In this document: in pieces, positions 1-64,000 of the stretch
How the letters are laid out: every line of letters starts with the position of its first letter
Numbering within the stretch: position 1 is the first letter of the stretch
DNA from: Roseateles oligotrophus
GTDB lineage: Bacteria; Pseudomonadota; Gammaproteobacteria; Burkholderiales; Burkholderiaceae_C
NCBI RefSeq assembly: GCF_025717515.1
Contig: NZ_JAJIRN010000003.1
Coordinates: 372,001-436,000, forward strand
Reading direction: 5' to 3'
DNA length: 64,000 bases
Translations under genes and position numbers: made by a program
Notes under the pieces: model-generated
What the model saw: the letters and a program-made list of their open reading frames with translations, nothing else
Told to the model about the DNA's origin: nothing
The model's database searches: none

Positions 1-70
1 CCACGACGGCCTCGGCGGCGGCGGCGTCGCCGAGGCCGGCTGCGCGTAGCAAAACGGTGATGTCGCTCAT
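1..70 (-). CDS. ECF-type sigma factor, N-terminal fragment
   Basis: Only the first 23 codons lie in the window, starting from an ATG at 70-68 and running off the left edge. The visible peptide begins MSDITVLLRAAGLGD and continues into an Ala-rich stretch. This opening (short leader, SDITxLL, then a glycine-rich turn) is how a large group of ECF sigma-70 factors begins, often those next to serine/threonine kinase genes. The call rests on this short match alone, because no region 2 or region 4 is visible. The adjoining 254 bases (71-324) hold no gene I can support. Confidence 0.45.
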   Translation of the reverse strand, partial: MSDITVLLRAAGLGDAAAAEAVV

Positions 71-324
71 GCGGCTCTGGTGAGATAGCGGGATTCAAGC
101 CATATGGCAGCCCGCACTCTAGCGGGTGGCTGAGTCAGCCTTGGGCAAGGATAAAAATATTTTCAGATCGATGTCGGGTTTGGCCGGTCAATTCCGTTTT
201 ATCCAGAGAGGACATGAACGTTTGTTGATGACAGGGAGGCCGAAAAATCGGGCTGTCGCCGAACGGTCGTGATCCTCACCCCCTCACGCTAGCCAGTTTT
301 TGACGCAACAAACTCCGACATCCC

Positions 325-897
325 GTGCAAAACGAAGCGACCGCCGACATCACCTTGTTCACCGAGCGCCAGCGCATCGAGCTGATGGGCCTGCCCGAGC
401 TGATTTCGCTGCCCAACTTGCAAGGCTTTGCCAAGCTGGTGGGGCGTGAGCTGAACCAAGGACGGCGTTTCGGTACGCGGCCGGCGGTGCTCTTGATGGA
501 TGTGGCGGTGCACGAGCCCTTGGGCGCGCCCGCCGCACCTAGCCAGCATGCCCTGGCCTTGCTCGATGCCTTGGGCGCTCGGCTGCGCAGCCGGGTGCGT
601 GGCACCGATGTGGTGGCCCGCATTGGTGAGCAGCGCTTTGGGGTGGTGCTGCAAAACGTCGAACGCGCCAATGTGTACGTCATCCAGGAGCGCCTGGAGA
701 AGGTCTTGGGTGGCGCCTATGAGTTGGCGCCGCATCCGCTTTACGCCAGCTTGGCAAGCGGCATCACCAAATGCGAATGCCCGCGCATCGGCGGCAGCGA
801 GTTGACCCGAGCCGCCGAAGTGGCGCTGAGTCATTCCCTGCCCGCCCACGCCAGGCAAGCGTCAGCACCGCGGATGGCCGTGCGTCATGCCGGCTAA
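325..897 (+). CDS. Degenerate GGDEF-domain protein, possible c-di-GMP receptor
   Basis: This is a 190-residue soluble protein. Its second half has the fold signature of a diguanylate cyclase, with a predicted strand-turn-strand around residues 88-110. Where an active enzyme has GGDEF or GGEEF it has GEQRF (residues 101-105), so the catalytic loop is lost. The inhibitory-site motif RxxD is kept as RGTD at 92-95, exactly five residues before the degenerate loop. Proteins with this pattern usually bind c-di-GMP rather than make it. The only in-frame start after the stop at 301 is GTG at 325, with no convincing Shine-Dalgarno; an internal ATG at 385 is possible. No membrane segment is seen. The GGDEF ancestry is fairly clear; the receptor role is inferred. 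Confidence 0.6.
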   Translation: MQNEATADITLFTERQRIELMGLPELISLPNLQGFAKLVGRELNQGRRFGTRPAVLLMDVAVHEPLGAPAAPSQHALALLDALGARLRSRVRGTDVVARIGEQRFGVVLQNVERANVYVIQERLEKVLGGAYELAPHPLYASLASGITKCECPRIGGSELTRAAEVALSHSLPAHARQASAPRMAVRHAG

Positions 898-1221
898 GGC
901 CCGCATAGCTTAAATTGACCGGCGCCGCAGCGCGCCCAGCAGGCCGAGCCCGGCTTACAAAAGCGGTTGCCTTCGTTACCTGCGGAGAGGTCGAACCTGG
1001 TTTGACTCGGTGCGAATTTGGCCGGTGGCCGGGGTTCGAAAAGTAGCACGCAATTCGGTGCGCGCCATCGTTGCGGCAATGGCCCGGGGCAAGCCCATCC
1101 TGTCAGGCTTCACAGAGTACAAACCCGAACATCGCGAGCCATTCACTTCGAGCTTGCTCGCATCGTTGATACTTGTCGCTTGTGAATGAATCCGCGCTTG
1201 GTGGCGATGAGGACACAAGAG

Positions 1222-4200
1222 ATGGCTTTTTGCACCCGCTTGCTATCGTTGTTGTTGCTGCTTGCTGGCCTACTTTTGCTCGCGCCGCCCGCCGTGGCCC
1301 AGGCGCTGAACAGTCTTCGCTTCTCCCAGTTGGGTCTGGATGACGGCTTGCCGAGCCCCTATGTACTGAGTAGCTTGCAAGACAGACATGGCCTGATTTG
1401 GCTAGGCACGACCGGTGGCTTGGCTCGTTATGACGGCCGTCATGTCAGAAACTTCCTCCATGACCCTCTGCAAGCGGCAACGCTGAGCCATTCGATGGTT
1501 CAGGCCTTGCTGGAAGATGGTCAGCGCGCCGTGCTCTGGGTCGGCAGTCGTGGTGGTCTGGACCGGCTTGACCTGTTGACCGAGCGCGTCACGCGGCTGC
1601 GCCTGCCCGCTGAACTGAGTCACCGTGAGCGCCGGGTGCAGGCCTTGGCGCCGGCCGACGCCGGCCGTTTATGGGTGGCTTTCAACGGAGGCCTCTATCT
1701 GTTTGACCCCGACCGTGAGCTATTTACGCCTTGGCACTCGGCGGAGGCACAGGCGAGTGAGCAGCCGGGTGGACAGCCGAGTTCCGGCGGGTCGCGCAGC
1801 ATCGTTGGCACGATGATTTCCGACGGCTTGGGGGGCGTCTGGGTGGCTCGGCGCGACAAGGTTGCTCACATTGGCGCCGGCGCCGACGGCTTCACCGAGG
1901 GTCGCAGCTTCAGTACCACCGCCGGGGCTGGGGGCGAGGGGCTGAGCCCCGTTGATCAGGCGGTGCACCGATTGGCGCTGGATGCCGATGGCCGCTTGTG
2001 GGTCGGCATGGTGGGCGGCGTGCAGACTTGGCGTGTTGATGAGCCCAAGGGCGTGCGCCCCGATCCTCTTGGCGCCTCGCTGCGATTCCCGCGGCAACCG
2101 GTGCATGCTCTGCTGCTGGATCGCGACAAGTCGATGTGGATAGGCCTCGGCGAACTTGCCGTTTTGCACCGTTGGCGCGCAGGCGCAAGCACGCTCGAAA
2201 CGTTCAAGCATCAACCCGGCGTCAGCAATGCCTTGTCCAGCAATACCTTGGCCTCCTTGATGCAGGATCGCTCGGGCGGACTGTGGGTGGGGACGACCGA
2301 TAACGGGGCCGATGTAGTGGACCTGAGCGGCCAGGGCTTCAGCAACTACCTGAGCGTTCCGGGTGACGCGCAAAGCCTGTCTTCGCCCTTGGTGCTGGCG
2401 ACGCTGCTGGACGGGCCCGAGCAAGCTTGGGTGGGTACTTATGGCGGCGGACTCAACCAACTGCATTTGCCCAGCGGCAAGGTGCGGCAAATCGCGCTGA
2501 AGGACATGCCGATCAGCCATGTCAAGGCCTTGGCTTGGGCCTCGAATGGGCAGGTCTGGGTCGGCGGTGATCGCGGCTTGGTCTTGTTTGACCCAAGCCT
2601 GCAGCGCAGTCAACGCGTCGCGCTCGAGAATGTCGGTGGACCCAGCGCGTCGATCAGCGCCTTGCTGAATGAGGGGGATGGCGTCTGGGCCAGCTCGGCA
2701 TCGGGCCTGTACCGCGTCGAGGCCGATTTGAAAGTGCGCCACTACCAGGCCGACCCGAAGCAGCCCGGTGCGCTGGCCAACCCCATCATCGACAGCTTGT
2801 TGCGCGACCGCGAGGGGCGGTTCTGGGTCGGCGGCAGAGGTGGCCTGCAATATCGAGATGCAGGCAGTGACAAGTTTTCTGCGGTCATACAGGTGATCGG
2901 TGCCCCGCCGACACAGGCCAAGCCGACGGTGCACAGCATGCGCCAAGACGCTAGCGGGCGCATCTGGATGGCCACCGATCAAGGTCTGTTTGAGCTGCTG
3001 GCCACGGCTGGCAGCACCTGGGGGCTGAAGCCTTGGCGAGACCTGCCGGGCTTGCCGGCCGGCGGCTTCTATTCCATCCAAGATGCCTTGAACGGCGAAA
3101 TCTGGCTGGGCAGTGAGCAAGGGCTCACGCGTGTTCGGCCCGAGCGGCGGGAAGCGCGTTTTTTTGGTGGCCGCGGTTTGTTTGACCGCGGCTTCAACTT
3201 TGCCGCAGCCACACGCGGTCCCGACGGCAGCTTGTATTTTGGCGGTCCCGGCCTGGTTCGATTTGTGCCCGAGCGCCTACGGGACAATCCCGCAGCGCCC
3301 AAGGTCGTGCTGAGCGATTTACTGATTCTCAATCGCTCATTGCTGAACGAGGCCGACATGGCTGCGGCCGCCAGCGGCGCAGGCAGTTCGGCGGCTGTCA
3401 GTTTGGCTGCCCTGGGCATCACGGGCCCTTTGCATCTGGCCAAGGCCATCACGTTGAGTCCGCGCGAAACCATGGTTAGTTTTGAGCTGGCTGCCCTGCA
3501 TTTTGACCGGGTCAAATTGAATCGTTATGCCTGGATGCTGGAGGGCTTTGATCGCGACTGGATCTTCGGCCAAGCCTCCTTGGGCCTGGCGACCTATACG
3601 AATCTGGATGCGGGCCACTACCGTCTTCGTGTCAAGGCGGCCAACCCCGACGGTGTCTGGAGTGAACCGGCGACGCTGCTCGAGGTGGAGGTCTTGCCGC
3701 CGTTTTGGCGCACTTGGTGGTGGCGCACGGGGATGGCCCTAATGGCTGTGTTGGCCTTGTTCGGTGCATACCGGCTGCGCACGCGGGCCCTGCAGCAAGC
3801 CAAGCAATTGCTGGAGCAAGAGGTGGTGACGCGCACAAGGCAGCTGGCCGAGGAGAAGCAAGTTGCCTTGGGGCAACGCGAGGTGGCCGAAAAGGCCAGG
3901 CGCGATATCGGCTTGCTGAGCGAGATGGGGCGTCAGATCACGACCTCCTTGGACATTGGCGCGATCCAGCAGACGCTCTACAAGCATGTGCAGGACTTGG
4001 TCGATGCCTCGGTGTTTGGCGTCGGCCTGCTCGACAGGCGTGAGCGCGTGTTGAATTTCGAATTCGTCATGCAGCGCGGCCAGGCGTTCAAGCCTTATCG
4101 CCGTAGCCTCGACGCGGGGGAGCAGCCCGCAGTGCAATGCGCGCTGGAGGCCAAGGAGTTGTGTATCAAGGTCTTCAGCCAAGATAACCGTGAACTCAGT

Positions 4201-5196
4201 GGAACTCACGGCGGGCCGGGGCGGGTGCAGCTGCAAAATGGGGCCGAGCCGCAGGCCGCTCGTTCCGGGATCTATGTGCCGATGCTGTTGAAAGGTGAGG
4301 TGATCGGCGTCATTAGTCTGCTCAGCGAGCGGCCGGATGCTTTCGGCGCGGCCGAACTGGACATCTTGCGCACGCTGGGTGCCTATGCGGCGGTGGCGAT
4401 TGACAATGCGGAGGCTTACCGCCAATTGCAACTGACTCAGGCCAAGTTGGTCGAGCAAGAAAAGCTCGCGGCGCTGGGTTCGCTGGTGGCGGGCGTCGCG
4501 CATGAGTTGAATACGCCGATCGGCAATAGCTTGCTTGCGGCCAGCACCATGCGCGATATCAGCACCGAGTTCTTGCAGCGTATGGAGACGGGCGGCCTGC
4601 GGCGCTCCGAGTTGGAACAGTTTTGTCAGAACAATGCGGCCTCGGCCGATTTGGTCGTGCGTAGCCTGGGGCGGGCCGCAACCTTGGTGAGTGGATTCAA
4701 ACAGTTGGCAGTGGACCAGACCTCGGAGCAGCGTCGCTGCTTTGATTTGCGCAGCTTGTGCGACGAAGTGGCGCTGACCTTGGGGAACCGGCTGGGGCAG
4801 GGTGAGCATGAGCTGCGGCTGGAGCTTGCCGATGGCATTCAAATGGACAGTTACCCCGGCCCCCTGGGCCAGGTCTTGAACAATCTGATCATCAATGCGC
4901 TGCTGCATGGCTTGGATGGGCGCCGCAATGGGCTGCTGCGGCTGGCAGCGCAGGCTCAGGCCGATAGTCAAGTCAAGATCGTGTTCAGCGACAACGGGTG
5001 CGGCATCAGCGCCGGCAATTTGGGCCATGTTTTCGAGCCTTTTTTCACCACCAAGTTGGGGCAGGGCGGTAGCGGGCTGGGGCTGCACATCAGCTACAAC
5101 ATCGTCAGCGGCGTGCTCGGCGGCACGATCTCGGTCAGCAGCGAGCCGGGCGAGGGCGCCTGCTTTACCCTCGTCATCCCCTGCAAGGCGGCCTGA
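1222..5196 (+). CDS. Periplasmic-propeller hybrid-type sensor histidine kinase
   Basis: This is a 1324-residue membrane sensor kinase. In order it has a signal peptide (about 1-27, very Leu-rich), a long run of two-component-regulator propeller repeats (WVGT/WLGT-type blades, about 30-690), a Y_Y_Y domain (about 760-825), one membrane helix (about 833-852), a short coiled coil, a GAF domain (about 895-1065), a HisKA helix with the phospho-acceptor H1094 in HELNTPIGN, and an ATPase domain with N-box NNLIINALLHG and G-boxes DNGCGIS and GSGLGLH. No receiver domain is fused, unlike many propeller kinases of Bacteroidetes, and no response regulator lies nearby. ATG 1222 is preferred because it begins directly at the signal peptide; in-frame ATGs at 1186 and 1207 would add a short hydrophilic leader. 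The 324 bases before it (898-1221) show no gene. The family is often linked to polysaccharide sensing; the ligand here is unknown. Confidence 0.88.
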   Translation: MAFCTRLLSLLLLLAGLLLLAPPAVAQALNSLRFSQLGLDDGLPSPYVLSSLQDRHGLIWLGTTGGLARYDGRHVRNFLHDPLQAATLSHSMVQALLEDGQRAVLWVGSRGGLDRLDLLTERVTRLRLPAELSHRERRVQALAPADAGRLWVAFNGGLYLFDPDRELFTPWHSAEAQASEQPGGQPSSGGSRSIVGTMISDGLGGVWVARRDKVAHIGAGADGFTEGRSFSTTAGAGGEGLSPVDQAVHRLALDADGRLWVGMVGGVQTWRVDEPKGVRPDPLGASLRFPRQPVHALLLDRDKSMWIGLGELAVLHRWRAGASTLETFKHQPGVSNALSSNTLASLMQDRSGGLWVGTTDNGADVVDLSGQGFSNYLSVPGDAQSLSSPLVLATLLDGPEQAWVGTYGGGLNQLHLPSGKVRQIALKDMPISHVKALAWASNGQVWVGGDRGLVLFDPSLQRSQRVALENVGGPSASISALLNEGDGVWASSASGLYRVEADLKVRHYQADPKQPGALANPIIDSLLRDREGRFWVGGRGGLQYRDAGSDKFSAVIQVIGAPPTQAKPTVHSMRQDASGRIWMATDQGLFELLATAGSTWGLKPWRDLPGLPAGGFYSIQDALNGEIWLGSEQGLTRVRPERREARFFGGRGLFDRGFNFAAATRGPDGSLYFGGPGLVRFVPERLRDNPAAPKVVLSDLLILNRSLLNEADMAAAASGAGSSAAVSLAALGITGPLHLAKAITLSPRETMVSFELAALHFDRVKLNRYAWMLEGFDRDWIFGQASLGLATYTNLDAGHYRLRVKAANPDGVWSEPATLLEVEVLPPFWRTWWWRTGMALMAVLALFGAYRLRTRALQQAKQLLEQEVVTRTRQLAEEKQVALGQREVAEKARRDIGLLSEMGRQITTSLDIGAIQQTLYKHVQDLVDASVFGVGLLDRRERVLNFEFVMQRGQAFKPYRRSLDAGEQPAVQCALEAKELCIKVFSQDNRELSGTHGGPGRVQLQNGAEPQAARSGIYVPMLLKGEVIGVISLLSERPDAFGAAELDILRTLGAYAAVAIDNAEAYRQLQLTQAKLVEQEKLAALGSLVAGVAHELNTPIGNSLLAASTMRDISTEFLQRMETGGLRRSELEQFCQNNAASADLVVRSLGRAATLVSGFKQLAVDQTSEQRRCFDLRSLCDEVALTLGNRLGQGEHELRLELADGIQMDSYPGPLGQVLNNLIINALLHGLDGRRNGLLRLAAQAQADSQVKIVFSDNGCGISAGNLGHVFEPFFTTKLGQGGSGLGLHISYNIVSGVLGGTISVSSEPGEGACFTLVIPCKAA

Positions 5197-5273
5197 GGCT
5201 GGCGCGATCCGCCTGGTTCGTGCGGTCGCCGAGATCGACTAAGCTGTAGCCTTTTTCACGCAAGATACAGCCC

Positions 5274-6938
5274 ATGCAAGCGACCGTGCCCGGATTCCTT
5301 CTCGCCGCCATTTGCGGCTATTTTTTGACGGCTTGCGCGTCGGCGCCGACCGCGCCTTCGGTCGCCCCGCCACCCAAGCTGCTGGTCTTCATGGTGGTGG
5401 ACGGACTGCCGATGCGCCAGGTACTGGCCTACCGCGATCAGCTGCAAGCCGATGGTTTCAAGCGTTTTCTGGATCAGGGTGCCTGGTTTGCCAATGCCCA
5501 TTACGGCCATGGCCACACGGTCACCGCGGCCGGCCACGCGACCATGTTGACGGGCGCCTACCCGCAGCGCACCTCCATCATCAGCAATGAGTGGCGCGAC
5601 GCCAAGACCGGCGAGCCTGTCTACAACACCGGCGATACCGCTTATCACTACATCGGCCACAAGACCGACCCCTTGGCCGGCACCAGCCCGCGCAATCTGC
5701 GCGCCGAGACGGTCGGTGATGTGTTGCGCGAGCAAGATAGCGAATCCAAGGTGATCTCCATCTCGGGCAAGGACAGGGGCGCCATTCTGCCGGGCGGCCA
5801 CAAAGGCACGGCCTATATGTATATGAGTGAAAGCGGCGAGTTTGCCTCCAGCACTTACTACATGGCCAGCCATCCGCAATGGGTCAGCAGCTTCAATGCG
5901 GCCAAGCCGGCCGATGCCTTCTTCGGCAAGGCTTGGTCGCCGCTATTGCTTGAGGTCGAGTACGCGCGTTCGGTGCCCGATGGCCAGCCCTGGCAGTTCA
6001 ATGGGGCCAACGGCAACAAGCTGCCGGCCATTTTGGGCGACAAACACGACAAGCCGGGCCCGCTGTTCTACGCCAATATTCTGCCCTCACCGTTTGGTGA
6101 TCAGCTGACTCTGGCCTTCGCGCGCGCCGCCATCGAGGGCGAGCAATTGGGCGCCGATGCCAAGACGGACATCTTGTCGGTCAGCCTGTCCAGCCACGAT
6201 TACATCAACCATGCTTTCGGCCCAGAGTCGCGGCTTTCGCATGACCATATGCTGCAGCTGGATCTGCACTTGCAGGACTTCTTCAAATACCTGGACAACA
6301 AGGTAGGCGCGGGCAATTATGTGGCGGTCTTGACGGCCGATCACGGTTTCGCCGATACGCCCGAATGGGCCAAATCGCAGGGCCGCGATGCCGGCCGCAT
6401 CAACCCGACGCAGGTGATGACGGAGTTGAATGCGGGCCTGGCGAAGAAGTTCGGCGCCGGGCGCTGGGCCACCCATTTTTCGGCCGCCGGCATCTTGTTT
6501 GACGAAAAACTGATGGCCGCTCAAGGCATCAAGCCCGCCGATATGTATCAAGAAGCCAAGCGCCTGTTGTTGCCAATGACAGGCATCGCCGACGTATTCA
6601 CCTTGGCGCAATTGCAGAGTTCGGATACCGCCACGCCGTATCTGGAAGCGATGCGCAAGGCCTGGCATCCGGAAGTCGCGGCACCGTTGCAGGTCGTCGT
6701 CAAGCCGGGGTGGTTGTTTGGCTCGCGGCCGACCGGCAGCTCGCATGGCACGCCCTATGCCTATGACACCCATGTGCCGATTCTGGCCTGGGGGCCGCAG
6801 TGGGTCGGACGGGGCGAGGTGGCGCAAAAGGTCGAGGTGGTCGATATTGCCCCGAGTCTGGCAAAAATCTTGAAGCTGCGTGCACCAAGCAAATCGCAGG
6901 GTCAGGTTTTGCCTTGGCCTCAGCCCTTGTCAAAATAG
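5274..6938 (+). CDS. Alkaline phosphatase family lipoprotein (PafA/NPP type)
   Basis: This 554-residue protein belongs to the alkaline phosphatase / nucleotide pyrophosphatase superfamily and should hydrolyse phosphate esters in the periplasm. A lipoprotein signal ends in LTAC, with the lipidated cysteine at 21. Metal and active-site residues are visible. D43 lies in VVDG, the Thr nucleophile T84 sits in TAAGH four residues before H88, D309 and H313 lie in SHDYINH, and D356/H357 lie in ADHGF. The C-terminal motif SHGTPYAYDTHVP supplies the last metal-binding histidine. The arrangement with a Thr nucleophile is that of PafA-like monoesterases. It ends 7 bases from the convergent solute-binding protein gene. 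The substrate is not determinable. Confidence 0.85.
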   Translation: MQATVPGFLLAAICGYFLTACASAPTAPSVAPPPKLLVFMVVDGLPMRQVLAYRDQLQADGFKRFLDQGAWFANAHYGHGHTVTAAGHATMLTGAYPQRTSIISNEWRDAKTGEPVYNTGDTAYHYIGHKTDPLAGTSPRNLRAETVGDVLREQDSESKVISISGKDRGAILPGGHKGTAYMYMSESGEFASSTYYMASHPQWVSSFNAAKPADAFFGKAWSPLLLEVEYARSVPDGQPWQFNGANGNKLPAILGDKHDKPGPLFYANILPSPFGDQLTLAFARAAIEGEQLGADAKTDILSVSLSSHDYINHAFGPESRLSHDHMLQLDLHLQDFFKYLDNKVGAGNYVAVLTADHGFADTPEWAKSQGRDAGRINPTQVMTELNAGLAKKFGAGRWATHFSAAGILFDEKLMAAQGIKPADMYQEAKRLLLPMTGIADVFTLAQLQSSDTATPYLEAMRKAWHPEVAAPLQVVVKPGWLFGSRPTGSSHGTPYAYDTHVPILAWGPQWVGRGEVAQKVEVVDIAPSLAKILKLRAPSKSQGQVLPWPQPLSK

Positions 6939-6945
6939 TGTCGGC

Positions 6946-7746
6946 TCATTCCTGGCTGATCATGGGATAGCGGGCGGCGATGGCGGCAACAGTGCCGTCG
7001 CGCCGCATCGCGTCCCAGGCTTGCTGCAGGCGCTGACGCGTGGCCTCATCGGTCGGCAGGCTCAGGGCGATAGACGGCCTTGATTCCGAAAACTTCAATA
7101 CCGGCTCGATCAGGCCGGGGTCGAAACCGTATTGCTTCAGCAAGGCTGGAGCTAGAGCGGCGTTCAAGGCCATTAGATCGGTTCGGCCGGCGAAAAAGCG
7201 CCGCAAGAGACTGGCATGGTCGGCGCTGCGGTCCAAGTGTTGAGTTGCATCCAGGCCCAGCGCGACCAGCTCCCGTTCCGATACATCATCCTTGACGACC
7301 CCGATGCGATAGGCGGTCGCCGCATTGATGCTTTCCAGTTTGATCTCGGGGCGGGTTTTGAGTCTGAACAGCGTGCCCCGGCGGGTAGCGATTTGACCCA
7401 GCCAAGAATAGAGTGACTCGCGCTCCGGCAACCGAACAATCGCAGGCACCAATACATGGCCCTCGTTGCGGCTGCGCAGTATCACCCGCGCCCAGGAGTT
7501 GAATTCAAAGGTGGCCGGCAGTTTGGCGCGAGCGAGCAAGTCTTGCGCCAGTTCGAAAGCGTAGCCGACCGGGCGACCATCTACGTCGGTATAGCTATAG
7601 GGCGGCAGCTCCTCCATCAAGACCTTGATCACCGGCCCCCGCGGTGGCTCGATCGGCGTGGCTTGGCTTGTTTGGCTGGAGGCGACAGAGCCACCCAAAA
7701 GCGCAGCGGCCGTGACCAGCGTTACGCGCAAGCAGTTGCGGCGCAT
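6946..7746 (-). CDS. Periplasmic solute-binding protein, family 3 (paralogue A)
   Basis: This is a 266-residue secreted protein of the bacterial extracellular solute-binding family 3. The signal peptide covers about 1-29 (MRRNCLRV then a hydrophobic core). The mature part opens with PPYSYTDVDGRPVGYAFEL, the usual first lobe of these proteins, and ends with the KDGTVAAIAARYP-type motif (here RRDGTVAAIAA). ATG 7746 is chosen over the in-frame ATG at 7800 because it starts right at the signal peptide and gives the same length, 266 residues, as its paralogue at 10439-11239. No permease or ATPase gene is near, so it may serve a distant transporter or a sensory role. It is divergent from the hemolysin-III gene. 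Confidence 0.8.
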   Translation of the reverse strand: MRRNCLRVTLVTAAALLGGSVASSQTSQATPIEPPRGPVIKVLMEELPPYSYTDVDGRPVGYAFELAQDLLARAKLPATFEFNSWARVILRSRNEGHVLVPAIVRLPERESLYSWLGQIATRRGTLFRLKTRPEIKLESINAATAYRIGVVKDDVSERELVALGLDATQHLDRSADHASLLRRFFAGRTDLMALNAALAPALLKQYGFDPGLIEPVLKFSESRPSIALSLPTDEATRQRLQQAWDAMRRDGTVAAIAARYPMISQE

Positions 7747-7854
7747 CGGGCGTCCCAGCTCGTTGGGAACAGAATCGGCAAAGATTGATCTGAATGGCAT
7801 AGAGACCGCAATATGGCACAGCTTTTGGTCATAGACCGTAGGCAGAATCCCAGT

Positions 7855-8493
7855 ATGACTGCACGAGCTCAATCCATCGGCGAAGAAATCGCCAACGCCA
7901 TCAGCCATGGGCTTGGTTTTTTGCTGGCTGTGGCTTCGCTGCCCGTTCTGACCTATTCGGCTGCGCAGCAGGGCTCGATGCGCAATGTGGCTGCGGCCGC
8001 CGTGTTCTCGGTCACGATGATGCTTTTGTATCTGGTCTCGACCCTGTATCACGCGCTGCCAGAGGGCCGCGCCAAGCTATGGTTGAACCGCTTTGATCAC
8101 GCAGCCATCTATCTTTTCATAGCCGGCAGCTACACGCCCTTTGCCCTGGGCGTCCTGCATGGCGGCTGGGGTTGGGCCTTGTTTGGCCTGGTCTGGACCA
8201 GTGCTTTGGTCGGCATGACCGCCAAGCTCTTCGATCGCTTGCGTCATCCCTTGTGGTCGACCGGTTTGTACGTTGCCATGGGTTGGCTGGTCATCTTTGC
8301 ACTGGGTCCCTTGATGGAGCGCATGGCCTCGGCAGGCCTTGCATGGCTGGTGGCCGGTGGTGTGGCCTACACCTTGGGGGCGGTGGTTTTTATGCTGGAC
8401 CATCGGGTGCGCTACGCGCACTTTGTCTGGCATTTGTTCGTGCTGGCCGGCAGTAGCTGCCATTTTGTGGCCGCACTTTGGTATGCCGTCTGA
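7855..8493 (+). CDS. Hemolysin III family membrane protein (PAQR-like)
   Basis: This 212-residue inner-membrane protein has seven predicted helices and belongs to the hemolysin III / YqfA branch of the PAQR superfamily. Characteristic motifs are SHGLG near the start, STLYHALP, the RFDHAAIYLFIAGSYTPF helix, and FVWHLFVLAGSSCHF at the end. The histidines in STLYH and in the last motif are the usual metal ligands. ATG 7855 is favoured because the SIGEEIANAISHG amphipathic start follows at once; an ATG at 7813 would add 14 polar residues. Bacterial members are linked to membrane-lipid homeostasis, and the name hemolysin is historical. It is divergently transcribed from the upstream solute-binding gene. 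Confidence 0.88.
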   Translation: MTARAQSIGEEIANAISHGLGFLLAVASLPVLTYSAAQQGSMRNVAAAAVFSVTMMLLYLVSTLYHALPEGRAKLWLNRFDHAAIYLFIAGSYTPFALGVLHGGWGWALFGLVWTSALVGMTAKLFDRLRHPLWSTGLYVAMGWLVIFALGPLMERMASAGLAWLVAGGVAYTLGAVVFMLDHRVRYAHFVWHLFVLAGSSCHFVAALWYAV

Positions 8494-8498
8494 AAGGC

Positions 8499-9428
8499 CT
8501 ATTGCTCTGCGTCGGCAATGAGCACCTGGTCACGACCCGCTGCTTTGGCTTGGTAGAGTGCCGCGTCCGCGCGCTTGAGCAGGGCCTCGGCTTTTTCGCC
8601 CCAGATGGCTTGGGCCAAACCGGCGGAGCAGGAGTAGCCGCGCGCGGGCTCATTGGCCAAGGGGCGCGACAGCCGCACTCTGGCCAGCAAGCGTTCAACA
8701 ATCGCTTGCGCCTGAGGCAGGCCGGCGGCCGGCAAAATCAGTAGGAACTCCTCGCCGCCGATGCGTGCGCAGCCATCCTCGCGGCGGCTGCCGGCCTGCA
8801 ACAGTCGGGCAAAGTCGCAGATCACCAGGTCGCCGGCGCCGTGACCGAGGCTGTCATTGATTTGCTTGAAAAAGTCGAGGTCGAGTGCGGCGATACAGAT
8901 CGGCCAGTGCTCGCTTTGCGACAGGCTTGTGCGCAGCAGCTGCATGCCATGGCGGCGATTGCTGAGGCCGGTCAGCGGGTCGGTCTGGGCGGCGGCTAGC
9001 GCCTTGACATGGGCTTGGCGCAAGGCGCGGCCGCTCTGGCGCAAGTCGCTGATGTCGCTGGCGACACACAACATGGACCCTTGCAGTTGGGTCGTTTCTG
9101 TCATCCAGATCCAGCGGCCGTCGCAGAGGTCGGCCTCGAAGGCTCGGTAAGGTGTCTTGCCGCGCCGCGAGGTCACCGCCGCCAGCCAAGCATCGATATC
9201 GTCGGTCTCGATGGCCGCCCCGCGCCCGTGAGCATGGTTGTCGCGCATCATGTCCGCCCAAGTCAGCCGTCCGTCGGGTGCGATGACATAGGCTTGGCGG
9301 AAGGCTTTGTTGGCGTAGGTCAACACGTCTTGGGCATCGAAGAGCGCGACCATCAGCGGACTCTGTTCGTGCGCTAGCAGAAAGATGTCGGCCAGTCCCG
9401 CTGGCAAGGGCAAGTCTGCATCTGTCAT
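8499..9428 (-). CDS. PAS-GGDEF diguanylate cyclase
   Basis: This is a soluble 309-residue enzyme predicted to make c-di-GMP from two GTP. A PAS-like sensor domain lies at about 15-130, followed by a short helical linker and a GGDEF domain (about 148-305) opening with DPLTGLSNRR. The active loop is GGEEF near residue 223, which is competent. An RxxD inhibitory site (RRED) sits exactly five residues before it, so product feedback inhibition is likely. There is no signal peptide or membrane segment. It converges with the hemolysin-III gene (6-base gap) and is divergent from the zinc-peptidase gene. The signal sensed by the PAS domain is unknown. Confidence 0.92.
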   Translation of the reverse strand: MTDADLPLPAGLADIFLLAHEQSPLMVALFDAQDVLTYANKAFRQAYVIAPDGRLTWADMMRDNHAHGRGAAIETDDIDAWLAAVTSRRGKTPYRAFEADLCDGRWIWMTETTQLQGSMLCVASDISDLRQSGRALRQAHVKALAAAQTDPLTGLSNRRHGMQLLRTSLSQSEHWPICIAALDLDFFKQINDSLGHGAGDLVICDFARLLQAGSRREDGCARIGGEEFLLILPAAGLPQAQAIVERLLARVRLSRPLANEPARGYSCSAGLAQAIWGEKAEALLKRADAALYQAKAAGRDQVLIADAEQ

Positions 9429-9546
9429 TGACGATTACTCCCGCTGAGGCGAGTATTTTGCTGTAATTTTTTGTCTCGCTGCCGAGTGATTCTCTCGTTA
9501 CGATGCGCACTGAATTTTCTGTCAATGGCAGCAAGAGGAGTCAACA

Positions 9547-10428
9547 ATGAAATGGGAAGACCAGCGCCAAAGCGATAACGTCGAAGATCAACGTGACGGG
9601 GGCGGCGAAGGAGGTCGTGGCGGCATTGCCGGTGGACGTGGGCTGAGCCTGGGCGGCATTGTGATTGCCTTGCTGGCTTCTTGGGCCTTTGGTATCAACC
9701 CGATGACGGTGCTAGGTCTGATGGGTGGCGGCAGCGCACCCGCCCCAGCACCTTCGGCCCAGTCACATTCAGGCGCCAAACCGCAGGATGCGGGCGCGCG
9801 TTTTGTCAGCACCGTGCTGGCCGATACCGAAGATGTCTGGGGCGGCTACTTTGCTGCCCAACAGCAAAAATACCCGCCGCCGGCCTTGGTGCTGTTCCGC
9901 GGCCGCAGCAACACCGGCTGCGGATTGGGCGAGGCGGCGATGGGGCCGTTTTACTGCCCGGCTGATCGCAAGGTCTATATCGATCTGGCTTTTTATGACA
10001 CCTTGCGCGACCGGCTTGGTGCGCCGGGCGACTTTGCGCAGGCCTATGTGATCGCCCATGAGGTTGGTCATCATCTGCAAAATCTGCAGGGCACGACGGC
10101 CAAGATGGACGGCGCCCGGCAGCGCGTGTCGGAGCGAGAGTACAACGCGCTGAGTGTGCGCTTGGAGTTGCAAGCGGATTGTTATGCCGGGGTCTGGGCC
10201 TTCCATTCCCAGCAAAGCAAGGGCTGGCTGGAAAAGGGTGACATCGAAGAAGGCCTGAACGCGGCCGCGCAAATCGGTGACGATACCTTGCAGCGCAGGT
10301 CGCAAGGCATGGTGGTGCCGGAGAGTTTCACGCATGGCAGCAGCGAGCAGCGCACTCGCTGGTTCAAACGCGGCCTGGAGTCCGGGGAATTGAAGGCTTG
10401 CGATACCTTCAAGAGCGGCTCGGTTTGA
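9547..10428 (+). CDS. YpfJ-type neutral zinc metallopeptidase
   Basis: This is a 293-residue member of the putative neutral zinc metallopeptidase family that includes E. coli YpfJ. A hydrophilic Gly/Arg-rich N-terminus (about 1-32) precedes one membrane anchor (about 33-58) and a small Ala/Pro linker. The catalytic domain follows with HEVGHH (H171, E172, H175) and a downstream [13 protein letters not shown], where the Glu or Asp supplies the third zinc ligand. The start ATG has a good Shine-Dalgarno (AAGAGGAG). The function of the family is not established. It converges on the second solute-binding protein gene with a 10-base gap. Confidence 0.9.
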
Positions 10429-10438
10429 CGGATATTGG

Positions 10439-11239
10439 CTAGTCGCTCTTGGCCTGGACAACATAGGGGTGGCGAGCCGCGACGGCCGCCACCGTGCCGT
10501 CCTTGCGCATGCTGTCCCAAGCGGCTTGTAGCTTCAGGCTGATCTCCTGGCTGCCTTCGCCCTTGCTGAGGCCCATGTACAGGCTCACTTCAGAAAGCTT
10601 GGCTTGGGGCTCGATCTGTTTGAAGTCATAGCCCAGTTGTTCCATCACGGCGGCGGCGACGGTGCTGTTGGCGGCGAATAGTTCGTCGCGTTGAATGAAG
10701 AGCTTGCGCAGCATCGCAGCATGATCGGGGCTGCGGTCGAGTTGCTTGCCGAACTCGAAACCCTGGGCCAGCAGGGCGCGCTCCGCCGCGTCCTCGCGCA
10801 CGACCGCAATCTTGTAGACCTTGGCGGCCTCTAAGGTGGGGGCTTGGATTTCGGGGCGAGATTTCAGTCGGTACAGATAGACCCGGCGTGCCGCCGTTGG
10901 ACCAATCCAGTGGAAATGGTGCTCCCTTTCGGGCAAGCGAGCCATGCTGACGACCAAGGTATGGGGGTGGCTGACGGCGCGTTGATATATTCGCGCCCAG
11001 GAGTTGAATTCCGTTTGATGGCTGAAACCGCTGCGCTTGAGCATTTCCTCCATCAATTCAACCGCATAGCCGGCCGGTTTGCCATTGGCGTCGGGGTAGG
11101 AGAAGGGCGGGACGGGTTCGAGCAGGACGGAGAGGGGGGCGGGTCCGGCTTGTTGGGCAGTCGACGCAGAAGGGATGAGCCCCAGCCAAACCGAGCCCAA
11201 AGCCAATACCCTCAGCAACACATCTCGCTTCAACATCAT
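10439..11239 (-). CDS. Periplasmic solute-binding protein, family 3 (paralogue B)
   Basis: This 266-residue secreted protein is clearly homologous to the protein at 6946-7746. Both share PPxSY, the FNSWARI strand, ARLPERE, RLKSRPEI or RLKTRPEI, LDRSPDHA or LDRSADHA, and the closing RKDGTVAAVAARHP. A signal peptide covers about 1-28. Two adjacent ATGs (11239 and 11236) can start it, with a weak GCAGGGC Shine-Dalgarno. No transport genes are adjacent. The pair probably arose by local duplication and then diverged considerably, with a diguanylate cyclase and a zinc peptidase now between them. The ligand is unknown; the family binds polar amino acids and related molecules. Confidence 0.8.
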   Translation of the reverse strand: MMLKRDVLLRVLALGSVWLGLIPSASTAQQAGPAPLSVLLEPVPPFSYPDANGKPAGYAVELMEEMLKRSGFSHQTEFNSWARIYQRAVSHPHTLVVSMARLPEREHHFHWIGPTAARRVYLYRLKSRPEIQAPTLEAAKVYKIAVVREDAAERALLAQGFEFGKQLDRSPDHAAMLRKLFIQRDELFAANSTVAAAVMEQLGYDFKQIEPQAKLSEVSLYMGLSKGEGSQEISLKLQAAWDSMRKDGTVAAVAARHPYVVQAKSD

Positions 11240-11374
11240 GCCCTGCGCTTTCGTGGCCGCTGCGGCCTAGATGTCGATTAAACCGTAAATCCTGAGCTGG
11301 GTGGTCCCGGTTCGGGAATTGGCGCGCGGGCACTCTGGCTGTGCTCTAGAGGCGGAGTCCATGCGTGAGGCTTG

Positions 11375-12454
11375 CTACTGCGCAAACAAGGCCTTGTGGG
11401 CGAGATGGTAGGCAAGCAGTGGCAGCGGCATGCGCAACCAATGGCTGCGCACAAACACCATCCAGTGCGCTAAGCGGGTGCTTGGTCCGAATGCCGACGC
11501 ATGGGCGGGACGCAGGGCATGCTCGAAAATCCATGCGCGCATAAAGCGCGGCCACGGACTTCGGACCTGCGCTTGCAACACAGCAATCACATCGTCCGGG
11601 ATCTGGGTTTCATACAGACGGCGGCATTGCTGGAGTGCATCCAGCAGCGGCAACCCCAGACGAAGATGTTGGGCGCGGGCGACCAAGCCGGGCCAAAATT
11701 CAGCTCGTGCCGAGAAGTCGCTCAGAAGTCGGTGCAGGTCGTAAAGATCGCGCAGGCCTTTGTGAAACTCTCCGAAGAACAGGTGGCAGGCAGAGTGGAT
11801 CACCATGTCGGTCGGCGCCAGCACGCGGAAAAACGACCACTCGCCCGGCAATTGCAGTGCGGAGTCGAAGAGATCTTGAGGATTGGGGCGGATGCCCGAG
11901 GTGGGCGGCAGAATCGTGAAATGGACATCCAGCACGGTGGCACGGTTCTTGTGCTCCATCGGCGGGATTTCATGCATCCATTCGCGGTAATAGCGCTCGT
12001 CGTAGGCATTGGTGTTCGATGGATGCCAGCCAGCCCATGTCAGGTGCTGCTCGACTCCCGGCAAGGCCAGCTTGGGCACGAGAATGTCGATGTCGTTGAA
12101 GATCCGGCCTATCGAGGCCGGGTTGGCCAGCACGCAATAGGCCGCACCCTTCAGCAGCAATACCGGCACATCAAGTAGATGCAAGGCCTCTTGCAGCTCG
12201 CGCAACTCGCTTTGCACAGCGCTGGCATGGCGGGCAGCGATTTCCGCGGCTAGATTCAGGTGGCGTTGCGCTTCCGCTGGAGCGAGCCGCAGAACGTCGG
12301 CGGCATCGAGGGCTAGATGCAGTTGCGCCATCAACTCGGCCGCGCGGCTCTGCCAAACCAGCCTTTCCCAGTCTCGCGTGCCATAGCGCCGAGCTCGCTC
12401 TGGCTGGCGCAGCGTAGCAGTTAACAAATAGGGTTGCGCTGCGATGGGGCTCAT
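11375..12454 (-). CDS. Nucleotidyltransferase-fold protein of HPr-rel-A-like cassette
   Basis: This 359-residue protein has the NTP_transf_5 type of nucleotidyltransferase core. LLKGAAY is at 100-106, followed by GRIFNDIDILVP at 116-127, whose D121 and D123 would bind metal and nucleotide. The rest is mainly helical, with His-rich segments (HSACHLFF). Homologues occur in peptide-modification and capsule clusters and their reactions are largely unknown. ATG 12454 is chosen over GTG 12469 because it forms an ATGA overlap with the stop of the kinase-like gene, indicating translational coupling. It is the last gene of the four-gene operon 11375-14299. Its exact substrate is not inferable. Confidence 0.75.
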   Translation of the reverse strand: MSPIAAQPYLLTATLRQPERARRYGTRDWERLVWQSRAAELMAQLHLALDAADVLRLAPAEAQRHLNLAAEIAARHASAVQSELRELQEALHLLDVPVLLLKGAAYCVLANPASIGRIFNDIDILVPKLALPGVEQHLTWAGWHPSNTNAYDERYYREWMHEIPPMEHKNRATVLDVHFTILPPTSGIRPNPQDLFDSALQLPGEWSFFRVLAPTDMVIHSACHLFFGEFHKGLRDLYDLHRLLSDFSARAEFWPGLVARAQHLRLGLPLLDALQQCRRLYETQIPDDVIAVLQAQVRSPWPRFMRAWIFEHALRPAHASAFGPSTRLAHWMVFVRSHWLRMPLPLLAYHLAHKALFAQ

Positions 12455-13365
12455 GCTGCACTCTGCCACAGGCGTTCAATCTCCGGGATGACTTGATCGA
12501 AGGAGGAATATTGAATGCGCTGCGATCGCACTCGATCGATCAAGCGCCCCAAAGCGTCGAAACCCTCGCCGGCCAGCACCGAAAAATTGAAGGTGTGGCG
12601 AGTTAATTCGATGAAGGCGTGGGCCTGACCTTCGGGCTGACTCAGCAGCGGTGCGCCTGCGCTGTACTTCGGGAATACCAACATGGCCGGCATGGCAGTC
12701 TGGCGCAGCGCCCCCACACTGGCGGTGGGCGGCCGCATATGTGCGACAGAGCCTTTGGCGGTGTCGTGGCAGGCTTCACTGACCACCACTTCGGGCCCGA
12801 ACGCGCGAACGATCCCGATCGAGGCGTTCTTCAGGCTGATCGGGCGGGCAATCGGTCTCACTAAGCCATCGGTCAGCGAAACTAACGCCAACTCGTCGGA
12901 CAGCAAGCGCCAGCCCCGGTGGACTAGAGCGGCGCACAGAGTGCTTTTGCCCGAGCCGGGGTCGGCGGCCAAGATCAGGGCGCGCCCATCGCGTTCCACC
13001 ACAGCGGCATGGATCACCAAGCAGTCATGCGCGTGTGAGGAGATGACCCAGTTCAGCCCCCATTCCAGCATGGCGAAGGCCTGCTCCATCGGCAAGGGTT
13101 TGAAAGGAATACGCCCGTCGCATTTCAATACCACTTGGGGCCGAAATTGTCGGCGCAACCAAGAGGGCGCATTCAGCTCAACCTCAAAATCGACATAGCT
13201 TTTCGGACCCAGCAAAGGAAAGTCGCCATAAAGTTGCAGCAAGCCACTCGCCAGCGTAGGTATATCGGAGCGGAGCTTGACACTGAATGTGCCGCAAGGA
13301 ATCAGCAGGCCGTCAAGCGACAGACATGCCTGCAACTCGGCCTGCGAAAGTTGATTTAACCTCAA
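12451..13365 (-). CDS. HPr kinase-related protein (HprK-rel-A type)
   Basis: This is a 304-residue protein related to HPr kinase/phosphorylase. A non-catalytic N-terminal half (1-110) leads to VIHAAVV (H119), a P-loop DPGSGKST (135-142) and a Walker-B-like SDELALV (156-162), the order found in HprK. There is no PTS HPr gene nearby. It starts with TTG at 13365, whose last bases overlap the stop of the PqqD-like gene (TTGA), so the two are coupled. In the NCBI protein family scheme, as I recall it, such kinases occur with a PqqD-like partner as the HPr-rel-A system, a presumed peptide- or protein-modifying system of unknown chemistry. The match is by domain order and context; the biochemical role is open. 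Confidence 0.8.
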   Translation of the reverse strand: MRLNQLSQAELQACLSLDGLLIPCGTFSVKLRSDIPTLASGLLQLYGDFPLLGPKSYVDFEVELNAPSWLRRQFRPQVVLKCDGRIPFKPLPMEQAFAMLEWGLNWVISSHAHDCLVIHAAVVERDGRALILAADPGSGKSTLCAALVHRGWRLLSDELALVSLTDGLVRPIARPISLKNASIGIVRAFGPEVVVSEACHDTAKGSVAHMRPPTASVGALRQTAMPAMLVFPKYSAGAPLLSQPEGQAHAFIELTRHTFNFSVLAGEGFDALGRLIDRVRSQRIQYSSFDQVIPEIERLWQSAA

Positions 13366-13637
13366 GAGATCGATTCGAGAACTTTGAGCTGGATCAGCTC
13401 TTCGATGAAGTTGCGCGACACCAAAATCAGGCCAGCATTGACCTCAGCGCCGTCCGGAGTCAGTTCGATGCGACCGGGTTCGTCTACAGCGACCACCTTG
13501 AACGGAGCCTTTAGCAGTGGCTCAAACGGTACTGGTAGCAAATGGGTTTCACAGCTTTCGCCAACATGAACAACCATAGCGTCGGCGTAAGCGCGCCATT
13601 TGACGCTTCGACCAAGGCGGAGGTTAAGCTCAGGCAC
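13362..13637 (-). CDS. PqqD-like peptide chaperone of HPr-rel-A-like cassette
   Basis: This small protein (91 residues from GTG 13637) has the length and fold pattern of the PqqD family, which binds a precursor peptide and presents it to a modifying enzyme. Visible features are an N-terminal WRAYADAMVVHV strand pair, GESCETHLLP (typical of the HPr-rel-A-linked PqqD subgroup, where THLL is well kept), and a C-terminal FIEELIQLKVLE helix. No ATG lies at the right place. GTG 13637 is chosen because it gives the family length and sits 14 bases after the stop of the upstream secreted protein. Its stop overlaps the kinase start. The assignment is strengthened more by context than by sequence. Confidence 0.72.
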   Translation of the reverse strand: MPELNLRLGRSVKWRAYADAMVVHVGESCETHLLPVPFEPLLKAPFKVVAVDEPGRIELTPDGAEVNAGLILVSRNFIEELIQLKVLESIS

Positions 13638-13651
13638 AAGTTCTTGTGGAC

Positions 13652-14299
13652 TTATATGCCACCGTGATCCTTGCCATTGCACCAAGTATTGCTGCTCGAG
13701 TAGACGTCGACATGGGTAACGAATGTAGTGAGAGTCCCTCCAGTGCATGCGGCCCGGAAGGCTGCAATGGCGGCCAGGCCATCTGCGTAACCCGCTGGGA
13801 AACGCAGGCCGTAAAACTCGGCATTCAGCAGCGCTGCCACTGCATGCATCGCAGTACTGTCACTAGCATTGAAGTTGTTGAAATAGCCCTTCCCTGGCCC
13901 GGCTTTCTGTTGCGGGAAGACTTGCTCCAAGGTAATGTTGGCTGTGTTTTTAAAGAATGTCACGCCAAACACGGTGTTGAACTTGGCAGTCCGAGGGTAC
14001 TTGGTATATAGCTTTGGTGTTTTATTCCACAAAGCTGTGCCATTTAGGTTTGCCGGGCCCCAGAAACCGGGGCTGCAGCCACAAGGGTTGGCTGTCGCAG
14101 CGCGTGACAAATTACCCGAGGCCAGCTCAGATCCGGTGCAGGAACCCCAACCCGCCACCGCCGAGCGGCTCGGCAGAGACAGCAAGACCGCCGTACCGGT
14201 GACGCTGGCCGTGCCCAAACGGCGCCGACCCTGATCAACCTTGTCGTCCGCAGAGGCTTGTTGGTCGTCACTACCTTTGTCGTTCGTCTGCTCGTTCAT
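13652..14299 (-). CDS. Secreted Cys-containing protein, putative client of HPr-rel-A-like cassette
   Basis: This 215-residue protein of unknown function is the first gene of the operon. A charged N-terminus rich in Gln, Asp and Lys (1-24) precedes RRR (25-27) and a hydrophobic stretch ending AVA at 47-49, which looks like a Tat-like or long Sec signal. The mature part has five cysteines (54, 73, 75, 185, 207) and a CGCSPGFWGP motif at 73-82. This recalls the SPGYW/GYWK motif of some secreted bacterial proteins. A later HAVAALLNAEFYG segment (152-164) fits the conserved helix of the same group. Its position directly ahead of a PqqD-like protein and a kinase suggests it is the modified client; this is inference. 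There is no PEP-CTERM or LPXTG sorting tail. Confidence 0.65.
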   Translation of the reverse strand: MNEQTNDKGSDDQQASADDKVDQGRRRLGTASVTGTAVLLSLPSRSAVAGWGSCTGSELASGNLSRAATANPCGCSPGFWGPANLNGTALWNKTPKLYTKYPRTAKFNTVFGVTFFKNTANITLEQVFPQQKAGPGKGYFNNFNASDSTAMHAVAALLNAEFYGLRFPAGYADGLAAIAAFRAACTGGTLTTFVTHVDVYSSSNTWCNGKDHGGI

Positions 14300-14366
14300 G
14301 GTGTTAAAGCCTCGGTCGATTCAAAATTGGGATCTTGCGGTGCCAGCATCGCCCTTAAGCAGCGCG

Positions 14367-14495
14367 TACACAGCATGCATAGTTGTGTAGCGAGGCGGCG
14401 GAAAATGCTCTACCTTAAAATATTCAGACAGCATTTTGTGCTAAAAAAGCAAGCGCCTAAATGTTCTGTGTAGCGCAAATGATCACAAGTACACA
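14367..14495. promoter_or_regulatory. Cluster of TACACA/TGTGTA hexamers, candidate operator
   Basis: Four copies of one hexamer lie in 129 bases upstream of the secreted-protein operon: TACACA at 14367-14372, TGTGTA at 14384-14389, TGTGTA at 14467-14472 and TACACA at 14490-14495. They form two inverted pairs, with spacers of 11 and 17 bases. The stretch between about 14390 and 14530 is visibly AT-rich compared with the surrounding DNA. The 424-base gap 14300-14723 holds this cluster, a probable promoter for the minus-strand operon, and the structured leader of pssA. I see no gene in it. The binding factor is unknown. Confidence 0.4.
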
Positions 14496-14590
14496 AAACT
14501 CAGGCCAATCTCGCAAAAAATAGCGACTGTTCGCAGTTTCACGGTTCTTGCGGTCCCATTGGACACCATGCCGCCTTCTGGCGATACGGC

Positions 14591-14710
14591 GAAGCCCCCC
14601 TTATATCAGGGGGTAGGGCGCTTCCTTTTCTTCCAAATTCTAGGGGGAGTCCCGGGGCGGTCTACTCTCAGGGGCAAGCCAAAGGCGCTTGGGCAGGCCT
14701 TTGGCTTGCC
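14591..14710 (+). promoter_or_regulatory. Two stem-loops in the pssA leader
   Basis: Two hairpins precede pssA on the plus strand. The first has arms GAAGC 14591-14595 with GCTTC 14620-14624 and CCCCC 14596-14600 with GGGGG 14609-14613. A pyrimidine run (CTTTTCTTCC) follows it, giving a terminator-like shape. The second is a perfect 14-base stem (14673-14686 with 14697-14710) around a 10-base loop and ends 13 bases before the pssA ATG, close enough to affect ribosome access. Pairing is read directly from the sequence; any regulatory role is inferred. Confidence 0.45.
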
Positions 14711-14723
14711 TTATGCTTCGCCC

Positions 14724-15341
14724 ATGACTCGACCCAAACCCTTCTCCATGATCCGCGAGTTCCATCTCGCCGACTGGTTTACCTTGGCGAACTCCTTTGC
14801 CGGCATGGGCGCGCTGTTCTCGGTCATGACGTTCTTGCAGACCGGCGACGTCAAGCATATTTACTACGCCTGCGCCTTGATTCCTTTGGCCTTTGTGTTT
14901 GATGTGTTGGACGGCAGCGTGGCGCGCTGGCGCCAGCAGTCATCGACGATGGGGCGCGAATTGGACTCGCTCGCCGACGTGATCTCCTTCGGCGTGGCCC
15001 CGGCCGCGATTGCATACGCCTGCGGCATGCAGGGCTTGTTTGATCGTATCGTGCTGGTCTTTTTCGTTGCTTGCGGGGTTTCCCGCTTGGCCCGTTTTAA
15101 CGTCACGGCAGAGGCGCTCAGCGAAGGCGGTGACAAGGTCAAATACTTCGAGGGCACGCCCATCCCCACGTCCTTGGTCCTGGTCATCGTGATGTGGATC
15201 GCGGCCGCGCAAGGTGCGCTGGGTGACCAGATGTGGTTCGGCAAGCTGGATATCGCCGGCTTCTACTTGCACCCCCTGGTGCTGCTGTATGCGCTGTCGG
15301 GCTCGCTGATGGTGAGCCGAATCCGCGTCCCGAAGCTCTGA
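14724..15341 (+). CDS. pssA: CDP-diacylglycerol-serine O-phosphatidyltransferase
   Basis: This is a 205-residue integral membrane enzyme that joins CDP-diacylglycerol and L-serine to make phosphatidylserine, the precursor of phosphatidylethanolamine. The CDP-alcohol phosphatidyltransferase signature is complete: DG-x2-AR-x8-G-x3-D-x3-D, seen as DGSVAR followed by MGRELDSLAD. Six or so hydrophobic helices are visible. The later GTPIPTSLVLV segment is typical of bacterial type II PssA. ATG 14724 is chosen because homologues begin close to the FSMIREFHLADWFTLAN segment; the frame is open back to 14559 but that part looks non-coding and contains the hairpins. Confidence 0.88.
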   Translation: MTRPKPFSMIREFHLADWFTLANSFAGMGALFSVMTFLQTGDVKHIYYACALIPLAFVFDVLDGSVARWRQQSSTMGRELDSLADVISFGVAPAAIAYACGMQGLFDRIVLVFFVACGVSRLARFNVTAEALSEGGDKVKYFEGTPIPTSLVLVIVMWIAAAQGALGDQMWFGKLDIAGFYLHPLVLLYALSGSLMVSRIRVPKL

Positions 15342-15392
15342 GCCGCTGACGCTGGCTTGACTTATGGCCCAGTCGGAATTTCGGACCTGTTG

Positions 15393-16490
15393 ATGGGTTG
15401 GCGGTTTAGACTTTTTTTGCGGCGCCTAAGCGCGGCGATGCGGCCAATGCGCGAGCGTGGCTGGGGCCTTTTTGCCGTGCTTTTATTGCACGTACCGACG
15501 GCAACGCTATTGAGGGTGTGGCGGGTATTCGCGCAGCGACTCGACGGTGGGCGCGTGCAACAAGCGTTCAATTTGCGGCGCTTTGTCCGGTTCCAGGGCA
15601 GTCTCCCAAACAGCGCCTTGCCGCGGTTCTATGTCATCGTGATGCCGTTCACCTTGCATTTTCTATTGCCTTGCTTGGCATTGCTGAAAGGGCGGGCAGA
15701 TTTGGTGTTGCTTAGCAACGGCGCACGGCAATGGGAGCGCGATTTGCTGATAAAACGCTTTCCAGATTTGCCGATGTTTGTGTTGCGGACAGTCCCCTGG
15801 GCCAGCATCGAGCACGGCCATGTGATCAATCTGCTGCTGGAAAATCACCGCGGCAACTTCGGCATCATCGACCATGACTGCTATGTGTTTGACGGTGCCA
15901 TATTTGATCAATTGAAACCAGCAGCGGATGAATGCTTGCTCAGTCTTTTTGGCGAAGAGAGCCGCAGCGTTGAGTTCACGTTTCCGCTGACTTTTCTGCT
16001 CTTCTTTAACGCGGAGCCGCTGAGGCTTTTAATGCGGCGGTTTGGTATCGGCGCGCAGCTCTATCGGGAGATACCTCCCTCGGCTCGAAGCGCCATGGCT
16101 CAGATCGGCCTCGGCGAGCGGACTTTTTGGAAGTCGTATCACAACTTCCGTGACACCCTGCATGTGTTGTTGGGAGTGGCACTTGCGCAGGGACAGCAGA
16201 TCAAGTTTCTCTCCTCGCAAGAGGATTTGCCTGCCATGCATGTTGGCGGCACAAGCATCGGAAGTCACCATGCCAAGAGCTTGCCGGCTCTGTATATCCA
16301 CCTGCGCTTTCTTGAATTGCTGAATGATCCCGTGCTGAATCGGCGTTATGCGCATCTGACGGCGCCCTTGCGCGCATCGGCAGACGCGTTGGCACATTGT
16401 GACAGGCAAGATCCGGCGTGGAATGCACTACCTGTCGTCGATACGTTGATGCTTCGCTTGCGGGAGAGGCTGTCCGCGCGCGAGCAATGA
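15393..16490 (+). CDS. Protein of unknown function, possible GT-A-type glycosyltransferase
   Basis: I do not recognise this protein of about 365 residues. It is 16-52 bases downstream of pssA in the same direction, depending on start: TTG 15357 or ATG 15393, neither with a clear Shine-Dalgarno. A basic amphipathic N-terminus and a hydrophobic segment FYVIVMPFTLHFLLPCLAL could associate with the membrane. The stretch NFGIIDHDCYVFDG has a hydrophobic strand ending in DHD, as in the DxD metal site of GT-A glycosyltransferases. A later MHVGGTS followed by H-K and a Tyr/Leu-rich helix is also seen in some glycosyltransferases. This is a weak, motif-level suggestion. The CDS is real by its length and codon use. 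Confidence 0.6.
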   Translation: MGWRFRLFLRRLSAAMRPMRERGWGLFAVLLLHVPTATLLRVWRVFAQRLDGGRVQQAFNLRRFVRFQGSLPNSALPRFYVIVMPFTLHFLLPCLALLKGRADLVLLSNGARQWERDLLIKRFPDLPMFVLRTVPWASIEHGHVINLLLENHRGNFGIIDHDCYVFDGAIFDQLKPAADECLLSLFGEESRSVEFTFPLTFLLFFNAEPLRLLMRRFGIGAQLYREIPPSARSAMAQIGLGERTFWKSYHNFRDTLHVLLGVALAQGQQIKFLSSQEDLPAMHVGGTSIGSHHAKSLPALYIHLRFLELLNDPVLNRRYAHLTAPLRASADALAHCDRQDPAWNALPVVDTLMLRLRERLSAREQ

Positions 16491-16520
16491 TGCTGATCGA
16501 GCAAGGGGCAGAGCTCTGAA

Positions 16521-16558
16521 AAAAGAAAAGTCCGGACACCGATCACGGTATCCGGACT
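16521..16558 (-). terminator. Intrinsic terminator for the glc operon (minus strand)
   Basis: A 13-base stem (16529-16541 with 16546-16558, one mismatch) encloses an ATCA loop. Read on the minus strand it is followed by TTTTCTTTTTTC, a U-rich tail. It lies about 160 bases past the glcF stop and just beyond the convergent unknown gene. The plus-strand side lacks a T-run, so it mainly serves minus-strand transcription. The rest of the gap 16491-16716 holds nothing recognised. Confidence 0.7.
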
Positions 16559-16716
16559 CATCTGGCTGGCTGGCCTGGTTCAGTTTAGGCTGGCTGGCTT
16601 GGGGCCCTCGTCGGCGTCCCCCTCCTGTATTTGTGGCCAATTATGGGAATTTGGTTTTTCTGTGGTCTTGGTGTTTGCCCTGATGCGTGCGGTAAGCGCA
16701 CTATTCATGGCGACTA

Positions 16717-17958
16717 TCAGACCAGTGCCTGATCCAGCGCCTCCACCCAATGCTGGACCGGTGTCGCGGTGCCGCTTTGCAGGTGCTGAATACAGCCAAT
16801 ATTGCCCGAGACGATGGCCTGCGCATGCAGCGGCGCCAGGGCCTGCAGCTTCTGGTCGCGCAACTGCTTGGACAACTCGGGCTGCAACACCGAGTAGGTG
16901 CCGGCCGAACCGCAGCAGAGATGGCTGTCGCAACTGGCCAGCTGCACATCAAAACCCAGTTCACGCAGCCCCGCCTCGACGCCGCCACGCAACTGCTGGC
17001 CATGTTGCAAGGTGCAGGGTGGGTGATAGGCCAGTTTTTGCTGTGCGCCGTTCAGTAATGGCTTCAGCAGAGGCAGCAGATCGGGCAGCAATTCACTCAG
17101 ATCGCGGGTGATCGCGCTGATCTTGGCGGCTTTGGTGGCGTAGTCTGGGTCGGCGCGCAAGGCGTGGCCGTAGTCCTTGACCATAAGGCCACAGCCGGAC
17201 GCATTCATGACCAGCGCTTCGATCTTGCCGGCCTCGGTCAGGCCTTCAACCAGCGGCCACCAGGCGTCGATATTGCGGCGCATGTCGGCCAAGCCGCCGG
17301 CATGATCATTCAAATGGCTGCGGATCGCGCCGCAGCATCCGGCGCCCTCGGCCACCAGGGTTTGAATGCCTGCAGCGTCCAGCACACGAGCCGTCGCGCT
17401 ATTGATATTGGGCGCCATGCTGGGCTGCACACAGCCGATCAGCAGCCCAACCTTGCGGTCATGGCTGCGAGTCGGCCAGTCAAGCGCGCGTGCGCTTGTC
17501 GCCGTCGGGACCTTGTCCTTCAGGCTGTCGGGCAGCAGCGGACGCAGCCATTGGCCCAGCTTCATCGCGGGTTTGAAGGCGGGGGAGGTCAGGCCTTCTT
17601 TCAGCAGCCAGCGCACGGCTCGTTCCTGCCTCGGCCGCTCCACCTTGGCCTCGACGATGCCACGGCCGATCTCCAGCAAAGCCCCATATTGCACACCCGA
17701 AGGGCAGGTGGACTCGCAGTTACGGCATGTCAGGCAGCGATCCAGATGCAGCTGGGTGCTGCGCGTCGGCTCGACGCCTTCCAGAACTTGCTTGATCAAG
17801 TAAATGCGGCCGCGCGGTCCGTCCAGCTCGTCGCCCAGCAATTGGTAGGTCGGGCAGGTGGCGGTGCAGAAGCCGCAATGCACGCAGCGGCTCAGAATGG
17901 CTTCGGCCTCGGCGCCAACCGCGCTGCCTTGGAATTCGGGGGCAAGTTGGATTTGCAT
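16717..17958 (-). CDS. glcF: Glycolate oxidase iron-sulfur subunit
   Basis: This 413-residue subunit carries electrons from the FAD subunits of glycolate oxidase, which converts glycolate to glyoxylate. Two [4Fe-4S] motifs are near the N-terminus, CVHCGFCTATCPTY and CLTCRNCESTCPSG. Two cysteine-rich CCG domains follow, with CCGAIRSH and CCGSAGTYS. The start ATG 17958 overlaps the stop of the upstream methyltransferase gene by one base (TGATG), so a longer reading from 18006 is rejected. It is the last gene of phaM-glcD-glcE-methyltransferase-glcF. Confidence 0.95.
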   Translation of the reverse strand: MQIQLAPEFQGSAVGAEAEAILSRCVHCGFCTATCPTYQLLGDELDGPRGRIYLIKQVLEGVEPTRSTQLHLDRCLTCRNCESTCPSGVQYGALLEIGRGIVEAKVERPRQERAVRWLLKEGLTSPAFKPAMKLGQWLRPLLPDSLKDKVPTATSARALDWPTRSHDRKVGLLIGCVQPSMAPNINSATARVLDAAGIQTLVAEGAGCCGAIRSHLNDHAGGLADMRRNIDAWWPLVEGLTEAGKIEALVMNASGCGLMVKDYGHALRADPDYATKAAKISAITRDLSELLPDLLPLLKPLLNGAQQKLAYHPPCTLQHGQQLRGGVEAGLRELGFDVQLASCDSHLCCGSAGTYSVLQPELSKQLRDQKLQALAPLHAQAIVSGNIGCIQHLQSGTATPVQHWVEALDQALV

Positions 17959-18650
17959 CAGCGCAGGCGGTACTTGAGGGTCCAGAAATAGTCGAGCTCT
18001 TGCCATTCGATGTCTTGCGCGTCTGCGTCCAGCAGCGTGTGCATTTGCCCAAACCTGGGGAAGTTCTTCAGTACCTCATGCTGGCTGCCGTCGTTCAGGC
18101 TGCGCATCTGGTAGCCATTGCCCTGCGCGTCGACGCGCGAGATCGGCGTGCTGTCGCCGGCCACAAAACGGTTGTCCATCAAGATGACCGTCGCGCCCGG
18201 TGCCAATTGCGCATGCAGCTGAGCTAACCAAGCAGCTTGGCGGTGCAGCGGTATATGCGAAAACCACAGGCCGGCGAAGGCGGCATCAAACGGCGATTTC
18301 GCACCCACGGGCACGAGATCCAGGGCGTAGGCATCGGCCAAGCGAAAACTCAGCTTTGAGAAATCAAGCGATTTGCTCTTGGCGACTTCCAGCACCTCGG
18401 CATTGATATCGGTGCATTGCCAGCTCAAGGCATCGGCGGAGGCAGCCGGCAGCCAAAAACCGGTGCCGGTCGCCACCTCCAGCACATGGCGGCCGCTGAA
18501 CTGCTCGCCCAGCCATTGTTTGAGCGTGGCGATATTGGGCTGGCGGTGCGGGCGCGCAAAGACTTGTTCGTATTCGAGCGCGCGTTGCGCGTAGTAACGA
18601 GGCATTTGCTCGGTCATCGAAACATCGGCGCTGGGTTCAAAGTTCGTCAT
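17958..18650 (-). CDS. Class I SAM-dependent methyltransferase inside the glc operon
   Basis: This 230-residue protein has a class I methyltransferase fold. The SAM-binding motif I is VLEVATGTGFW, the acidic end of strand 2 is CTDIN, and motif IV is FDAAFAGLWFSHIP. It is embedded between glcE and glcF with overlaps at both ends: 14 bases with glcE, and one base with glcF. It is therefore translated with the oxidase subunits. ATG 18650 is used; ATG 18617 is an alternative that would remove the overlap with glcE. The substrate is unknown, and the family resembles small-molecule or lipid methyltransferases. Glycolate oxidation does not require a methyltransferase, so its presence here is unexplained. 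Confidence 0.82.
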   Translation of the reverse strand: MTNFEPSADVSMTEQMPRYYAQRALEYEQVFARPHRQPNIATLKQWLGEQFSGRHVLEVATGTGFWLPAASADALSWQCTDINAEVLEVAKSKSLDFSKLSFRLADAYALDLVPVGAKSPFDAAFAGLWFSHIPLHRQAAWLAQLHAQLAPGATVILMDNRFVAGDSTPISRVDAQGNGYQMRSLNDGSQHEVLKNFPRFGQMHTLLDADAQDIEWQELDYFWTLKYRLR

Positions 18651-19722
18651 AAAGCCGGCCTGGATTGAAGATGCCTTGCGGGTCGAATGATTTTTTCAAC
18701 TCGCGGTGAATGCGCGCCAACGGCGCCGATAGCGGTGTGAATACGCCGCCGCTTTTGTCGGCGGCGCGAAACAAGGTGGCGTGACCGCCGGCCTTGGCCG
18801 CTGCCTCGCGCACCAAAGCGCCGGACATGGGTGTGGCGACCCAGCGTTGCGCGCCGCCCCACTCCAATAGCTGCTCGCCATGCAAGCTCAAGGCCGGCGC
18901 GGTCTGAGGCAATGCCAAGCGCCAAAGCTTGGCGCCGCCTTCGACGGCGCGCGCCGCGCCGGCAAAATACTCATCGCTGTGGTCACGCAAACCTGCCCAG
19001 AACGGCGCGGCCAACTCGGGCTCAATCAGCTCGCCCCCGATGGCCTGAAAGGCAGCGCGGACGGCCGCCTGCGCGCCGGCCAGTCGCAGCAGCAGGGCGC
19101 CATCCCACCAAGCGCTGGCATTGATCGGCAGCGGCTGGCCGCCCCATCGGTTCAGTTGATTCAATGCCTGCTCTTGGTTCAGCTCCAAACGCAGCGTTGC
19201 CTGTGCCTTGGGGAAGGGCAGCACCTTCAAAGAGACCTCCAGCAGCACGCCCAGAATGCCCATCGAACCCGCCATCAATCGCGAGACGTCATAGCCGGCA
19301 ACATTCTTGATCACCGTGCCGCCAAAGCTCATCGCCTCGGCATTGCCGTTCAGCATCGTCACGCCCAGAACATGCTCGCGCAATGCCCCCATGCTGACCC
19401 GCGCCGGCCCGCTCAAACCGCAGGCCACCATGCCGCCGACGCTGCCGCGCCCGCCAAATCGAGGTGGCTCAAAGGCCAGGTGCTGACCCCGCTCGGCCAA
19501 CACCTGCTCCAGTTCGGCAATCGGCGTGCCGACCTTGACCGTCACCACCAGTTCACTCGGCTCATAGTTGCTGATGCCGCTATAGCCCGACATGTCCAGG
19601 GGCTCGCCTTTGGCTTGCTGGCCGTAAAAGGCCTTGCTGCCTTGGCCGCGAATCTCCAGCTTGCCGCCGCGCCCGGCCGCCTCTTTGATTTGTTCCTGCA
19701 GTTGTTCGATTTGATGCGGCAT
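18637..19722 (-). CDS. glcE: Glycolate oxidase FAD-binding subunit
   Basis: This is a 361-residue FAD-linked subunit of glycolate oxidase. The vanillyl-alcohol-oxidase-type FAD domain shows YSGISNYEPSELVVTVKVGT near residues 40-60 and GGRGSVGGMVACGLSGP at about 90-106. The C-terminus FDPQGIFNPGRLY is shared with GlcD. It starts 3 bases after the glcD stop, so the two are coupled, and its end overlaps the methyltransferase start by 14 bases. Confidence 0.94.
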   Translation of the reverse strand: MPHQIEQLQEQIKEAAGRGGKLEIRGQGSKAFYGQQAKGEPLDMSGYSGISNYEPSELVVTVKVGTPIAELEQVLAERGQHLAFEPPRFGGRGSVGGMVACGLSGPARVSMGALREHVLGVTMLNGNAEAMSFGGTVIKNVAGYDVSRLMAGSMGILGVLLEVSLKVLPFPKAQATLRLELNQEQALNQLNRWGGQPLPINASAWWDGALLLRLAGAQAAVRAAFQAIGGELIEPELAAPFWAGLRDHSDEYFAGAARAVEGGAKLWRLALPQTAPALSLHGEQLLEWGGAQRWVATPMSGALVREAAAKAGGHATLFRAADKSGGVFTPLSAPLARIHRELKKSFDPQGIFNPGRLYDEL

Positions 19723-19725
19723 CGC

Positions 19726-21210
19726 TCAGAACCTCGGCAGCTCGGGATGGGCCAAGAGCCCGCGGCTGACATGCATGCGGCCATATTCGGCACAGCGGTG
19801 CAGCGTCGGGATCACCTTGCCGGGGTTGAGCAAACCTTGCGGGTCAAAGGCCAGCTTGACGGCATGCATCTGCGCCAGTTCAGCAGCCGAAAATTGCACG
19901 CACATCGAATTCAGCTTCTCGATGCCGACGCCATGTTCGCCCGTCACCGTGCCACCGAGGGCAACGCTGGTTTCCAAAATGTCGGCGCCAAACTCCTCGC
20001 AGCGACGCATTTGATCCGGGTCTTTGGCGTCAAACATGATCAGTGGATGCAGATTGCCGTCCCCGGCGTGGAAGACATTGGCGCAGCGCAGCTGGTACTT
20101 CTTCTCCATCTGTTGAATAGCCAGCAGGATGTCGGCCAGGTTCTTGCGCGGAATGGTCGAATCCATGCACATGTAATCGGGGCTGATGCGGCCCGAGGCC
20201 GGGAATGCGTTTTTGCGGCCGCTCCAGAACTTCAGCCTCTGCGCCTCGTCCACACTGACTTCGCAATGGGTCGCGCCGCTGGCCATCAAGACCGCCTGCA
20301 TCTGTTCGATTTCTTCGGCCACTTCTTCGACCGTGCCGTCGCTTTCACACAGCAAAATAGCCGCCGCGCTCAGGTCATAGCCGGCATGGACGAAGTCTTC
20401 GACGGCGGCCGTCATCGCCTTGTCCATCATCTCGAGGCCGGCCGGGATGATGCCGGCGGCGATGATGTTGGCCACGCCCAAGCCGGCCTTGCGAACGTCA
20501 TCGAAGCTGGCCATCACGCAGCGCGCCAAGCCGGGCTTGGGGATCAGTTTGACCGTGACCTCGGTGATGACGGCCAACATACCTTCGCTGCCGACGATCA
20601 GGCTTAGCAGGTCCAGCCCGGCGGCATCCAGGGCCTCGGAGCCGAATTCGACCACCTCGCCAGCCATTGTGAAGCCGCGCACACGTAAGACGTTATGCAA
20701 GGTGAGGCCGTACTTGAGGCAATGTACGCCGCCGGAGTTCTCGGCCACATTGCCGCCTATGGTGCAGGCGATCTGGCTGCTCGGGTCGGGGGCGTAATAC
20801 AGGCGGTGGACCGCTGCAGCCTCGGAGATGGCAAGGTTGCGCACGCCGCATTGAACGGTCGCGGTGCGGGCAATCGGGTTGATTTGAATGATTTGTTTGA
20901 ACTTGGCCAAACCCAGCGTCAGGCCCTGCGCATGCGGCATCGCGCCGCCCGACAAGCCGGTGCCGGCACCGCGCGCCACCACCGGCACTTGCAGGCCGTG
21001 ACAGATGCGCAGCACGGCCGCGACCTGCGCCTCGGTTTCCGGCAACGCCACCGCCAAGGGGCGTTGGCGGTAGGCGGTCAGGCCGTCGCATTCATAGGGC
21101 GTGGTGTCTTCGGCATGCCAAAGCAGCGCATGGCTCGGCAACTCCTGCGCCAATGCCTGCACGAGTTTGGCCTGCGCGTGTGCACGCTGCGCGGGGTCGA
21201 TCTTGCTCAA
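19726..21210 (-). CDS. glcD: Glycolate oxidase catalytic FAD subunit
   Basis: This is a 494-residue subunit close in length to E. coli GlcD (499). The FAD-binding motif VARGAGTGLSGGA and the TIGGNVAENSGG loop are present. So are the substrate-side histidines in FHAGDGNLHP and GGTVTGEHGVGIEK, and the closing FDPQGLLNPGKVIP. There is no ATG at the expected place. TTG 21210 is chosen because it lies 13 bases after the phaM stop, has a GGGG-rich ribosome site, and gives the family length. The open frame extends upstream through phaM but that part is antisense-like. Confidence 0.92.
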   Translation of the reverse strand: MSKIDPAQRAHAQAKLVQALAQELPSHALLWHAEDTTPYECDGLTAYRQRPLAVALPETEAQVAAVLRICHGLQVPVVARGAGTGLSGGAMPHAQGLTLGLAKFKQIIQINPIARTATVQCGVRNLAISEAAAVHRLYYAPDPSSQIACTIGGNVAENSGGVHCLKYGLTLHNVLRVRGFTMAGEVVEFGSEALDAAGLDLLSLIVGSEGMLAVITEVTVKLIPKPGLARCVMASFDDVRKAGLGVANIIAAGIIPAGLEMMDKAMTAAVEDFVHAGYDLSAAAILLCESDGTVEEVAEEIEQMQAVLMASGATHCEVSVDEAQRLKFWSGRKNAFPASGRISPDYMCMDSTIPRKNLADILLAIQQMEKKYQLRCANVFHAGDGNLHPLIMFDAKDPDQMRRCEEFGADILETSVALGGTVTGEHGVGIEKLNSMCVQFSAAELAQMHAVKLAFDPQGLLNPGKVIPTLHRCAEYGRMHVSRGLLAHPELPRF

Positions 21211-21223
21211 GTCCGCCGGCCCC

Positions 21224-21946
21224 TTAGACCTTGCGCTTGCGCGCGGGAGCGGCCTTGGGCGCAGCATTGGTGGCTTTGGCCGGCGCCAAGCTTTTGGCCA
21301 CTTGCCCCGCCACGGCGCCCGGCACGGCACCGGCCTTGCGTAGGGTATCCCCGGCGACATCGAGTGACTGCTTGACGATATTGCCGGCCAGATTCTTGGC
21401 GCCATCGGTGACGCTGTCCTTCATGGCGCTGGCTGCCAGCTGGGTGAATTGCTGGCTCAGTGCACCCCACCATTGCAAGGGGTCAACGGCGGCCGGCGCT
21501 GCGGGCTTCGCGGCAGTCTCGCTCGCAGTAGCGGCGGGCGTTGATGCTGGCGCGGCCGGAGGCGTTGGCGCGACCTTGGTAGCGGGTGCTTTCGCTTCGG
21601 GCGTCAAGCCAGGCCAAGCGGCGGCGAGCGGATTTACCAAGGTGGACGCGACAGGCGCTTGTAGCGCCTCGCTCAATTGTTCCAAGGGCACATTCATCGA
21701 CTTCAGCGTCGCCAGCGTCATCTTCTGCACCTCCAGCGCCTGGATGGTCACGCCCAACATGCGGGCGTTTTGTTCCAGCCAGAATTGCACGGTACGCAAT
21801 TCATCGATGCGCTTGGCCAACTCCTCCGGGTTCAGGGTCGGTGCCACCCATTGGCCGACGCCGGGCAGAGCCGCGCCGGCACCTTTCACCAGGCCTTGTA
21901 AAAAATCAAAACCGGGTACGAATTTGCTGAAACTGTTGTCGGTCAT
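21224..21946 (-). CDS. phaM: PhaM-type polyhydroxyalkanoate granule regulator
   Basis: This 240-residue protein matches the PhaM family, which activates PHA synthase and links PHA granules to the nucleoid. The family motif is PEELAKRIDELRTVQFWLEQNARML (about 42-66) followed by TIQALEVQKMTL. An Ala/Pro-rich linker and a basic C-terminal tail (APARKRKV) fit DNA binding. ATG 21946 has an AAGGA Shine-Dalgarno. It is the first gene ahead of glcD, 13 bases apart, a pairing whose purpose is unclear. PHA synthase genes are not in the window. Confidence 0.82.
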   Translation of the reverse strand: MTDNSFSKFVPGFDFLQGLVKGAGAALPGVGQWVAPTLNPEELAKRIDELRTVQFWLEQNARMLGVTIQALEVQKMTLATLKSMNVPLEQLSEALQAPVASTLVNPLAAAWPGLTPEAKAPATKVAPTPPAAPASTPAATASETAAKPAAPAAVDPLQWWGALSQQFTQLAASAMKDSVTDGAKNLAGNIVKQSLDVAGDTLRKAGAVPGAVAGQVAKSLAPAKATNAAPKAAPARKRKV

Positions 21947-22019
21947 AAATTTCCTTCGGGCGAAGTTGGCATGGGGTGGAGATGAACGAATGGTACGCCG
22001 GCGACTGCCGAAGAGCTTG

Positions 22020-22973
22020 TCAGTTAGGCCGGGGATGCAGTTGCTGAACAACAAAGCCACGCTGGCTCAATTGCTTGAGCAGTGACTGCTGTCCGCTGAG
22101 GTGCAAGGCACCGACAGCGGCCAGCACGGACTGACCTTGCGCGTGGCGGGCCTCGATTCCTGCGGCCAGCGTCGGATTACGGCCATCGTTGAGGCGGACG
22201 AAATCGGCGCGATCTTGCGCGTCTTCCACGCAGTCACACCAGTGCGCGTAATCCTGCATCGTCGCCAGATCGCCCTGCGCCCAGGCCTGTGCCAGGCGCT
22301 TCATGATGGGCCGAACGCGGCCTTGCTCGAGTTGCGCCAAACCTTTTTGCAGGGCGAGCAGGGCCAGCTTCGGATCGGCAGGGATCAAGGCCCGCAGTTG
22401 GCCGGCAGCGTCTTCGAGCCCGATGATGGGCAGGGCATGTTCGCGCGCCCACAGAGTCAGCAGGGTCTCCTGGCCGAAGCTTGGGTCGAGGCCATCCCAG
22501 CGAGCCGCCAGCACCGTATAGGTGCTCAGCGCCATCAACGGGTGTTGACGCGCCAAGGCCTCGGCCGGCAAGCAGGCGGCGCTTGCCTGCGCGTCCAGCC
22601 GTTTGCGCAGCGCGGGCGTGAGTTTGAGCTCAGGCGCGTGCGCGGGGGGCTGGCTCAAGACCTGCAAGGTCGCCGCATCGCTGAGATCAAGTTCCAAGGC
22701 CAGGACGTCGACTCGCTCCAGCGCTGCGCGCAACTTTGGCCCCGGGTAAGCCCATTCCGGCCGGCCGATGTGCAAGCTGCCGTAGACATAGGAATCACGG
22801 CCATCCCGGCTGATGCGGTAGAGCAGGCCATGGTCTTGAGCCAGGCGGCTCCAAGCCGCGGCCTGGGCCGCAGTCGCTTGCGTCGGCGCTGGAGGGCAGG
22901 CGGCGGCGCAGGCAGGGCCGCCAAAACCCAGGCTCAACAAAAACGAGCAATAAATGCGCAGCCAGCGCCTCAC
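22020..22973 (-). CDS. TraB/GumN family secreted protein
   Basis: This 317-residue protein of the TraB/GumN family has a signal peptide at about 1-23. Family motifs are YVYGSLHIG (GSxH, a proposed metalloprotease-like site), the LALELDL strand after it, and the late SVLAAVGALHLSGQQSLLKQL with the conserved GxxH. The start is GTG 22973, overlapping the stop of the retropepsin gene (GTGA). The biochemical activity of bacterial members is not firmly known. It is the last gene of a three-gene operon with the AAA ATPase and the aspartic protease. Confidence 0.85.
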   Translation of the reverse strand: MRRWLRIYCSFLLSLGFGGPACAAACPPAPTQATAAQAAAWSRLAQDHGLLYRISRDGRDSYVYGSLHIGRPEWAYPGPKLRAALERVDVLALELDLSDAATLQVLSQPPAHAPELKLTPALRKRLDAQASAACLPAEALARQHPLMALSTYTVLAARWDGLDPSFGQETLLTLWAREHALPIIGLEDAAGQLRALIPADPKLALLALQKGLAQLEQGRVRPIMKRLAQAWAQGDLATMQDYAHWCDCVEDAQDRADFVRLNDGRNPTLAAGIEARHAQGQSVLAAVGALHLSGQQSLLKQLSQRGFVVQQLHPRPN

Positions 22974-23452
22974 CGATCCGCCCGGATATGCAATGTCCCG
23001 TCCTGCTGTTTGAAGTCCAATTTGGCCAGAATGTCCATGCCCAGCAGCGGCGCGCCTAGGGCGGGCAGCACGGTCACCGCCAAACGCTCGGCTTGCACGC
23101 CGCCCCTCAACGCGATATTGGCGCGAGCCCGGTAGCCGCGCGTGACACCGGCGGCGGTCTGAGAGCTGACGCTCGCTTCCGCCACCAAACCGGCCCGCTC
23201 GGCCAAGGCCTGAGGCAAGGCGGTGCTGGTGGCGCCGGTATCGACCAAAAAATCCACCGCCAGCCCGTTGACCTCACCCGGCCAATGGAAATGGCCATCG
23301 GGGCCGCGCTTGAGAACGATGGCGCCGCCATCGATTGAGACCAGGCTTTGTGCGCGTTGATGTTCCCAGGCCTTGAAGCCCATGAAGACCACGAGCAAGA
23401 TCAGCAACCAGATCGTCAGCAGTTTGAGGCCTTGCGGCAATTCTTTGTTCAT
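22970..23452 (-). CDS. Retropepsin-like aspartic protease, membrane-anchored
   Basis: This is a 160-residue protein with one N-terminal membrane helix (about 10-27) and a clan AA aspartic protease domain. The active site DTGATST lies near residue 75, and the hydrophobic LLGMDILAKLDF flap-region motif follows. The catalytic domain would face the periplasm. Bacterial members of this family are single-domain and likely dimerise, as in retroviral proteases. ATG 23452 is chosen over an in-frame start at 23497 that overlaps the upstream gene's end. The downstream TraB/GumN gene overlaps its stop by 4 bases. Confidence 0.85.
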   Translation of the reverse strand: MNKELPQGLKLLTIWLLILLVVFMGFKAWEHQRAQSLVSIDGGAIVLKRGPDGHFHWPGEVNGLAVDFLVDTGATSTALPQALAERAGLVAEASVSSQTAAGVTRGYRARANIALRGGVQAERLAVTVLPALGAPLLGMDILAKLDFKQQDGTLHIRADR

Positions 23453-23493
23453 GGCGCTAGCTTGCCATGAACTCCGCAGCAAAATCGAATCGC

Positions 23494-25806
23494 TCAATGA
23501 TTGAAGCCAATCGAGCGACGATTCCTCACGTGAGGTTTGATGCGGTGCTCGGCCTCAAGCTGGGCCAGAAATTCATCCGCCGTCAGCGCCTCGCCGAGAA
23601 TCTCCACCTGCTGACGCACGGCGGCAAAGTCGCCCGGGGTCAATGCATCCAAGGCGGCCAAACGTTGTATTTGATCGGCATCCAGCGTGCGACTCCCTTC
23701 GTCCAGCGTTTCGCCCAGCGCCTCGCGCAAAAACATCCGTTCGCGCTGCGCACCGCTCAGTGGCTTGAAACCGATCTTGAAGGCAAAACGGCGCAAGGCC
23801 GCCTCGTCGAGGTCCTCGAACAAATTGGTTGTGCAGATAAAGATGCCGGCAAACCGCTCCATGCCGGCCAGCATTTCATTGACCTCGGACACTTCGTAAT
23901 TGCGCTCGGCCATGCGGCGGCTGCGCAAAAAGCTGTCGGCCTCGTCGAGCAGCAAGACGGCGTTCTCGGCCGCTGCGGCCTCGAACATGCGCGCCATATT
24001 TTGTTCGGTCTCGCCGACAAATTTGCTGGAGAGATCGCTCGCTTGTTTGACCATCAAGGGCCGACCCAAGGCCTGCGCGATATGCTCCGCCAAGGCCGTC
24101 TTGCCACTGCCCGGTGGGCCGTAGAAGCATAAATTTCCGCAACCGCGCTTTTCCAGCGCGGCGACGATGCGGGGGATTTCGAAGCGCGATTCGCAGTTCA
24201 AGAGATCCAGTGCATATTGCGTCACCACCGGACGAGCCAAGCGCTCTCGGCTGCGCTGACCCAGCGCCTTGTCGGCGTTCTCGAGCTGGCGCTCAATCAT
24301 TTGCTCGCAGTCATTGGCCTGGCCGGCAAGTTGGGCAAAACGCACGGCGGTGCGAATTTGCGCCGGCGTCAAACCGCGCCGCTCGGCCAGCTTGGCGGTG
24401 AACTCGGGGCTCACCTGCACATCGGCCAAGGCCTTGGTGACCAGGCCTAGGCGTGCACCCGGTGGCGGTGACTTCAACTCCAGGTGGTACTGAAAACGGC
24501 GCCGGAAGGCCGGGTCGATTTGCTCGATGCGGTTGGTGATCCAGATCACCGGCACCGGATTGGTTTCCAGAATTTGATTCACCCAGGCCTTGCCGCTGAC
24601 CGAACCCGAGGCCGGCGCCTCAAGCGCCGAATCAAGCCGGGCGATCAGCTGCGCGGTGTCGCTGGAAAGCGGCGGGAACACATCCTCGACCTCATCGAAC
24701 AGCAAGGCCACGTTTTCGCTCGCCTTCAGGAATACCTGGCTGATCTGCAGCGAGCGGTAACGGTCGCGGCCGGAGAGGGAATTGCCCTCGCGGTCGGCAT
24801 ATTCGACTTCGTACAGGTCCAGGCCGGCGGCCTGCGCGGCGACCTTGGCCAATTCGGTCTTGCCGGTGCCGGGTGGCCCATACAGCAGCACATTGACGCC
24901 GGCCTCGTGGCGCATAACAGCATTGCCGAGCATGGTGTTCAAGACGGCCAGGTCATCGGCGACGAACTGAAAATCGTCGGCGCTCAAGAGGCTGCGCGAG
25001 GCCGGCCGGGTGAACACCGCCATCAAATCATGCGGCCCTTTGTACTCGCGCATCAAGACCGGTGGCAGCTGATCGCTGACCTTCATCAAGTCGGCCAGAT
25101 CGGTGATGTTGTGCTCGGAGATCAGGTTCTCGACCATGCCGATGCGCTCCAGCCTTGAGCCTGCGCGCAGCGCTTCGGCCACCTCTTGCGCGTTGACGCC
25201 CGCTACTGCGGCAATCGCCGCAAATGCCTCTTGCGCGGTATTGACCTTGAATTCGACCAGCGCACCGCGCAACTCGCGCTGATAGCGGGCCAGCGTGCCG
25301 TAAAGCAGCAACGCGCGCTCGGCCGGGTTCAGTTGCAGCAGCGTGCCCAGCGCCTCGATGTTTTTCTCGACCAGCGTTGATTCGCGTTTGAGTTGGCGGT
25401 CCAGCCATTCGCTGGTGGTGGCCAGCAAGGCCATCATGTCCTTGGGGGCGTCCTTGACATATTCATCGAGGTAGAAGAACAGCGTCGACTCCGAGAAAGG
25501 GCCGCTCCAGATGCCGTGGCGCTGTAAAAAAGCTTCGTCGCTCAGCGCCTCATGGCCATTCCAAAGTTCATTGGAGAGGCAGCGCTGATTCAGGTAGTCG
25601 CGCAGGCGGCCCAACACGCGCACTGGCCAGACCAAGTGGCGGCCGGTGAAGGACAAGAGCCCATTGAAGTCGCGGCGCAGATTGAAGCGCCCCGCATGCT
25701 TGACGGTCAGCGTCAGCACGAACTGCGTGCACATCCGATCCATCACCGGCGCCTCCTTGAGGCCCGGTGAGGGCATTACACGAGCGTCAGCCAAACGCTT
25801 GACCAT
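23494..25806 (-). CDS. Tandem AAA ATPase of unknown role
   Basis: This is a 770-residue soluble ATPase with two AAA modules. Module 1 (about 285-430) has Walker A GPPGTGKTEL and Walker B LLFDEVED with an arginine-finger region AFRRRFQYH. Module 2 (about 545-690) has GPPGSGKTAL and LLLDEADS with ALRRFAFKIGF. A 270-residue N-terminal domain with no recognised fold precedes them. The start has a strong GAGGAG ribosome site. The two-ring layout suggests a hexameric unfoldase or remodelling machine. The following protease and TraB/GumN genes in the same operon hint at envelope proteostasis, but that link is inferred. Confidence 0.85.
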   Translation of the reverse strand: MVKRLADARVMPSPGLKEAPVMDRMCTQFVLTLTVKHAGRFNLRRDFNGLLSFTGRHLVWPVRVLGRLRDYLNQRCLSNELWNGHEALSDEAFLQRHGIWSGPFSESTLFFYLDEYVKDAPKDMMALLATTSEWLDRQLKRESTLVEKNIEALGTLLQLNPAERALLLYGTLARYQRELRGALVEFKVNTAQEAFAAIAAVAGVNAQEVAEALRAGSRLERIGMVENLISEHNITDLADLMKVSDQLPPVLMREYKGPHDLMAVFTRPASRSLLSADDFQFVADDLAVLNTMLGNAVMRHEAGVNVLLYGPPGTGKTELAKVAAQAAGLDLYEVEYADREGNSLSGRDRYRSLQISQVFLKASENVALLFDEVEDVFPPLSSDTAQLIARLDSALEAPASGSVSGKAWVNQILETNPVPVIWITNRIEQIDPAFRRRFQYHLELKSPPPGARLGLVTKALADVQVSPEFTAKLAERRGLTPAQIRTAVRFAQLAGQANDCEQMIERQLENADKALGQRSRERLARPVVTQYALDLLNCESRFEIPRIVAALEKRGCGNLCFYGPPGSGKTALAEHIAQALGRPLMVKQASDLSSKFVGETEQNMARMFEAAAAENAVLLLDEADSFLRSRRMAERNYEVSEVNEMLAGMERFAGIFICTTNLFEDLDEAALRRFAFKIGFKPLSGAQRERMFLREALGETLDEGSRTLDADQIQRLAALDALTPGDFAAVRQQVEILGEALTADEFLAQLEAEHRIKPHVRNRRSIGFNH

Positions 25807-25915
25807 GATGGGCAGCTCCTCGCAGTCTTGCGCGCCACAGACTGCGCGGCGCTGCCCGATCTTGTCTCAGCCGCGTGCCGAGGACAAGTGGCCTAGAGCC
25901 TGTTTTTCATGGCTT

Positions 25916-26209
25916 TTAGTGCATCACCACCGGTTGATGCCCCATGCTGGCATAGCTTTCGATGAAATCATCCAGGTCTTCTTCACTCGGATCCTGCTCG
26001 ATCAAGGCCTCGACGCCGTCCTGAAACTGTTGGGCCAGCGCGCCTTCGATGAAGATTTCTTTACGGCTGAACTTGTCGACGATTTCGAATCCGCCGCGGT
26101 TCAACTGCAGTTCCGGGTTGGCAAGTAAAAATTCCCCAGGAAGGGGTTCGGCCACTTGAATGTCGAACTTCACGACACTGAAACTGGGGGAGTTGTAAAG
26201 CATGTGCAT
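25916..26209 (-). CDS. DUF3567 family protein
   Basis: This 97-residue acidic protein begins MHMLYNSPSFSVVKFDI and is of the DUF3567 family, which is widespread in Burkholderiales and of unknown function. It has no signal peptide or membrane segment; EEDLDDFIESYASMGHQPVVMH forms the C-terminus. The AAAGGAG Shine-Dalgarno just before ATG 26209 decides the start. It stands alone between the AAA operon and the DUF3108 gene. The bases between it and the flanking genes (25807-25915 and 26210-26377) show nothing further. Confidence 0.85.
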   Translation of the reverse strand: MHMLYNSPSFSVVKFDIQVAEPLPGEFLLANPELQLNRGGFEIVDKFSRKEIFIEGALAQQFQDGVEALIEQDPSEEDLDDFIESYASMGHQPVVMH

Positions 26210-26377
26210 GATGGCTCCTTTCAGCGTCAACTGCGGCCAGCGGCGCCTGTTTCAAGTCTTATCGGCAGAAACCGCGCCTGGCCGTGCACAAATAATGTCA
26301 GAACTCGGATCTTTTCGGTGCATTACTGCGAGAGATTTGTGCTCAAAGCGTCAAAAGATGCCGATCTCCCCCCTGAA

Positions 26378-27391
26378 TCAGGGTTGCGGCAAACCCTCGT
26401 TCAGCAGTTGCAACTCCCAGCCGCGCTCATCGGGCATCGTGAACAAGAGACGGACCGGCAGATGGTGGCGGGCGGGGTCGAGCCAAATTTCGACTTCTCC
26501 GCTGTAGGGGCCGAGCGCTGCGCGACGCAAATGCACGGTTTTGCCGATGTGGCCAAGGGGCAGGTCCAGCTCGTCGCTGCTCAGTACCTCAAAGACCCAC
26601 TCCCTGGCTTCGCCGCGCAGGCCTATCACCGTCATGCGCAATTCCCGGCCGGGCTGGAACTGTTGCGGTGTGGCGGCGACGATGGCCGCCAGTTGCAACC
26701 ACCAACTGATGCGGTCTTGCACGCCTTCGGGCATGGCTACGAGCTCGGGGCTGGTAGAAAAGCTGATCTGGCCTTGCGCCTCGCCCTGGCGAAAGTTGGT
26801 GGCGGCCGAATCGCGCGGGGCTTGGCCCGGCCGACCGGGACGTTGTTGGGTGAACCGCTCGGGGCTGAGACCTTGCAAGCTCAAGCGGCCTTCGCTGCGT
26901 GAGCCAGGGATTGGGCGGCCCTCCAGCTCGCGCTCCAAGCGCAGCGCATAGACGGCGCCATCGGGTTGCCAAGTCAGCCGAGCTTGGCCTTGGCGGCCGT
27001 TTTGCAGCAGCAGATAGGTCCAGTCGATGGCGGGTGCGATGGCGGCCGACAGCGCGGAGTCCGGAGCGATGGACTCGGCCGCAGGCGGCGCGGCTTCGGT
27101 CGCCGGAACCGGTTCCGGGCCTGCTGCCAGGGCTGATGCCGTCGCCGGCCTGGCTAGCTTGGGCGCTGCCGGCGGCGCCACTGCCGGAGTCGGCGTGGCT
27201 GCTTGGCCATATGGGGTGACCCTGATGGCTTGTGTTCGGCCCGGAACAAGCGGCTCGGCGGCCTGCCAGGGAGACAGCAGCAGCCCATGCGCGGCCAAGC
27301 TGAAGGCAGCCGCCCATGCCCAGGGGCGAATATGAGTGCCGGCAAAAAAGCCGACAAGAGTTGTTGAATTGAACCAGGGGACGCTGCGCAT
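26378..27391 (-). CDS. DUF3108 domain envelope protein
   Basis: This 337-residue protein has an N-terminal membrane anchor (about 24-40), a long Ala/Pro-rich linker (about 60-115), and a DUF3108 beta-rich domain (about 125-335). The domain shows repeated strand motifs such as GRLSLQGLSPERFTQQRPGR and the closing PVRLLFTMPDERGWELQL. The proline-rich linker resembles a periplasm-spanning TonB-like arm, so it probably reaches across the periplasm. The function is unknown. It is divergent from the fumarylacetoacetate hydrolase gene, 53 bases apart. Confidence 0.82.
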   Translation of the reverse strand: MRSVPWFNSTTLVGFFAGTHIRPWAWAAAFSLAAHGLLLSPWQAAEPLVPGRTQAIRVTPYGQAATPTPAVAPPAAPKLARPATASALAAGPEPVPATEAAPPAAESIAPDSALSAAIAPAIDWTYLLLQNGRQGQARLTWQPDGAVYALRLERELEGRPIPGSRSEGRLSLQGLSPERFTQQRPGRPGQAPRDSAATNFRQGEAQGQISFSTSPELVAMPEGVQDRISWWLQLAAIVAATPQQFQPGRELRMTVIGLRGEAREWVFEVLSSDELDLPLGHIGKTVHLRRAALGPYSGEVEIWLDPARHHLPVRLLFTMPDERGWELQLLNEGLPQP

Positions 27392-27444
27392 TGGACAATG
27401 CTGCCAGCTTTTTGTTTAATGCTTTGCCGCTTTTTGCCTCATCG

Positions 27445-28443
27445 ATGAAACTTGCTACCTACAAAGATGGCTCACGCGACGGCCAACTGCTGGTCGTGTC
27501 GCGCGATTTGAGCCAGGCCCATTACGCCAACGGCATCGCCACGCGCATGCAACAAGTCGTCGATGACTGGGGTTTCTTGTCGCCTCAGTTGGAGGAGTTG
27601 TATGCCCAACTGAACCATGGCAAGTTGCGCCACGCCTTCAATTTCGAGCCCAAACAATGTATGGCGCCCTTGCCTCGGGCCTTCCAATGGGTTGCCGGTG
27701 GCGCGTATTCGAATCATCTAGACCTGTTGCGCAAGGCCGGTGGCGCCGATTTGGCCGCGGGCCAGTTGGTCGATCCCCTGATGATGCAGGGTGGCAGCGA
27801 TGATTTTTTGGGCCCTTGCGAGCCGGCGCAATTCGCATCCGAGGCGATGGGTGTCGACTTTGAAGCCGGCCTGGCCGTCGTCACCGGCGATGTGGCCGTC
27901 GGCGCGTCGGCGGCGCAGGCCTTGGAGGGCGTGCGTCTGCTGATGTTGGTGAACGACTGGCGCCTGCGCCATTTGATGCCGGCCGAGTTGGCCAAGGGCC
28001 ATGGCTTGCTGCAAAGCCGGCCCGCTACTGCCTTCAGTCCGGTCGCCGTCACCCCCGATGAGTTGGGCTCGGCCTGGAGTGGCGGGCGCGTCGATCTACC
28101 GCTGCAGTCGATGTGGAACGGCCGCAAGGTGGGCCTTTGCGAGGCCGGCTCGGACATGAGCTTCCACTTCGGGGCTTTGATCGCGCATGCGGCCAAGACG
28201 CGCCGTTTGCGCGCCGGGGCCATCGTTGGTTCGGGCTGCGTCAGCAATAAAGACAGCAGCCGAGGTTACGGCTGCATTGCCGAAAAGCGCGCGCTTGAGC
28301 TGCTGGAATCGGGTCAAGCCAAGACCGAGTACATGCAATTCGGCGATAGCATTCGGATCGAAATGAAGGGGCGCGATGGCCTCAGCCTGTTCGGGGCCAT
28401 CGACCAAGATGTCACCTCCTTGGCCGAGGCGCTCGCGCCTTGA
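27445..28443 (+). CDS. Fumarylacetoacetate hydrolase family protein
   Basis: This 332-residue enzyme of the FAH superfamily has the betaproteobacterial form beginning MKLATYKDGSRDGQL. Metal and active-site motifs are QGGSDDFLGP, the GVDFEAGLAVVTGDV acidic cluster, and SFHFGALIAHAAKTRRLRAGAIVGSG. Members cleave or decarboxylate acylpyruvate-type compounds in aromatic or sugar acid degradation; the substrate is not shown here. An in-frame start at 27391 would overlap the divergent gene's start, so ATG 27445 is used. It is followed by the DUF4197 gene after 34 bases. Confidence 0.9.
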   Translation: MKLATYKDGSRDGQLLVVSRDLSQAHYANGIATRMQQVVDDWGFLSPQLEELYAQLNHGKLRHAFNFEPKQCMAPLPRAFQWVAGGAYSNHLDLLRKAGGADLAAGQLVDPLMMQGGSDDFLGPCEPAQFASEAMGVDFEAGLAVVTGDVAVGASAAQALEGVRLLMLVNDWRLRHLMPAELAKGHGLLQSRPATAFSPVAVTPDELGSAWSGGRVDLPLQSMWNGRKVGLCEAGSDMSFHFGALIAHAAKTRRLRAGAIVGSGCVSNKDSSRGYGCIAEKRALELLESGQAKTEYMQFGDSIRIEMKGRDGLSLFGAIDQDVTSLAEALAP

Positions 28444-28477
28444 TACGGGCGGAATGAAATTTCAAACGGGAGACGCT

Positions 28478-29158
28478 ATGCAACGCAGGCAGATGATGTT
28501 GACGATGATTTTGGCCGCTGGCGCTACGCTGCCCGCCGCCATGGCTTGGGCCGCCGTCACCGAGAGCGATGCCGCTTCGGGCATCCGCGTGGCGCTGGAG
28601 CGTGGCGCGGAGGCGGCGGTTGCGGGCTTGGGCAAGACGGATGGTTTCATGGGTAACCCGGCGGTCAAGATCGAGCTGCCGGGCTATTTGAAGGACGGCG
28701 CCAAGCTGCTGAAAATGACCGGCCAAGGCAAGCAGGTGGATGAGTTGCTGCTGGCCATGAACCGGGCGGCCGAGGCCGCGGTGCCGGCGGCTCGGCCTTT
28801 GCTGCTGAATGCGGTCAAGTCCATCAGCGTCGAAGACGCGCTGCAAATCATCAAGGGCGACGACGCTTCGGTCACCCGCTTCTTCGCCGCCAAGACCCGC
28901 GAACCCCTGACCGCGCAGTTTTTGCCCATCGTCACGCATGCGACCGAAAAAGTGGCGTTGGCGGAAAAGTACAACGCGGTGGCCGGCAAGGGCGTCGGCT
29001 TCGGGTTGGTCAAGGCCGAGGATGCCAATATCCAGCAATACGTGACCAAGCGTGCGCTGGACGGGCTGTTCCTGATGATTGCCGAAGAAGAACGCAAGAT
29101 CCGCAAGGATCCCTTGGCCAGCGGCAGCGCCTTGTTGAAGAAGGTGTTTGGGGGCTGA
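28478..29158 (+). CDS. DUF4197 secreted protein
   Basis: This is a 226-residue exported protein of the DUF4197 family. The signal peptide is at 1-25 (MQRRQMMLTMILAAGATLPAAMAWA), followed by an all-helical domain. Recognisable segments are SGIRVALERGAEAAVAGLG, NPAVKIELPG, MNRAAEAAVPAAR, SVEDALQIIKGDD, and the closing DGLFLMIAEEERKIRKDP. The GGGAG ribosome site selects ATG 28478; ATG 28454 is in frame but lacks one. The biological role is unknown. It runs in the same direction as the hydrolase gene and may be cotranscribed. Confidence 0.9.
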   Translation: MQRRQMMLTMILAAGATLPAAMAWAAVTESDAASGIRVALERGAEAAVAGLGKTDGFMGNPAVKIELPGYLKDGAKLLKMTGQGKQVDELLLAMNRAAEAAVPAARPLLLNAVKSISVEDALQIIKGDDASVTRFFAAKTREPLTAQFLPIVTHATEKVALAEKYNAVAGKGVGFGLVKAEDANIQQYVTKRALDGLFLMIAEEERKIRKDPLASGSALLKKVFGG

Positions 29159-29227
29159 TTTTGTTCAAGGGCCGGTCCAGTGGACAATACGGGCTTGATT
29201 CCTTTTGTAGTATTTCAGCGCCCGCCC

Positions 29228-29953
29228 ATGAACGAAGCCCTTACACCCGCGCCAACTTTGGCTTTGGATACTCCCGCCGAAGCGATTGTCGAAGTGGCAG
29301 CCGACGCTGTCGAAGTTGTTGCTGAGGTCGCGACACCCGTCGCCTCGGCCGCCAATGAGATGAGCCCGGCCGCCTGTGCCGCCAAACTGAAGGAGCTGTT
29401 CCCGGCCTTGTTCGTCGGTGGCGGCGTCAAGCCCTTGAAGCTGCGCGTGCAGGCCGATATTCAGGAGCGTGCGCCCGGCGTCTTTACCAAGTCGGCCTTA
29501 TCGGCGTTCTTGCGTCGCCATACCGGCAGCACCAGTTATTTGATGGCCATCAGCAAGGCCCGCACCCGTTTTGATCTGGACGGTCAGCCGGCCGGTGATT
29601 TGAGCGATGAGCATCGTGCCGCCGCGCTAGAAGAGTTGGCCCGTCGACGCGGCCTTCAGCAAGAGCGTATCGACTTGGAACAGGCGCAGGCCCGTAACCG
29701 CGCCGGCTTGTTGCATGATTTCGAACGCACCACCTTGACCCTGCCCAACTTCTGCGCGCTCAAAGGTGTGACGCCCGAAGAGCTGCCCGGTTTGCTGGAG
29801 ATTGCCCGCCAAGAGGCCGCCGCACAGCCGCCGGCGCGGGATGCACGGGGCCCTCGCGAGGCGCGCGACAACCGGCCTCAGCATGCTCCGCGTGGTCGTG
29901 AGCGCACGCAAGAGCGCGACCTTGGCCGTGGTGGGCGGCGCGGCGGTCGGTAA
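29228..29953 (+). CDS. proQ: ProQ/FinO family RNA chaperone
   Basis: This is a 241-residue RNA-binding protein. After an Ala/Val-rich leader (1-45), the ProQ/FinO domain spans about 46-150, with LKELFPALF, KPLKLRVQADI, KSALSAFLRRHTGSTSYL and RFDLDGQPAGDLSDEHRAAA. A linker with a helical AQARNRAGLLHDFERTT segment leads to an Arg/Gly-rich tail (about 205-241), which probably adds RNA affinity. It is much shorter in N-terminal basic content than E. coli ProQ, so the two may differ in RNA targets. It is downstream of the DUF4197 gene and separate from the PEP-CTERM gene that follows after 176 bases. Confidence 0.88.
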   Translation: MNEALTPAPTLALDTPAEAIVEVAADAVEVVAEVATPVASAANEMSPAACAAKLKELFPALFVGGGVKPLKLRVQADIQERAPGVFTKSALSAFLRRHTGSTSYLMAISKARTRFDLDGQPAGDLSDEHRAAALEELARRRGLQQERIDLEQAQARNRAGLLHDFERTTLTLPNFCALKGVTPEELPGLLEIARQEAAAQPPARDARGPREARDNRPQHAPRGRERTQERDLGRGGRRGGR

Positions 29954-30129
29954 TATTTCACGTTGCTCAGCGCGTGCCGACTTTGTCAAGCTGCGGAAAA
30001 CCTTTGCGTAGAAGACGCTAGTGAAATCTCTTCGCTCGGCTGATAACTTATGACTTCGCTGGAAGGTTTGGTGAACAAAGACGCCAAACCCTCTCGAACA
30101 GTCATTGCAACCGAGTGGAGAGAGAAACT

Positions 30130-30852
30130 ATGAAACGTCTGGTACTTTTGAGCATTGCCGCTGCCTGCGGCCTGGCCAATGCGGCCGAGCTTTATAACAA
30201 TGGCCCGGTGGTGAACGGCCCCGGCGCGAACGCCGGCTTGTCGGTTTTGACCTCGCCTGCAACAACGCTGGGTTTCGGCGCACAGACCACGGCCAATAAC
30301 CGGGTTGCCGATGACTTCACCGTTGCAGGTGGCGGCTGGAACGTTCAGAGCCTGGACTTCTTCGGCTATCAGACCAATGCCGGCGCATTTACCTTTCAAC
30401 AAGCATCTTGGAGCGTTGTTTCGGGTTCCATCGATGGTGCAGTTGTCGCTAGCGGCGTCACCAATGTGACAGATGGCGGGCGCATGGGCTACCGTGTGTC
30501 GGAAACAACCCTGACCAGTACCGCACGCGGTATTTACAAGGCGCAGGCAGATGTGACCGATTTTTCTTTGAGCGACGGACATTACTGGTTGCTCTGGAGC
30601 TTGACCGGTACGGCGGCGTCTGGCCCATGGCAGCCGCCAACATCCGATGCCCGCACCGGCAATGCGATGCAGTCGATTGCCGGCGCTGCGTTTCTCGGGC
30701 TGGCCGATGCTGGTAGTACCTTGACCGTCGAACTGCCTTTCGCCATCAACGGCATGACAGCCGCTGTGCCCGAGCCCAGCAGCTATATGCTGATGTTGGC
30801 CGGTGGTCTGGCAATGGCTGGTTTGGTGCGTCGCCGCCGCAAGCAAGACTGA
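30130..30852 (+). CDS. PEP-CTERM sorting domain protein 1
   Basis: This 240-residue exported protein has a signal peptide at about 1-18 and a beta-rich body beginning [15 protein letters not shown]-terminal sorting tag has the usual three parts: VPEPSSY, a hydrophobic helix ([13 protein letters not shown]), and RRRRKQD. An exosortase, not in this window, would cut at the PEP motif. ATG 30130 follows a GGAGAGAG Shine-Dalgarno. A 7-base inverted repeat (30065-30071 with 30084-30090) lies upstream, of unknown meaning. The body has no recognised catalytic motif, so the function is unknown. The intrinsic terminator at 30894-30931 ends its transcript. Confidence 0.85.
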
Positions 30853-30893
30853 TTTCAAGAGCCACGGTGCGGGGTCTTTGCGACCCGACGCCT

Positions 30894-30931
30894 GAAAAAG
30901 CGCTCGCATGTCTGCGGGCGCTTTTGTTTTT
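30894..30931 (+). terminator. Intrinsic terminator after PEP-CTERM gene 1
   Basis: A 9-base stem (30900-30908 with 30913-30921, one G-U pair) with a TGTC loop is preceded by AAAAA and followed by TTTTGTTTTT. It lies between the PEP-CTERM gene and metH1, so the two are separate transcription units on this reading. Confidence 0.85.
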
Positions 30932-30977
30932 GAGGTTTGTTTTTCGCCAGACCCGCGCAGCTTTCTACAATGCTGGC

Positions 30978-32042
30978 ATGAATACCGCTTCCACCATCAG
31001 CTACACCCGCGGCGCGGCCCTGCCCGCCATCCTGCAACAGCGCATCGCGATTTTGGATGGCGCCATGGGCACGATGATCCAGCGCTACAAACTGACCGAG
31101 GCCGATTTCCGGGGTGAGCGCTTTGCCGACCACCCCAAGGACCTGAAAGGAAATAACGACTTGCTCGTGCTGACAAGGCCCGATGTGATCAGCGAGATCC
31201 ACGAGCAATACCTCGCAGCCGGCTCCGACATCATTGAGACCAATACCTTCGGCACCACCTCGGTCGCGCAAGAGGACTATGGCCTCGAAGGCCTAGCCTT
31301 GGAGATGAATGTGGCGGCGGCCCGCATCGCCCGCGCCGCCTGCGACAAATACAGCACGCCCGACAAGCCCCGCTTCGCCGCCGGCGCTTTGGGCCCCACG
31401 CCGCGCACCGCCAGCATCAGCCCCGACGTCAACGACCCCGGTGCCCGCAATGTCGATTTCGACACCTTGCGCGCCGCCTATTACGAGCAGGCCAAGGGCT
31501 TGTTGGACGGCGGGGTCGATCTGTTCCTGGTTGAGACCATTTTTGACACCTTGAATGCCAAGGCGGCGATCTTCGCGCTGGATGAGTTGATGGAAGACAC
31601 CGGCGAGCGCTTGCCGGTGATCGTCTCCGGCACCGTCACCGACGCGTCCGGCCGCATTCTGTCAGGTCAGACAGTGACCGCCTTCTGGCATTCGGTGCGC
31701 CACGCCCGGCCCTTGGCGATTGGCCTCAACTGTGCCTTGGGTGCCACGCTGATGCGCCCCTATATCGAGGAGCTGTCCAAGGCGGCGGGTGCGACGGCGA
31801 TCAGCTGCTACCCGAACGCCGGCCTGCCCAACCCGATGAGCGACACCGGCTTTGACGAGACGCCGGATGTGACCGGGCGGCTGATGGAGGAGTTTGCCAA
31901 AAGCGGTTTCTTGAACATCGCCGGCGGCTGCTGCGGTACCACGCCGGACCATATCGCGGCGATTGCGCGCCAGGTGTCGGCCTACAAGCCGCGTGTCAGC
32001 GGAGAGAAGTTCTTCAGCGAGCTGGTGACGCAAGAAGCCTGA
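30978..32042 (+). CDS. metH: Methionine synthase, homocysteine-binding half
   Basis: This 354-residue protein is the first module of cobalamin-dependent methionine synthase, the zinc-dependent homocysteine methyltransferase barrel. Motifs seen are [36 protein letters not shown] and the zinc-binding cysteines in GLNCALG and [10 protein letters not shown]. The folate, cobalamin and activation modules are on the separate gene at 33467-36214, so methionine synthase is split in two. The start is ATG 30978, with a weak ribosome site. Its stop abuts the stop of the convergent HD-GYP gene (TGATCA). No riboswitch is seen ahead of this half. Confidence 0.95.
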
Positions 32043-33236
32043 TCAGAGCTTCAACAACTTTTCCATCGACACCCTGAGTTTCAGCTCATGCGGCGCCAAG
32101 CTGGCGCTGACGGCCTGGGCGGCCAAGCGGGTGTCGCGAGGCACCGGCTCACTGAGCGGGTTGCCGCTTTTGCCCAGCAAGCTGGCGACCATAGGCTCGG
32201 TGGCGCTGTGGCCGCGCTTGAAGACGATGCCGACCTCGCCATTGGCCAGTCGCACCAGACTGCCCAGCGGGTAGAGGCCGATGGTCTTGACGATGGCAGC
32301 GCCGGCTTCGTCGGGCTGCTTCAGCTCATCCAAAAAAACCGCGCGGGCCGCCATTGCACCGGGTTGCGCCTTGCGCGAACCGCGTGGGCTGACGCGCGAG
32401 GCGAACATATCGATGCGGCGTAACAGTCGGGCCAATTGCTCGGCCGGGGCACGGCCGGCCAAAGGGCCGGGGCCGGCATCGTGGTGCAGGCAAACGGTCT
32501 TGAGCCACAACTCGGAACTAGCGCCCAGCTCCGTCAACAGGGTGGCCGAGCGGTCGCCATGTGAAATCAGGGCCTGGCTTTGGCTGTGGCTGGGTTCTTC
32601 AAGCTGGGTGGCCAGTCGGTCTTGCTGGGCGCTGATGCTGATATTCATGCTCAAGGCGGCTTGCGTCAGCGCCAGCCGCCAGTCATCGGGCCAGCCGAGC
32701 TTGGCTGCACACAATTCGGCCAAGGCCAGGCAGAGCAGGGCGTGGCGGCCGCTGTATTTCTCGAAGCCTTGGCTGGCGTCGTAAATCAACAGCATCAGGA
32801 TCGCATCGGGCTTGTTGCTTAGGCGCGCCACCGCATCGTTGTGCAGTTGCTGGAAGCGGCCGCGGAAGTCATCGGTACGCGGGTCGCGCAGCAGGCTGTG
32901 TGCATGCATTTGCAAATCGGCCCAAGCGGCCTGCTCGCCGAGATCGACCTTCTTGTTGCGATCTTGCCTGATGAAATCGGCCTGCACCTTGACGATGTCG
33001 CCCAGATTGGCGCCTTGGTGCATCAAGGTGTCCATCTTGTGGGCCTGAGCGCGATGGTATTCCTTGGTCTCGTGAGCCAAGACCCAAACGCCACTCGCCA
33101 GCAGAGCCTGCATTTGCGGCGCGTTGCTCAGGGTCTGACCGCTGGCGACCAGCAGCTTGCCGGACGAGTCGCGCAGGGAAAACGTCAGCACCTGGCCGAC
33201 GCGCAGGCTGTTGGGGGGTAGCTGTATCAGATCCAT
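32043..33236 (-). CDS. Degenerate HD-GYP domain protein
   Basis: This 397-residue cytosolic protein follows the layout of HD-GYP c-di-GMP phosphodiesterases. It has a short N-terminal DUF3391-like part (1-70) and a helical domain with GRHALLCLALAELCAAKLG, CLHHDAGPG and an RRIDMFASRVSPRGSRK segment that replaces the usual VADVYDALTS-PYR. The catalytic HD pair expected after the helix (LLHDIG in active enzymes) is replaced by LSMNIS, and the GYP loop is lost. It is therefore probably a catalytically inactive receptor or scaffold. ATG 33236 is clear. It is convergent with metH and sits between the two metH parts. Confidence 0.72.
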   Translation of the reverse strand: MDLIQLPPNSLRVGQVLTFSLRDSSGKLLVASGQTLSNAPQMQALLASGVWVLAHETKEYHRAQAHKMDTLMHQGANLGDIVKVQADFIRQDRNKKVDLGEQAAWADLQMHAHSLLRDPRTDDFRGRFQQLHNDAVARLSNKPDAILMLLIYDASQGFEKYSGRHALLCLALAELCAAKLGWPDDWRLALTQAALSMNISISAQQDRLATQLEEPSHSQSQALISHGDRSATLLTELGASSELWLKTVCLHHDAGPGPLAGRAPAEQLARLLRRIDMFASRVSPRGSRKAQPGAMAARAVFLDELKQPDEAGAAIVKTIGLYPLGSLVRLANGEVGIVFKRGHSATEPMVASLLGKSGNPLSEPVPRDTRLAAQAVSASLAPHELKLRVSMEKLLKL

Positions 33237-33307
33237 GTTGAATCATTGTCGGCTGATGTGGCTGCAAATTCAGCCGTGTTGCTGCGCTGCCTGTAAAATC
33301 GCGCACG

Positions 33308-33410
33308 GTTCAAGGAGCGTTGCGACCAGTCCACCCGCATCAAGCGGTGGCTCGCCAGGCTTGAACAGGCAGTCCAAGCCGATCTGGGCTGCTGATAACG
33401 ACGCTCACCG
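33308..33410 (+). ncRNA. S-adenosylhomocysteine (SAH) riboswitch ahead of metH2
   Basis: The sequence follows the SAH riboswitch known from betaproteobacterial metH and ahcY leaders. P1 is GTTCAAG (33308-33314) with CTTGAAC (33360-33366). P2 begins with GCGA (33322-33325) pairing TCGC (33352-33355) and continues with CCACC/GGTGG-type pairing at 33331-33350. The conserved GGAGCGTTGCGACC and CCAGGCTTG cores are present. A pseudoknot is possible between GAGCGT (33316-33321) and ACGCTC (33401-33406). The gene that follows is the cobalamin part of methionine synthase, which uses homocysteine from SAH breakdown, so the location fits. Raised SAH is expected to turn the gene on. The bases between 33237 and 33307 show no other element. 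Confidence 0.9.
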
Positions 33411-33466
33411 ATCCATGTTTTTGTGGCCGCGGTGAGTTCGCGGCCCGATGTTTCCTCGAGGCCGCC

Positions 33467-36214
<2,748 letters not shown>

Positions 36215-36323
36215 GTCAAAGTAACACTGGCCGCTTGGTTGCGGTTTGACTCCTCTGAGATGCTACCTTCCAGCCTCGGGATAAGCCTGTCCCCTGAGTT
36301 TGGATTTGAGGAGCTTTGTTCGG

Positions 36324-36947
36324 ATGAAATCAGTGCAAATTGCCGTCGGTGGCGTCGCGGTTCTGGCCTTGTTGGGCGGAGCTTTCCAGGCCGGACGCAG
36401 CCAAATCTTGGCGCCGACCGCTGCGGCCGAGCCTGCCGTCGTGGCCGCACCGCTGGCGACCCTAGCTCCGGTGGGTGAGCCGTTGAATACCGGCGCCGGC
36501 AGCAGCCCCGAAGTCGCAGCGCCGGCCAAGAAAGTGTCGCTTGCCCCCAAAGCGGTCGAGCCGCCTTTGCCTCGGCAAGACGCCCAGGCGCCCGTCGCTG
36601 AGGCGCCCAAGCTGTGTGCCGAATGCGCGACCGTCGTGGATGTTCGCAGCGAGCAGCGCGAAGGCAAGGCCAGCGGCATAGGCGTTGTCGGCGGGGCCCT
36701 GCTGGGCGGTTTGTTGGGCCACCAAGTGGGCGGCGGCACGGGCAAGAAATTGGCGACCGTTGCCGGCGCGGCGGCCGGCGGCTTTGCCGGCAATCAGGTC
36801 GAGAAAAGCCATGGCGCTCACCAGGTCTGGACGGTCCGCGTGAGCTACCCGGACGGCGGCAAACGCAGCTTTGAGTTTGACCATCAACCCGAGTTTCGCG
36901 TGAATGCCGTGGTGCGGGTGCATAACGGTTCACTTGAACGCTACTGA
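36324..36947 (+). CDS. Glycine-zipper membrane protein
   Basis: This 207-residue protein has an N-terminal membrane anchor (about 5-23), an Ala/Pro-rich linker (about 30-95), and a glycine-zipper 2TM domain (about 115-155, GIGVVGGALLGGLLGHQVGGGTG and similar). A C-terminal basic strand region follows (HQVWTVRVSYPDGGKRSFEF). Related proteins include SlyB and outer-membrane 17-kDa antigens. No lipobox is seen, so an inner-membrane anchor is more likely than a lipoprotein. ATG 36324 has GAGGAG upstream at longer-than-usual distance. It is between metH2 and comM, with no obvious link to either. Confidence 0.8.
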   Translation: MKSVQIAVGGVAVLALLGGAFQAGRSQILAPTAAAEPAVVAAPLATLAPVGEPLNTGAGSSPEVAAPAKKVSLAPKAVEPPLPRQDAQAPVAEAPKLCAECATVVDVRSEQREGKASGIGVVGGALLGGLLGHQVGGGTGKKLATVAGAAAGGFAGNQVEKSHGAHQVWTVRVSYPDGGKRSFEFDHQPEFRVNAVVRVHNGSLERY

Positions 36948-36954
36948 GGCCAGC

Positions 36955-38466
36955 TCAATTTGCCCTCAGGCCGCGCCGCAGCTGAATCGCTTCGGCCATC
37001 TGAACTTGCGTGACGGCGGCGCTGTCTTCCCGATCGGCGATGCTGCGTGCCACCCGCAGCAAGCGGTGATAGCCGCGCGCCGATAGGCCCAGCTGGCCGG
37101 CAGCCTTTTGTAAAAATGCCTGCGCGGCGGGCTCTGCGTGAATGTGTTGATCCAGATCTTGCGCCGCCAGGCGTGCGTTGCTGCAGCCTTGGCGGACCAG
37201 CGCGCGCTCGCGGGCCAATGCAACGCGGTCGGCCACGACGGGGCTGCTTTCGCCAATAGCGATCGCAGCCAGTTCGGTGGGGCGGATCATCGGGATTTCG
37301 ATCAGCATGTCGATCCGGTCTAGAAAAGGCCCGCTGAGTCTGCCTTGGTAACGAGCTATTTGATCGGGGCTGCAGCGGCAAAAAGTCAAGGGGTTGCCAA
37401 GCTGACCGCAAGGGCAGGGGTTCATGGCGGCGACCAATTGGAAGCGGGCCGGAAATTCGGCTTGCCGGGCGGCGCGCGAAATCAGGATGCGGCCGGTTTC
37501 CATCGGTTCGCGCAGCGCTTCCAGGGCCGCGCGATTGAATTCGGCCAACTCGTCCAGAAACAGCACGCCATGCAGGGCCAAGGAAATTTCCCCGGGTCGC
37601 GGCGGTGCGCCGCCACCCACCAAGGCGACGCTGGACGCGCTGTGGTGCGGGCTGCGCAGGCTGCGCTGTCCCCAGCGCGAGGACTCGAACTGCCCCGCCA
37701 GGCTCAAGACCGAGGCCGATTCGAGCGCTTCTTCATCCGTCATTGGGGGCAGCAAACCGGCCAGGCGCTGCGCCAGCATCGACTTGCCGGTGCCGGGTGG
37801 GCCAATCATCAAGAGGCTGTGTTCGCCGATGGCGGCGATCTCCAGCGCCCGTTTGGCCCCTAGCTGGCCTTTGATGTCACTGAGATCGGGCTGGGCCGCA
37901 GCCTTGACGCGCGGCAAGGGGCTGGCGTGGCGCAGCGGCGCATCACTGCCCGGCACCAGCGCCGCGACCAAATCCAGCAAATGGGCGGCGCCCAGCACCT
38001 CGATGCCGGCCACCAGCGCCGCTTCGGCCGCGCTGGCCTCGGGCAGGATCAGGCTGCGCTTGGACTGCTCCTGGCGCAGCGCCAGACTCATCGCCAGCGC
38101 CCCGCGCACCGGCCGCAGCTCGCCGCCCAGCGACAACTCGCCCGCGCATTCGAAACCATTGAGCCGAGCCGCGTCGATCTGATCGCTGGCGGCGAGCAGG
38201 CCGAGTGCAATCGGCAGATCGAAGCGCCCGCCCTCCTTGGGTAACTCGGCCGGTGCCAGGTTGACGATGATGCGCTTGTTATGGGGGAAGCTCAGGCCGC
38301 TGTTCTGCAGCGCCGCCCTCACGCGCTCGCGGGATTCCTTGACCTCGGTCTCGGCGAGGCCAACCAGTGTGAACGATGGCAGTCCATTGGCCAGATGCAC
38401 TTCAACACTGACGGCCGATGCGTTCAAACCATCCAGGGCGCGGCTGTGAACGATCGCGAGTGACAT
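36955..38466 (-). CDS. comM: YifB/ComM-family Mg-chelatase-like ATPase
   Basis: This 503-residue protein matches ComM, a helicase-like AAA+ ATPase that promotes branch migration in natural transformation. The N-terminal part (about 1-180) holds SFTLVGLAETEVKESRERVRAAL. The AAA+ module has Walker A GPPGTGKS, LFLDELAEFNR and the MNPCPCG zinc-like motif near CRCSPDQIARYQGRLSGPFLDRID. The C-terminal lid ends in SARGYHRLLRVARSIADRE. ATG 38466 is chosen because MSLAIVHSRALDGL is the usual ComM opening; the open frame further upstream is not coding. Confidence 0.94.
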   Translation of the reverse strand: MSLAIVHSRALDGLNASAVSVEVHLANGLPSFTLVGLAETEVKESRERVRAALQNSGLSFPHNKRIIVNLAPAELPKEGGRFDLPIALGLLAASDQIDAARLNGFECAGELSLGGELRPVRGALAMSLALRQEQSKRSLILPEASAAEAALVAGIEVLGAAHLLDLVAALVPGSDAPLRHASPLPRVKAAAQPDLSDIKGQLGAKRALEIAAIGEHSLLMIGPPGTGKSMLAQRLAGLLPPMTDEEALESASVLSLAGQFESSRWGQRSLRSPHHSASSVALVGGGAPPRPGEISLALHGVLFLDELAEFNRAALEALREPMETGRILISRAARQAEFPARFQLVAAMNPCPCGQLGNPLTFCRCSPDQIARYQGRLSGPFLDRIDMLIEIPMIRPTELAAIAIGESSPVVADRVALARERALVRQGCSNARLAAQDLDQHIHAEPAAQAFLQKAAGQLGLSARGYHRLLRVARSIADREDSAAVTQVQMAEAIQLRRGLRAN

Positions 38467-38536
38467 AGGTGATTGGCTCTGCCGGGCCCGCATTTGGCGG
38501 GACCTGTGCGCCGATTGTGCACGGCCTCGGGGTGGA

Positions 38537-38607
38537 TTGGTGCAATGCCCTGTATCGGTGCGTGCACCGGCACGGAGCGCGGCTCGGATCGATCCATCTT
38601 GGTGCAA
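38537..38607 (+). promoter_or_regulatory. Two phased NtrC-like half-sites
   Basis: The nonamer TTGGTGCAA occurs at 38537-38545 and again at 38599-38607, 62 bases apart, which is close to six helical turns. The same half-site forms the strong NtrC enhancers of enteric glnA. The opposite half-site is poorly kept in both, so full 17-base palindromes are not present. A perfect inverted repeat CGGTGC-GT-GCACCG lies between them at 38556-38569. They are 40 and 100 bases upstream of a sigma-54 promoter, the right range for enhancer binding. Confidence 0.55.
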
Positions 38608-38644
38608 ATACGCGGTGGCGCGGCTGCGATCTGGCGAAATCAAC

Positions 38645-38660
38645 TTGGCACGAAAGCTGC
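38645..38660 (+). promoter_or_regulatory. Sigma-54 promoter of the nitrogen-control operon
   Basis: TTGGCACG followed by AAAG and CTGC matches the -24/-12 consensus (TTGGCACG-N4-TTGC) with correct spacing between GG and GC and one mismatch. The predicted start of transcription is about 38672, about 60 bases before the TorF-family gene. The gap 38467-38734 holds only this promoter and the half-sites upstream of it. Confidence 0.8.
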
Positions 38661-38734
38661 GGAGGGTGAGTAGATCCCCTTGATCGTCCTTGCTCGTTCA
38701 ACCCTCTTCTATTTCACACATTAGGAAACCAGCC

Positions 38735-39460
38735 ATGAAGTCGATTTTTGCTGCGCTTGCTGTCACGCTGACATTGGGCTCCACCATGGCCTTGGCGCAG
38801 GAAGCCGCCAGTCCCCTGTCTTTCAATGTCAGCCTGACTTCGGACTACCGCTACCGTGGCCTGTCGCAGTCGCGCTTGAACCCGGCTCTGCAAGGCGGCG
38901 CCGACTATCCGGCTGCCAACGGCTTCTATCTGGGGACTTGGGCCTCGACCATCAAATGGATCAAGGACGCGCCCTATAACGGTGGCGCCAATGTGGAAAT
39001 CGATGTTTACGGCGGCTACAAGGCCGAGATCGCCAGTGGCCTGACCCTGGATGTCGGTGCGCTGACCTATATCTACCCAAGCAATGATTTGCACCCCAAG
39101 GCCGATACGACCGAGATCTATGGCGCCTTGAGTTTCGGCCCGGTGACGGCCAAATATTCGCACAGCCTGACCAATTTGTTTGGCACTGCGGACAGCAAGG
39201 GTAGCGGCTACCTCGATGTGTCGGCCAGCTTCGATGTGGGCGGCGGCTTCACCCTGGCGCCGCATGTTGGCTACCAAAAGGTCAAACACAACAGCGCCGG
39301 CAGCTACACCGACTACTCGCTGACGCTGAACAAGGACTACGCCGGCTTCACCTTCGGCGCGGCCTATGTGGGCACCAACACGGATGCCTATGTGGGTGGC
39401 CCGTCCTTGAAAAATCTGGGCAAAGACGGCCTGGTCGTGTCGGTGAAGAAGACTTTCTGA
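38735..39460 (+). CDS. TorF-family putative porin, NlmA-like
   Basis: This 241-residue exported protein has a signal peptide at about 1-21 and a beta-barrel-like body. It opens FNVSLTSDYRYRGLSQSRLNPALQGG, the usual TorF family start, and ends in Phe as outer-membrane proteins do (VSVKKTF). It is the first gene ahead of glnK and amtB. In Herbaspirillum, as I recall, the corresponding gene (nlmA) is in an NtrC-controlled nlmA-glnK-amtB operon. The role is not proven, but nitrogen limitation membrane association was proposed. ATG 38735 follows AGGAAA. Confidence 0.85.
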   Translation: MKSIFAALAVTLTLGSTMALAQEAASPLSFNVSLTSDYRYRGLSQSRLNPALQGGADYPAANGFYLGTWASTIKWIKDAPYNGGANVEIDVYGGYKAEIASGLTLDVGALTYIYPSNDLHPKADTTEIYGALSFGPVTAKYSHSLTNLFGTADSKGSGYLDVSASFDVGGGFTLAPHVGYQKVKHNSAGSYTDYSLTLNKDYAGFTFGAAYVGTNTDAYVGGPSLKNLGKDGLVVSVKKTF

Positions 39461-39478
39461 TCACGCTCAAACCAATAG

Positions 39479-39835
<357 letters not shown>

Positions 39836-39860
39836 CGCTAATTCCTGCGGAGAACATGAC

Positions 39861-41387
39861 ATGAAAAAACTTTTCGCTTGCCTGGCTCTGGCCGCTGCGG
39901 TGTTCGCACCCGCCGCCTGGGCTCAACAAGATGCGGCGGCCCCGGCCGCTACGGCCAGCGCCGTGATGGCGCCTGCGTCCGACGCGGCACCGGCGGCTGC
40001 AGCCGCTGCGGCTCTTGCTGCTGAAGCCGCTTCGGCCGTTGCGCCGGCCCTCGTCCCCAACAAGGGCGACACCGGCTGGATGCTGCTGTCCACGCTCTTG
40101 GTCATCATGATGACGGTGCCAGGTCTGGCCTTGTTCTACGGCGGCCTGGTGCGCAGCAAGAACATGTTGTCGGTGCTGATGCAGGTGATGGTCGCGTTCT
40201 CGATGATCGTCGTGCTGTGGGTGCTGTACGGCTACAGCTTTGCATTCACCGAAGGCAATGCATTCATCGGCGGCACCGACCGCCTGTTCATGAAGGGCAT
40301 CTGGGACAACGCGGCCGGCACCTTCGCCAATGCGGCTACATTCAGCAAGGGCGTGGTCATTCCCGAGATCGTCTTCGCCGCCTTCCAGGCTACTTTTGCC
40401 GGCATCACCGCCTGCTTGATCATTGGTGCCTTTGCGGAGCGCATCAAGTTCTCGGCCGCGCTGATGTTCCTGGCCCTGTGGTTCACCTTCAGCTACCTGC
40501 CGGTCGCGCATATGGTCTGGTTCTGGATGGGCCCGGACGCCTACACCGCCGCTGCGGTGGTCGATGAGATGAACGCCAAGGCCGGTTACCTCTGGCAGAT
40601 GGGCGCGCTGGACTTTGCCGGCGGCACCGTCGTGCACATCAACGCGGCGGTGGCCGGTTTGGTCGGTGCCTACATGATCGGCAAGCGCGTCGGTTACGGC
40701 AAGGAAGCCTTCACCCCGCACAGCCTGACGCTGACCATGGTCGGTGCGGCGCTGCTCTGGGTGGGTTGGTTCGGCTTCAACGCCGGCTCCGCCTTGGAAG
40801 CGAATGGTTTCGCCGCTTTGGCCTTTATCAATACCTTGGTGGCGGCCGCCGCTGCGGTCCTGGCCTGGTCCTTGGGTGAGGCGCTGCTGAAGGGCAAGGC
40901 CTCGATGCTGGGTGCGGCTTCCGGTGCGGTAGCGGGTTTGGTGGCGGTCACGCCGGCGGCCGGCAATGTCGGTATCGGTGGCGCTTTGGTGATCGGCTTC
41001 ATCGGCGGCTTTGCCTGCCTGTGGGGCGTGACGGGGCTGAAGAAGCTGCTCGGCGTGGATGACTCCCTCGATGTGTTCGGTGTGCACGGGGTTGGCGGCA
41101 TCGTCGGCGCCCTGCTGACCGGCGTCTTCAATTCACCCGCCTTGGGTGGCCCGAGCCTGGTGGGCGACTGGGTGACGGTCTCGATGGTGACGCAAGAGGC
41201 CTATTCGATCGCATCGCAGGTCTGGATTCAGGCCAAGGCGGTCGGCCTGACCGTTATTTGGTCGGCGGTGGTGTCGCTGCTGGCCTACAAACTTGTGGAT
41301 CTGGTGATTGGTCTGCGCGTGACGGAAGAAGAAGAGCGCGAAGGCCTGGACATCAGCTCGCATGGCGAGACGGCGTACCATAAGTAA
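39861..41387 (+). CDS. amtB: Ammonium transporter AmtB
   Basis: This 508-residue inner-membrane ammonia channel has a signal peptide (about 1-21) and an unusually long Ala/Pro-rich N-terminal segment (about 22-70), followed by eleven predicted helices. Family motifs are ALFYGGLVRSKN, FAERIKFSAALMF, the pore histidine in YLPVAHMVWFWMGPDA, DFAGGTVVHINA, and the second pore histidine in FGVHGVGGIVGALLTG. GlnK would close the channel in high nitrogen. A bidirectional terminator follows at 41431-41461. Confidence 0.96.
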   Translation: MKKLFACLALAAAVFAPAAWAQQDAAAPAATASAVMAPASDAAPAAAAAAALAAEAASAVAPALVPNKGDTGWMLLSTLLVIMMTVPGLALFYGGLVRSKNMLSVLMQVMVAFSMIVVLWVLYGYSFAFTEGNAFIGGTDRLFMKGIWDNAAGTFANAATFSKGVVIPEIVFAAFQATFAGITACLIIGAFAERIKFSAALMFLALWFTFSYLPVAHMVWFWMGPDAYTAAAVVDEMNAKAGYLWQMGALDFAGGTVVHINAAVAGLVGAYMIGKRVGYGKEAFTPHSLTLTMVGAALLWVGWFGFNAGSALEANGFAALAFINTLVAAAAAVLAWSLGEALLKGKASMLGAASGAVAGLVAVTPAAGNVGIGGALVIGFIGGFACLWGVTGLKKLLGVDDSLDVFGVHGVGGIVGALLTGVFNSPALGGPSLVGDWVTVSMVTQEAYSIASQVWIQAKAVGLTVIWSAVVSLLAYKLVDLVIGLRVTEEEEREGLDISSHGETAYHK

Positions 41388-41430
41388 GAAGAAGCTTCAG
41401 GCGAGGCCGTTTTAGGGTCTCGCTGCCCAG

Positions 41431-41461
41431 AAAAATGGCTGCCCAATGGCAGCCATTTTTA
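41431..41461. terminator. Bidirectional intrinsic terminator between amtB and receiver gene
   Basis: A perfect 13-base stem (41431-41443 with 41448-41460) encloses a CAAT loop. The A-run before and T-run after give U-tails in both directions. It overlaps the stop codon of the minus-strand response regulator gene. Confidence 0.92.
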
Positions 41462-41863
41462 TTCGCGCTCGATAGGCGAGGGTGATGGGGGCCTGGCCTT
41501 CAGCAAAACCTCGGTCAGCTCCAGCAGCTTGGCCGGGCTGAAGGGTTTGGGCAAAAAGAAGTTGGCGCCGGCGGCCAGTGACTTGGCCTTGGTTTGCTGG
41601 GCCGCATCGGCGGTCAGCATCACGATCAAGGTGTGAGCGAGGGCCGGATCCTTGCGGATCTGCGTGCAGACCTCGATGCCGTCCAGGTCACCCGGCATCA
41701 TCACGTCTAAAAACACCAGGTCCGGATGCACGGTGCGGGCCAATTCCAGCCCCAGCGCGCCATTGGGCGCTTCGTACAGCGTGTGGCCGCTGTCCTCCAG
41801 AGCCCAACGAACCAGGCGACGAATATCGGCATGATCTTCAACGACAAGAATTTTTGACTTCAC
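41459..41863 (-). CDS. Single-domain response regulator (CheY-like)
   Basis: This 134-residue protein is a bare receiver domain. The acidic pair is in VVEDHAD, the phospho-acceptor D53 is in FLDVMMPG, and the conserved Lys is in LPKPFSP. It has no output domain, so it would act through protein contacts or as a phosphate sink. The sensor kinase is not identifiable from context; the window's large kinase is 36 kb away. It is divergent from gshA with 126 bases between start codons. Its stop lies inside the bidirectional terminator. Confidence 0.93.
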   Translation of the reverse strand: MKSKILVVEDHADIRRLVRWALEDSGHTLYEAPNGALGLELARTVHPDLVFLDVMMPGDLDGIEVCTQIRKDPALAHTLIVMLTADAAQQTKAKSLAAGANFFLPKPFSPAKLLELTEVLLKARPPSPSPIERE

Positions 41864-41989
41864 GTGAGCGACCTTGTTAGCGACGACCTAAGCATATTCC
41901 TGTTCTTCCGGGCTTGGCATTTCGAACTACGGCCCCATGTGAACTTGTCTCTAGAATCAGTCAACCAACCCAGCTCCGAGCACCAAAAC

Positions 41990-43264
41990 ATGGTTCCCCA
42001 CCTCATTACCGCACTGACCGGCCCGATCAATGAGTTGGAGCAGCGCGTGCTGGAATCCATGCCCGCCATCGAGCGCTGGTTCAGGCTTGAATGGATGGAG
42101 CACACGCCGCCCTTCTACAGTTCGGTCGACCTGCGCAACGCCGGCTTCAAGCTGGCGCCGGTGGACACCAATCTGTTCCCCACCGGATTCAATAATCTGA
42201 CCCAGGACATGCTGCCGCTGTCGGTGCAGGCGGCGATGGCCTCGATCGAGAAGATCTGCCCCGAGGCCAAGAATTTATTGCTGATCCCCGAGAGCAATAT
42301 CGGCAACAGCTTTTACCTGAGCAATGTGGCGACGCTCAAACGCATTTTCACGCAGGCCGGACTGAACGTGCGGCTGGGCTCGCTTGATCCCAGCATCACC
42401 GAGCCGACCAGCTTGAATCTGGCCGATGGCAACACGCTCGTCCTTGAGCCGCTGGTGCGCAACCGGGGTCGCCTGGGCCTGAAAGATTTCGACCCCTGCA
42501 CCGTGCTGCTCAATAACGACCTGTCGGCCGGCGTGCCGCGCGTGCTCGAGCATCTGCATGAGCAATACCTGCTGCCGCCCTTGCATGCGGGCTGGACCAT
42601 GCGGCGCAAGAGTCAGCATTTCAAGGCCTATGAAGAGGTGGCGAAGAAGTTCTCCAAACTGCTGGGCATGGATCATTGGTTGATCAATCCGCTGACGGTC
42701 GCGGTGTCGGGCCATGATCTGAGCGCCGGAGCGGGGCTGGAGGCGCTGCAAACGCAGGTCGATTCGGTGTTGAGCAAGACGCGGCGCAAATACAAGGAAT
42801 ACGGCATCCAGGAAAAGCCCTTTGTGGTCATCAAGCCCGATGCGGGTACGCATGGCGCAGGGCTGATCATGGTGCGTGACGCCAAGGAGCTGACGGGGAG
42901 AATGAGCGGTACTCAAGACGCCGAAGCACTGACCCGGCTGATCGTGCAGGAGGGGGTGGTGACCCATGAGCGGGTCAATGATGCGGTGGCCGAGCCCGTG
43001 GTCTATATGATGGACCGTTATGTTGTGGGTGGCTTCTACCGCGTGCATGCCGACCGCGGCGTCGACGAGAACCTCAACGCGCCCGGCGCCAGTTATGTGC
43101 CTTTGGCGTTTTCGCAGGCATCCCAACTGCCGCGCCTGGGTGAAAAACCCGGTTCCAGTGGCCCGAACCGTTTTTACATGTACGGTGTGATCGCAAGGCT
43201 TGGTTCGGTGGCCGCCAGCTATGAGCTGGAAGTAACCGACCCCGAGGCCGAGGTTTATGCCTGA
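41990..43264 (+). CDS. gshA: Glutamate-cysteine ligase
   Basis: This 424-residue enzyme ligates glutamate and cysteine to gamma-glutamylcysteine, the first step of glutathione synthesis. It belongs to the proteobacterial gshA type that is unlike E. coli GshA. Characteristic runs are PVDTNLFPTGFNNL, LIPESNIGNSFYL, LNNDLSAGVP, PFVVIKPDAGTHGAGLIMVRD and VVGGFYRVHADRGVDENLNAPGASYVPL. ATG 41990 begins the conserved part; the frame is open back to 41864 but without ribosome site. The second enzyme, gshB, is at 53229. Its 3' end overlaps the convergent LysR gene by 10 bases. Confidence 0.94.
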   Translation: MVPHLITALTGPINELEQRVLESMPAIERWFRLEWMEHTPPFYSSVDLRNAGFKLAPVDTNLFPTGFNNLTQDMLPLSVQAAMASIEKICPEAKNLLLIPESNIGNSFYLSNVATLKRIFTQAGLNVRLGSLDPSITEPTSLNLADGNTLVLEPLVRNRGRLGLKDFDPCTVLLNNDLSAGVPRVLEHLHEQYLLPPLHAGWTMRRKSQHFKAYEEVAKKFSKLLGMDHWLINPLTVAVSGHDLSAGAGLEALQTQVDSVLSKTRRKYKEYGIQEKPFVVIKPDAGTHGAGLIMVRDAKELTGRMSGTQDAEALTRLIVQEGVVTHERVNDAVAEPVVYMMDRYVVGGFYRVHADRGVDENLNAPGASYVPLAFSQASQLPRLGEKPGSSGPNRFYMYGVIARLGSVAASYELEVTDPEAEVYA

Positions 43265-44214
43265 GCGGCGGTTCGCAGCAATTCAATAAATCGGCTCACT
43301 ACCTCGCTCTGCGGCTCGCGCAGATGCCAGAGGGTCAGGTCGGCCAGACCCAGGTTGATGTCGAGCGGCAAGATCACCAGCAAGCCGTTCTGGGCCGCGA
43401 CCCTTGCCACATGCAAAGGCAGCAAGGCCAGCAGTGGCATGCGCTTCATCATGCTGAGCGTCAGTGTGATGTCACCGGTTTCGATCAGATTGGTCGGCAG
43501 CTCCAGCTGCATGCTTTGCCAGAGGCGGTCTTGCAGGGCGCGTGAGCGCGTGCCGGGCAGTGGCCAGATCCAGGCTTGGCTGTTGAGCGTGTCCCAGCCC
43601 AGCTGTCTGCCTGCCTTGGCCAAGGGGTGGACCGAGCTGATGGCCAACACCTCGCGCTGCTCCAGCAAACGGTGCGCATCCAGGTCCTGCGGCATTTCAT
43701 GTTCGGGCATGCGCGCAATCACCAGGTCCAGACGGCCCTCGCGCAACTCGGTCACCAGCCCCGTCAAGGCATGGGTGCGCACGCTCAGCGTGACATTGGG
43801 GTAGGCCTGCTTCATCGCCATCATCGCGTTCGGTAACACCAGGGCCAAGGCCGAGTTGGTCGCGCCGATCAGCAATTCGCCCGAAGCGCCTCGCAGGATG
43901 GACGCCACATCGCCGGCACCGCGCAGCATGTCGGCCTCCAGTTTTGCGGCCAAGGTCACCATGCGTTGACCCAGCACTGTGGCGCGCAAGCTGCGTCCGC
44001 GACGCTGGAACAGGGTTTGTCCTAGGCCTCTTTCAATCTCGGCCAGGGTCTTGCTGACGGCGGGTTGTGTCACATGCAGCAAATCGGCCGCTTCACTGAG
44101 GCTGCCCGCAGTGGCGATCGCCTGCACCACGCGCAAATGCCGAAGGCTCAGGCGCCGGCCCACAAAGCCCTCGGCCTCGTCGGGTGTTAAGGGATTCGTG
44201 TCTGACATAACCAT
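43255..44214 (-). CDS. LysR-type transcriptional regulator
   Basis: This 319-residue regulator has an N-terminal winged HTH (about 20-80, SLRHLRVVQAIATAGSLSEAADLLHVTQPAVSKTL) and a periplasmic-binding-protein-like effector domain. It resembles the GbpR/PcaQ type of LysR proteins. It is divergent from the TonB-receptor gene, which it probably controls; a dyad at 44228-44252 lies between the two. Start ATG 44214 or 44208 is likely. Confidence 0.92.
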   Translation of the reverse strand: MVMSDTNPLTPDEAEGFVGRRLSLRHLRVVQAIATAGSLSEAADLLHVTQPAVSKTLAEIERGLGQTLFQRRGRSLRATVLGQRMVTLAAKLEADMLRGAGDVASILRGASGELLIGATNSALALVLPNAMMAMKQAYPNVTLSVRTHALTGLVTELREGRLDLVIARMPEHEMPQDLDAHRLLEQREVLAISSVHPLAKAGRQLGWDTLNSQAWIWPLPGTRSRALQDRLWQSMQLELPTNLIETGDITLTLSMMKRMPLLALLPLHVARVAAQNGLLVILPLDINLGLADLTLWHLREPQSEVVSRFIELLRTAAQA

Positions 44215-44227
44215 CCGGAAATAGTAG

Positions 44228-44252
44228 CAAACCATTCGTCATGAGCGGTTTG
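44228..44252. promoter_or_regulatory. Dyad between LysR and TonB-receptor genes
   Basis: CAAACC (44228-44233) and GGTTTG (44247-44252) form a perfect inverted repeat separated by 13 bases. It lies 14 bases upstream of the LysR start and 89 bases before the receptor start. Size and place fit a LysR-type operator, although a clear T-N11-A core is not forced. Inference only. Confidence 0.55.
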
Positions 44253-44340
44253 ATGCAAGCACCTACCGTGGCGTTCTTTGCGGCCAGCCCACCCGGCAGC
44301 CGGGCGTATCAACCCCCTCAGTGGAAGTTTGGAGAAACTT

Positions 44341-47079
44341 GTGCAACAGCGTCACCACCTAATCGCCTTGGCGGTCATCACTCTTTGTGGGCTTGCCCAC
44401 GGCCAAGACAATGCCCATTCGGCCAAGCTGGATCGCGTTGAGGTCACGGGATCGATGATCAAGCGGCTGGATAAAGAAACGCCGGCCCCGGTCAGCGTGA
44501 TCAGCCGGCAGGCGATCGAGCGCAGCGGTGCGACCTCGTTGGATGAGTTGCTGCGTATGGATGCGGCCACCGGTACCGGTGGCCTCAATGACATGGACAG
44601 CGGCAATGGCTTTGCCAGCGGAACCGCCTCCATCAGCCTGCGCGGCATGGGCTCCGCCGCCACTTTGACGCTGATCAACGGGCGTCGCTTGGCGCCAGCC
44701 GCCGTGGTCGACCCGAACACGGGGCAATCCACCGTGTTCAACATCAATTCGATTCCGCTGTCGGCGATTGAGCGGATTGAAATCCTCAAGGACGGCGCCT
44801 CCTCGCTGTACGGCTCCGACGCCATGGCCGGCGTGGTCAATATCATTTTGCGCAATGACTACCAAGGTGCGTTGCTGGCCCTGAATGCCCAGCAACGGCC
44901 GAGCGACGGATTGTTCAAAACCAGCACCGCCAGTGCCATGTTGGGTCTGGGCAATCTGGCCACTGAGGGCTACAACCTGTTCGGTGGCGTTGACGTCTAC
45001 AAACGCGATGGCGTCATGATTGCCGAGAACCCCGGGCTGGTTCAGCAAGATTTGTTTGGGCCCTTGTTTGGCCGTCTGGCGATCGACAGTACCAGCGCCT
45101 ACCCCGGCAATCTCTACACCTACAACGCTGGCAAGTCGGGCAGTTTCCGCGCCATGATGCCAGGCTGTGCGGCCGAGAACCAGGTGCCAACTTCCAGCAC
45201 CAATGCCGCCCTGCAGTGCAAATTCAACCCAGACGCGGCCGGCATCCAATACACCGGCGATCAATTGCGGACCGCTGCCTTCCTGCGCGGCTCGCTGGCT
45301 CTCAGCAAGGACACGACCCTCTTTGGCGAGATTTTGGCATCGCGGGTCGACAGCCGCTTTTCCGATGCGCCGCCCTCGCGCACCGAGGCGCTGACACAGT
45401 GGGGCGACGCGCAGGGCAAGCCCAAGCTGTTCAATGGCCTGGCATTACCGGGTGCGCATCTGGACAATCCGACGCGCCTGGCGACGGTCGCCAAACCGGT
45501 GGTGATGAAGGTCGGCAGCAATACCTATACATTCACCAAACCAACCGTGCTGGGCTTGCGTTACCGCTTTGCCGACATCCCCGCCAGCAGCCAGAGCGTG
45601 GCCGACAACCTGCGCATGGTGTTGAGTGCCAGCAGCACCGTCGGCGCCTGGGATCTGGATGCGGGTTTGTTGCACCATATTCAGAAAAACACCAGGATAG
45701 GCGAAGGCCGCCTGAGTCTGGCGGGCTTGACCAAGGCGCTGGAAACCAGCAGCTACCGTTTTGGCGGGATCAATTCCGCGGAAGCGATTGCCGGGATAGC
45801 CCGCCACACCGAAGACCAAGGTGAAAGCAAGACCAGCAGTGTCGATGCCAAGGGCACGCGTGAGCTTGGCGAACTGGCCGGCGGCGTCATGATGCTGGGT
45901 CTGGGCGGTGAGTTGCGGCGCGAGTCCTTCTCGGTCGTGGCCGATCCCTTGATGGCGCAGGGCGACATCATCGGGCGTGGCATTGGCGAGGCGACCGGCA
46001 GTCGCACCGTCAGCGCCGCCTTCGCTGAGCTGCAATTGCCCTTCATCAAGAAGCTTGAGACTCAAGTGGCCCTGCGGGCCGAGCATTACTCGGACTTCGG
46101 CTCGGCGGTCACGGGCAAGCTGGGAGCCAAGTTCAAGTTCATCGACAGCCTGGCCGTGCGTGGCACCTATTCCACCGGGTTTCGCGCGCCGTCGCTGTCG
46201 CAGATTGCCAAGTCGGCAGTGTTCGCCTTTTCAACCGTGCAGGACAAAAAGCTCTGCCCGGTTTCCAGCACCACCAATGATGACTGCGCGCGCCGCATTT
46301 CCAGTGTCAATCAATCGAATCCCGAACTGCAAGCGGAGAAATCCAGTGCTTACACCCTGGGTTTGCTGTTCGAGCCGGTCAAGGGCGCGGAACTGGTGGT
46401 GGATGGCTGGTTCTTTGATCGCAAGGGCGAAGTTGATCGCTTGACCGCACAGCAAGTGATCGACCGTGAAGCCGAGTTTCCAGATTCGGTGGTCCGCCTG
46501 AGCAGTGACGTGCCGGGGAAGCCGGGCCAAATCAGTCAGGTGTTGCGCAAGTTCCGCAATTTGTCGACCTCCAAGACCGGCGGTATCGACTACGAAAGCA
46601 GCTATCGCTGGAAGATGGGCGAGGGCCATGGCTTCAAGCTCAAGTTCAGTGGCATGCGGATGTTGACGCGTAAACGCCAGACCGAAACGGGCCAGCCGGT
46701 GCTGGAGACCCTGGGCTTTTACGGTGTGCCGCGGTCCAAAAATCGGCTGAGTTTGGAATGGGATCAGGGGCCTTGGTCGACCACCTTGACCGGTAACCAT
46801 GCCGGCAGCTTCCGCAGCTACAGCGCCAGCAGCGCAACTTGCCAGGCCGAGTTGACGGAAGCCAAGCGCGAGGACTTGTGCACCATGGCTGCTTGGGTAA
46901 CGGCCGATGTGGCCGTGGTCTACAAAGGTATCAAGGGACTGAAACTCAGCGCGGTCTTGCGCAATCTGAGCGGCGCCAAACCGCCGTTTGACCCGACCGA
47001 AGGCGATACTGGATTCGACAGCAGCTATGCCAACCCATATGGGCGCTACCTGTCGGTGAGCGCCAGTTACGAGTTCTGA
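44341..47079 (+). CDS. TonB-dependent outer-membrane receptor
   Basis: This is a 912-residue receptor with a signal peptide (about 1-22), a plug domain (about 28-200, VEVTGSMIKRLDKETPAPVSVISR and LKDGASSLYGSDAMAGVVNIIL) and a 22-strand barrel ending in YEF. It takes up a large substrate across the outer membrane with TonB energy. GTG 44341 is chosen because it has GGAG eight bases upstream and begins at the signal peptide; an earlier TTG at 44278 has none. The next gene, a secreted peptidase, suggests peptide uptake. It is divergent from the LysR gene. Confidence 0.94.
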   Translation: MQQRHHLIALAVITLCGLAHGQDNAHSAKLDRVEVTGSMIKRLDKETPAPVSVISRQAIERSGATSLDELLRMDAATGTGGLNDMDSGNGFASGTASISLRGMGSAATLTLINGRRLAPAAVVDPNTGQSTVFNINSIPLSAIERIEILKDGASSLYGSDAMAGVVNIILRNDYQGALLALNAQQRPSDGLFKTSTASAMLGLGNLATEGYNLFGGVDVYKRDGVMIAENPGLVQQDLFGPLFGRLAIDSTSAYPGNLYTYNAGKSGSFRAMMPGCAAENQVPTSSTNAALQCKFNPDAAGIQYTGDQLRTAAFLRGSLALSKDTTLFGEILASRVDSRFSDAPPSRTEALTQWGDAQGKPKLFNGLALPGAHLDNPTRLATVAKPVVMKVGSNTYTFTKPTVLGLRYRFADIPASSQSVADNLRMVLSASSTVGAWDLDAGLLHHIQKNTRIGEGRLSLAGLTKALETSSYRFGGINSAEAIAGIARHTEDQGESKTSSVDAKGTRELGELAGGVMMLGLGGELRRESFSVVADPLMAQGDIIGRGIGEATGSRTVSAAFAELQLPFIKKLETQVALRAEHYSDFGSAVTGKLGAKFKFIDSLAVRGTYSTGFRAPSLSQIAKSAVFAFSTVQDKKLCPVSSTTNDDCARRISSVNQSNPELQAEKSSAYTLGLLFEPVKGAELVVDGWFFDRKGEVDRLTAQQVIDREAEFPDSVVRLSSDVPGKPGQISQVLRKFRNLSTSKTGGIDYESSYRWKMGEGHGFKLKFSGMRMLTRKRQTETGQPVLETLGFYGVPRSKNRLSLEWDQGPWSTTLTGNHAGSFRSYSASSATCQAELTEAKREDLCTMAAWVTADVAVVYKGIKGLKLSAVLRNLSGAKPPFDPTEGDTGFDSSYANPYGRYLSVSASYEF

Positions 47080-47121
47080 CGCGTCAAGCGACTACTTTTT
47101 GCAGTTCCCCTGAGTTCCCTC

Positions 47122-49188
47122 ATGCGACCTACTTTGTGTTCTTTTGCTTGGCTGGTGTTGCTGGCCTGTGTAAGCCTGCCGGCGGTGCAGGCCAAGCCCG
47201 CCGTGCCGCCGGCCAGTTTGGTGGCCGACGGCATTCCGAGCTTCGAGTGGGTCGGCTCGAGCGAGCGCAAGGCTCCAAACGCCGTCCGCTTTGTCGACTG
47301 GCACCCGATGCGGCCAGAAATGCTGGTGCTGGCCACGGCCGGCGGCAGCATGCAGTTGCACAGCCTGGCCAAGCCGGGCGCCAAACCCCGGCCTCTGACC
47401 GCCGGCCGCGACAAGGTCGAGACGGCGCGCTGGGAGCCCAGCCAGGGCGAGTATCTGGTGTTCAGTCGTGACCATGGCGGCGACGAAGCCTATCGCCTGT
47501 TTCGTTTGCAAGCGCAGCAGGAAGGCGCTGCGATGGCCGAGGCGCAGGCATTGACCCCGGTCGACGGGCGCGTTAGTGAATTTACCTTCCTGCCCAAAGG
47601 ATCGGGTCTTGTCTATGTGTTGGACCGATTGGATCGGCAGGCCGAAGCGGGGCAACAGGGCGGCAGCCGGCAGTCTCGCAGTCGTTTGATGTGGGTGGAC
47701 CCGCTGAAGCCCGACAGCGCCCGCCAACTCGGCGAGACCCTGGGTGGGCGCTATACCGATCTGCGTGTGGCACCGTCCGGCGCCGTGGTGCTAACGCACA
47801 CTTTGGCCGGTAAGTCGCAAACGCTGGTTTTCGGACTGAACGGCGAGGCGGGGCGCCCGCTGGGCAACGCGGTGGCGGCGGCCGATGCCGAGTTTGAAGA
47901 TGAAGAATTGCTGTGGGGGCGCCGAGTGCTGCAAGGCGATTTTCGGCAACTCGTGTCGCTGGGCCTGGCAAGCGGCCACCGCAGCGCGCAGTTGCCCGAG
48001 TTGAAGGCCGACCTGGAGGCGCTGGGCGTACCGCCGGCCGGCAGTGACAGGCCCTTTGCCCTGATTCATAACGAGGATGGCGTGTCTGTGCTGCGCCTTT
48101 ACACGCCCACTGCGGGCGCACCGATCCGCATTGGCGAGAGTCTGCCGGCGGGACTGGTGCAAAACCCACGCTGGCATCACCGGCTGCCTTTGCTGGCCTT
48201 TGACCATATTTCGGCGCAGAGCCCCGGTCGGGTTCAGGTCTACGACTTGAGCAATGGCGAGTTGCGCGCTTGGACCGGCGCGGACGCCACGCTTCAAGCT
48301 GGCGAGGCTGGCGACCGTATCGACTACGGCAGCTTGCGCTGGACCAGCTTTGACGGCCTGACGATCAGCGGCCTGCACATCGCGCCGCCGGCCCGCTTCA
48401 AGGGGCCGCGGCCGGTCTACATCAGCATCCATGGCGGGCCTTCCTCGCAGTCCCGTCCCGGTTATTTGAATGCCACGTTGCGCCATCTGGTCGAAGTGAT
48501 GGGCATGCATGTGATCCTGCCCAATGTGCGGGGCTCGGACGGTTTTGGAAAGAAATTCCTCAGTCTGGACAATGGCCGGCGGCGCGAGGATTCGGTCAAA
48601 GACATCAGCGCCTTGCTGGATGTGGTCGCCAGCCGCGCCGATATGGATGCCGCTCGCGTGGTCGTGGCCGGCGGCAGCTATGGGGGCTATATGTCCCTGG
48701 CGGTGGCCGTGCGCGAGTCCAAACGCATTGCCGGCAATATCTGCCGGGTCGGGATTGCCAATTTCGCCAGCTTTCTGGAAAACACCGAAAGCTATCGGCG
48801 CGACAACCGCCGCGGCGAATATGGCGACGAGCGCGATCCGAAGATGCGTGAGTTCTTGCAGCAAATATCGCCCTTGAACCATGCGGCCAAGGTGAAAAAG
48901 CCGCTCTTCATTGTTCATGGCCGCAATGACCCCCGCGTACCCTATGCCGAGGCGCAGCAGATGGTGGCCGCAGTGCGGGCCGGCGGCACGCCGGTGTGGT
49001 TCTTGACCGCCGAGGATGAGGGCCATAGCTTTACCAATGTCGACAATCGCGACTATCTATTTCAGGCCACGGTGGAGTTTGTGAGCCGGCTGATCGGGGC
49101 CAAAGCCGAGGCCGTGGACGAGCGGTCGGCCAAGCCGGCGCCACCCTCAGAAGGCGAGCTTGCTGGCGCCACAACCCAATCGCTTTGA
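47122..49188 (+). CDS. Secreted S9 family peptidase
   Basis: This 688-residue peptidase of the prolyl oligopeptidase family has a signal peptide (about 1-24), an N-terminal propeller (about 40-400), and an alpha/beta-hydrolase domain. The catalytic triad is S519 in GGSYGGYM, D603 in HGRNDPRVP and H635 in DEGHSF. It begins 42 bases after the TonB-receptor stop, so the two are likely cotranscribed. It should cut short peptides in the periplasm or outside the cell. The C-terminal end after residue 660 is Ala/Pro-rich and variable. Confidence 0.94.
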   Translation: MRPTLCSFAWLVLLACVSLPAVQAKPAVPPASLVADGIPSFEWVGSSERKAPNAVRFVDWHPMRPEMLVLATAGGSMQLHSLAKPGAKPRPLTAGRDKVETARWEPSQGEYLVFSRDHGGDEAYRLFRLQAQQEGAAMAEAQALTPVDGRVSEFTFLPKGSGLVYVLDRLDRQAEAGQQGGSRQSRSRLMWVDPLKPDSARQLGETLGGRYTDLRVAPSGAVVLTHTLAGKSQTLVFGLNGEAGRPLGNAVAAADAEFEDEELLWGRRVLQGDFRQLVSLGLASGHRSAQLPELKADLEALGVPPAGSDRPFALIHNEDGVSVLRLYTPTAGAPIRIGESLPAGLVQNPRWHHRLPLLAFDHISAQSPGRVQVYDLSNGELRAWTGADATLQAGEAGDRIDYGSLRWTSFDGLTISGLHIAPPARFKGPRPVYISIHGGPSSQSRPGYLNATLRHLVEVMGMHVILPNVRGSDGFGKKFLSLDNGRRREDSVKDISALLDVVASRADMDAARVVVAGGSYGGYMSLAVAVRESKRIAGNICRVGIANFASFLENTESYRRDNRRGEYGDERDPKMREFLQQISPLNHAAKVKKPLFIVHGRNDPRVPYAEAQQMVAAVRAGGTPVWFLTAEDEGHSFTNVDNRDYLFQATVEFVSRLIGAKAEAVDERSAKPAPPSEGELAGATTQSL

Positions 49189-49257
49189 TGCGGTGCAGCA
49201 AAGTGAGCGCAGAATAGCGCTTTTGGCTAGGCGGCGCAAAGCGCGCTGCAACACCAC

Positions 49258-51156
49258 GTGAGCTCTTCCAACACTGCCCCATCGGTGGGTCATTCGAATA
49301 CGGCCATGGCCGGTTTGACCCTCGGCGCGCTGGGGGTCGTCTACGGCGACATCGGCACCAGTCCACTCTATGCGCTGAAGGAGGTGTTCCACGGCGGCCA
49401 TGTTGCGCCGACGCCGGACAACATCCTCGGTGTGCTCTCGCTGTTGTTCTGGACGATGACCATCATCGTGTCGATCAAGTATGTGGTGCTGATCCTGCGT
49501 GCCGACAACAACGGCGAGGGCGGCTTGATTGCGATGCTGGCGCTGGCCACCAATGCCGTCAATGACCAGCCCAAGCTGCGCCGCACGCTGATGTTGGTCG
49601 GCCTTTTTGGCACGGCCATCTTTTATGGCGACGCGGTCATCACACCGGCCATGACGGTGCTTGGTGCCGTCGAGGGTATCGATGTGTACGCGCCCCAGTT
49701 GCACGAACTGATTCTGCCGCTGACCTTGATTGTGCTGGCCTGTCTGTTCGCCGTGCAGCGTCTGGGTACAGGCGGCATCGGCAAGGCTTTCGGCCCTATC
49801 ATGCTGCTGTGGTTTGGCAGCTTGGTGCTGCTGGGTCTGCCGCACATTCTTGAAAATCCGCATGTGCTGGTGGCGATCAATCCGGCCTATGCGCTGGGCT
49901 TTTGCCTGGAACATCGATGGGTCGCATTTGTAGCCTTGGGCGCGGTGGTGCTGGTGGTCACCGGCGGCGAGGCCTTGTATGCCGACCTTGGGCATTTCGG
50001 CAAGAAGCCGATCCGCATGGCCTGGTTCAATATCGTCATGCCGTCCTTGGTGATCAATTATTTTGGCCAAGGCGCGATGCTTTTGGATCACCCTGAAGGA
50101 GTGCAAAACCCCTTCTTCATGCTGGCACCGGCTTGGGCGGAGATACCGCTGTTTTTGCTGGCCACGGCGGCCGCCGTGGTGGCCAGCCAAGCGCTGATCA
50201 CGGCCGCGTTTTCGGTCACCAAGCAGGCGGTGCAGATGGGCATCCTGCCGCGCATGCGCATCCTGCACACCTCCGAGCGTGACACCGGGCAGATCTATGT
50301 GCCCTTCATCAATTGGGGCCTGTTTGTCTTCATCGTGTTGGCGGTGGTTTTGTTTGGTTCATCCAGCAAGTTGGCCGGCGCCTACGGTATCGCGGTCACC
50401 ATTGACATGACCATCACCACGGTGATGACCTTCTTCGTGATCCGCTATGGCTGGAAGTACCCCTTGGCCTTGTGTGTGGCAGCGACCGGCTTTTTCTTCG
50501 TGATTGACCTGACCTTCCTGGCCTCGAACATGCTCAAGTTGGTCGCCGGCGGCTGGTTCCCGCTGATGATAGGCATAGGCATGTTCACGCTGATGCTGAC
50601 CTGGAAGCAGGGCCGTCGCCTGCTCAGCAGCAAGTTGCGCGAGGATGCCATCGACCTGCGCAGTTTTCTCGATGCGGTCTTCCTGAGCCCGCCGGTGCGG
50701 GTCGAAGGCACGGCCGTGTTCTTGTCGGCCGAGGCCGGCGTAACGCCGAATGCGCTGCTTCACAATTTGAAGCACAACAAGGTGCTGCATGAGCAGAACC
50801 TGTTCGTCACCGTCAAGCACCATGAAGTGCCCTGGATCGGTTTCGACAAGCGTGTACAGGTCACCGCGCTGGGCAATCAATGCTGGGCGGTGAGCCTGCA
50901 TTTCGGTTTCAAGAATGAGCCCGATGTGCCCTATGCGCTGAAGCTGCTGGAGCAAAACGGGGTGGTCCTGGAGGATATGGAAACCAGCTATTTCCTCTCC
51001 CGCGACATCGTGATCCCCACCATCGGCAATGGCGGCATGGCAATGTGGCGTGAAAAACTCTTCGCCAGCATGCACCGCAACGCCGCCGCTGCGGCGGACT
51101 TCTTGCACCTGCCCACCAACCGGATCGTGGAGTTGGGATCCAAGGTCGAAATCTAG
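49258..51156 (+). CDS. kup: Low-affinity potassium transporter Kup
   Basis: This 632-residue potassium-proton symporter is close to E. coli Kup (622). About twelve membrane helices are predicted in residues 15-460, followed by a cytosolic C-terminal domain. Motifs include [50 protein letters not shown] and the [19 protein letters not shown] loop. It starts at GTG 49258 without a clear ribosome site; the first ATG (49306) would cut the first helix short. Confidence 0.94.
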
Positions 51157-51181
51157 GCGTCGCCTGGGGCGACGAGTTCGC

Positions 51182-51955
51182 CTACATCAGCGCCTCGCTG
51201 CTGCTGACACCATGCGCGTTCATGTGCACGACGCTGCCCGGTGGGATCAAGCCCCAGCCGTCCTGTTCATCGGCCAAGGGCTCCGACGCCACTACCAGTC
51301 CGTTCGCGCCGTCCTGGCGCAGGTACAGGGTCGGCGCGCGCTGGTCACTGGAAAAGCGGAACGCGTGCACTTGGCTGCCGTCGGCCAAGGCACCGGCAAA
51401 ACGCAGCGGTTCGTGGATGTTCAGAACCTGCATCATCGCCAGCGTCTCGTTGAGGATCTGGCTGACCGCCTGCGTGACGCTTTGGCCGGACTCGATGCGC
51501 GCGATGATCAGCAAGAACAGCAACTCCGAGTCGGTCGCGCCCTTGCGTTCGGCGTAGAGATGGTCAGGCAGGCGCGCCTCCATCGCACGGCGGACTTGCC
51601 CGTAACCGCCAATCTGGCCGTTGTGCATGAAGAGGTAAGGGCCGTAGCGAAACGGGTGGCAGTTCTGCCGCGCGATGCCGGTGCCGGTGGCGGCGCGCAC
51701 ATGGGCAAAGAACAAATGCGAACGAACATTGCTGCACAGCGCCAGCAGGTTTTCGTCCGACCAAGCCGGCATCACCTCGCGGTAGACGCCGGGTGAGCTC
51801 AACTCGCCGTACCAGCCAACGCCGAAGCCATCGCCATTGGTGACGGCTTTGGCCTGATCGGCACGCAGCGACTGACGCACCAGCGAATGCTGGGGCTTGC
51901 AGACCAACTCATCCAGAAAGATCGAGGGGCCAAGATAGGCCAGAAATCTGCACAT
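51182..51955 (-). CDS. Class II glutamine amidotransferase
   Basis: This 257-residue protein of the class II amidotransferase type begins MCRFLAYLG, with Cys2 as catalytic nucleophile after removal of the Met. Motifs VTNGDGFGVGWY, FFAHVRAATGTG, NCHPFRYGPYLFMHNGQI and the ATDSELLFLLI loop are complete. The arrangement is that of YafJ/EgtC-like proteins. No obvious partner that would accept the ammonia lies next to it. It converges with kup, 25 bases between stops. Confidence 0.9.
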   Translation of the reverse strand: MCRFLAYLGPSIFLDELVCKPQHSLVRQSLRADQAKAVTNGDGFGVGWYGELSSPGVYREVMPAWSDENLLALCSNVRSHLFFAHVRAATGTGIARQNCHPFRYGPYLFMHNGQIGGYGQVRRAMEARLPDHLYAERKGATDSELLFLLIIARIESGQSVTQAVSQILNETLAMMQVLNIHEPLRFAGALADGSQVHAFRFSSDQRAPTLYLRQDGANGLVVASEPLADEQDGWGLIPPGSVVHMNAHGVSSSEALM

Positions 51956-52044
51956 GGGCGAAAGCCTCCTTCCAATGTCCTGAACTGCTAGCGGTCAAAC
52001 CGAGCGGCGCCGCGGCTTGCTGCCCATGCCGCTATGCTTGCAGA

Positions 52045-53214
52045 ATGAAGCGCAGCCTCAATGATCTCTCAGTCTCAAGCCTTGTGGCCGGCTTTGTCGC
52101 GGTCTTGGTCGGTTTTACCAGCTCGGTAGCGATTATTTTTCAGGCCGCCCAGGCCTTGGGTGCGACATCCGCCCAAACCAGCTCCTGGATCTGGGCGCTC
52201 GGCTTGGGCATGGGCATTACCAGCCTGGGTCTGTCGGTCTGGAGCCGTCAGCCCCTCTTGACCGCTTGGTCGACGCCTGGCGCGGCCTTGATCGCGGCCA
52301 CTTCGGGCATCTCCATGCCCGAGGCGATCGGGGCCTTTTTGTTCAGCTCCGCGCTGATTTGCCTGTTCGGCGTCACCGGTTGGTTCGAGCGCGTGATGGC
52401 CCGTATCCCCTTGGCCGTGGCGGCCGCCTTGCTGGCCGGTGTGTTGGCCCGCTTTGGGCTCGACGCGGTGCTGGCCGTCAAGACCGCGCCGACCTTGGTC
52501 TTGGCCATGGCCTGCGCCTATTTGCTGGGCAAGCGCCTGTGGCCACGCTATGCGGTGCCCGGCGTGCTCTTGGCCGGGGTGGCGGTGGCGGGCCTGCAAG
52601 GACGCTTGCAGATGGCCGCCGTCGACTGGGCCTGGGCGCAGCCGGTCTGGACCACGCCGCAATTCAGTTGGGCGGCGCTGATGGGCGTGGCCTTGCCCTT
52701 GTTCCTGGTCACCATGGCCTCGCAAAACCTGCCCGGTGTGGCGGTGCAGCGTGCGGCCGGCTACCGCACGCCGGTCTCGGCCAGCCTCACGGTGACGGGT
52801 CTTGCCGGCCTTTTGTTGGCGCCGTTCGGCGGCTTCGCCTTCAATCTTGCCGCCATCACGGCCGCGATCTGCAACGGCCCCGAGGCGCATGCCGACCCGG
52901 CGCGGCGCTATACCGCGGCGATGTCGGCCGGCCTTGTGTACATTGGCGTGGGTCTGGCCGGCGGCGCCGTCGTCGGGCTTCTGGTTGCCTTCCCGCGCGA
53001 GTTGGTGGCGGCGCTGGCGGGCCTGGCCTTGATCTCGACCATCGCCGGCGGTCTGACCACGGCCTTGAAGGAAGAGAAACACCGTGACGCCGCCTGCCTG
53101 ACCTTTCTGGTGACCTTGTCCGGACTCACGGTGGCTGGCATCGGCTCCGCTTTTTGGGGCGTGGTCGCCGGTAGCTCGGCCTTATTGGTGCAATATTTAC
53201 GCTCGAAGAATTAA
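52045..53214 (+). CDS. benE: Benzoate transporter BenE family
   Basis: This 389-residue membrane protein of the BenE family has about twelve helices and the motifs SSVAIIFQAAQALGA, TAWSTPGAALIA and MASQNLPGVAVQRAAGYR. The family imports benzoate with protons, but no aromatic degradation genes are near, so substrate is uncertain. Its stop is 14 bases before gshB, in the same direction, so both may be in one unit. The short gap before it (51956-52044) shows nothing else. Confidence 0.88.
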   Translation: MKRSLNDLSVSSLVAGFVAVLVGFTSSVAIIFQAAQALGATSAQTSSWIWALGLGMGITSLGLSVWSRQPLLTAWSTPGAALIAATSGISMPEAIGAFLFSSALICLFGVTGWFERVMARIPLAVAAALLAGVLARFGLDAVLAVKTAPTLVLAMACAYLLGKRLWPRYAVPGVLLAGVAVAGLQGRLQMAAVDWAWAQPVWTTPQFSWAALMGVALPLFLVTMASQNLPGVAVQRAAGYRTPVSASLTVTGLAGLLLAPFGGFAFNLAAITAAICNGPEAHADPARRYTAAMSAGLVYIGVGLAGGAVVGLLVAFPRELVAALAGLALISTIAGGLTTALKEEKHRDAACLTFLVTLSGLTVAGIGSAFWGVVAGSSALLVQYLRSKN

Positions 53215-53228
53215 CAGGACTGAATCAA

Positions 53229-54182
53229 ATGAAACTGCTATTTGTCGCCGATCCGCTGGAGTCGTTCAAGATCTACAAAGACAGCACCTTCGCGATGATG
53301 CGCGAGGCGGCCAAACGCGGTCATCAGCTCTGGGCCTGCGAGGTGCAAGACCTGATCTGGCGCTCCGGCGGCCGGGTGACGGCGCAGCGGGCCCGCGCCC
53401 TCACGCTGACCGGCGATGCGCTCAATTGGTTTGCCGAGGGCGAGCGGAGCGACCTGGTGGTGGCCGAGGTCGACGCCGTCCTGATGCGCAAGGACCCGCC
53501 GTTTGACAGCGAGTTCTTCTACGCGACCCATCTGCTGGAGCAGGCCGAGCGCGAGGGCGCGCGTGTCTTCAACAAGCCGCAGGCGCTGCGTGACCACCCC
53601 GAGAAGCTGGCCTTGATGCAGTTCCCGCAGTTCTGCCCGAGCACGCTGGTGACGCGCAGCGAGGCGGCGATCCGCGCCTTCCATGCCGAGCATGGCGACA
53701 TCATCCTGAAGCCGCTGGACGGCATGGGTGGCACCGGCATCTTCCGTGTCGGCGCCGACGGCATGAACCTCGGCGCCATCATCGAGACGCTCAACAAGGG
53801 CGGCGCCGAGACCGTCATGGTGCAGCGTTACCTGCCCGCCATCAAAGACGGCGACAAGCGCGTGCTGGTGATAGGTGGCGAGGTCGTGCCGTTTTGCCTG
53901 GCGCGCATTCCGCAGGGCGGCGAGGTGCGCGGCAACCTGGCGGCTGGCGGCAAGGGCGTGGCGCGGGCCATCAGCGCGCGTGACCGCGAGATAGCCGAGG
54001 CGGTCGGGCCGCTGTTGGCGGCGCGAGGCCTGTTGCTGGTGGGTCTGGACGTGATTGGCGACAGCCTCACCGAGGTCAATGTCACCAGCCCGACCTGCTT
54101 TCAGGAGATCACCGACCAAACCGGTTTTGATGTGGCGAAGATGTTTATCGATGCCTTGGAGAAAGCGCTGCAGCACCCATGA
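53229..54182 (+). CDS. gshB: Glutathione synthetase
   Basis: This 317-residue ATP-grasp enzyme joins gamma-glutamylcysteine and glycine to give glutathione. The usual features are MKLLFVADPLESFKIYKDSTFAMM, KPLDGMGGTGIFR, QRYLPAIKDGDKRVLVIGGEV and DVIGDSLTEVNVTSPTCFQEI. The first step enzyme, gshA, is 10 kb upstream. Its last four bases overlap the start of the GNAT gene (ATGA), which begins a chain of coupled genes ending in fghA. Confidence 0.96.
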   Translation: MKLLFVADPLESFKIYKDSTFAMMREAAKRGHQLWACEVQDLIWRSGGRVTAQRARALTLTGDALNWFAEGERSDLVVAEVDAVLMRKDPPFDSEFFYATHLLEQAEREGARVFNKPQALRDHPEKLALMQFPQFCPSTLVTRSEAAIRAFHAEHGDIILKPLDGMGGTGIFRVGADGMNLGAIIETLNKGGAETVMVQRYLPAIKDGDKRVLVIGGEVVPFCLARIPQGGEVRGNLAAGGKGVARAISARDREIAEAVGPLLAARGLLLVGLDVIGDSLTEVNVTSPTCFQEITDQTGFDVAKMFIDALEKALQHP

Positions 54183-54667
54183 GCGGGCTCGAATTAAGGC
54201 CGGTCGGCCGCCATAACTTCGACGCCGTCCGCGCGCTGGATGCCGGCGACGCGCAGCAGCAGGTGGCCAGCAATCTGTACTCGATCGCCGAGGCGGCGGT
54301 GATGCCCGAGGCTTGGATACGTGCCATTTACGTCGATGGCCGGCCGGTCGGCTTCTTGTTGCTGAATGACCCGACGCTCAGCGCCGACGCCGAAGAAAAG
54401 CGCTTCTCGCTGTGGCGCTTGATGATTGACAAGTCCGAGCAGGGGCGTGGGTTTGGCAGGCTCGCCCTATTGGCCCTGATCGAGCATGTGCGAACCAGGC
54501 CAGGTGCGCGTGAGCTCTTCACCAGCTATGTTCATGACGGCCCGACGGGCCCGAATTTGGCGGACTTTTACGCCTCGCTGGGCTTTGTGGCCACGGGCGA
54601 AATTGATGACGATGAAACCGTCCTGTGCCTGAGCCTGGACGACTCAACAACAAGGAGAATGGAATGA
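54179..54667 (+). CDS. GNAT family acetyltransferase
   Basis: This 162-residue N-acetyltransferase has the acetyl-CoA loop [10 protein letters not shown] after strand 4 ([10 protein letters not shown]) and the [15 protein letters not shown] helix-strand of small polyamine- or amino-acid-type acetyltransferases. It overlaps gshB by 4 bases at the start and adhC by 4 bases at the end, both ATGA. Its placement inside a glutathione and formaldehyde operon is uncommon, and the substrate is unknown. Confidence 0.88.
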
Positions 54668-55773
54668 TCAAAACCCGTGCCGCCGTCGCCTGGAAAGCCG
54701 GCGCCCCTTTGACGATTGAAGAGGTGCAACTCGACGGCCCGCGCGCCGGCGAGGTTCTGGTCGAGGTCAAGGCCACCGGCATCTGCCATACCGATTACTA
54801 CACGCTGTCGGGCGCCGACCCGGAAGGCATCTTCCCCGCCATCCTCGGCCATGAGGGTGCCGGCATCGTGCTCGAAGTCGGCGAGGGCGTCACCTGGCTC
54901 AAGCCCGGCGACCATGTGATCCCGCTCTACACGCCCGAATGCCGGCAGTGCAAGTTCTGTCTCTCGCGCAAGACCAATCTCTGCCAGGCGATCCGCTCGA
55001 CCCAGGGCAAGGGCTTGATGCCTGATGCGACCTCGCGCTTCTCGATCGATGGCCAGCCGATCTTTCATTACATGGGCACCTCGACCTTCTCGAATCACAT
55101 CGTCGTGCCCGGCATCGCGCTGGCCAAGATCCGCTCGGATGCGCCGTTTGACAAGGTCTGCTATATCGGCTGCGGCGTCACCACCGGCGTTGGCGCGGTG
55201 CTGTTCACGGCCAAGGTCGAGGCCGGCGCGAACGTGGTGGTGTTTGGCCTCGGCGGCATCGGCCTGAACGTGATCCAGGGCGCCAAGATGGTCGGCGCCG
55301 ACAAGATCATCGGCGTCGATCTGAACCCGGCGCGGGAAGCGATGGCGCGCAAATTCGGCATGACGCATTTCATCAACCCGAAGAATGTTGCCAACGTGGT
55401 GGATGAGATCGTGCAGTTGACCGACGGCGGCGCCGACTACAGCTTCGAGTGCATTGGCAACACCAAGGTGATGCGCGATGCGCTGGAATGCACGCACAAG
55501 GGTTGGGGGCGCAGCATCATCATCGGCGTGGCCGAGGCGGGTGCGGAGATCAGCACCAGGCCCTTCCAGTTGGTGACAGGGCGCAAATGGGAGGGCTCGG
55601 CCTTTGGCGGTGCGCGCGGCCGCACCGATGTGCCGAAAATCGTCGATTGGTATATGGACGGCAAGCTCAATATCGATGACCTGATCACGCATAAGCTGCC
55701 ACTTGAGCGCATCAATGAAGGCTTTGATTTGATGAAGCGTGGCGAGTCGATTCGGGCGGTGGTGGAGTTTTGA
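54664..55773 (+). CDS. adhC: S-(hydroxymethyl)glutathione dehydrogenase (class III ADH)
   Basis: This 369-residue zinc enzyme oxidises S-hydroxymethylglutathione, formed from formaldehyde and glutathione, to S-formylglutathione. The catalytic zinc Cys is in [14 protein letters not shown], with GHEGAGIV following. The structural zinc cluster is [15 protein letters not shown]. The nucleotide-binding [14 protein letters not shown] motif is complete. It starts at ATG 54664, overlapping the GNAT stop. Its stop overlaps the fghA start by three bases. Confidence 0.96.
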
Positions 55774-56612
55774 AAGAACTCGAACTGCTCGGTGAGCACG
55801 CTTGCTTCGGCGGCCGGCAGCGTTTCTATCGCCATGCTTCACGCGAGATAGGCCTCAGCATGCGCTTCGGGCTGTTCCTGCCGCCCGAGCCGCGCGCCTT
55901 GCTGGTCTATCTGGCGGGGCTGACCTGCAGCGAAGAAACCTTTGCGATCAAGGCCGGCGCGCAGCGCTTGGCATCGGAGCTGGGCATGGCCTTGCTGACC
56001 CCCGACACCAGCCCGCGCGGCGTCGGCATTGCCGGCGAGTCGGACAGTTGGGACTTTGGTGTCGGCGCCGGTTTTTATCTCGATGCCAGCCAGCCGCCCT
56101 GGGCAAGCTATTGGCGCATGGAGAGTTACCTGATGCATGAGTTGCTGCCGGCGGTGCAACAGCAGTTCAATCTAGGGCCCGAGCGCAGCGGGGTTTTTGG
56201 TCATTCGATGGGCGGCCATGGTGCCTTGACCTTGGCGCTGCGCCATCCTGGCGCCTTCCGCTCGGTGTCGGCGTTTGCACCGGTCTGCGCGCCCTTGCAA
56301 TGCCCTTGGGGGCAGAAAGCCTTTGCAGGCTACCTGGGGCGGGATCACGCGGATTGGGCCGGTCACGACGCCAGCGCCTTGATGCTGACGCAGACTCGTC
56401 CACCGTTCCCTGCCGGCATTCTGATCGACCAAGGCCTGGCCGATCCGTTTTTGGCAACGCAGCTGATGCCCGAGGCGTTCGAGGCGGCTTGCCTGGTGGC
56501 AGGGCAAGACCTGACCCTGCGCCGGCATGCCGCTTATGACCATGGTTACTACTTCATTGCCAGCTTTGTCGAAGACCATCTGCGCCATCACGCGGCGCAG
56601 TTATTGGGCTAA
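55770..56612 (+). CDS. fghA: S-formylglutathione hydrolase
   Basis: This 280-residue esterase hydrolyses S-formylglutathione to formate and glutathione. The catalytic Ser is in [10 protein letters not shown], the Asp in DQGLADPFL, and the His in DHGYYFI. It starts with TTG 55770, whose last two bases share the adhC stop TGA (TTGA), so it is coupled to adhC. It finishes the formaldehyde detoxification pathway. Confidence 0.95.
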
Positions 56613-56762
56613 GTAGGCTGTTGCAATTGCTCACAATTGCCTCGTCAACAACCTGACTCTGGCCCCCGTTGTGCAAGGGCCAGGCGACTGAAGCAGCAAT
56701 AGTCAATAACAGACGAGAGCTGATGCGGCGCCGGATGGCGAGACTTTGATTGGAGTTCTGAG

Positions 56763-57035
56763 ATGACTAAGTTTTCTGTGGCTGTTGCTGGTGCTTTGAT
56801 TGCTGTTTTTGCCGCTCAAGCGAGCATGGCTCAGGACAAGCCTGCTGCCGCTGCGGCAGTTGCTGCTACACCGGCTGTCACTGCGGCGGCGACGACCGCT
56901 GCTCCTGCAGCCAAGGCGGCTGCAACCAAGCCTGAAGTCAAAGCAGCTGTGACAAAACTTGAAACTGCCGCCAGTGCGCCTGCGCAGCCCGCCACTGCGG
57001 CCGTCGCCAAACCCGCAGAAGCACCGAAGAAGTAA
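56763..57035 (+). CDS. Small secreted Ala/Pro/Lys-rich protein
   Basis: This is a 90-residue protein with a clear signal peptide (MTKFSVAVAGALIAVFAAQASMAQ, about 1-24) and a mature part almost wholly of Ala, Lys, Pro, Thr and Val. No cysteine or aromatic residue is in the mature region. It is likely disordered. A strong bidirectional terminator follows. The function is not inferable. It has its own 150-base upstream region, so it is probably transcribed separately from fghA. Confidence 0.75.
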   Translation: MTKFSVAVAGALIAVFAAQASMAQDKPAAAAAVAATPAVTAAATTAAPAAKAAATKPEVKAAVTKLETAASAPAQPATAAVAKPAEAPKK

Positions 57036-57062
57036 TCGCCTAGGCCCGCGGGCCGGCAATAG

Positions 57063-57093
57063 AAAAGGGGTGATGCTAGGCATCACCCCTTTT
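57063..57093. terminator. Bidirectional intrinsic terminator
   Basis: A perfect 14-base stem AAAAGGGGTGATGC (57063-57076) with its reverse complement (57080-57093) encloses a TAG loop. A-runs and T-runs flank it, giving U-tails in both directions. It serves the small secreted gene and the convergent PEP-CTERM gene. Confidence 0.92.
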
Positions 57094-57109
57094 GCCGTTC
57101 AGTCGACGA

Positions 57110-57820
57110 TCAGGCTTGTTTTTGCTTGCGGCGCAGGGCCAAAACGCCAAGGCCCAGCGCCATCAGCCCGTACGTGCTTGGCTCCGGCACGGCGGCGGTG
57201 ATGCTCAAGGAGTCCACGCCGATGAAGTTGGAGTTGTCGCCACTAAGGCCACCGTTCGGCACAAAGTAGCGGAAGGCGATCGCGCCATTGGCCGCCGCGC
57301 TGAGTGCTGCGCTGTACTGCGTCCAGGTTTCCGGGTAGCCGCCCACATTCACGTCCGGGTTGATGCTCAACAGCAGCGTGGTGAAGGTGCCAACGCTGCT
57401 GGCGTCGCCGCCCACATCGGTGCCACCGACAGCGCTGAAACGAACTTCCAGGCGATCTGGCCAGGTCGATCCGGTGGCTGTGCGGGTGTAGAAGCTCAGC
57501 ATGTCACCGGCGTTGAAGCTCATGCTCGGCAGAATCAACCAATCGCTGATGTCTCCGACGCTGCCGGTGCTGTTGAAGTTGGACGCCACATAGGAGGTCT
57601 GACCACCCGCGTGCCCGGCGAACGTGGTGCCGCTGCCGCCTTGAAACCAAGCGATGGTGCCGACCGGCACGCTATTGTTCTTGACTGTCCAGCCAACCGG
57701 GACGCCTGTATCAAAACCTTCGGTCAGCGATGCCGCCGATGCGCTGCCGGCAAAAGCCAGCGCCAAGGCCGTAACGATTGCTGGCACGCTGGCCTTGGCA
57801 AACAAAGAAGCTGAAGTCAT
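57110..57820 (-). CDS. PEP-CTERM sorting domain protein 2 (choice-of-anchor J type)
   Basis: This is a 236-residue exported protein with a signal peptide (about 1-29) and a body resembling the choice-of-anchor domain family (EGFDTGVPVGWTVKNNS, DWLILPSMSF, YPETWTQYSAAL). A C-terminal tag follows: VPEPSTY, then GLMALGLGVLALRRKQKQA. A strong AGGAGGAA ribosome site selects ATG 57820. It shares the sorting tag with the protein at 30130-30852 but not the body. Exosortase is elsewhere in the genome. The leader 57821-58108 holds no gene and no obvious promoter match. Confidence 0.88.
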   Translation of the reverse strand: MTSASLFAKASVPAIVTALALAFAGSASAASLTEGFDTGVPVGWTVKNNSVPVGTIAWFQGGSGTTFAGHAGGQTSYVASNFNSTGSVGDISDWLILPSMSFNAGDMLSFYTRTATGSTWPDRLEVRFSAVGGTDVGGDASSVGTFTTLLLSINPDVNVGGYPETWTQYSAALSAAANGAIAFRYFVPNGGLSGDNSNFIGVDSLSITAAVPEPSTYGLMALGLGVLALRRKQKQA

Positions 57821-58108
57821 CTTGCGTTCCTCCTGAAGCAGATCCGTGCTGGATCGGGTTTGGCTTGCGCCGGGCTGATTTGTTGCGGTCCGATCGGGTG
57901 GGGTGCTTGGCTTAAGCGCCTCATCGTGCTCGTTGCACATCTGCTTTGTACCGGCTGCAGGGATGTGACGAATCCGTGAAACCCCTCACGCCCCCTAGCT
58001 TGTAGGCCCCCGGACATTCCCGGGGCTCAGGCCTGGCCTTGCTCGCCAGCATCCTGGTTTAAACCCGTATAACGGTGACTTCTCGCCAGTCAACGACAAT
58101 GGAAGGAT

Positions 58109-59983
58109 ATGGCAGTCCTATCTATCTCCAACGCCCATCTCGCTTACGGCCATGTCGCCTTGCTGGATGGCGCTTCGTTCTCGCTCGAAATGGGTGAGCG
58201 TGTCGGCCTGATCGGCCGCAACGGTACCGGCAAATCGTCGTTGCTGAAAATCCTCGCCCAGATGGAGAAGCTCGACGACGGCCTGCTGCAATTGCAGCAA
58301 GGCCTGACCAGCGTCTATGTGCCGCAAGAGCCCATCATGGACCCCGAGGCAACGATTTTCGAGGCCGTCAGCGAGGGTGTGGCCGAGGCCAAGGCCTTGC
58401 GCGCGCGCTACGAGATCCATGACCCCGAGGATGACCTCGAATGGGTGGCCGAGCGCATCGAACATATCGGCGCCTGGAACTGGGAGCAGCGCGTCGAGGA
58501 GTCCTTGCATCGCCTCGACCTGGACGGCTCGCGCCTGATTGGCTCGCTCTCTGGGGGACTCAAAAAACGGGTGGCGCTGGGCCGCGCGCTGGTTGCCCAG
58601 CCCGACGTGTTGCTGCTCGACGAGCCGACCAACCATCTGGATCTGGATGCGATCACCTGGCTTGAAGAGTTGCTCAACAACTTCAAGGGCTCCTTGCTCT
58701 TGATCACCCACGACCGGACCTTCTTGGACAACGTCGCCAACCGCATCGTCGAGTTGGACCGTGGCCAGCTGCGCAACTACCCCGGTAACTTTGCCGCCTT
58801 CACCGCCGCCAAGCTCTATGAGCTGGAAAACGAGGCGCTTTACAACGCCCGCTTCGACAAGATCCTGGCGCAGGAAGAGGTCTGGATCCGCAAGGGCGTC
58901 GAGGCTCGTCGTACCCGCAGCGTGGCGCGGATTCAGCGGCTTGAGACCATGCGCTTGGCGCATGCGTCGCGCCGCGATGTGCAGGGCAAGGTCAAGTTGG
59001 ACATCGACACCGGCGGCGCCAGCGGCAAGATCGTGGCCGAGATGGAAGACGTCTGCAAGAGCTATGGCGACCGGATGATTGTGCGCGACTTCACCGCCAC
59101 CATTCTGCGCGGTGACAAGGTCGGCCTGGTCGGCGCCAACGGTGCCGGCAAGACCACGCTGCTGAAAATGATTTTGGGCCAGCTGGCGCCGGACAGCGGC
59201 ACCGTCAATATGGGCTCCAAGATCAATGTCGCCTACTTTGACCAGATGCGCGATGTGCTGGACCTGGAGGCGACGCTGGCCGACACCATCAGCCCCGGCA
59301 GCGAATGGATCGAGATCGGCAACCAGCGCAAGCATGTAAAGAGTTACCTCGGCGACTTCCTGTTCTCGCCGGCGCGCGCCAATTCGCCGGTCAAGAGCTT
59401 GTCCGGTGGCGAGCGCAACCGCTTGCTGCTGGCGCGTTTGTTCGCAAGGCCGGCCAATGTGCTGGTGCTGGACGAGCCGACCAATGACCTCGATATCGAA
59501 ACGCTGGAGTTGCTGGAAGAACTGCTGGCTGACTACGACGGCACGGTCTTTCTGGTCAGCCATGACCGGCGTTTTCTCGACAACGTCGTTACCAGCACCA
59601 TCGTCAACGAGGGTGATGGCCGCTGGCGCGAGTACGAGGGCGGCGTGCAGGACTGGCTGATTCAATCCAAGCGCGCAGCGGCCATCAATGAGCAAAAAGC
59701 CAAGCAGGCTCCAGCGGCGGCTCCGGCTCCGGCAGCAGCGCCAGCGCCCGTCGTCGCCAACAAGAAAAAGCTCAGCTACAAGGAGCAGCGCGAGCTGGAT
59801 GAGTTGCCGGCCAAGGTGGCGGCGCTGGAGGCCGAGCAGGTGCAGATCAATGCCTTGCTGAATGGCACGGAGCTTTACTCGCAAGGCGCGGCGCGGATTG
59901 CTGAAGTCACCGAGCGCGGCGGCCAGATCGATGCCGATTTGCTGGCGCTGATGGAGCGCTGGGAAGCTTTGGAGGCGAAGTGA
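58109..59983 (+). CDS. uup: ABC-F ATPase Uup
   Basis: This is a 624-residue soluble ABC-F protein with two ATPase cassettes. The first has Walker A GRNGTGKSS and signature SGGLKKRVALGRAL with LLLDEPTNHLD. The second has GANGAGKTT, SGGERNRLLLARLF and LVLDEPTNDLD. A C-terminal KKKLSYKEQRELDELPAKVAALE coiled coil is the Uup-type extension, distinguishing it from EttA. Uup acts on ribosomes and on DNA stability. The last base pair of its stop overlaps the next gene (GTGA). Confidence 0.93.
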   Translation: MAVLSISNAHLAYGHVALLDGASFSLEMGERVGLIGRNGTGKSSLLKILAQMEKLDDGLLQLQQGLTSVYVPQEPIMDPEATIFEAVSEGVAEAKALRARYEIHDPEDDLEWVAERIEHIGAWNWEQRVEESLHRLDLDGSRLIGSLSGGLKKRVALGRALVAQPDVLLLDEPTNHLDLDAITWLEELLNNFKGSLLLITHDRTFLDNVANRIVELDRGQLRNYPGNFAAFTAAKLYELENEALYNARFDKILAQEEVWIRKGVEARRTRSVARIQRLETMRLAHASRRDVQGKVKLDIDTGGASGKIVAEMEDVCKSYGDRMIVRDFTATILRGDKVGLVGANGAGKTTLLKMILGQLAPDSGTVNMGSKINVAYFDQMRDVLDLEATLADTISPGSEWIEIGNQRKHVKSYLGDFLFSPARANSPVKSLSGGERNRLLLARLFARPANVLVLDEPTNDLDIETLELLEELLADYDGTVFLVSHDRRFLDNVVTSTIVNEGDGRWREYEGGVQDWLIQSKRAAAINEQKAKQAPAAAPAPAAAPAPVVANKKKLSYKEQRELDELPAKVAALEAEQVQINALLNGTELYSQGAARIAEVTERGGQIDADLLALMERWEALEAK

Positions 59984-60381
59984 CAGCAGGCGCCGCCGAG
60001 AAGCTGGAGGCCGAGTGGCTGGCGCTGCAGGCCAACCATGAGCAATACGAGCGCGCGGCCCTCGGCGTCAAGTTGCTGGCCGTGGCGCTCTGCGCGCTGG
60101 CTTTTGGTTTGCGCTGGCTCTGGGTCCTGATGCTGATCTTGTGGGTGCAAGAGGCGATTTTCAAGACCTTTCAGGCACGCTTGGGCGCTCGCCTCCTGCG
60201 CGTTGAGGCCTTGCTTCGCGAGGGGCAAGCAGGGCCGGATCAAGCGCTGCAGTTGCACAGCGAATGGCTGGTTTCAAGGCCGCGTGGCGCGGCGCTGCTG
60301 GGCGAATATGCGCTCAGCGCCTTGCGCCCGACGGTGGCCTTCCCTTATCCGCTGCTGGCCTTGCTGGTGGGGTTCTTTTAG
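59980..60381 (+). CDS. Small membrane protein downstream of uup
   Basis: This is a 133-residue protein with two closely spaced membrane helices (about 28-58) and a final hydrophobic segment (about 115-133). GTG 59980 overlaps the uup stop (GTGA), so it is coupled. I do not recognise the family. It converges with the hydratase gene, sharing two or three bases at the stops. No motif points to a function; a cotranslated helper of Uup is possible but unproven. Confidence 0.75.
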   Translation: MTAGAAEKLEAEWLALQANHEQYERAALGVKLLAVALCALAFGLRWLWVLMLILWVQEAIFKTFQARLGARLLRVEALLREGQAGPDQALQLHSEWLVSRPRGAALLGEYALSALRPTVAFPYPLLALLVGFF

Positions 60382-61148
60382 AGCTGCACCGTCACGCTGC
60401 CGAGGCCGGCAAAGCCGACGCTGGCGCGGTCGCCGGGCTGCAGGCCCGCTTGGCTCAACCAGGCACCGGTCGTCACCACGCTGCCGGCGGGCAAGCTGCG
60501 GCCCTCGCGGGTGACATGCCTGAGCCAGGCGCTCAAACCCCAGGCGGGGTCATCCAGCGTATGGCCACCGACGCCGCGCAGAACCGGGCCATCGTTGACC
60601 CGCAATTCGCAGGCCTGCGCCCACCAGTCGCGTGGCTTGAAGGGCTGCCAGTCGCCCAGGGCCAAGGCGCCATGCGAGAGAAAGTCGGCCTGCCGCAACA
60701 GGGCCGGCGCCGCGCCCGCCTCTTGCCAGCGCGAGCTCACCAGTTCGACCGACACGGTCATCGCGTCGACCAAGTCGCGTGCGCCCTCAATGCTCAGTCC
60801 GGCCGCCTGCTCGGGCGTGACTTCGCTGCCAATGCGCAAGGCGATCTCGGCCTCGATGCCCGGTGAAGTCAGTTGCAAATCGCTGAAGTCGGCCGGGCTT
60901 TGGCGCACGCCGGTAGGTGACAGCGGCGCATGTGTCAAGCTAACTTGACGCGAGGCGCCGCCGCTTTTCCAATATTGCGGCCGGCCAGGCTCAAGCCAGC
61001 CCAAGCCCTGCGCCACCGACTGTTGAATCGCGTAGGCGGCCTCGCCGTTGGGCACGCAGTCCGGCCAGTCGGCGGCGCTGATGCGCAGAGACTGGCTCCA
61101 GGCTTGGCGCAGCGCCAGGGCGAGATCTTGCTTGGCTTTGCTGTTCAT
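60378..61148 (-). CDS. 2-keto-4-pentenoate hydratase family protein
   Basis: This 256-residue enzyme belongs to the MhpD-like hydratase / oxalocrotonate decarboxylase branch of the fumarylacetoacetate hydrolase superfamily. The metal-binding GIEAEIALRIG, a VELVSSRWQ strand and VVTTGAW near the end match. These enzymes hydrate 2-hydroxypentadienoate in aromatic degradation. No meta-cleavage operon is nearby, so the true substrate is unknown. The receiver gene lies 18 bases upstream, in the same direction. Confidence 0.85.
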   Translation of the reverse strand: MNSKAKQDLALALRQAWSQSLRISAADWPDCVPNGEAAYAIQQSVAQGLGWLEPGRPQYWKSGGASRQVSLTHAPLSPTGVRQSPADFSDLQLTSPGIEAEIALRIGSEVTPEQAAGLSIEGARDLVDAMTVSVELVSSRWQEAGAAPALLRQADFLSHGALALGDWQPFKPRDWWAQACELRVNDGPVLRGVGGHTLDDPAWGLSAWLRHVTREGRSLPAGSVVTTGAWLSQAGLQPGDRASVGFAGLGSVTVQL

Positions 61149-61166
61149 GAGTTTGCCCGGGCGGAG

Positions 61167-61787
61167 TCAGACCTTGTCCAGCCGGATGGCGGGAATCAGC
61201 ACCTGGTGGCCCTTCAGTTGCACCACCAACTCACCATGGCTGACGACCACGCATTGAACCGTTTCGATCTTGTCGTGGTACTTGACCCGGTCACCGGCCT
61301 TCAGGACGGGCAGCACGGGCAAGACAATTCTGGGCGGTTTTGGAGCCGGCGGCGCGATCTTGACGATGGCGCTGAGCCTTGCGTGCAGCTCGGGGCGCTC
61401 TCTCGCCAGCGCCTCCAGCGCCTGCGTCATGGTCGACTTCAGCTCTGCCGCCGTGAAGGGCTTTTTCAGCAAGAAATTCGAACCCACCTCATAGGCGTCC
61501 GCCATATGCTGCGGGCTGACTTCGAAGCTCAGCAGCGCCAGGCGGCAGCCTGGATTGGCTTCTTTCAGGCGGCCGTATAGCTCGATGCCGCTCATGGTGG
61601 CCTTGGGGAACCAGTCGCTGATCAGGTAGTCGGGCTTGAAGTCCAGCCCGATCTTCAAGCCTGATTCCGGATCGCTGGCGCAGCGAATGGTGTCGGCAGG
61701 GAGCCCGAAGCCCTCCAACAATTGGCGAGCAAAGGTCTGAACGCCGGCAAGGCCATCTACCACTAGAAATCGAAGGTCGGCGGGCAT
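61167..61787 (-). CDS. Receiver-domain protein with small C-terminal beta domain
   Basis: This is a 206-residue response regulator. The receiver domain (about 4-120) has D11 in VVDG, phospho-acceptor D58 in SDWFP and Lys in LKKPF. The C-terminal part (about 145-206), KAGDRVKYHDKIETVQCVVVSHGELVVQLKGHQVLIPAIRLDKV in outline, is beta-rich and resembles a small SH3-like or KOW-like domain, which is an unusual output. An in-frame GTG at 61808 could also start it; neither has a good ribosome site. It is next to the hydratase gene without obvious linkage. Confidence 0.8.
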   Translation of the reverse strand: MPADLRFLVVDGLAGVQTFARQLLEGFGLPADTIRCASDPESGLKIGLDFKPDYLISDWFPKATMSGIELYGRLKEANPGCRLALLSFEVSPQHMADAYEVGSNFLLKKPFTAAELKSTMTQALEALARERPELHARLSAIVKIAPPAPKPPRIVLPVLPVLKAGDRVKYHDKIETVQCVVVSHGELVVQLKGHQVLIPAIRLDKV

Positions 61788-61838
61788 GGGCAAGGCAAAG
61801 GGGCTCACTGGTGAATTGACAGGATGGTAACGGCTTGT

Positions 61839-63278
61839 TCAGGCCGCTGCAGCGCGCAGGCTTTGCAAGCGCCGCCAAAACAGGGCGTCTTGCGCGGTAG
61901 CGAAGTTGATCCGCATCAGCGTGCTGCTTTGGCGGCTGGCGCTGAACAGCATGCCGGGCGCGGTCAGCCAGCCCTCGTCCATCATCGCTTGGGCCAGGCG
62001 TTCGGTGTCCATGCCCACATCGACCCAGCCGAACAGGCCTTGCGGCGGCGCCACGAAGCGGCAGCTCGCCGCCTCGGCCAGCTTCATGCTGCGCTGGCGG
62101 GCGGCGTCCAAGAGGGTCAAAACCCGCTCGGCATGGCGGCGCAATTGCCCCTGCTCCAGGCAATGGGCGACGGCACGCTCCAGCAAGGGGCTGGTGGTCA
62201 GACTGCTGAGCAGTTTCAGGTTCGTGAGCTTCTCGATCCAGGCCGGGCTGGCGGCCAGATAGCCGACCCGCCAAGCGGGCGTCAAAATCTTTGAAAAGCC
62301 CGAGACATAGATGGTGCGGCGCAGGCCGTCCAGAGCGGACAAGCGCGGCGCATGGTTGGGCGCCAGGAAGGCATAGGTATCGTCCTCGACGATCTGAAAG
62401 TCACCTCGTTCGGCCAGACTGAGGATTTGGTGCGCATTCGCCAGCGACAAGCTGTTGCCGGTCGGGTTGTGCAGCACCGACACCGTCACATACATGCGCG
62501 GGCGATGCTGTTCGATGAGCTGCTCCATCACGGCCAGGTCGGGGCCGTTGGCGCCACGCGGCACCGGCAGCAAGCGCATGCCGGCATGCGTCAGGCGGGC
62601 AAACTCGATCGCCCAGCCGGGGTCATCCACCAGCACCGCGTCGCCCGGTTGCAGCAGCGTGCGGGTGATCAGGTCAAGCGCGTGGGTGGCGCCGACTGTG
62701 GTAACGATCTGCTCGGCCGGGCAGGCGATGCCGAGATCGGCCAACCGCAGACCCAAGGCTTGGCGCAGACGGGCGTCGCCGGCCGGCTCCCCATAGTGCA
62801 AGGCCAGTTGTTCGGCGCCGCTGCCGGCCTTCAGCACCTGGCGCATCGCTGCTTGCAGCATGGGCAGGTCCAGCCATTCGGCCGGCAAGGTGCCGAGGCC
62901 CGGCGCGCGCTTGGCGTCGGCCTGAAACATGCCGCGTATCAAGGCAGTCGCGTCGACCGGCGGCGGCTGCGGCACCACCACCGCCGCGGCGGCGGGCGGT
63001 CTAGCTCTTGCGGCGGCCTGGCTGTCGCGTACGAAAAAGCCGCGCTGCTTGCGTGCTTCCAGCAGGCCGGCGGCCAGCAGTTGGTCATAAGCGGCCACCA
63101 CTGTGTAGGGGCTGACGCCGTGATGGCGCGCACATTCGCGTACCGAGGGCAGGCGCGCGCCGGGCAAGAGCAGGCGCTGCCGGATGCGCTCGGCAAAACG
63201 CTGTGCCAATTGCTGCGCCAAGGGTTGGCTGGCCTTGCGTGCAAGCGGGCTGCTGGGTATGGCTGCTGTGTTGGTCAT
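61839..63278 (-). CDS. MocR family regulator (GntR-aminotransferase)
   Basis: This is a 479-residue regulator combining an N-terminal winged HTH of the GntR type (about 20-90, RLPSVRECARHHGVSPYTVVAAYDQL) with a class I aminotransferase domain. The PLP-binding lysine is K330 in VSGFSKILTPAW. MocR proteins use PLP to sense vitamin B6 or amino-acid signals; the true ligand is open. It is divergent from the LysE exporter gene, which it likely controls. Confidence 0.93.
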   Translation of the reverse strand: MTNTAAIPSSPLARKASQPLAQQLAQRFAERIRQRLLLPGARLPSVRECARHHGVSPYTVVAAYDQLLAAGLLEARKQRGFFVRDSQAAARARPPAAAAVVVPQPPPVDATALIRGMFQADAKRAPGLGTLPAEWLDLPMLQAAMRQVLKAGSGAEQLALHYGEPAGDARLRQALGLRLADLGIACPAEQIVTTVGATHALDLITRTLLQPGDAVLVDDPGWAIEFARLTHAGMRLLPVPRGANGPDLAVMEQLIEQHRPRMYVTVSVLHNPTGNSLSLANAHQILSLAERGDFQIVEDDTYAFLAPNHAPRLSALDGLRRTIYVSGFSKILTPAWRVGYLAASPAWIEKLTNLKLLSSLTTSPLLERAVAHCLEQGQLRRHAERVLTLLDAARQRSMKLAEAASCRFVAPPQGLFGWVDVGMDTERLAQAMMDEGWLTAPGMLFSASRQSSTLMRINFATAQDALFWRRLQSLRAAAA

Positions 63279-63285
63279 TTTGCCG

Positions 63286-63330
63286 ATACAGATTGATCAA
63301 TTGACCGTAAAAGTGTACTGCAGCTGTATT
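63286..63330 (+). promoter_or_regulatory. Promoter and dyad between MocR and LysE genes
   Basis: A sigma-70-like promoter toward lysE shows TTGACC at 63301-63306 and TGTATT at 63325-63330, with an 18-base spacer. ATACAG at 63286-63291 and CTGTAT at 63324-63329 form an inverted pair 32 bases apart, overlapping the promoter. This suggests MocR binding sites. The promoter is a moderate match; the operator is inferred. Confidence 0.45.
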
Positions 63331-63373
63331 GGTTGCGGGCAGCATACTGAGGCTCTGAAGTTGAGAGATTTGG

Positions 63374-64000
63374 ATGCCCGCCATGATGACCCTGCCCACC
63401 TTGTTTGCCGTGATCGCATTTGCCACGGTCACCTCGATCACGCCCGGCCCCAACAATATGATGCTGCTGGCCTCGGGGGTTAACCACGGTTTCAAGAAGA
63501 CGCTGCCGCATATTGCCGGCATCAGCATCGGACTCCTGGTCCTGCTTTTGGCCGCCGGCCTCGGTCTGGGGGCCTTGTTGCAGCAATGGCCGCAGCTTTA
63601 TCTGGGGCTGAAGGTGGTGGGCGTGTCCTATATGGTGTGGCTGGCCTGGAAGCTCTGGCACGCCGAGGCACCGACCGGGCCGGCAGGGAATCCGGCAAGC
63701 TCAGGCCCGGCGAGTTTGATGGGTTTTTGGGGCGCGGCGGCGTTTCAGTGGGTCAACCCGAAGGCCTGGATGATTGCGATCGGCGCGGTGGCGGGCTTCA
63801 CGGCGCCGGATGGCGGCTTGGCGGCGATGCTGGGCTTGGCGCTGATCTGTGCGCTGGTCAATGCACCTTGTGTGGGCCTGTGGGCGTTTGCTGGCGCCAA
63901 GTTGAGCCGCTTCTTGGCTGAGCCTGCGCGCCGCCGCGCCTTCAATGCCGTGATGGCCTTGTCATTGCTGGCCAGTATCTGGCCGATGTTGGGAGCTTGA
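63374..64000 (+). CDS. LysE family exporter
   Basis: This is a 208-residue membrane exporter of the LysE/RhtB family with about six helices. The family motif TSITPGPNNMMLLASGVNHGFKKTLPHIAGISIG is near the start and QWVNPKAWMIAIGAV follows in the second half. It exports amino acids or similar small molecules. The stop codon TGA is the last three bases of the window, so the gene is complete. ATG 63374 or the ATGs at 63383/63386 can start it. It is divergent from the MocR gene. Confidence 0.92.
   Translation: MPAMMTLPTLFAVIAFATVTSITPGPNNMMLLASGVNHGFKKTLPHIAGISIGLLVLLLAAGLGLGALLQQWPQLYLGLKVVGVSYMVWLAWKLWHAEAPTGPAGNPASSGPASLMGFWGAAAFQWVNPKAWMIAIGAVAGFTAPDGGLAAMLGLALICALVNAPCVGLWAFAGAKLSRFLAEPARRRAFNAVMALSLLASIWPMLGA

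Follow-up and report, generated by a model that had tools for sequence, protein, structure and literature searches.

What does the kinase of an HPr-rel-A locus act on? Within the libraries searched, the HPr-rel-A system has so far consisted of a kinase and a PqqD-like protein, with no substrate. In the window, i.e., the whole stretch of 64,000 nucleotides of Roseateles oligotrophus analysed here, such a pair follows the gene of a secreted protein, called the client below. This operon probably encodes a client-plus-enzymes cassette resembling those of RiPPs (ribosomally made, enzyme-modified peptides), with leader recognition, modification of a protein-sized substrate by a kinase and a transferase, and export. 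The observations behind this reading are the operon itself, conserved catalytic motifs, the strictness with which client and kinase occur together in genomes of the family, and leaders that stay similar while the cores behind them differ. If it is true, the logic of kinase-tailored RiPPs holds for exported protein domains as well as for peptides, and a new link is offered to the exosortase-A/exopolysaccharide system.

The operon and its four products

An intact operon on the minus strand (Table 1) encodes the client, a PqqD-like protein, an HprK-related kinase A and an NTP_transf_5 nucleotidyltransferase. The gap between the client and PqqD-like genes is 14 bases when the latter starts at GTG 13637. 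The stop codon of the PqqD-like gene overlaps the TTG start of the kinase gene in TTGA (13365-13362), and that of the kinase gene overlaps the ATG start of the transferase gene in ATGA (12454-12451). The coordinates thus bear out the arrangement given in the preliminary description. The first ATG in the PqqD frame (13748) would overlap the client; the short form of 91 aa is preferred because the alignment with relatives fits it. A promoter scan, which is weak evidence in such matters, found no sigma-70-like pattern.

Table 1. Positions, in the window, of the four genes and of conserved features of their products
Feature	Positions	Strand	Remark
Client, 215 aa	13652..14299	-	Tat-like leader, type-1 core
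Client leader, residues 1-49	14153..14299	-	polar N-tail, RRR, hydrophobic stretch, SAVA; predicted cleavage after A49
Client Arg25-Arg27	14219..14227	-	R25 in 75/76, R26 in 76/76 aligned clients
Client Cys54 to Ser61	14117..14140	-	candidate acceptor serines
CGCSPGFWGP, client residues 73-82	14054..14083	-	local form of a C-G-x-S-P-G-x-W-like motif
Client Leu158-Asn159	13823..13828	-	near-invariant (73/76 and 70/76)
PqqD-like (RRE-type) protein, 91 aa	13362..13637	-	GTG start at 13637
HprK-related kinase A, 304 aa	12451..13365	-	TTG start
Kinase P-loop DPGSGKST, residues 135-142	12940..12963	-	
NTP_transf_5 nucleotidyltransferase, 359 aa	11375..12454	-	
Transferase D121-x-D123	12086..12094	-	aligned sequences
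Transferase D176	11927-11929	-	aligned sequences

The client has five cysteines (54, 73, 75, 185 and 207) and carries CGCSPGFWGP from residue 73, in agreement with its initial description. Some 165 aa make up its core, a conserved domain. Divergence is large, with 15-59% identity to the window client in alignment A1 (which omits L048; L066, a duplicate of L032, was left out of the alignments). Nevertheless C54 is kept in 74/76 clients, Ser or Thr stands at position 57 in 73/76 and at position 61 in 74/76, and the C-G-x-S-P-G-x-W-like motif retains P77 in 55/76 and W80 in 58/76. Column 49, just before the predicted cleavage point, holds A or G in 75 of the 76. The twin arginine and this small residue are sequence features of Tat substrates; the Tat profile models match just 1/76 clients each, weakly. 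The Tat pathway carries folded proteins, and the client is probably exported by it since its leader is Tat-like. No Pfam or NCBIfam family was matched by the window client, nor by the 76 clients beyond weak single matches, and a search for its fold in the PDB returned nothing meaningful (13 matches, best E 3.6). The core of a lasso peptide is far smaller than this client. A lasso-like C-terminal acceptor serine was considered for type-1 clients and is unsupported, a serine lying within the last three residues of 19/77 clients. Type-2 clients end near SCWxSF.

The kinase matches TIGR04352 with 358.3 bits against a cut-off of 200, and the HPr-rel-A system had been rightly named. The HPr-kinase P-loop noticed at residues 135-142 is also there. 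G137, G139, K140, S141 and T142, and also H119, D157 and E158, are invariant in the alignment. H119, K140 and D157 align with residues of HPr kinase. They also resemble the His-Lys-Asp-Asp set that the available part of PMC9266682 describes for lasso kinases. The last gene had been read as a nucleotidyltransferase with a DID centre, which is confirmed by NDID at residues 120-123 and by a match to PF14907 (157 bits against a cut-off of 31). D121, D123 and D176 are invariant in 77/77 aligned sequences; judging from the nucleotidyltransferase fold, they are presumably catalytic.

The PqqD-like protein of the window matches no Pfam or NCBIfam model. TIGR04353 ("HPr-rel-A system PqqD family peptide chaperone") is matched by 31/33 members of alignment A2, with E up to 0.1, whereas the window protein, one of the two exceptions, does not match it even at E 1. 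In this respect the locus may differ from the HPr-rel-A system to which its kinase belongs. As to the winged-helix-like fold of PqqD and B1 proteins, which marks an RRE (RiPP recognition element), the structure model has a pLDDT of 83.5. The top two profile matches in the PDB are lasso B1 proteins (TfuB1, E 0.0076; TbiB1, E 0.045). Foldseek gave no match at 0.001 and placed TbiB1 at rank 4 behind an unrelated protein, with a probability of 0.95 but an E of 0.25. Sequence profiles and the model, i.e., two methods, thus suggest a weak resemblance to the leader binders of lasso peptides.

Co-occurrence of client and kinase

The kinase exceeds the TIGR04352 cut-off in 73/299 genomes of the family. 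A full-length client was found in 72 of these 73, a number obtained partly by construction since the profile was seeded with clients found beside kinases, and in 0 of the 226 others, to which this does not apply; neither these family counts nor those of the phylum are corrected for shared ancestry. The single exception is truncated at a contig end. Up to 10 candidates were scored per genome; 95 family genomes matched the profile, 23 of them with leader-only, core-only or short matches that were not counted as clients. This alignment profile was used because a single-sequence search of genome contigs, which matched 2/69 candidate stretches, was too close-range. When nothing but the window client was used for the search, matches were found in 8/299 genomes, and in each of the 8 a kinase above the cut-off lies no more than about 2 kb away. 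The secreted protein hence tracks the kinase/PqqD pair, as had been proposed. The opposite case raised at the outset, homologues commonly lacking these neighbours, was not encountered for full-length clients; the core domain alone does recur inside giant ORFs.

The same picture comes from the 76 over-cut-off kinase loci, which exclude L079-L083 (kinases below the cut-off) and include L066 as a locus with client. The transferase is present in 76/76, a PqqD-like ORF in 74/76 (weakest E 0.042, in L071) and the client in 74/76, upstream in 71 and after the transferase in three (L034, L055 and L107). Contig ends cut both loci without a detected client, and one of them, L070, shows the tail of a type-2 client. 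In hold-out searches over 8,935 ORFs, with seeds from which the wrong-frame long ORFs of L045, L049 and L100 had been removed, the held-out clients were recovered 30/30 and 30/30, close relatives being present in both halves; everything else that matched was either an additional client or one of the small clients in L080, L081 and L083. A leader-only profile made from 60 clients gave 101 matches among 13,192 distinct ORFs. Sixty lie in seed loci and are all clients, and the 41 found elsewhere are client-type except for an odd partial match in L050.

The client reading therefore holds as an association. Relatedness patterns fit inheritance of the cassette as one unit: whichever part is compared (kinase, PqqD-like protein, transferase, leader or core), the closest to that of the window come from the same four loci, L032, L033, L064 and L069, and in the genome G144 the kinase of a window-like cassette is 68% identical to that of the window versus 41% to that of its genome-mate cassette. 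Because the client co-occurs with the kinase in 72/73 genomes, the chemistry of HPr-rel-A becomes directly testable by mass spectrometry.

Known modification kits and the proposed pathway

The preliminary description went too far in presenting the locus as an undescribed modification system. The HPr-rel-A system of NCBIfam already provides names for the kinase and the PqqD-like protein, although no mention of this system, TIGR04352 or TIGR04353 was found in the literature searched, and the kit of HprK-like kinase, leader binder and NTP transferase homologue is known. For example, the available part of PMC13381572 describes the linear polyphosphorylated peptides (LPP) of Bacillota, whose precursors of 35-200 aa have a conserved N-terminus and a variable C-terminus. 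Their clusters, located in polysaccharide loci, encode a discrete leader-binding protein, an HprK-like kinase and an NTP transferase, as well as a SipW-like signal peptidase and an MsbA-like transporter, and the leaders carry a YxxPxVLxHQ motif (PMC13381572). The residue polyphosphorylated by the kinase is Ser3 of the core, which comes shortly after the leader; LppN had no detectable activity in the heterologous host (PMC13381572). The window likewise combines an HprK-like kinase, a putative discrete RRE (with weak scores) and an NTP transferase. It differs from what that part of the source describes by its Tat-like leader, by its conserved-domain core, by the lack of SipW-like and MsbA-like genes among its seven neighbours in a Pfam scan, and by the absence of YxxPxVLxHQ or [YW]xxPx[LVIAFY] from the first 70 residues of 77/77 clients.

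In the same way, PadeK, PsmK and PsmN tailor a serine of the leader-bearing precursors of paeninodin and pseudomycoidin, B1 binding the leader (PMC9266682, available part). For pseudomycoidin, the kinase phosphorylates the serine first and the transferase homologue then puts a hexose on the phosphoserine (PMC9266682). The association of kinase, nucleotidyltransferase homologue and leader binder is shared with the window. Unlike these lasso systems as covered there, the window operon and its seven neighbours contain neither an asparagine-synthetase-like (macrolactam) cyclase nor a B2 protease, and the candidate serine lies next to the leader instead of at the C-terminus. What is new, within the libraries searched, is the client family, its Tat-like leader, the swapped cores and the co-occurrence with a high-scoring exosortase-A-like protein.

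By comparison with these systems, the PqqD-like protein would bind the leader of the client and bring it to the enzymes. The kinase would then phosphorylate the client on a serine; Ser57 and Ser61, shortly after the leader, are the most likely sites. The nucleotidyltransferase-fold enzyme might next add a nucleotide or a sugar, probably on the phosphate. The client would finally be exported, probably via Tat, and would work outside the cell.

Swapped cores, the exosortase-A context and alternatives

In genomes that are less closely related, leaders remain similar but the cores behind them differ. The phylum survey covers 48 loci among 51 over-cut-off rows (G000, G114 and the partial G469 being left out). 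A client is present in 41/48, five of them (L208-L212) recognised by eye and then checked. In the seven others no client was found: L215 is cut by a contig end, L213 has the PqqD-like gene only, and L185, L186, L199, L205 and L216 have neither client nor PqqD-like gene.

The kinase genomes of the family nearly coincide with those encoding a high-scoring exosortase-A-like protein (70/73, at a threshold of about 220 bits set after the scores had been seen). At the curated cut-off, exosortase is found in 126/299 family genomes and, in the phylum sample, in 20/51 kinase genomes versus 21/248 others. In the window genome, contigs other than that of the cassette (C45 and C54) carry the exosortases. 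Glycosyltransferase genes of the XrtA-associated TIGR03087 type are neighbours of many type-2 loci. This co-occurrence suggests that the client probably works outside the cell in an exopolysaccharide/exosortase-A context. The likeness to XrtA/PEP-CTERM systems stops at the clients, which receive no PEP-CTERM label because nothing more than weak single matches to family models was obtained for them.

These data also fit a rather unlikely alternative, in which the PqqD-like protein is a Tat export chaperone that shields the signal peptide or proofreads it, while the task of the kinase and transferase is to control export or to modify another target, e.g., an exopolysaccharide precursor. Indeed, the leader resembles a Tat signal, and among the leader-only matches that were scanned are DctP, multicopper oxidase, molybdopterin-binding, dioxygenase and phosphoesterase proteins. 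Tat-like leaders in general give weak scores on the client profile, so export, and not binding by PqqD, may be what keeps the leader conserved. The exosortase counts and neighbouring glycosyltransferase genes also speak for this role. However, where the partner of an HprK-like kinase has been characterised, the target is a serine of a protein or peptide: HPr is one case, and the lasso and LPP precursors (PMC9266682, PMC13381572) are others. Moreover, near-invariant serines follow the leader, and across the family sample client and kinase go together with almost no exception.

Direct nucleotidylation of the client, with the kinase homologue serving for ATP-driven remodelling or a phosphate intermediate, is improbable. 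It would agree with the three invariant aspartates and the constant presence of the transferase in family loci, but for pseudomycoidin the available part of PMC9266682 has the kinase act on the serine before the transferase homologue does, and 12/48 phylum loci keep the kinase with no transferase detected in the vicinity; contig ends cut at least two of these (L188 and L217). A chance neighbourhood, in which an unrelated secreted protein merely precedes the PqqD/kinase pair, might be suggested by the divergence of the clients and their lack of a known family and can practically be set aside given 72/73 versus 0/226 genomes, 8/8 genomes with the window client as query, clients in 74/76 loci and full hold-out recovery.

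The reading of the operon as a client-plus-enzymes cassette may be carried further, with a likelihood somewhat short of even, to a system that is widespread in one bacterial phylum. One N-terminal segment would there serve both as leader for the PqqD-like binder and as Tat signal, with cores swapped behind it. The core, folded and thus no mere peptide, would be phosphorylated, would then receive a sugar, nucleotide or sulfate, and would leave the cell as part of a matrix, in connection with exosortase A. Sulfate is included because a sulfotransferase is present in 12 type-2 loci. Near some type-2 loci there is also an ORF that, judged by eye, is asparagine-synthetase-like.

Occurrence of the client cassette

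The cassette consists of four tightly packed genes encoding a secreted protein (the client, whose leader is residues 1-49 and whose core is the rest), a PqqD-like protein, an HprK-related kinase A and a nucleotidyltransferase (the transferase). Re-reading of the minus strand gave the same gap of 14 bases and TTGA and ATGA overlaps as the preliminary description. Seven neighbouring genes were scanned with Pfam.

Genes of the cassette and its neighbours in the window
Feature	Position	Strand	Length	Family match
Client, Tat-like leader, first gene of operon	in 14299-11375	minus	215 aa	
PqqD-like protein, second gene of operon	in 14299-11375	minus	91 aa	
HprK-related kinase A	in 14299-11375	minus	304 aa	TIGR04352, 358 bits (cut-off 200)
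NTP_transf_5 protein	in 14299-11375	minus	359 aa	PF14907, 157 bits (cut-off 31)
Two solute-binding proteins	in 6949-18006			Pfam
Diguanylate cyclase	in 6949-18006			Pfam
Zinc peptidase	in 6949-18006			Pfam
CDP-alcohol phosphatidyltransferase	in 6949-18006			Pfam
Iron-sulfur protein	in 6949-18006			Pfam
One gene	in 6949-18006			no Pfam match

TIGR04352 is matched in 81 of the 299 genomes of the family sample, and over its cut-off in 73, with 76 over-cut-off matches. All 76 loci were read, the window's included. They all carry the transferase, and 74 a PqqD-like ORF (weakest match in L071, E 0.042); this ORF was not found at L077, and L078 is cut by a contig end. The client is present in 74/76 loci, upstream in 71 and after the transferase in three. 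Both client-less loci, L070 and L078, are cut by contig ends: the tail of a client of the second core type (type 2) is still visible at the end of L070, and G205, the genome of L078, carries a client on another contig, 386 bases from its end. Two loci, L045 and L100, each have two tandem clients ahead of PqqD.

Used as sole query, the window client matches in 8/299 family genomes, always at most about 2 kb from an over-cut-off kinase. When 8,935 ORFs were searched in a two-way hold-out, with close relatives in both halves, the held-out clients were all recovered (30/30 and 30/30). At E 0.001, the client profile (at most 10 candidates scored per genome) has matches in 95/299 family genomes; 72 of these, every one a kinase genome, encode a full-length client; the remaining 23 have nothing beyond leader-only, core-only or short matches and were not counted as carriers. 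The proposal that the secreted protein tracks with the kinase thus holds in this sample: a full-length client is found in 72/73 kinase genomes versus 0/226 others, the former figure being partly due to construction of the profile from kinase-adjacent clients, the latter not. The sole uncounted kinase genome is G261, which carries L070.

Leaders and cores of the clients

The alignment of 76 clients (A1) has a mean column identity of only 14%. Its conserved positions include R26 (76/76), R25 (75/76), C54 (74/76), Ser/Thr at 57 (73/76) and at 61 (74/76), Leu158 (73/76) and Asn159 (70/76). Comparison of the clients with Pfam and NCBIfam gave nothing beyond single weak matches. A structure model of the window client, with a mean pLDDT of 74 and values of 79-95 for the ten-residue blocks from 71 to 200, has no match in PDB at E 0.001.

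Of the 299 genomes of the phylum sample, 51 have an over-cut-off kinase, and 41 of the 48 kinase loci fetched include a client. Twenty-two of these 41 are of type 2, with a leader resembling ARRRxLLKGxAAGVPxxxTLxSGAALA and a core end near SCWxSF. A third type, found in five loci (L208-L212), has a Tat-like leader and ends with TCFASLQMPRG. No client was found at L185, L186, L199, L205, L213, L215 and L216, L215 being cut by a contig end; L185, L186, L199, L205 and L216 have an over-cut-off kinase with neither a PqqD match nor a client. Judged by eye, the upstream genes of L186 and L199 are sugar-metabolism-like.

A leader-only profile, derived from 60 clients from family-sample loci and similar (L068, L074 and L075 having type-2-like cores), gave 101 matches among 13,192 distinct ORFs. 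Sixty lie in seed loci and are all clients; the 41 others include type-2 clients and the small clients of L080, L081 and L083. One of the 41, in L050, is an odd partial match. Weak scores of generic Tat proteins on the whole-client profile indicate that part of the leader signal is simply Tat.

At four loci (L079, L080, L081 and L083), which encode HprK-like kinases under the TIGR04352 cut-off, small ORFs of 69-105 aa (measured from stop to stop) lie between the kinase and a PqqD-like gene; their leader resembles RRxFVKRGAYVAPAILTLAAAPxFAKAGS. The cassette logic seems to recur here in a second version with small clients.

The client core is also found, leaderless, as a module in ORFs of about 1,300-4,500 aa. 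For example, L218-L222 carry it (e.g., GFWKNH...WPETG...ALLN), often twice per giant ORF. The one such ORF scanned has SdrD_B and SpaA domains. This modular occurrence suggests that the core is an extracellular structural domain.

Enzymes and proposed modification

The kinase and the transferase both look active: no variation is seen at the P-loop G137, G139, K140, S141 and T142 or at the equivalents of H119, D157 and E158 across 77 aligned kinases, nor at D121, D123 and D176 across 77 aligned transferases (window numbering). The window PqqD-like protein, though alignable with its relatives, matched no family model; TIGR04353 is matched by 31 of the 33 members of the PqqD alignment, the window copy not among them. 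In a profile search of solved structures, the best matches are the lasso-peptide B1 leader binders TfuB1 (E 0.0076) and TbiB1 (E 0.045), and Foldseek ranks TbiB1 with its leader peptide fourth (probability 0.95 but E 0.25). These scores are weak yet agree on a likeness to lasso B1 proteins.

Lasso kinases are described as phosphorylating a serine of the precursor, and the nucleotidyltransferase homologue PsmN as adding a hexose to the resulting phosphoserine (PMC9266682). LppK, the kinase of linear polyphosphorylated peptides (LPP) of Bacillota, is described as polyphosphorylating core Ser3, next to the leader, together with the RRE protein LppB; LppN is described as showing no activity in the heterologous host used (PMC13381572). 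By analogy with these precedents, the PqqD-like protein would bind the client leader, the kinase could phosphorylate Ser57 or Ser61 (8 or 12 positions past a putative cleavage at A49), the transferase may add a second group, and the client would be exported in a Tat-like manner.

The enzyme set of the cassette is already known. Provisionally, as most subscription journals and preprint servers lie outside the coverage of the literature search, neither the HPr-rel-A system (kinase TIGR04352 and TIGR04353) nor PF14907/NTP_transf_5 was found named, and no publication was found combining three of XrtA, exosortase A, nucleotidyltransferase, twin-arginine and PqqD. The client family, its Tat-like leader, the core swapping and the exosortase link were, with the same provision, not found in print.

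Genomic context and inheritance

In the family sample, a high-scoring exosortase-A-like protein is encoded by 70/73 kinase genomes versus 9/226 others (Fisher p 4.5e-54, with a score threshold chosen post hoc and phylogeny ignored). At the curated cut-off, the exosortase is found in 20/51 kinase genomes of the phylum sample versus 21/248 others (p 2.6e-7, phylogeny ignored). A cluster of TIGR03087-type XrtA (exosortase A) glycosyltransferase ORFs occurs in 20 loci, mostly of type 2 (one member scanned). Twelve type-2 loci (L173, L180-L182, L190, L193-L195, L198, L200-L202) have an ORF for a TPR-sulfotransferase (PF13469 at E 2e-49 in the one member scanned), immediately after the kinase and on the same strand in 12/12, and ahead of the transferase in the seven loci where the latter was found. 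This sulfotransferase beside the kinase suggests an additional modification.

The nearest relatives of the window are the same four loci for the kinase, PqqD, transferase, leader and core. G144 carries two different cassettes; in 5/5 parts compared, the window-like one is nearer to the window's cassette than to the other cassette of its own genome. Distances of the cassette parts correlate (0.19-0.69) more strongly than in 200 permutations, shared ancestry contributing to this. These patterns fit joint inheritance of the cassette parts.

A YpfJ-type neutral zinc metallopeptidase gene lies near the cassette in the window (9547-10428) and in 18 further loci (ORF cluster of 19 loci); it may be a mere marker of a common insertion site. 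The G+C content dips to 0.577 at 12001-16000, versus 0.61-0.65 in the rest of the window, a possible sign that the cassette was acquired horizontally.
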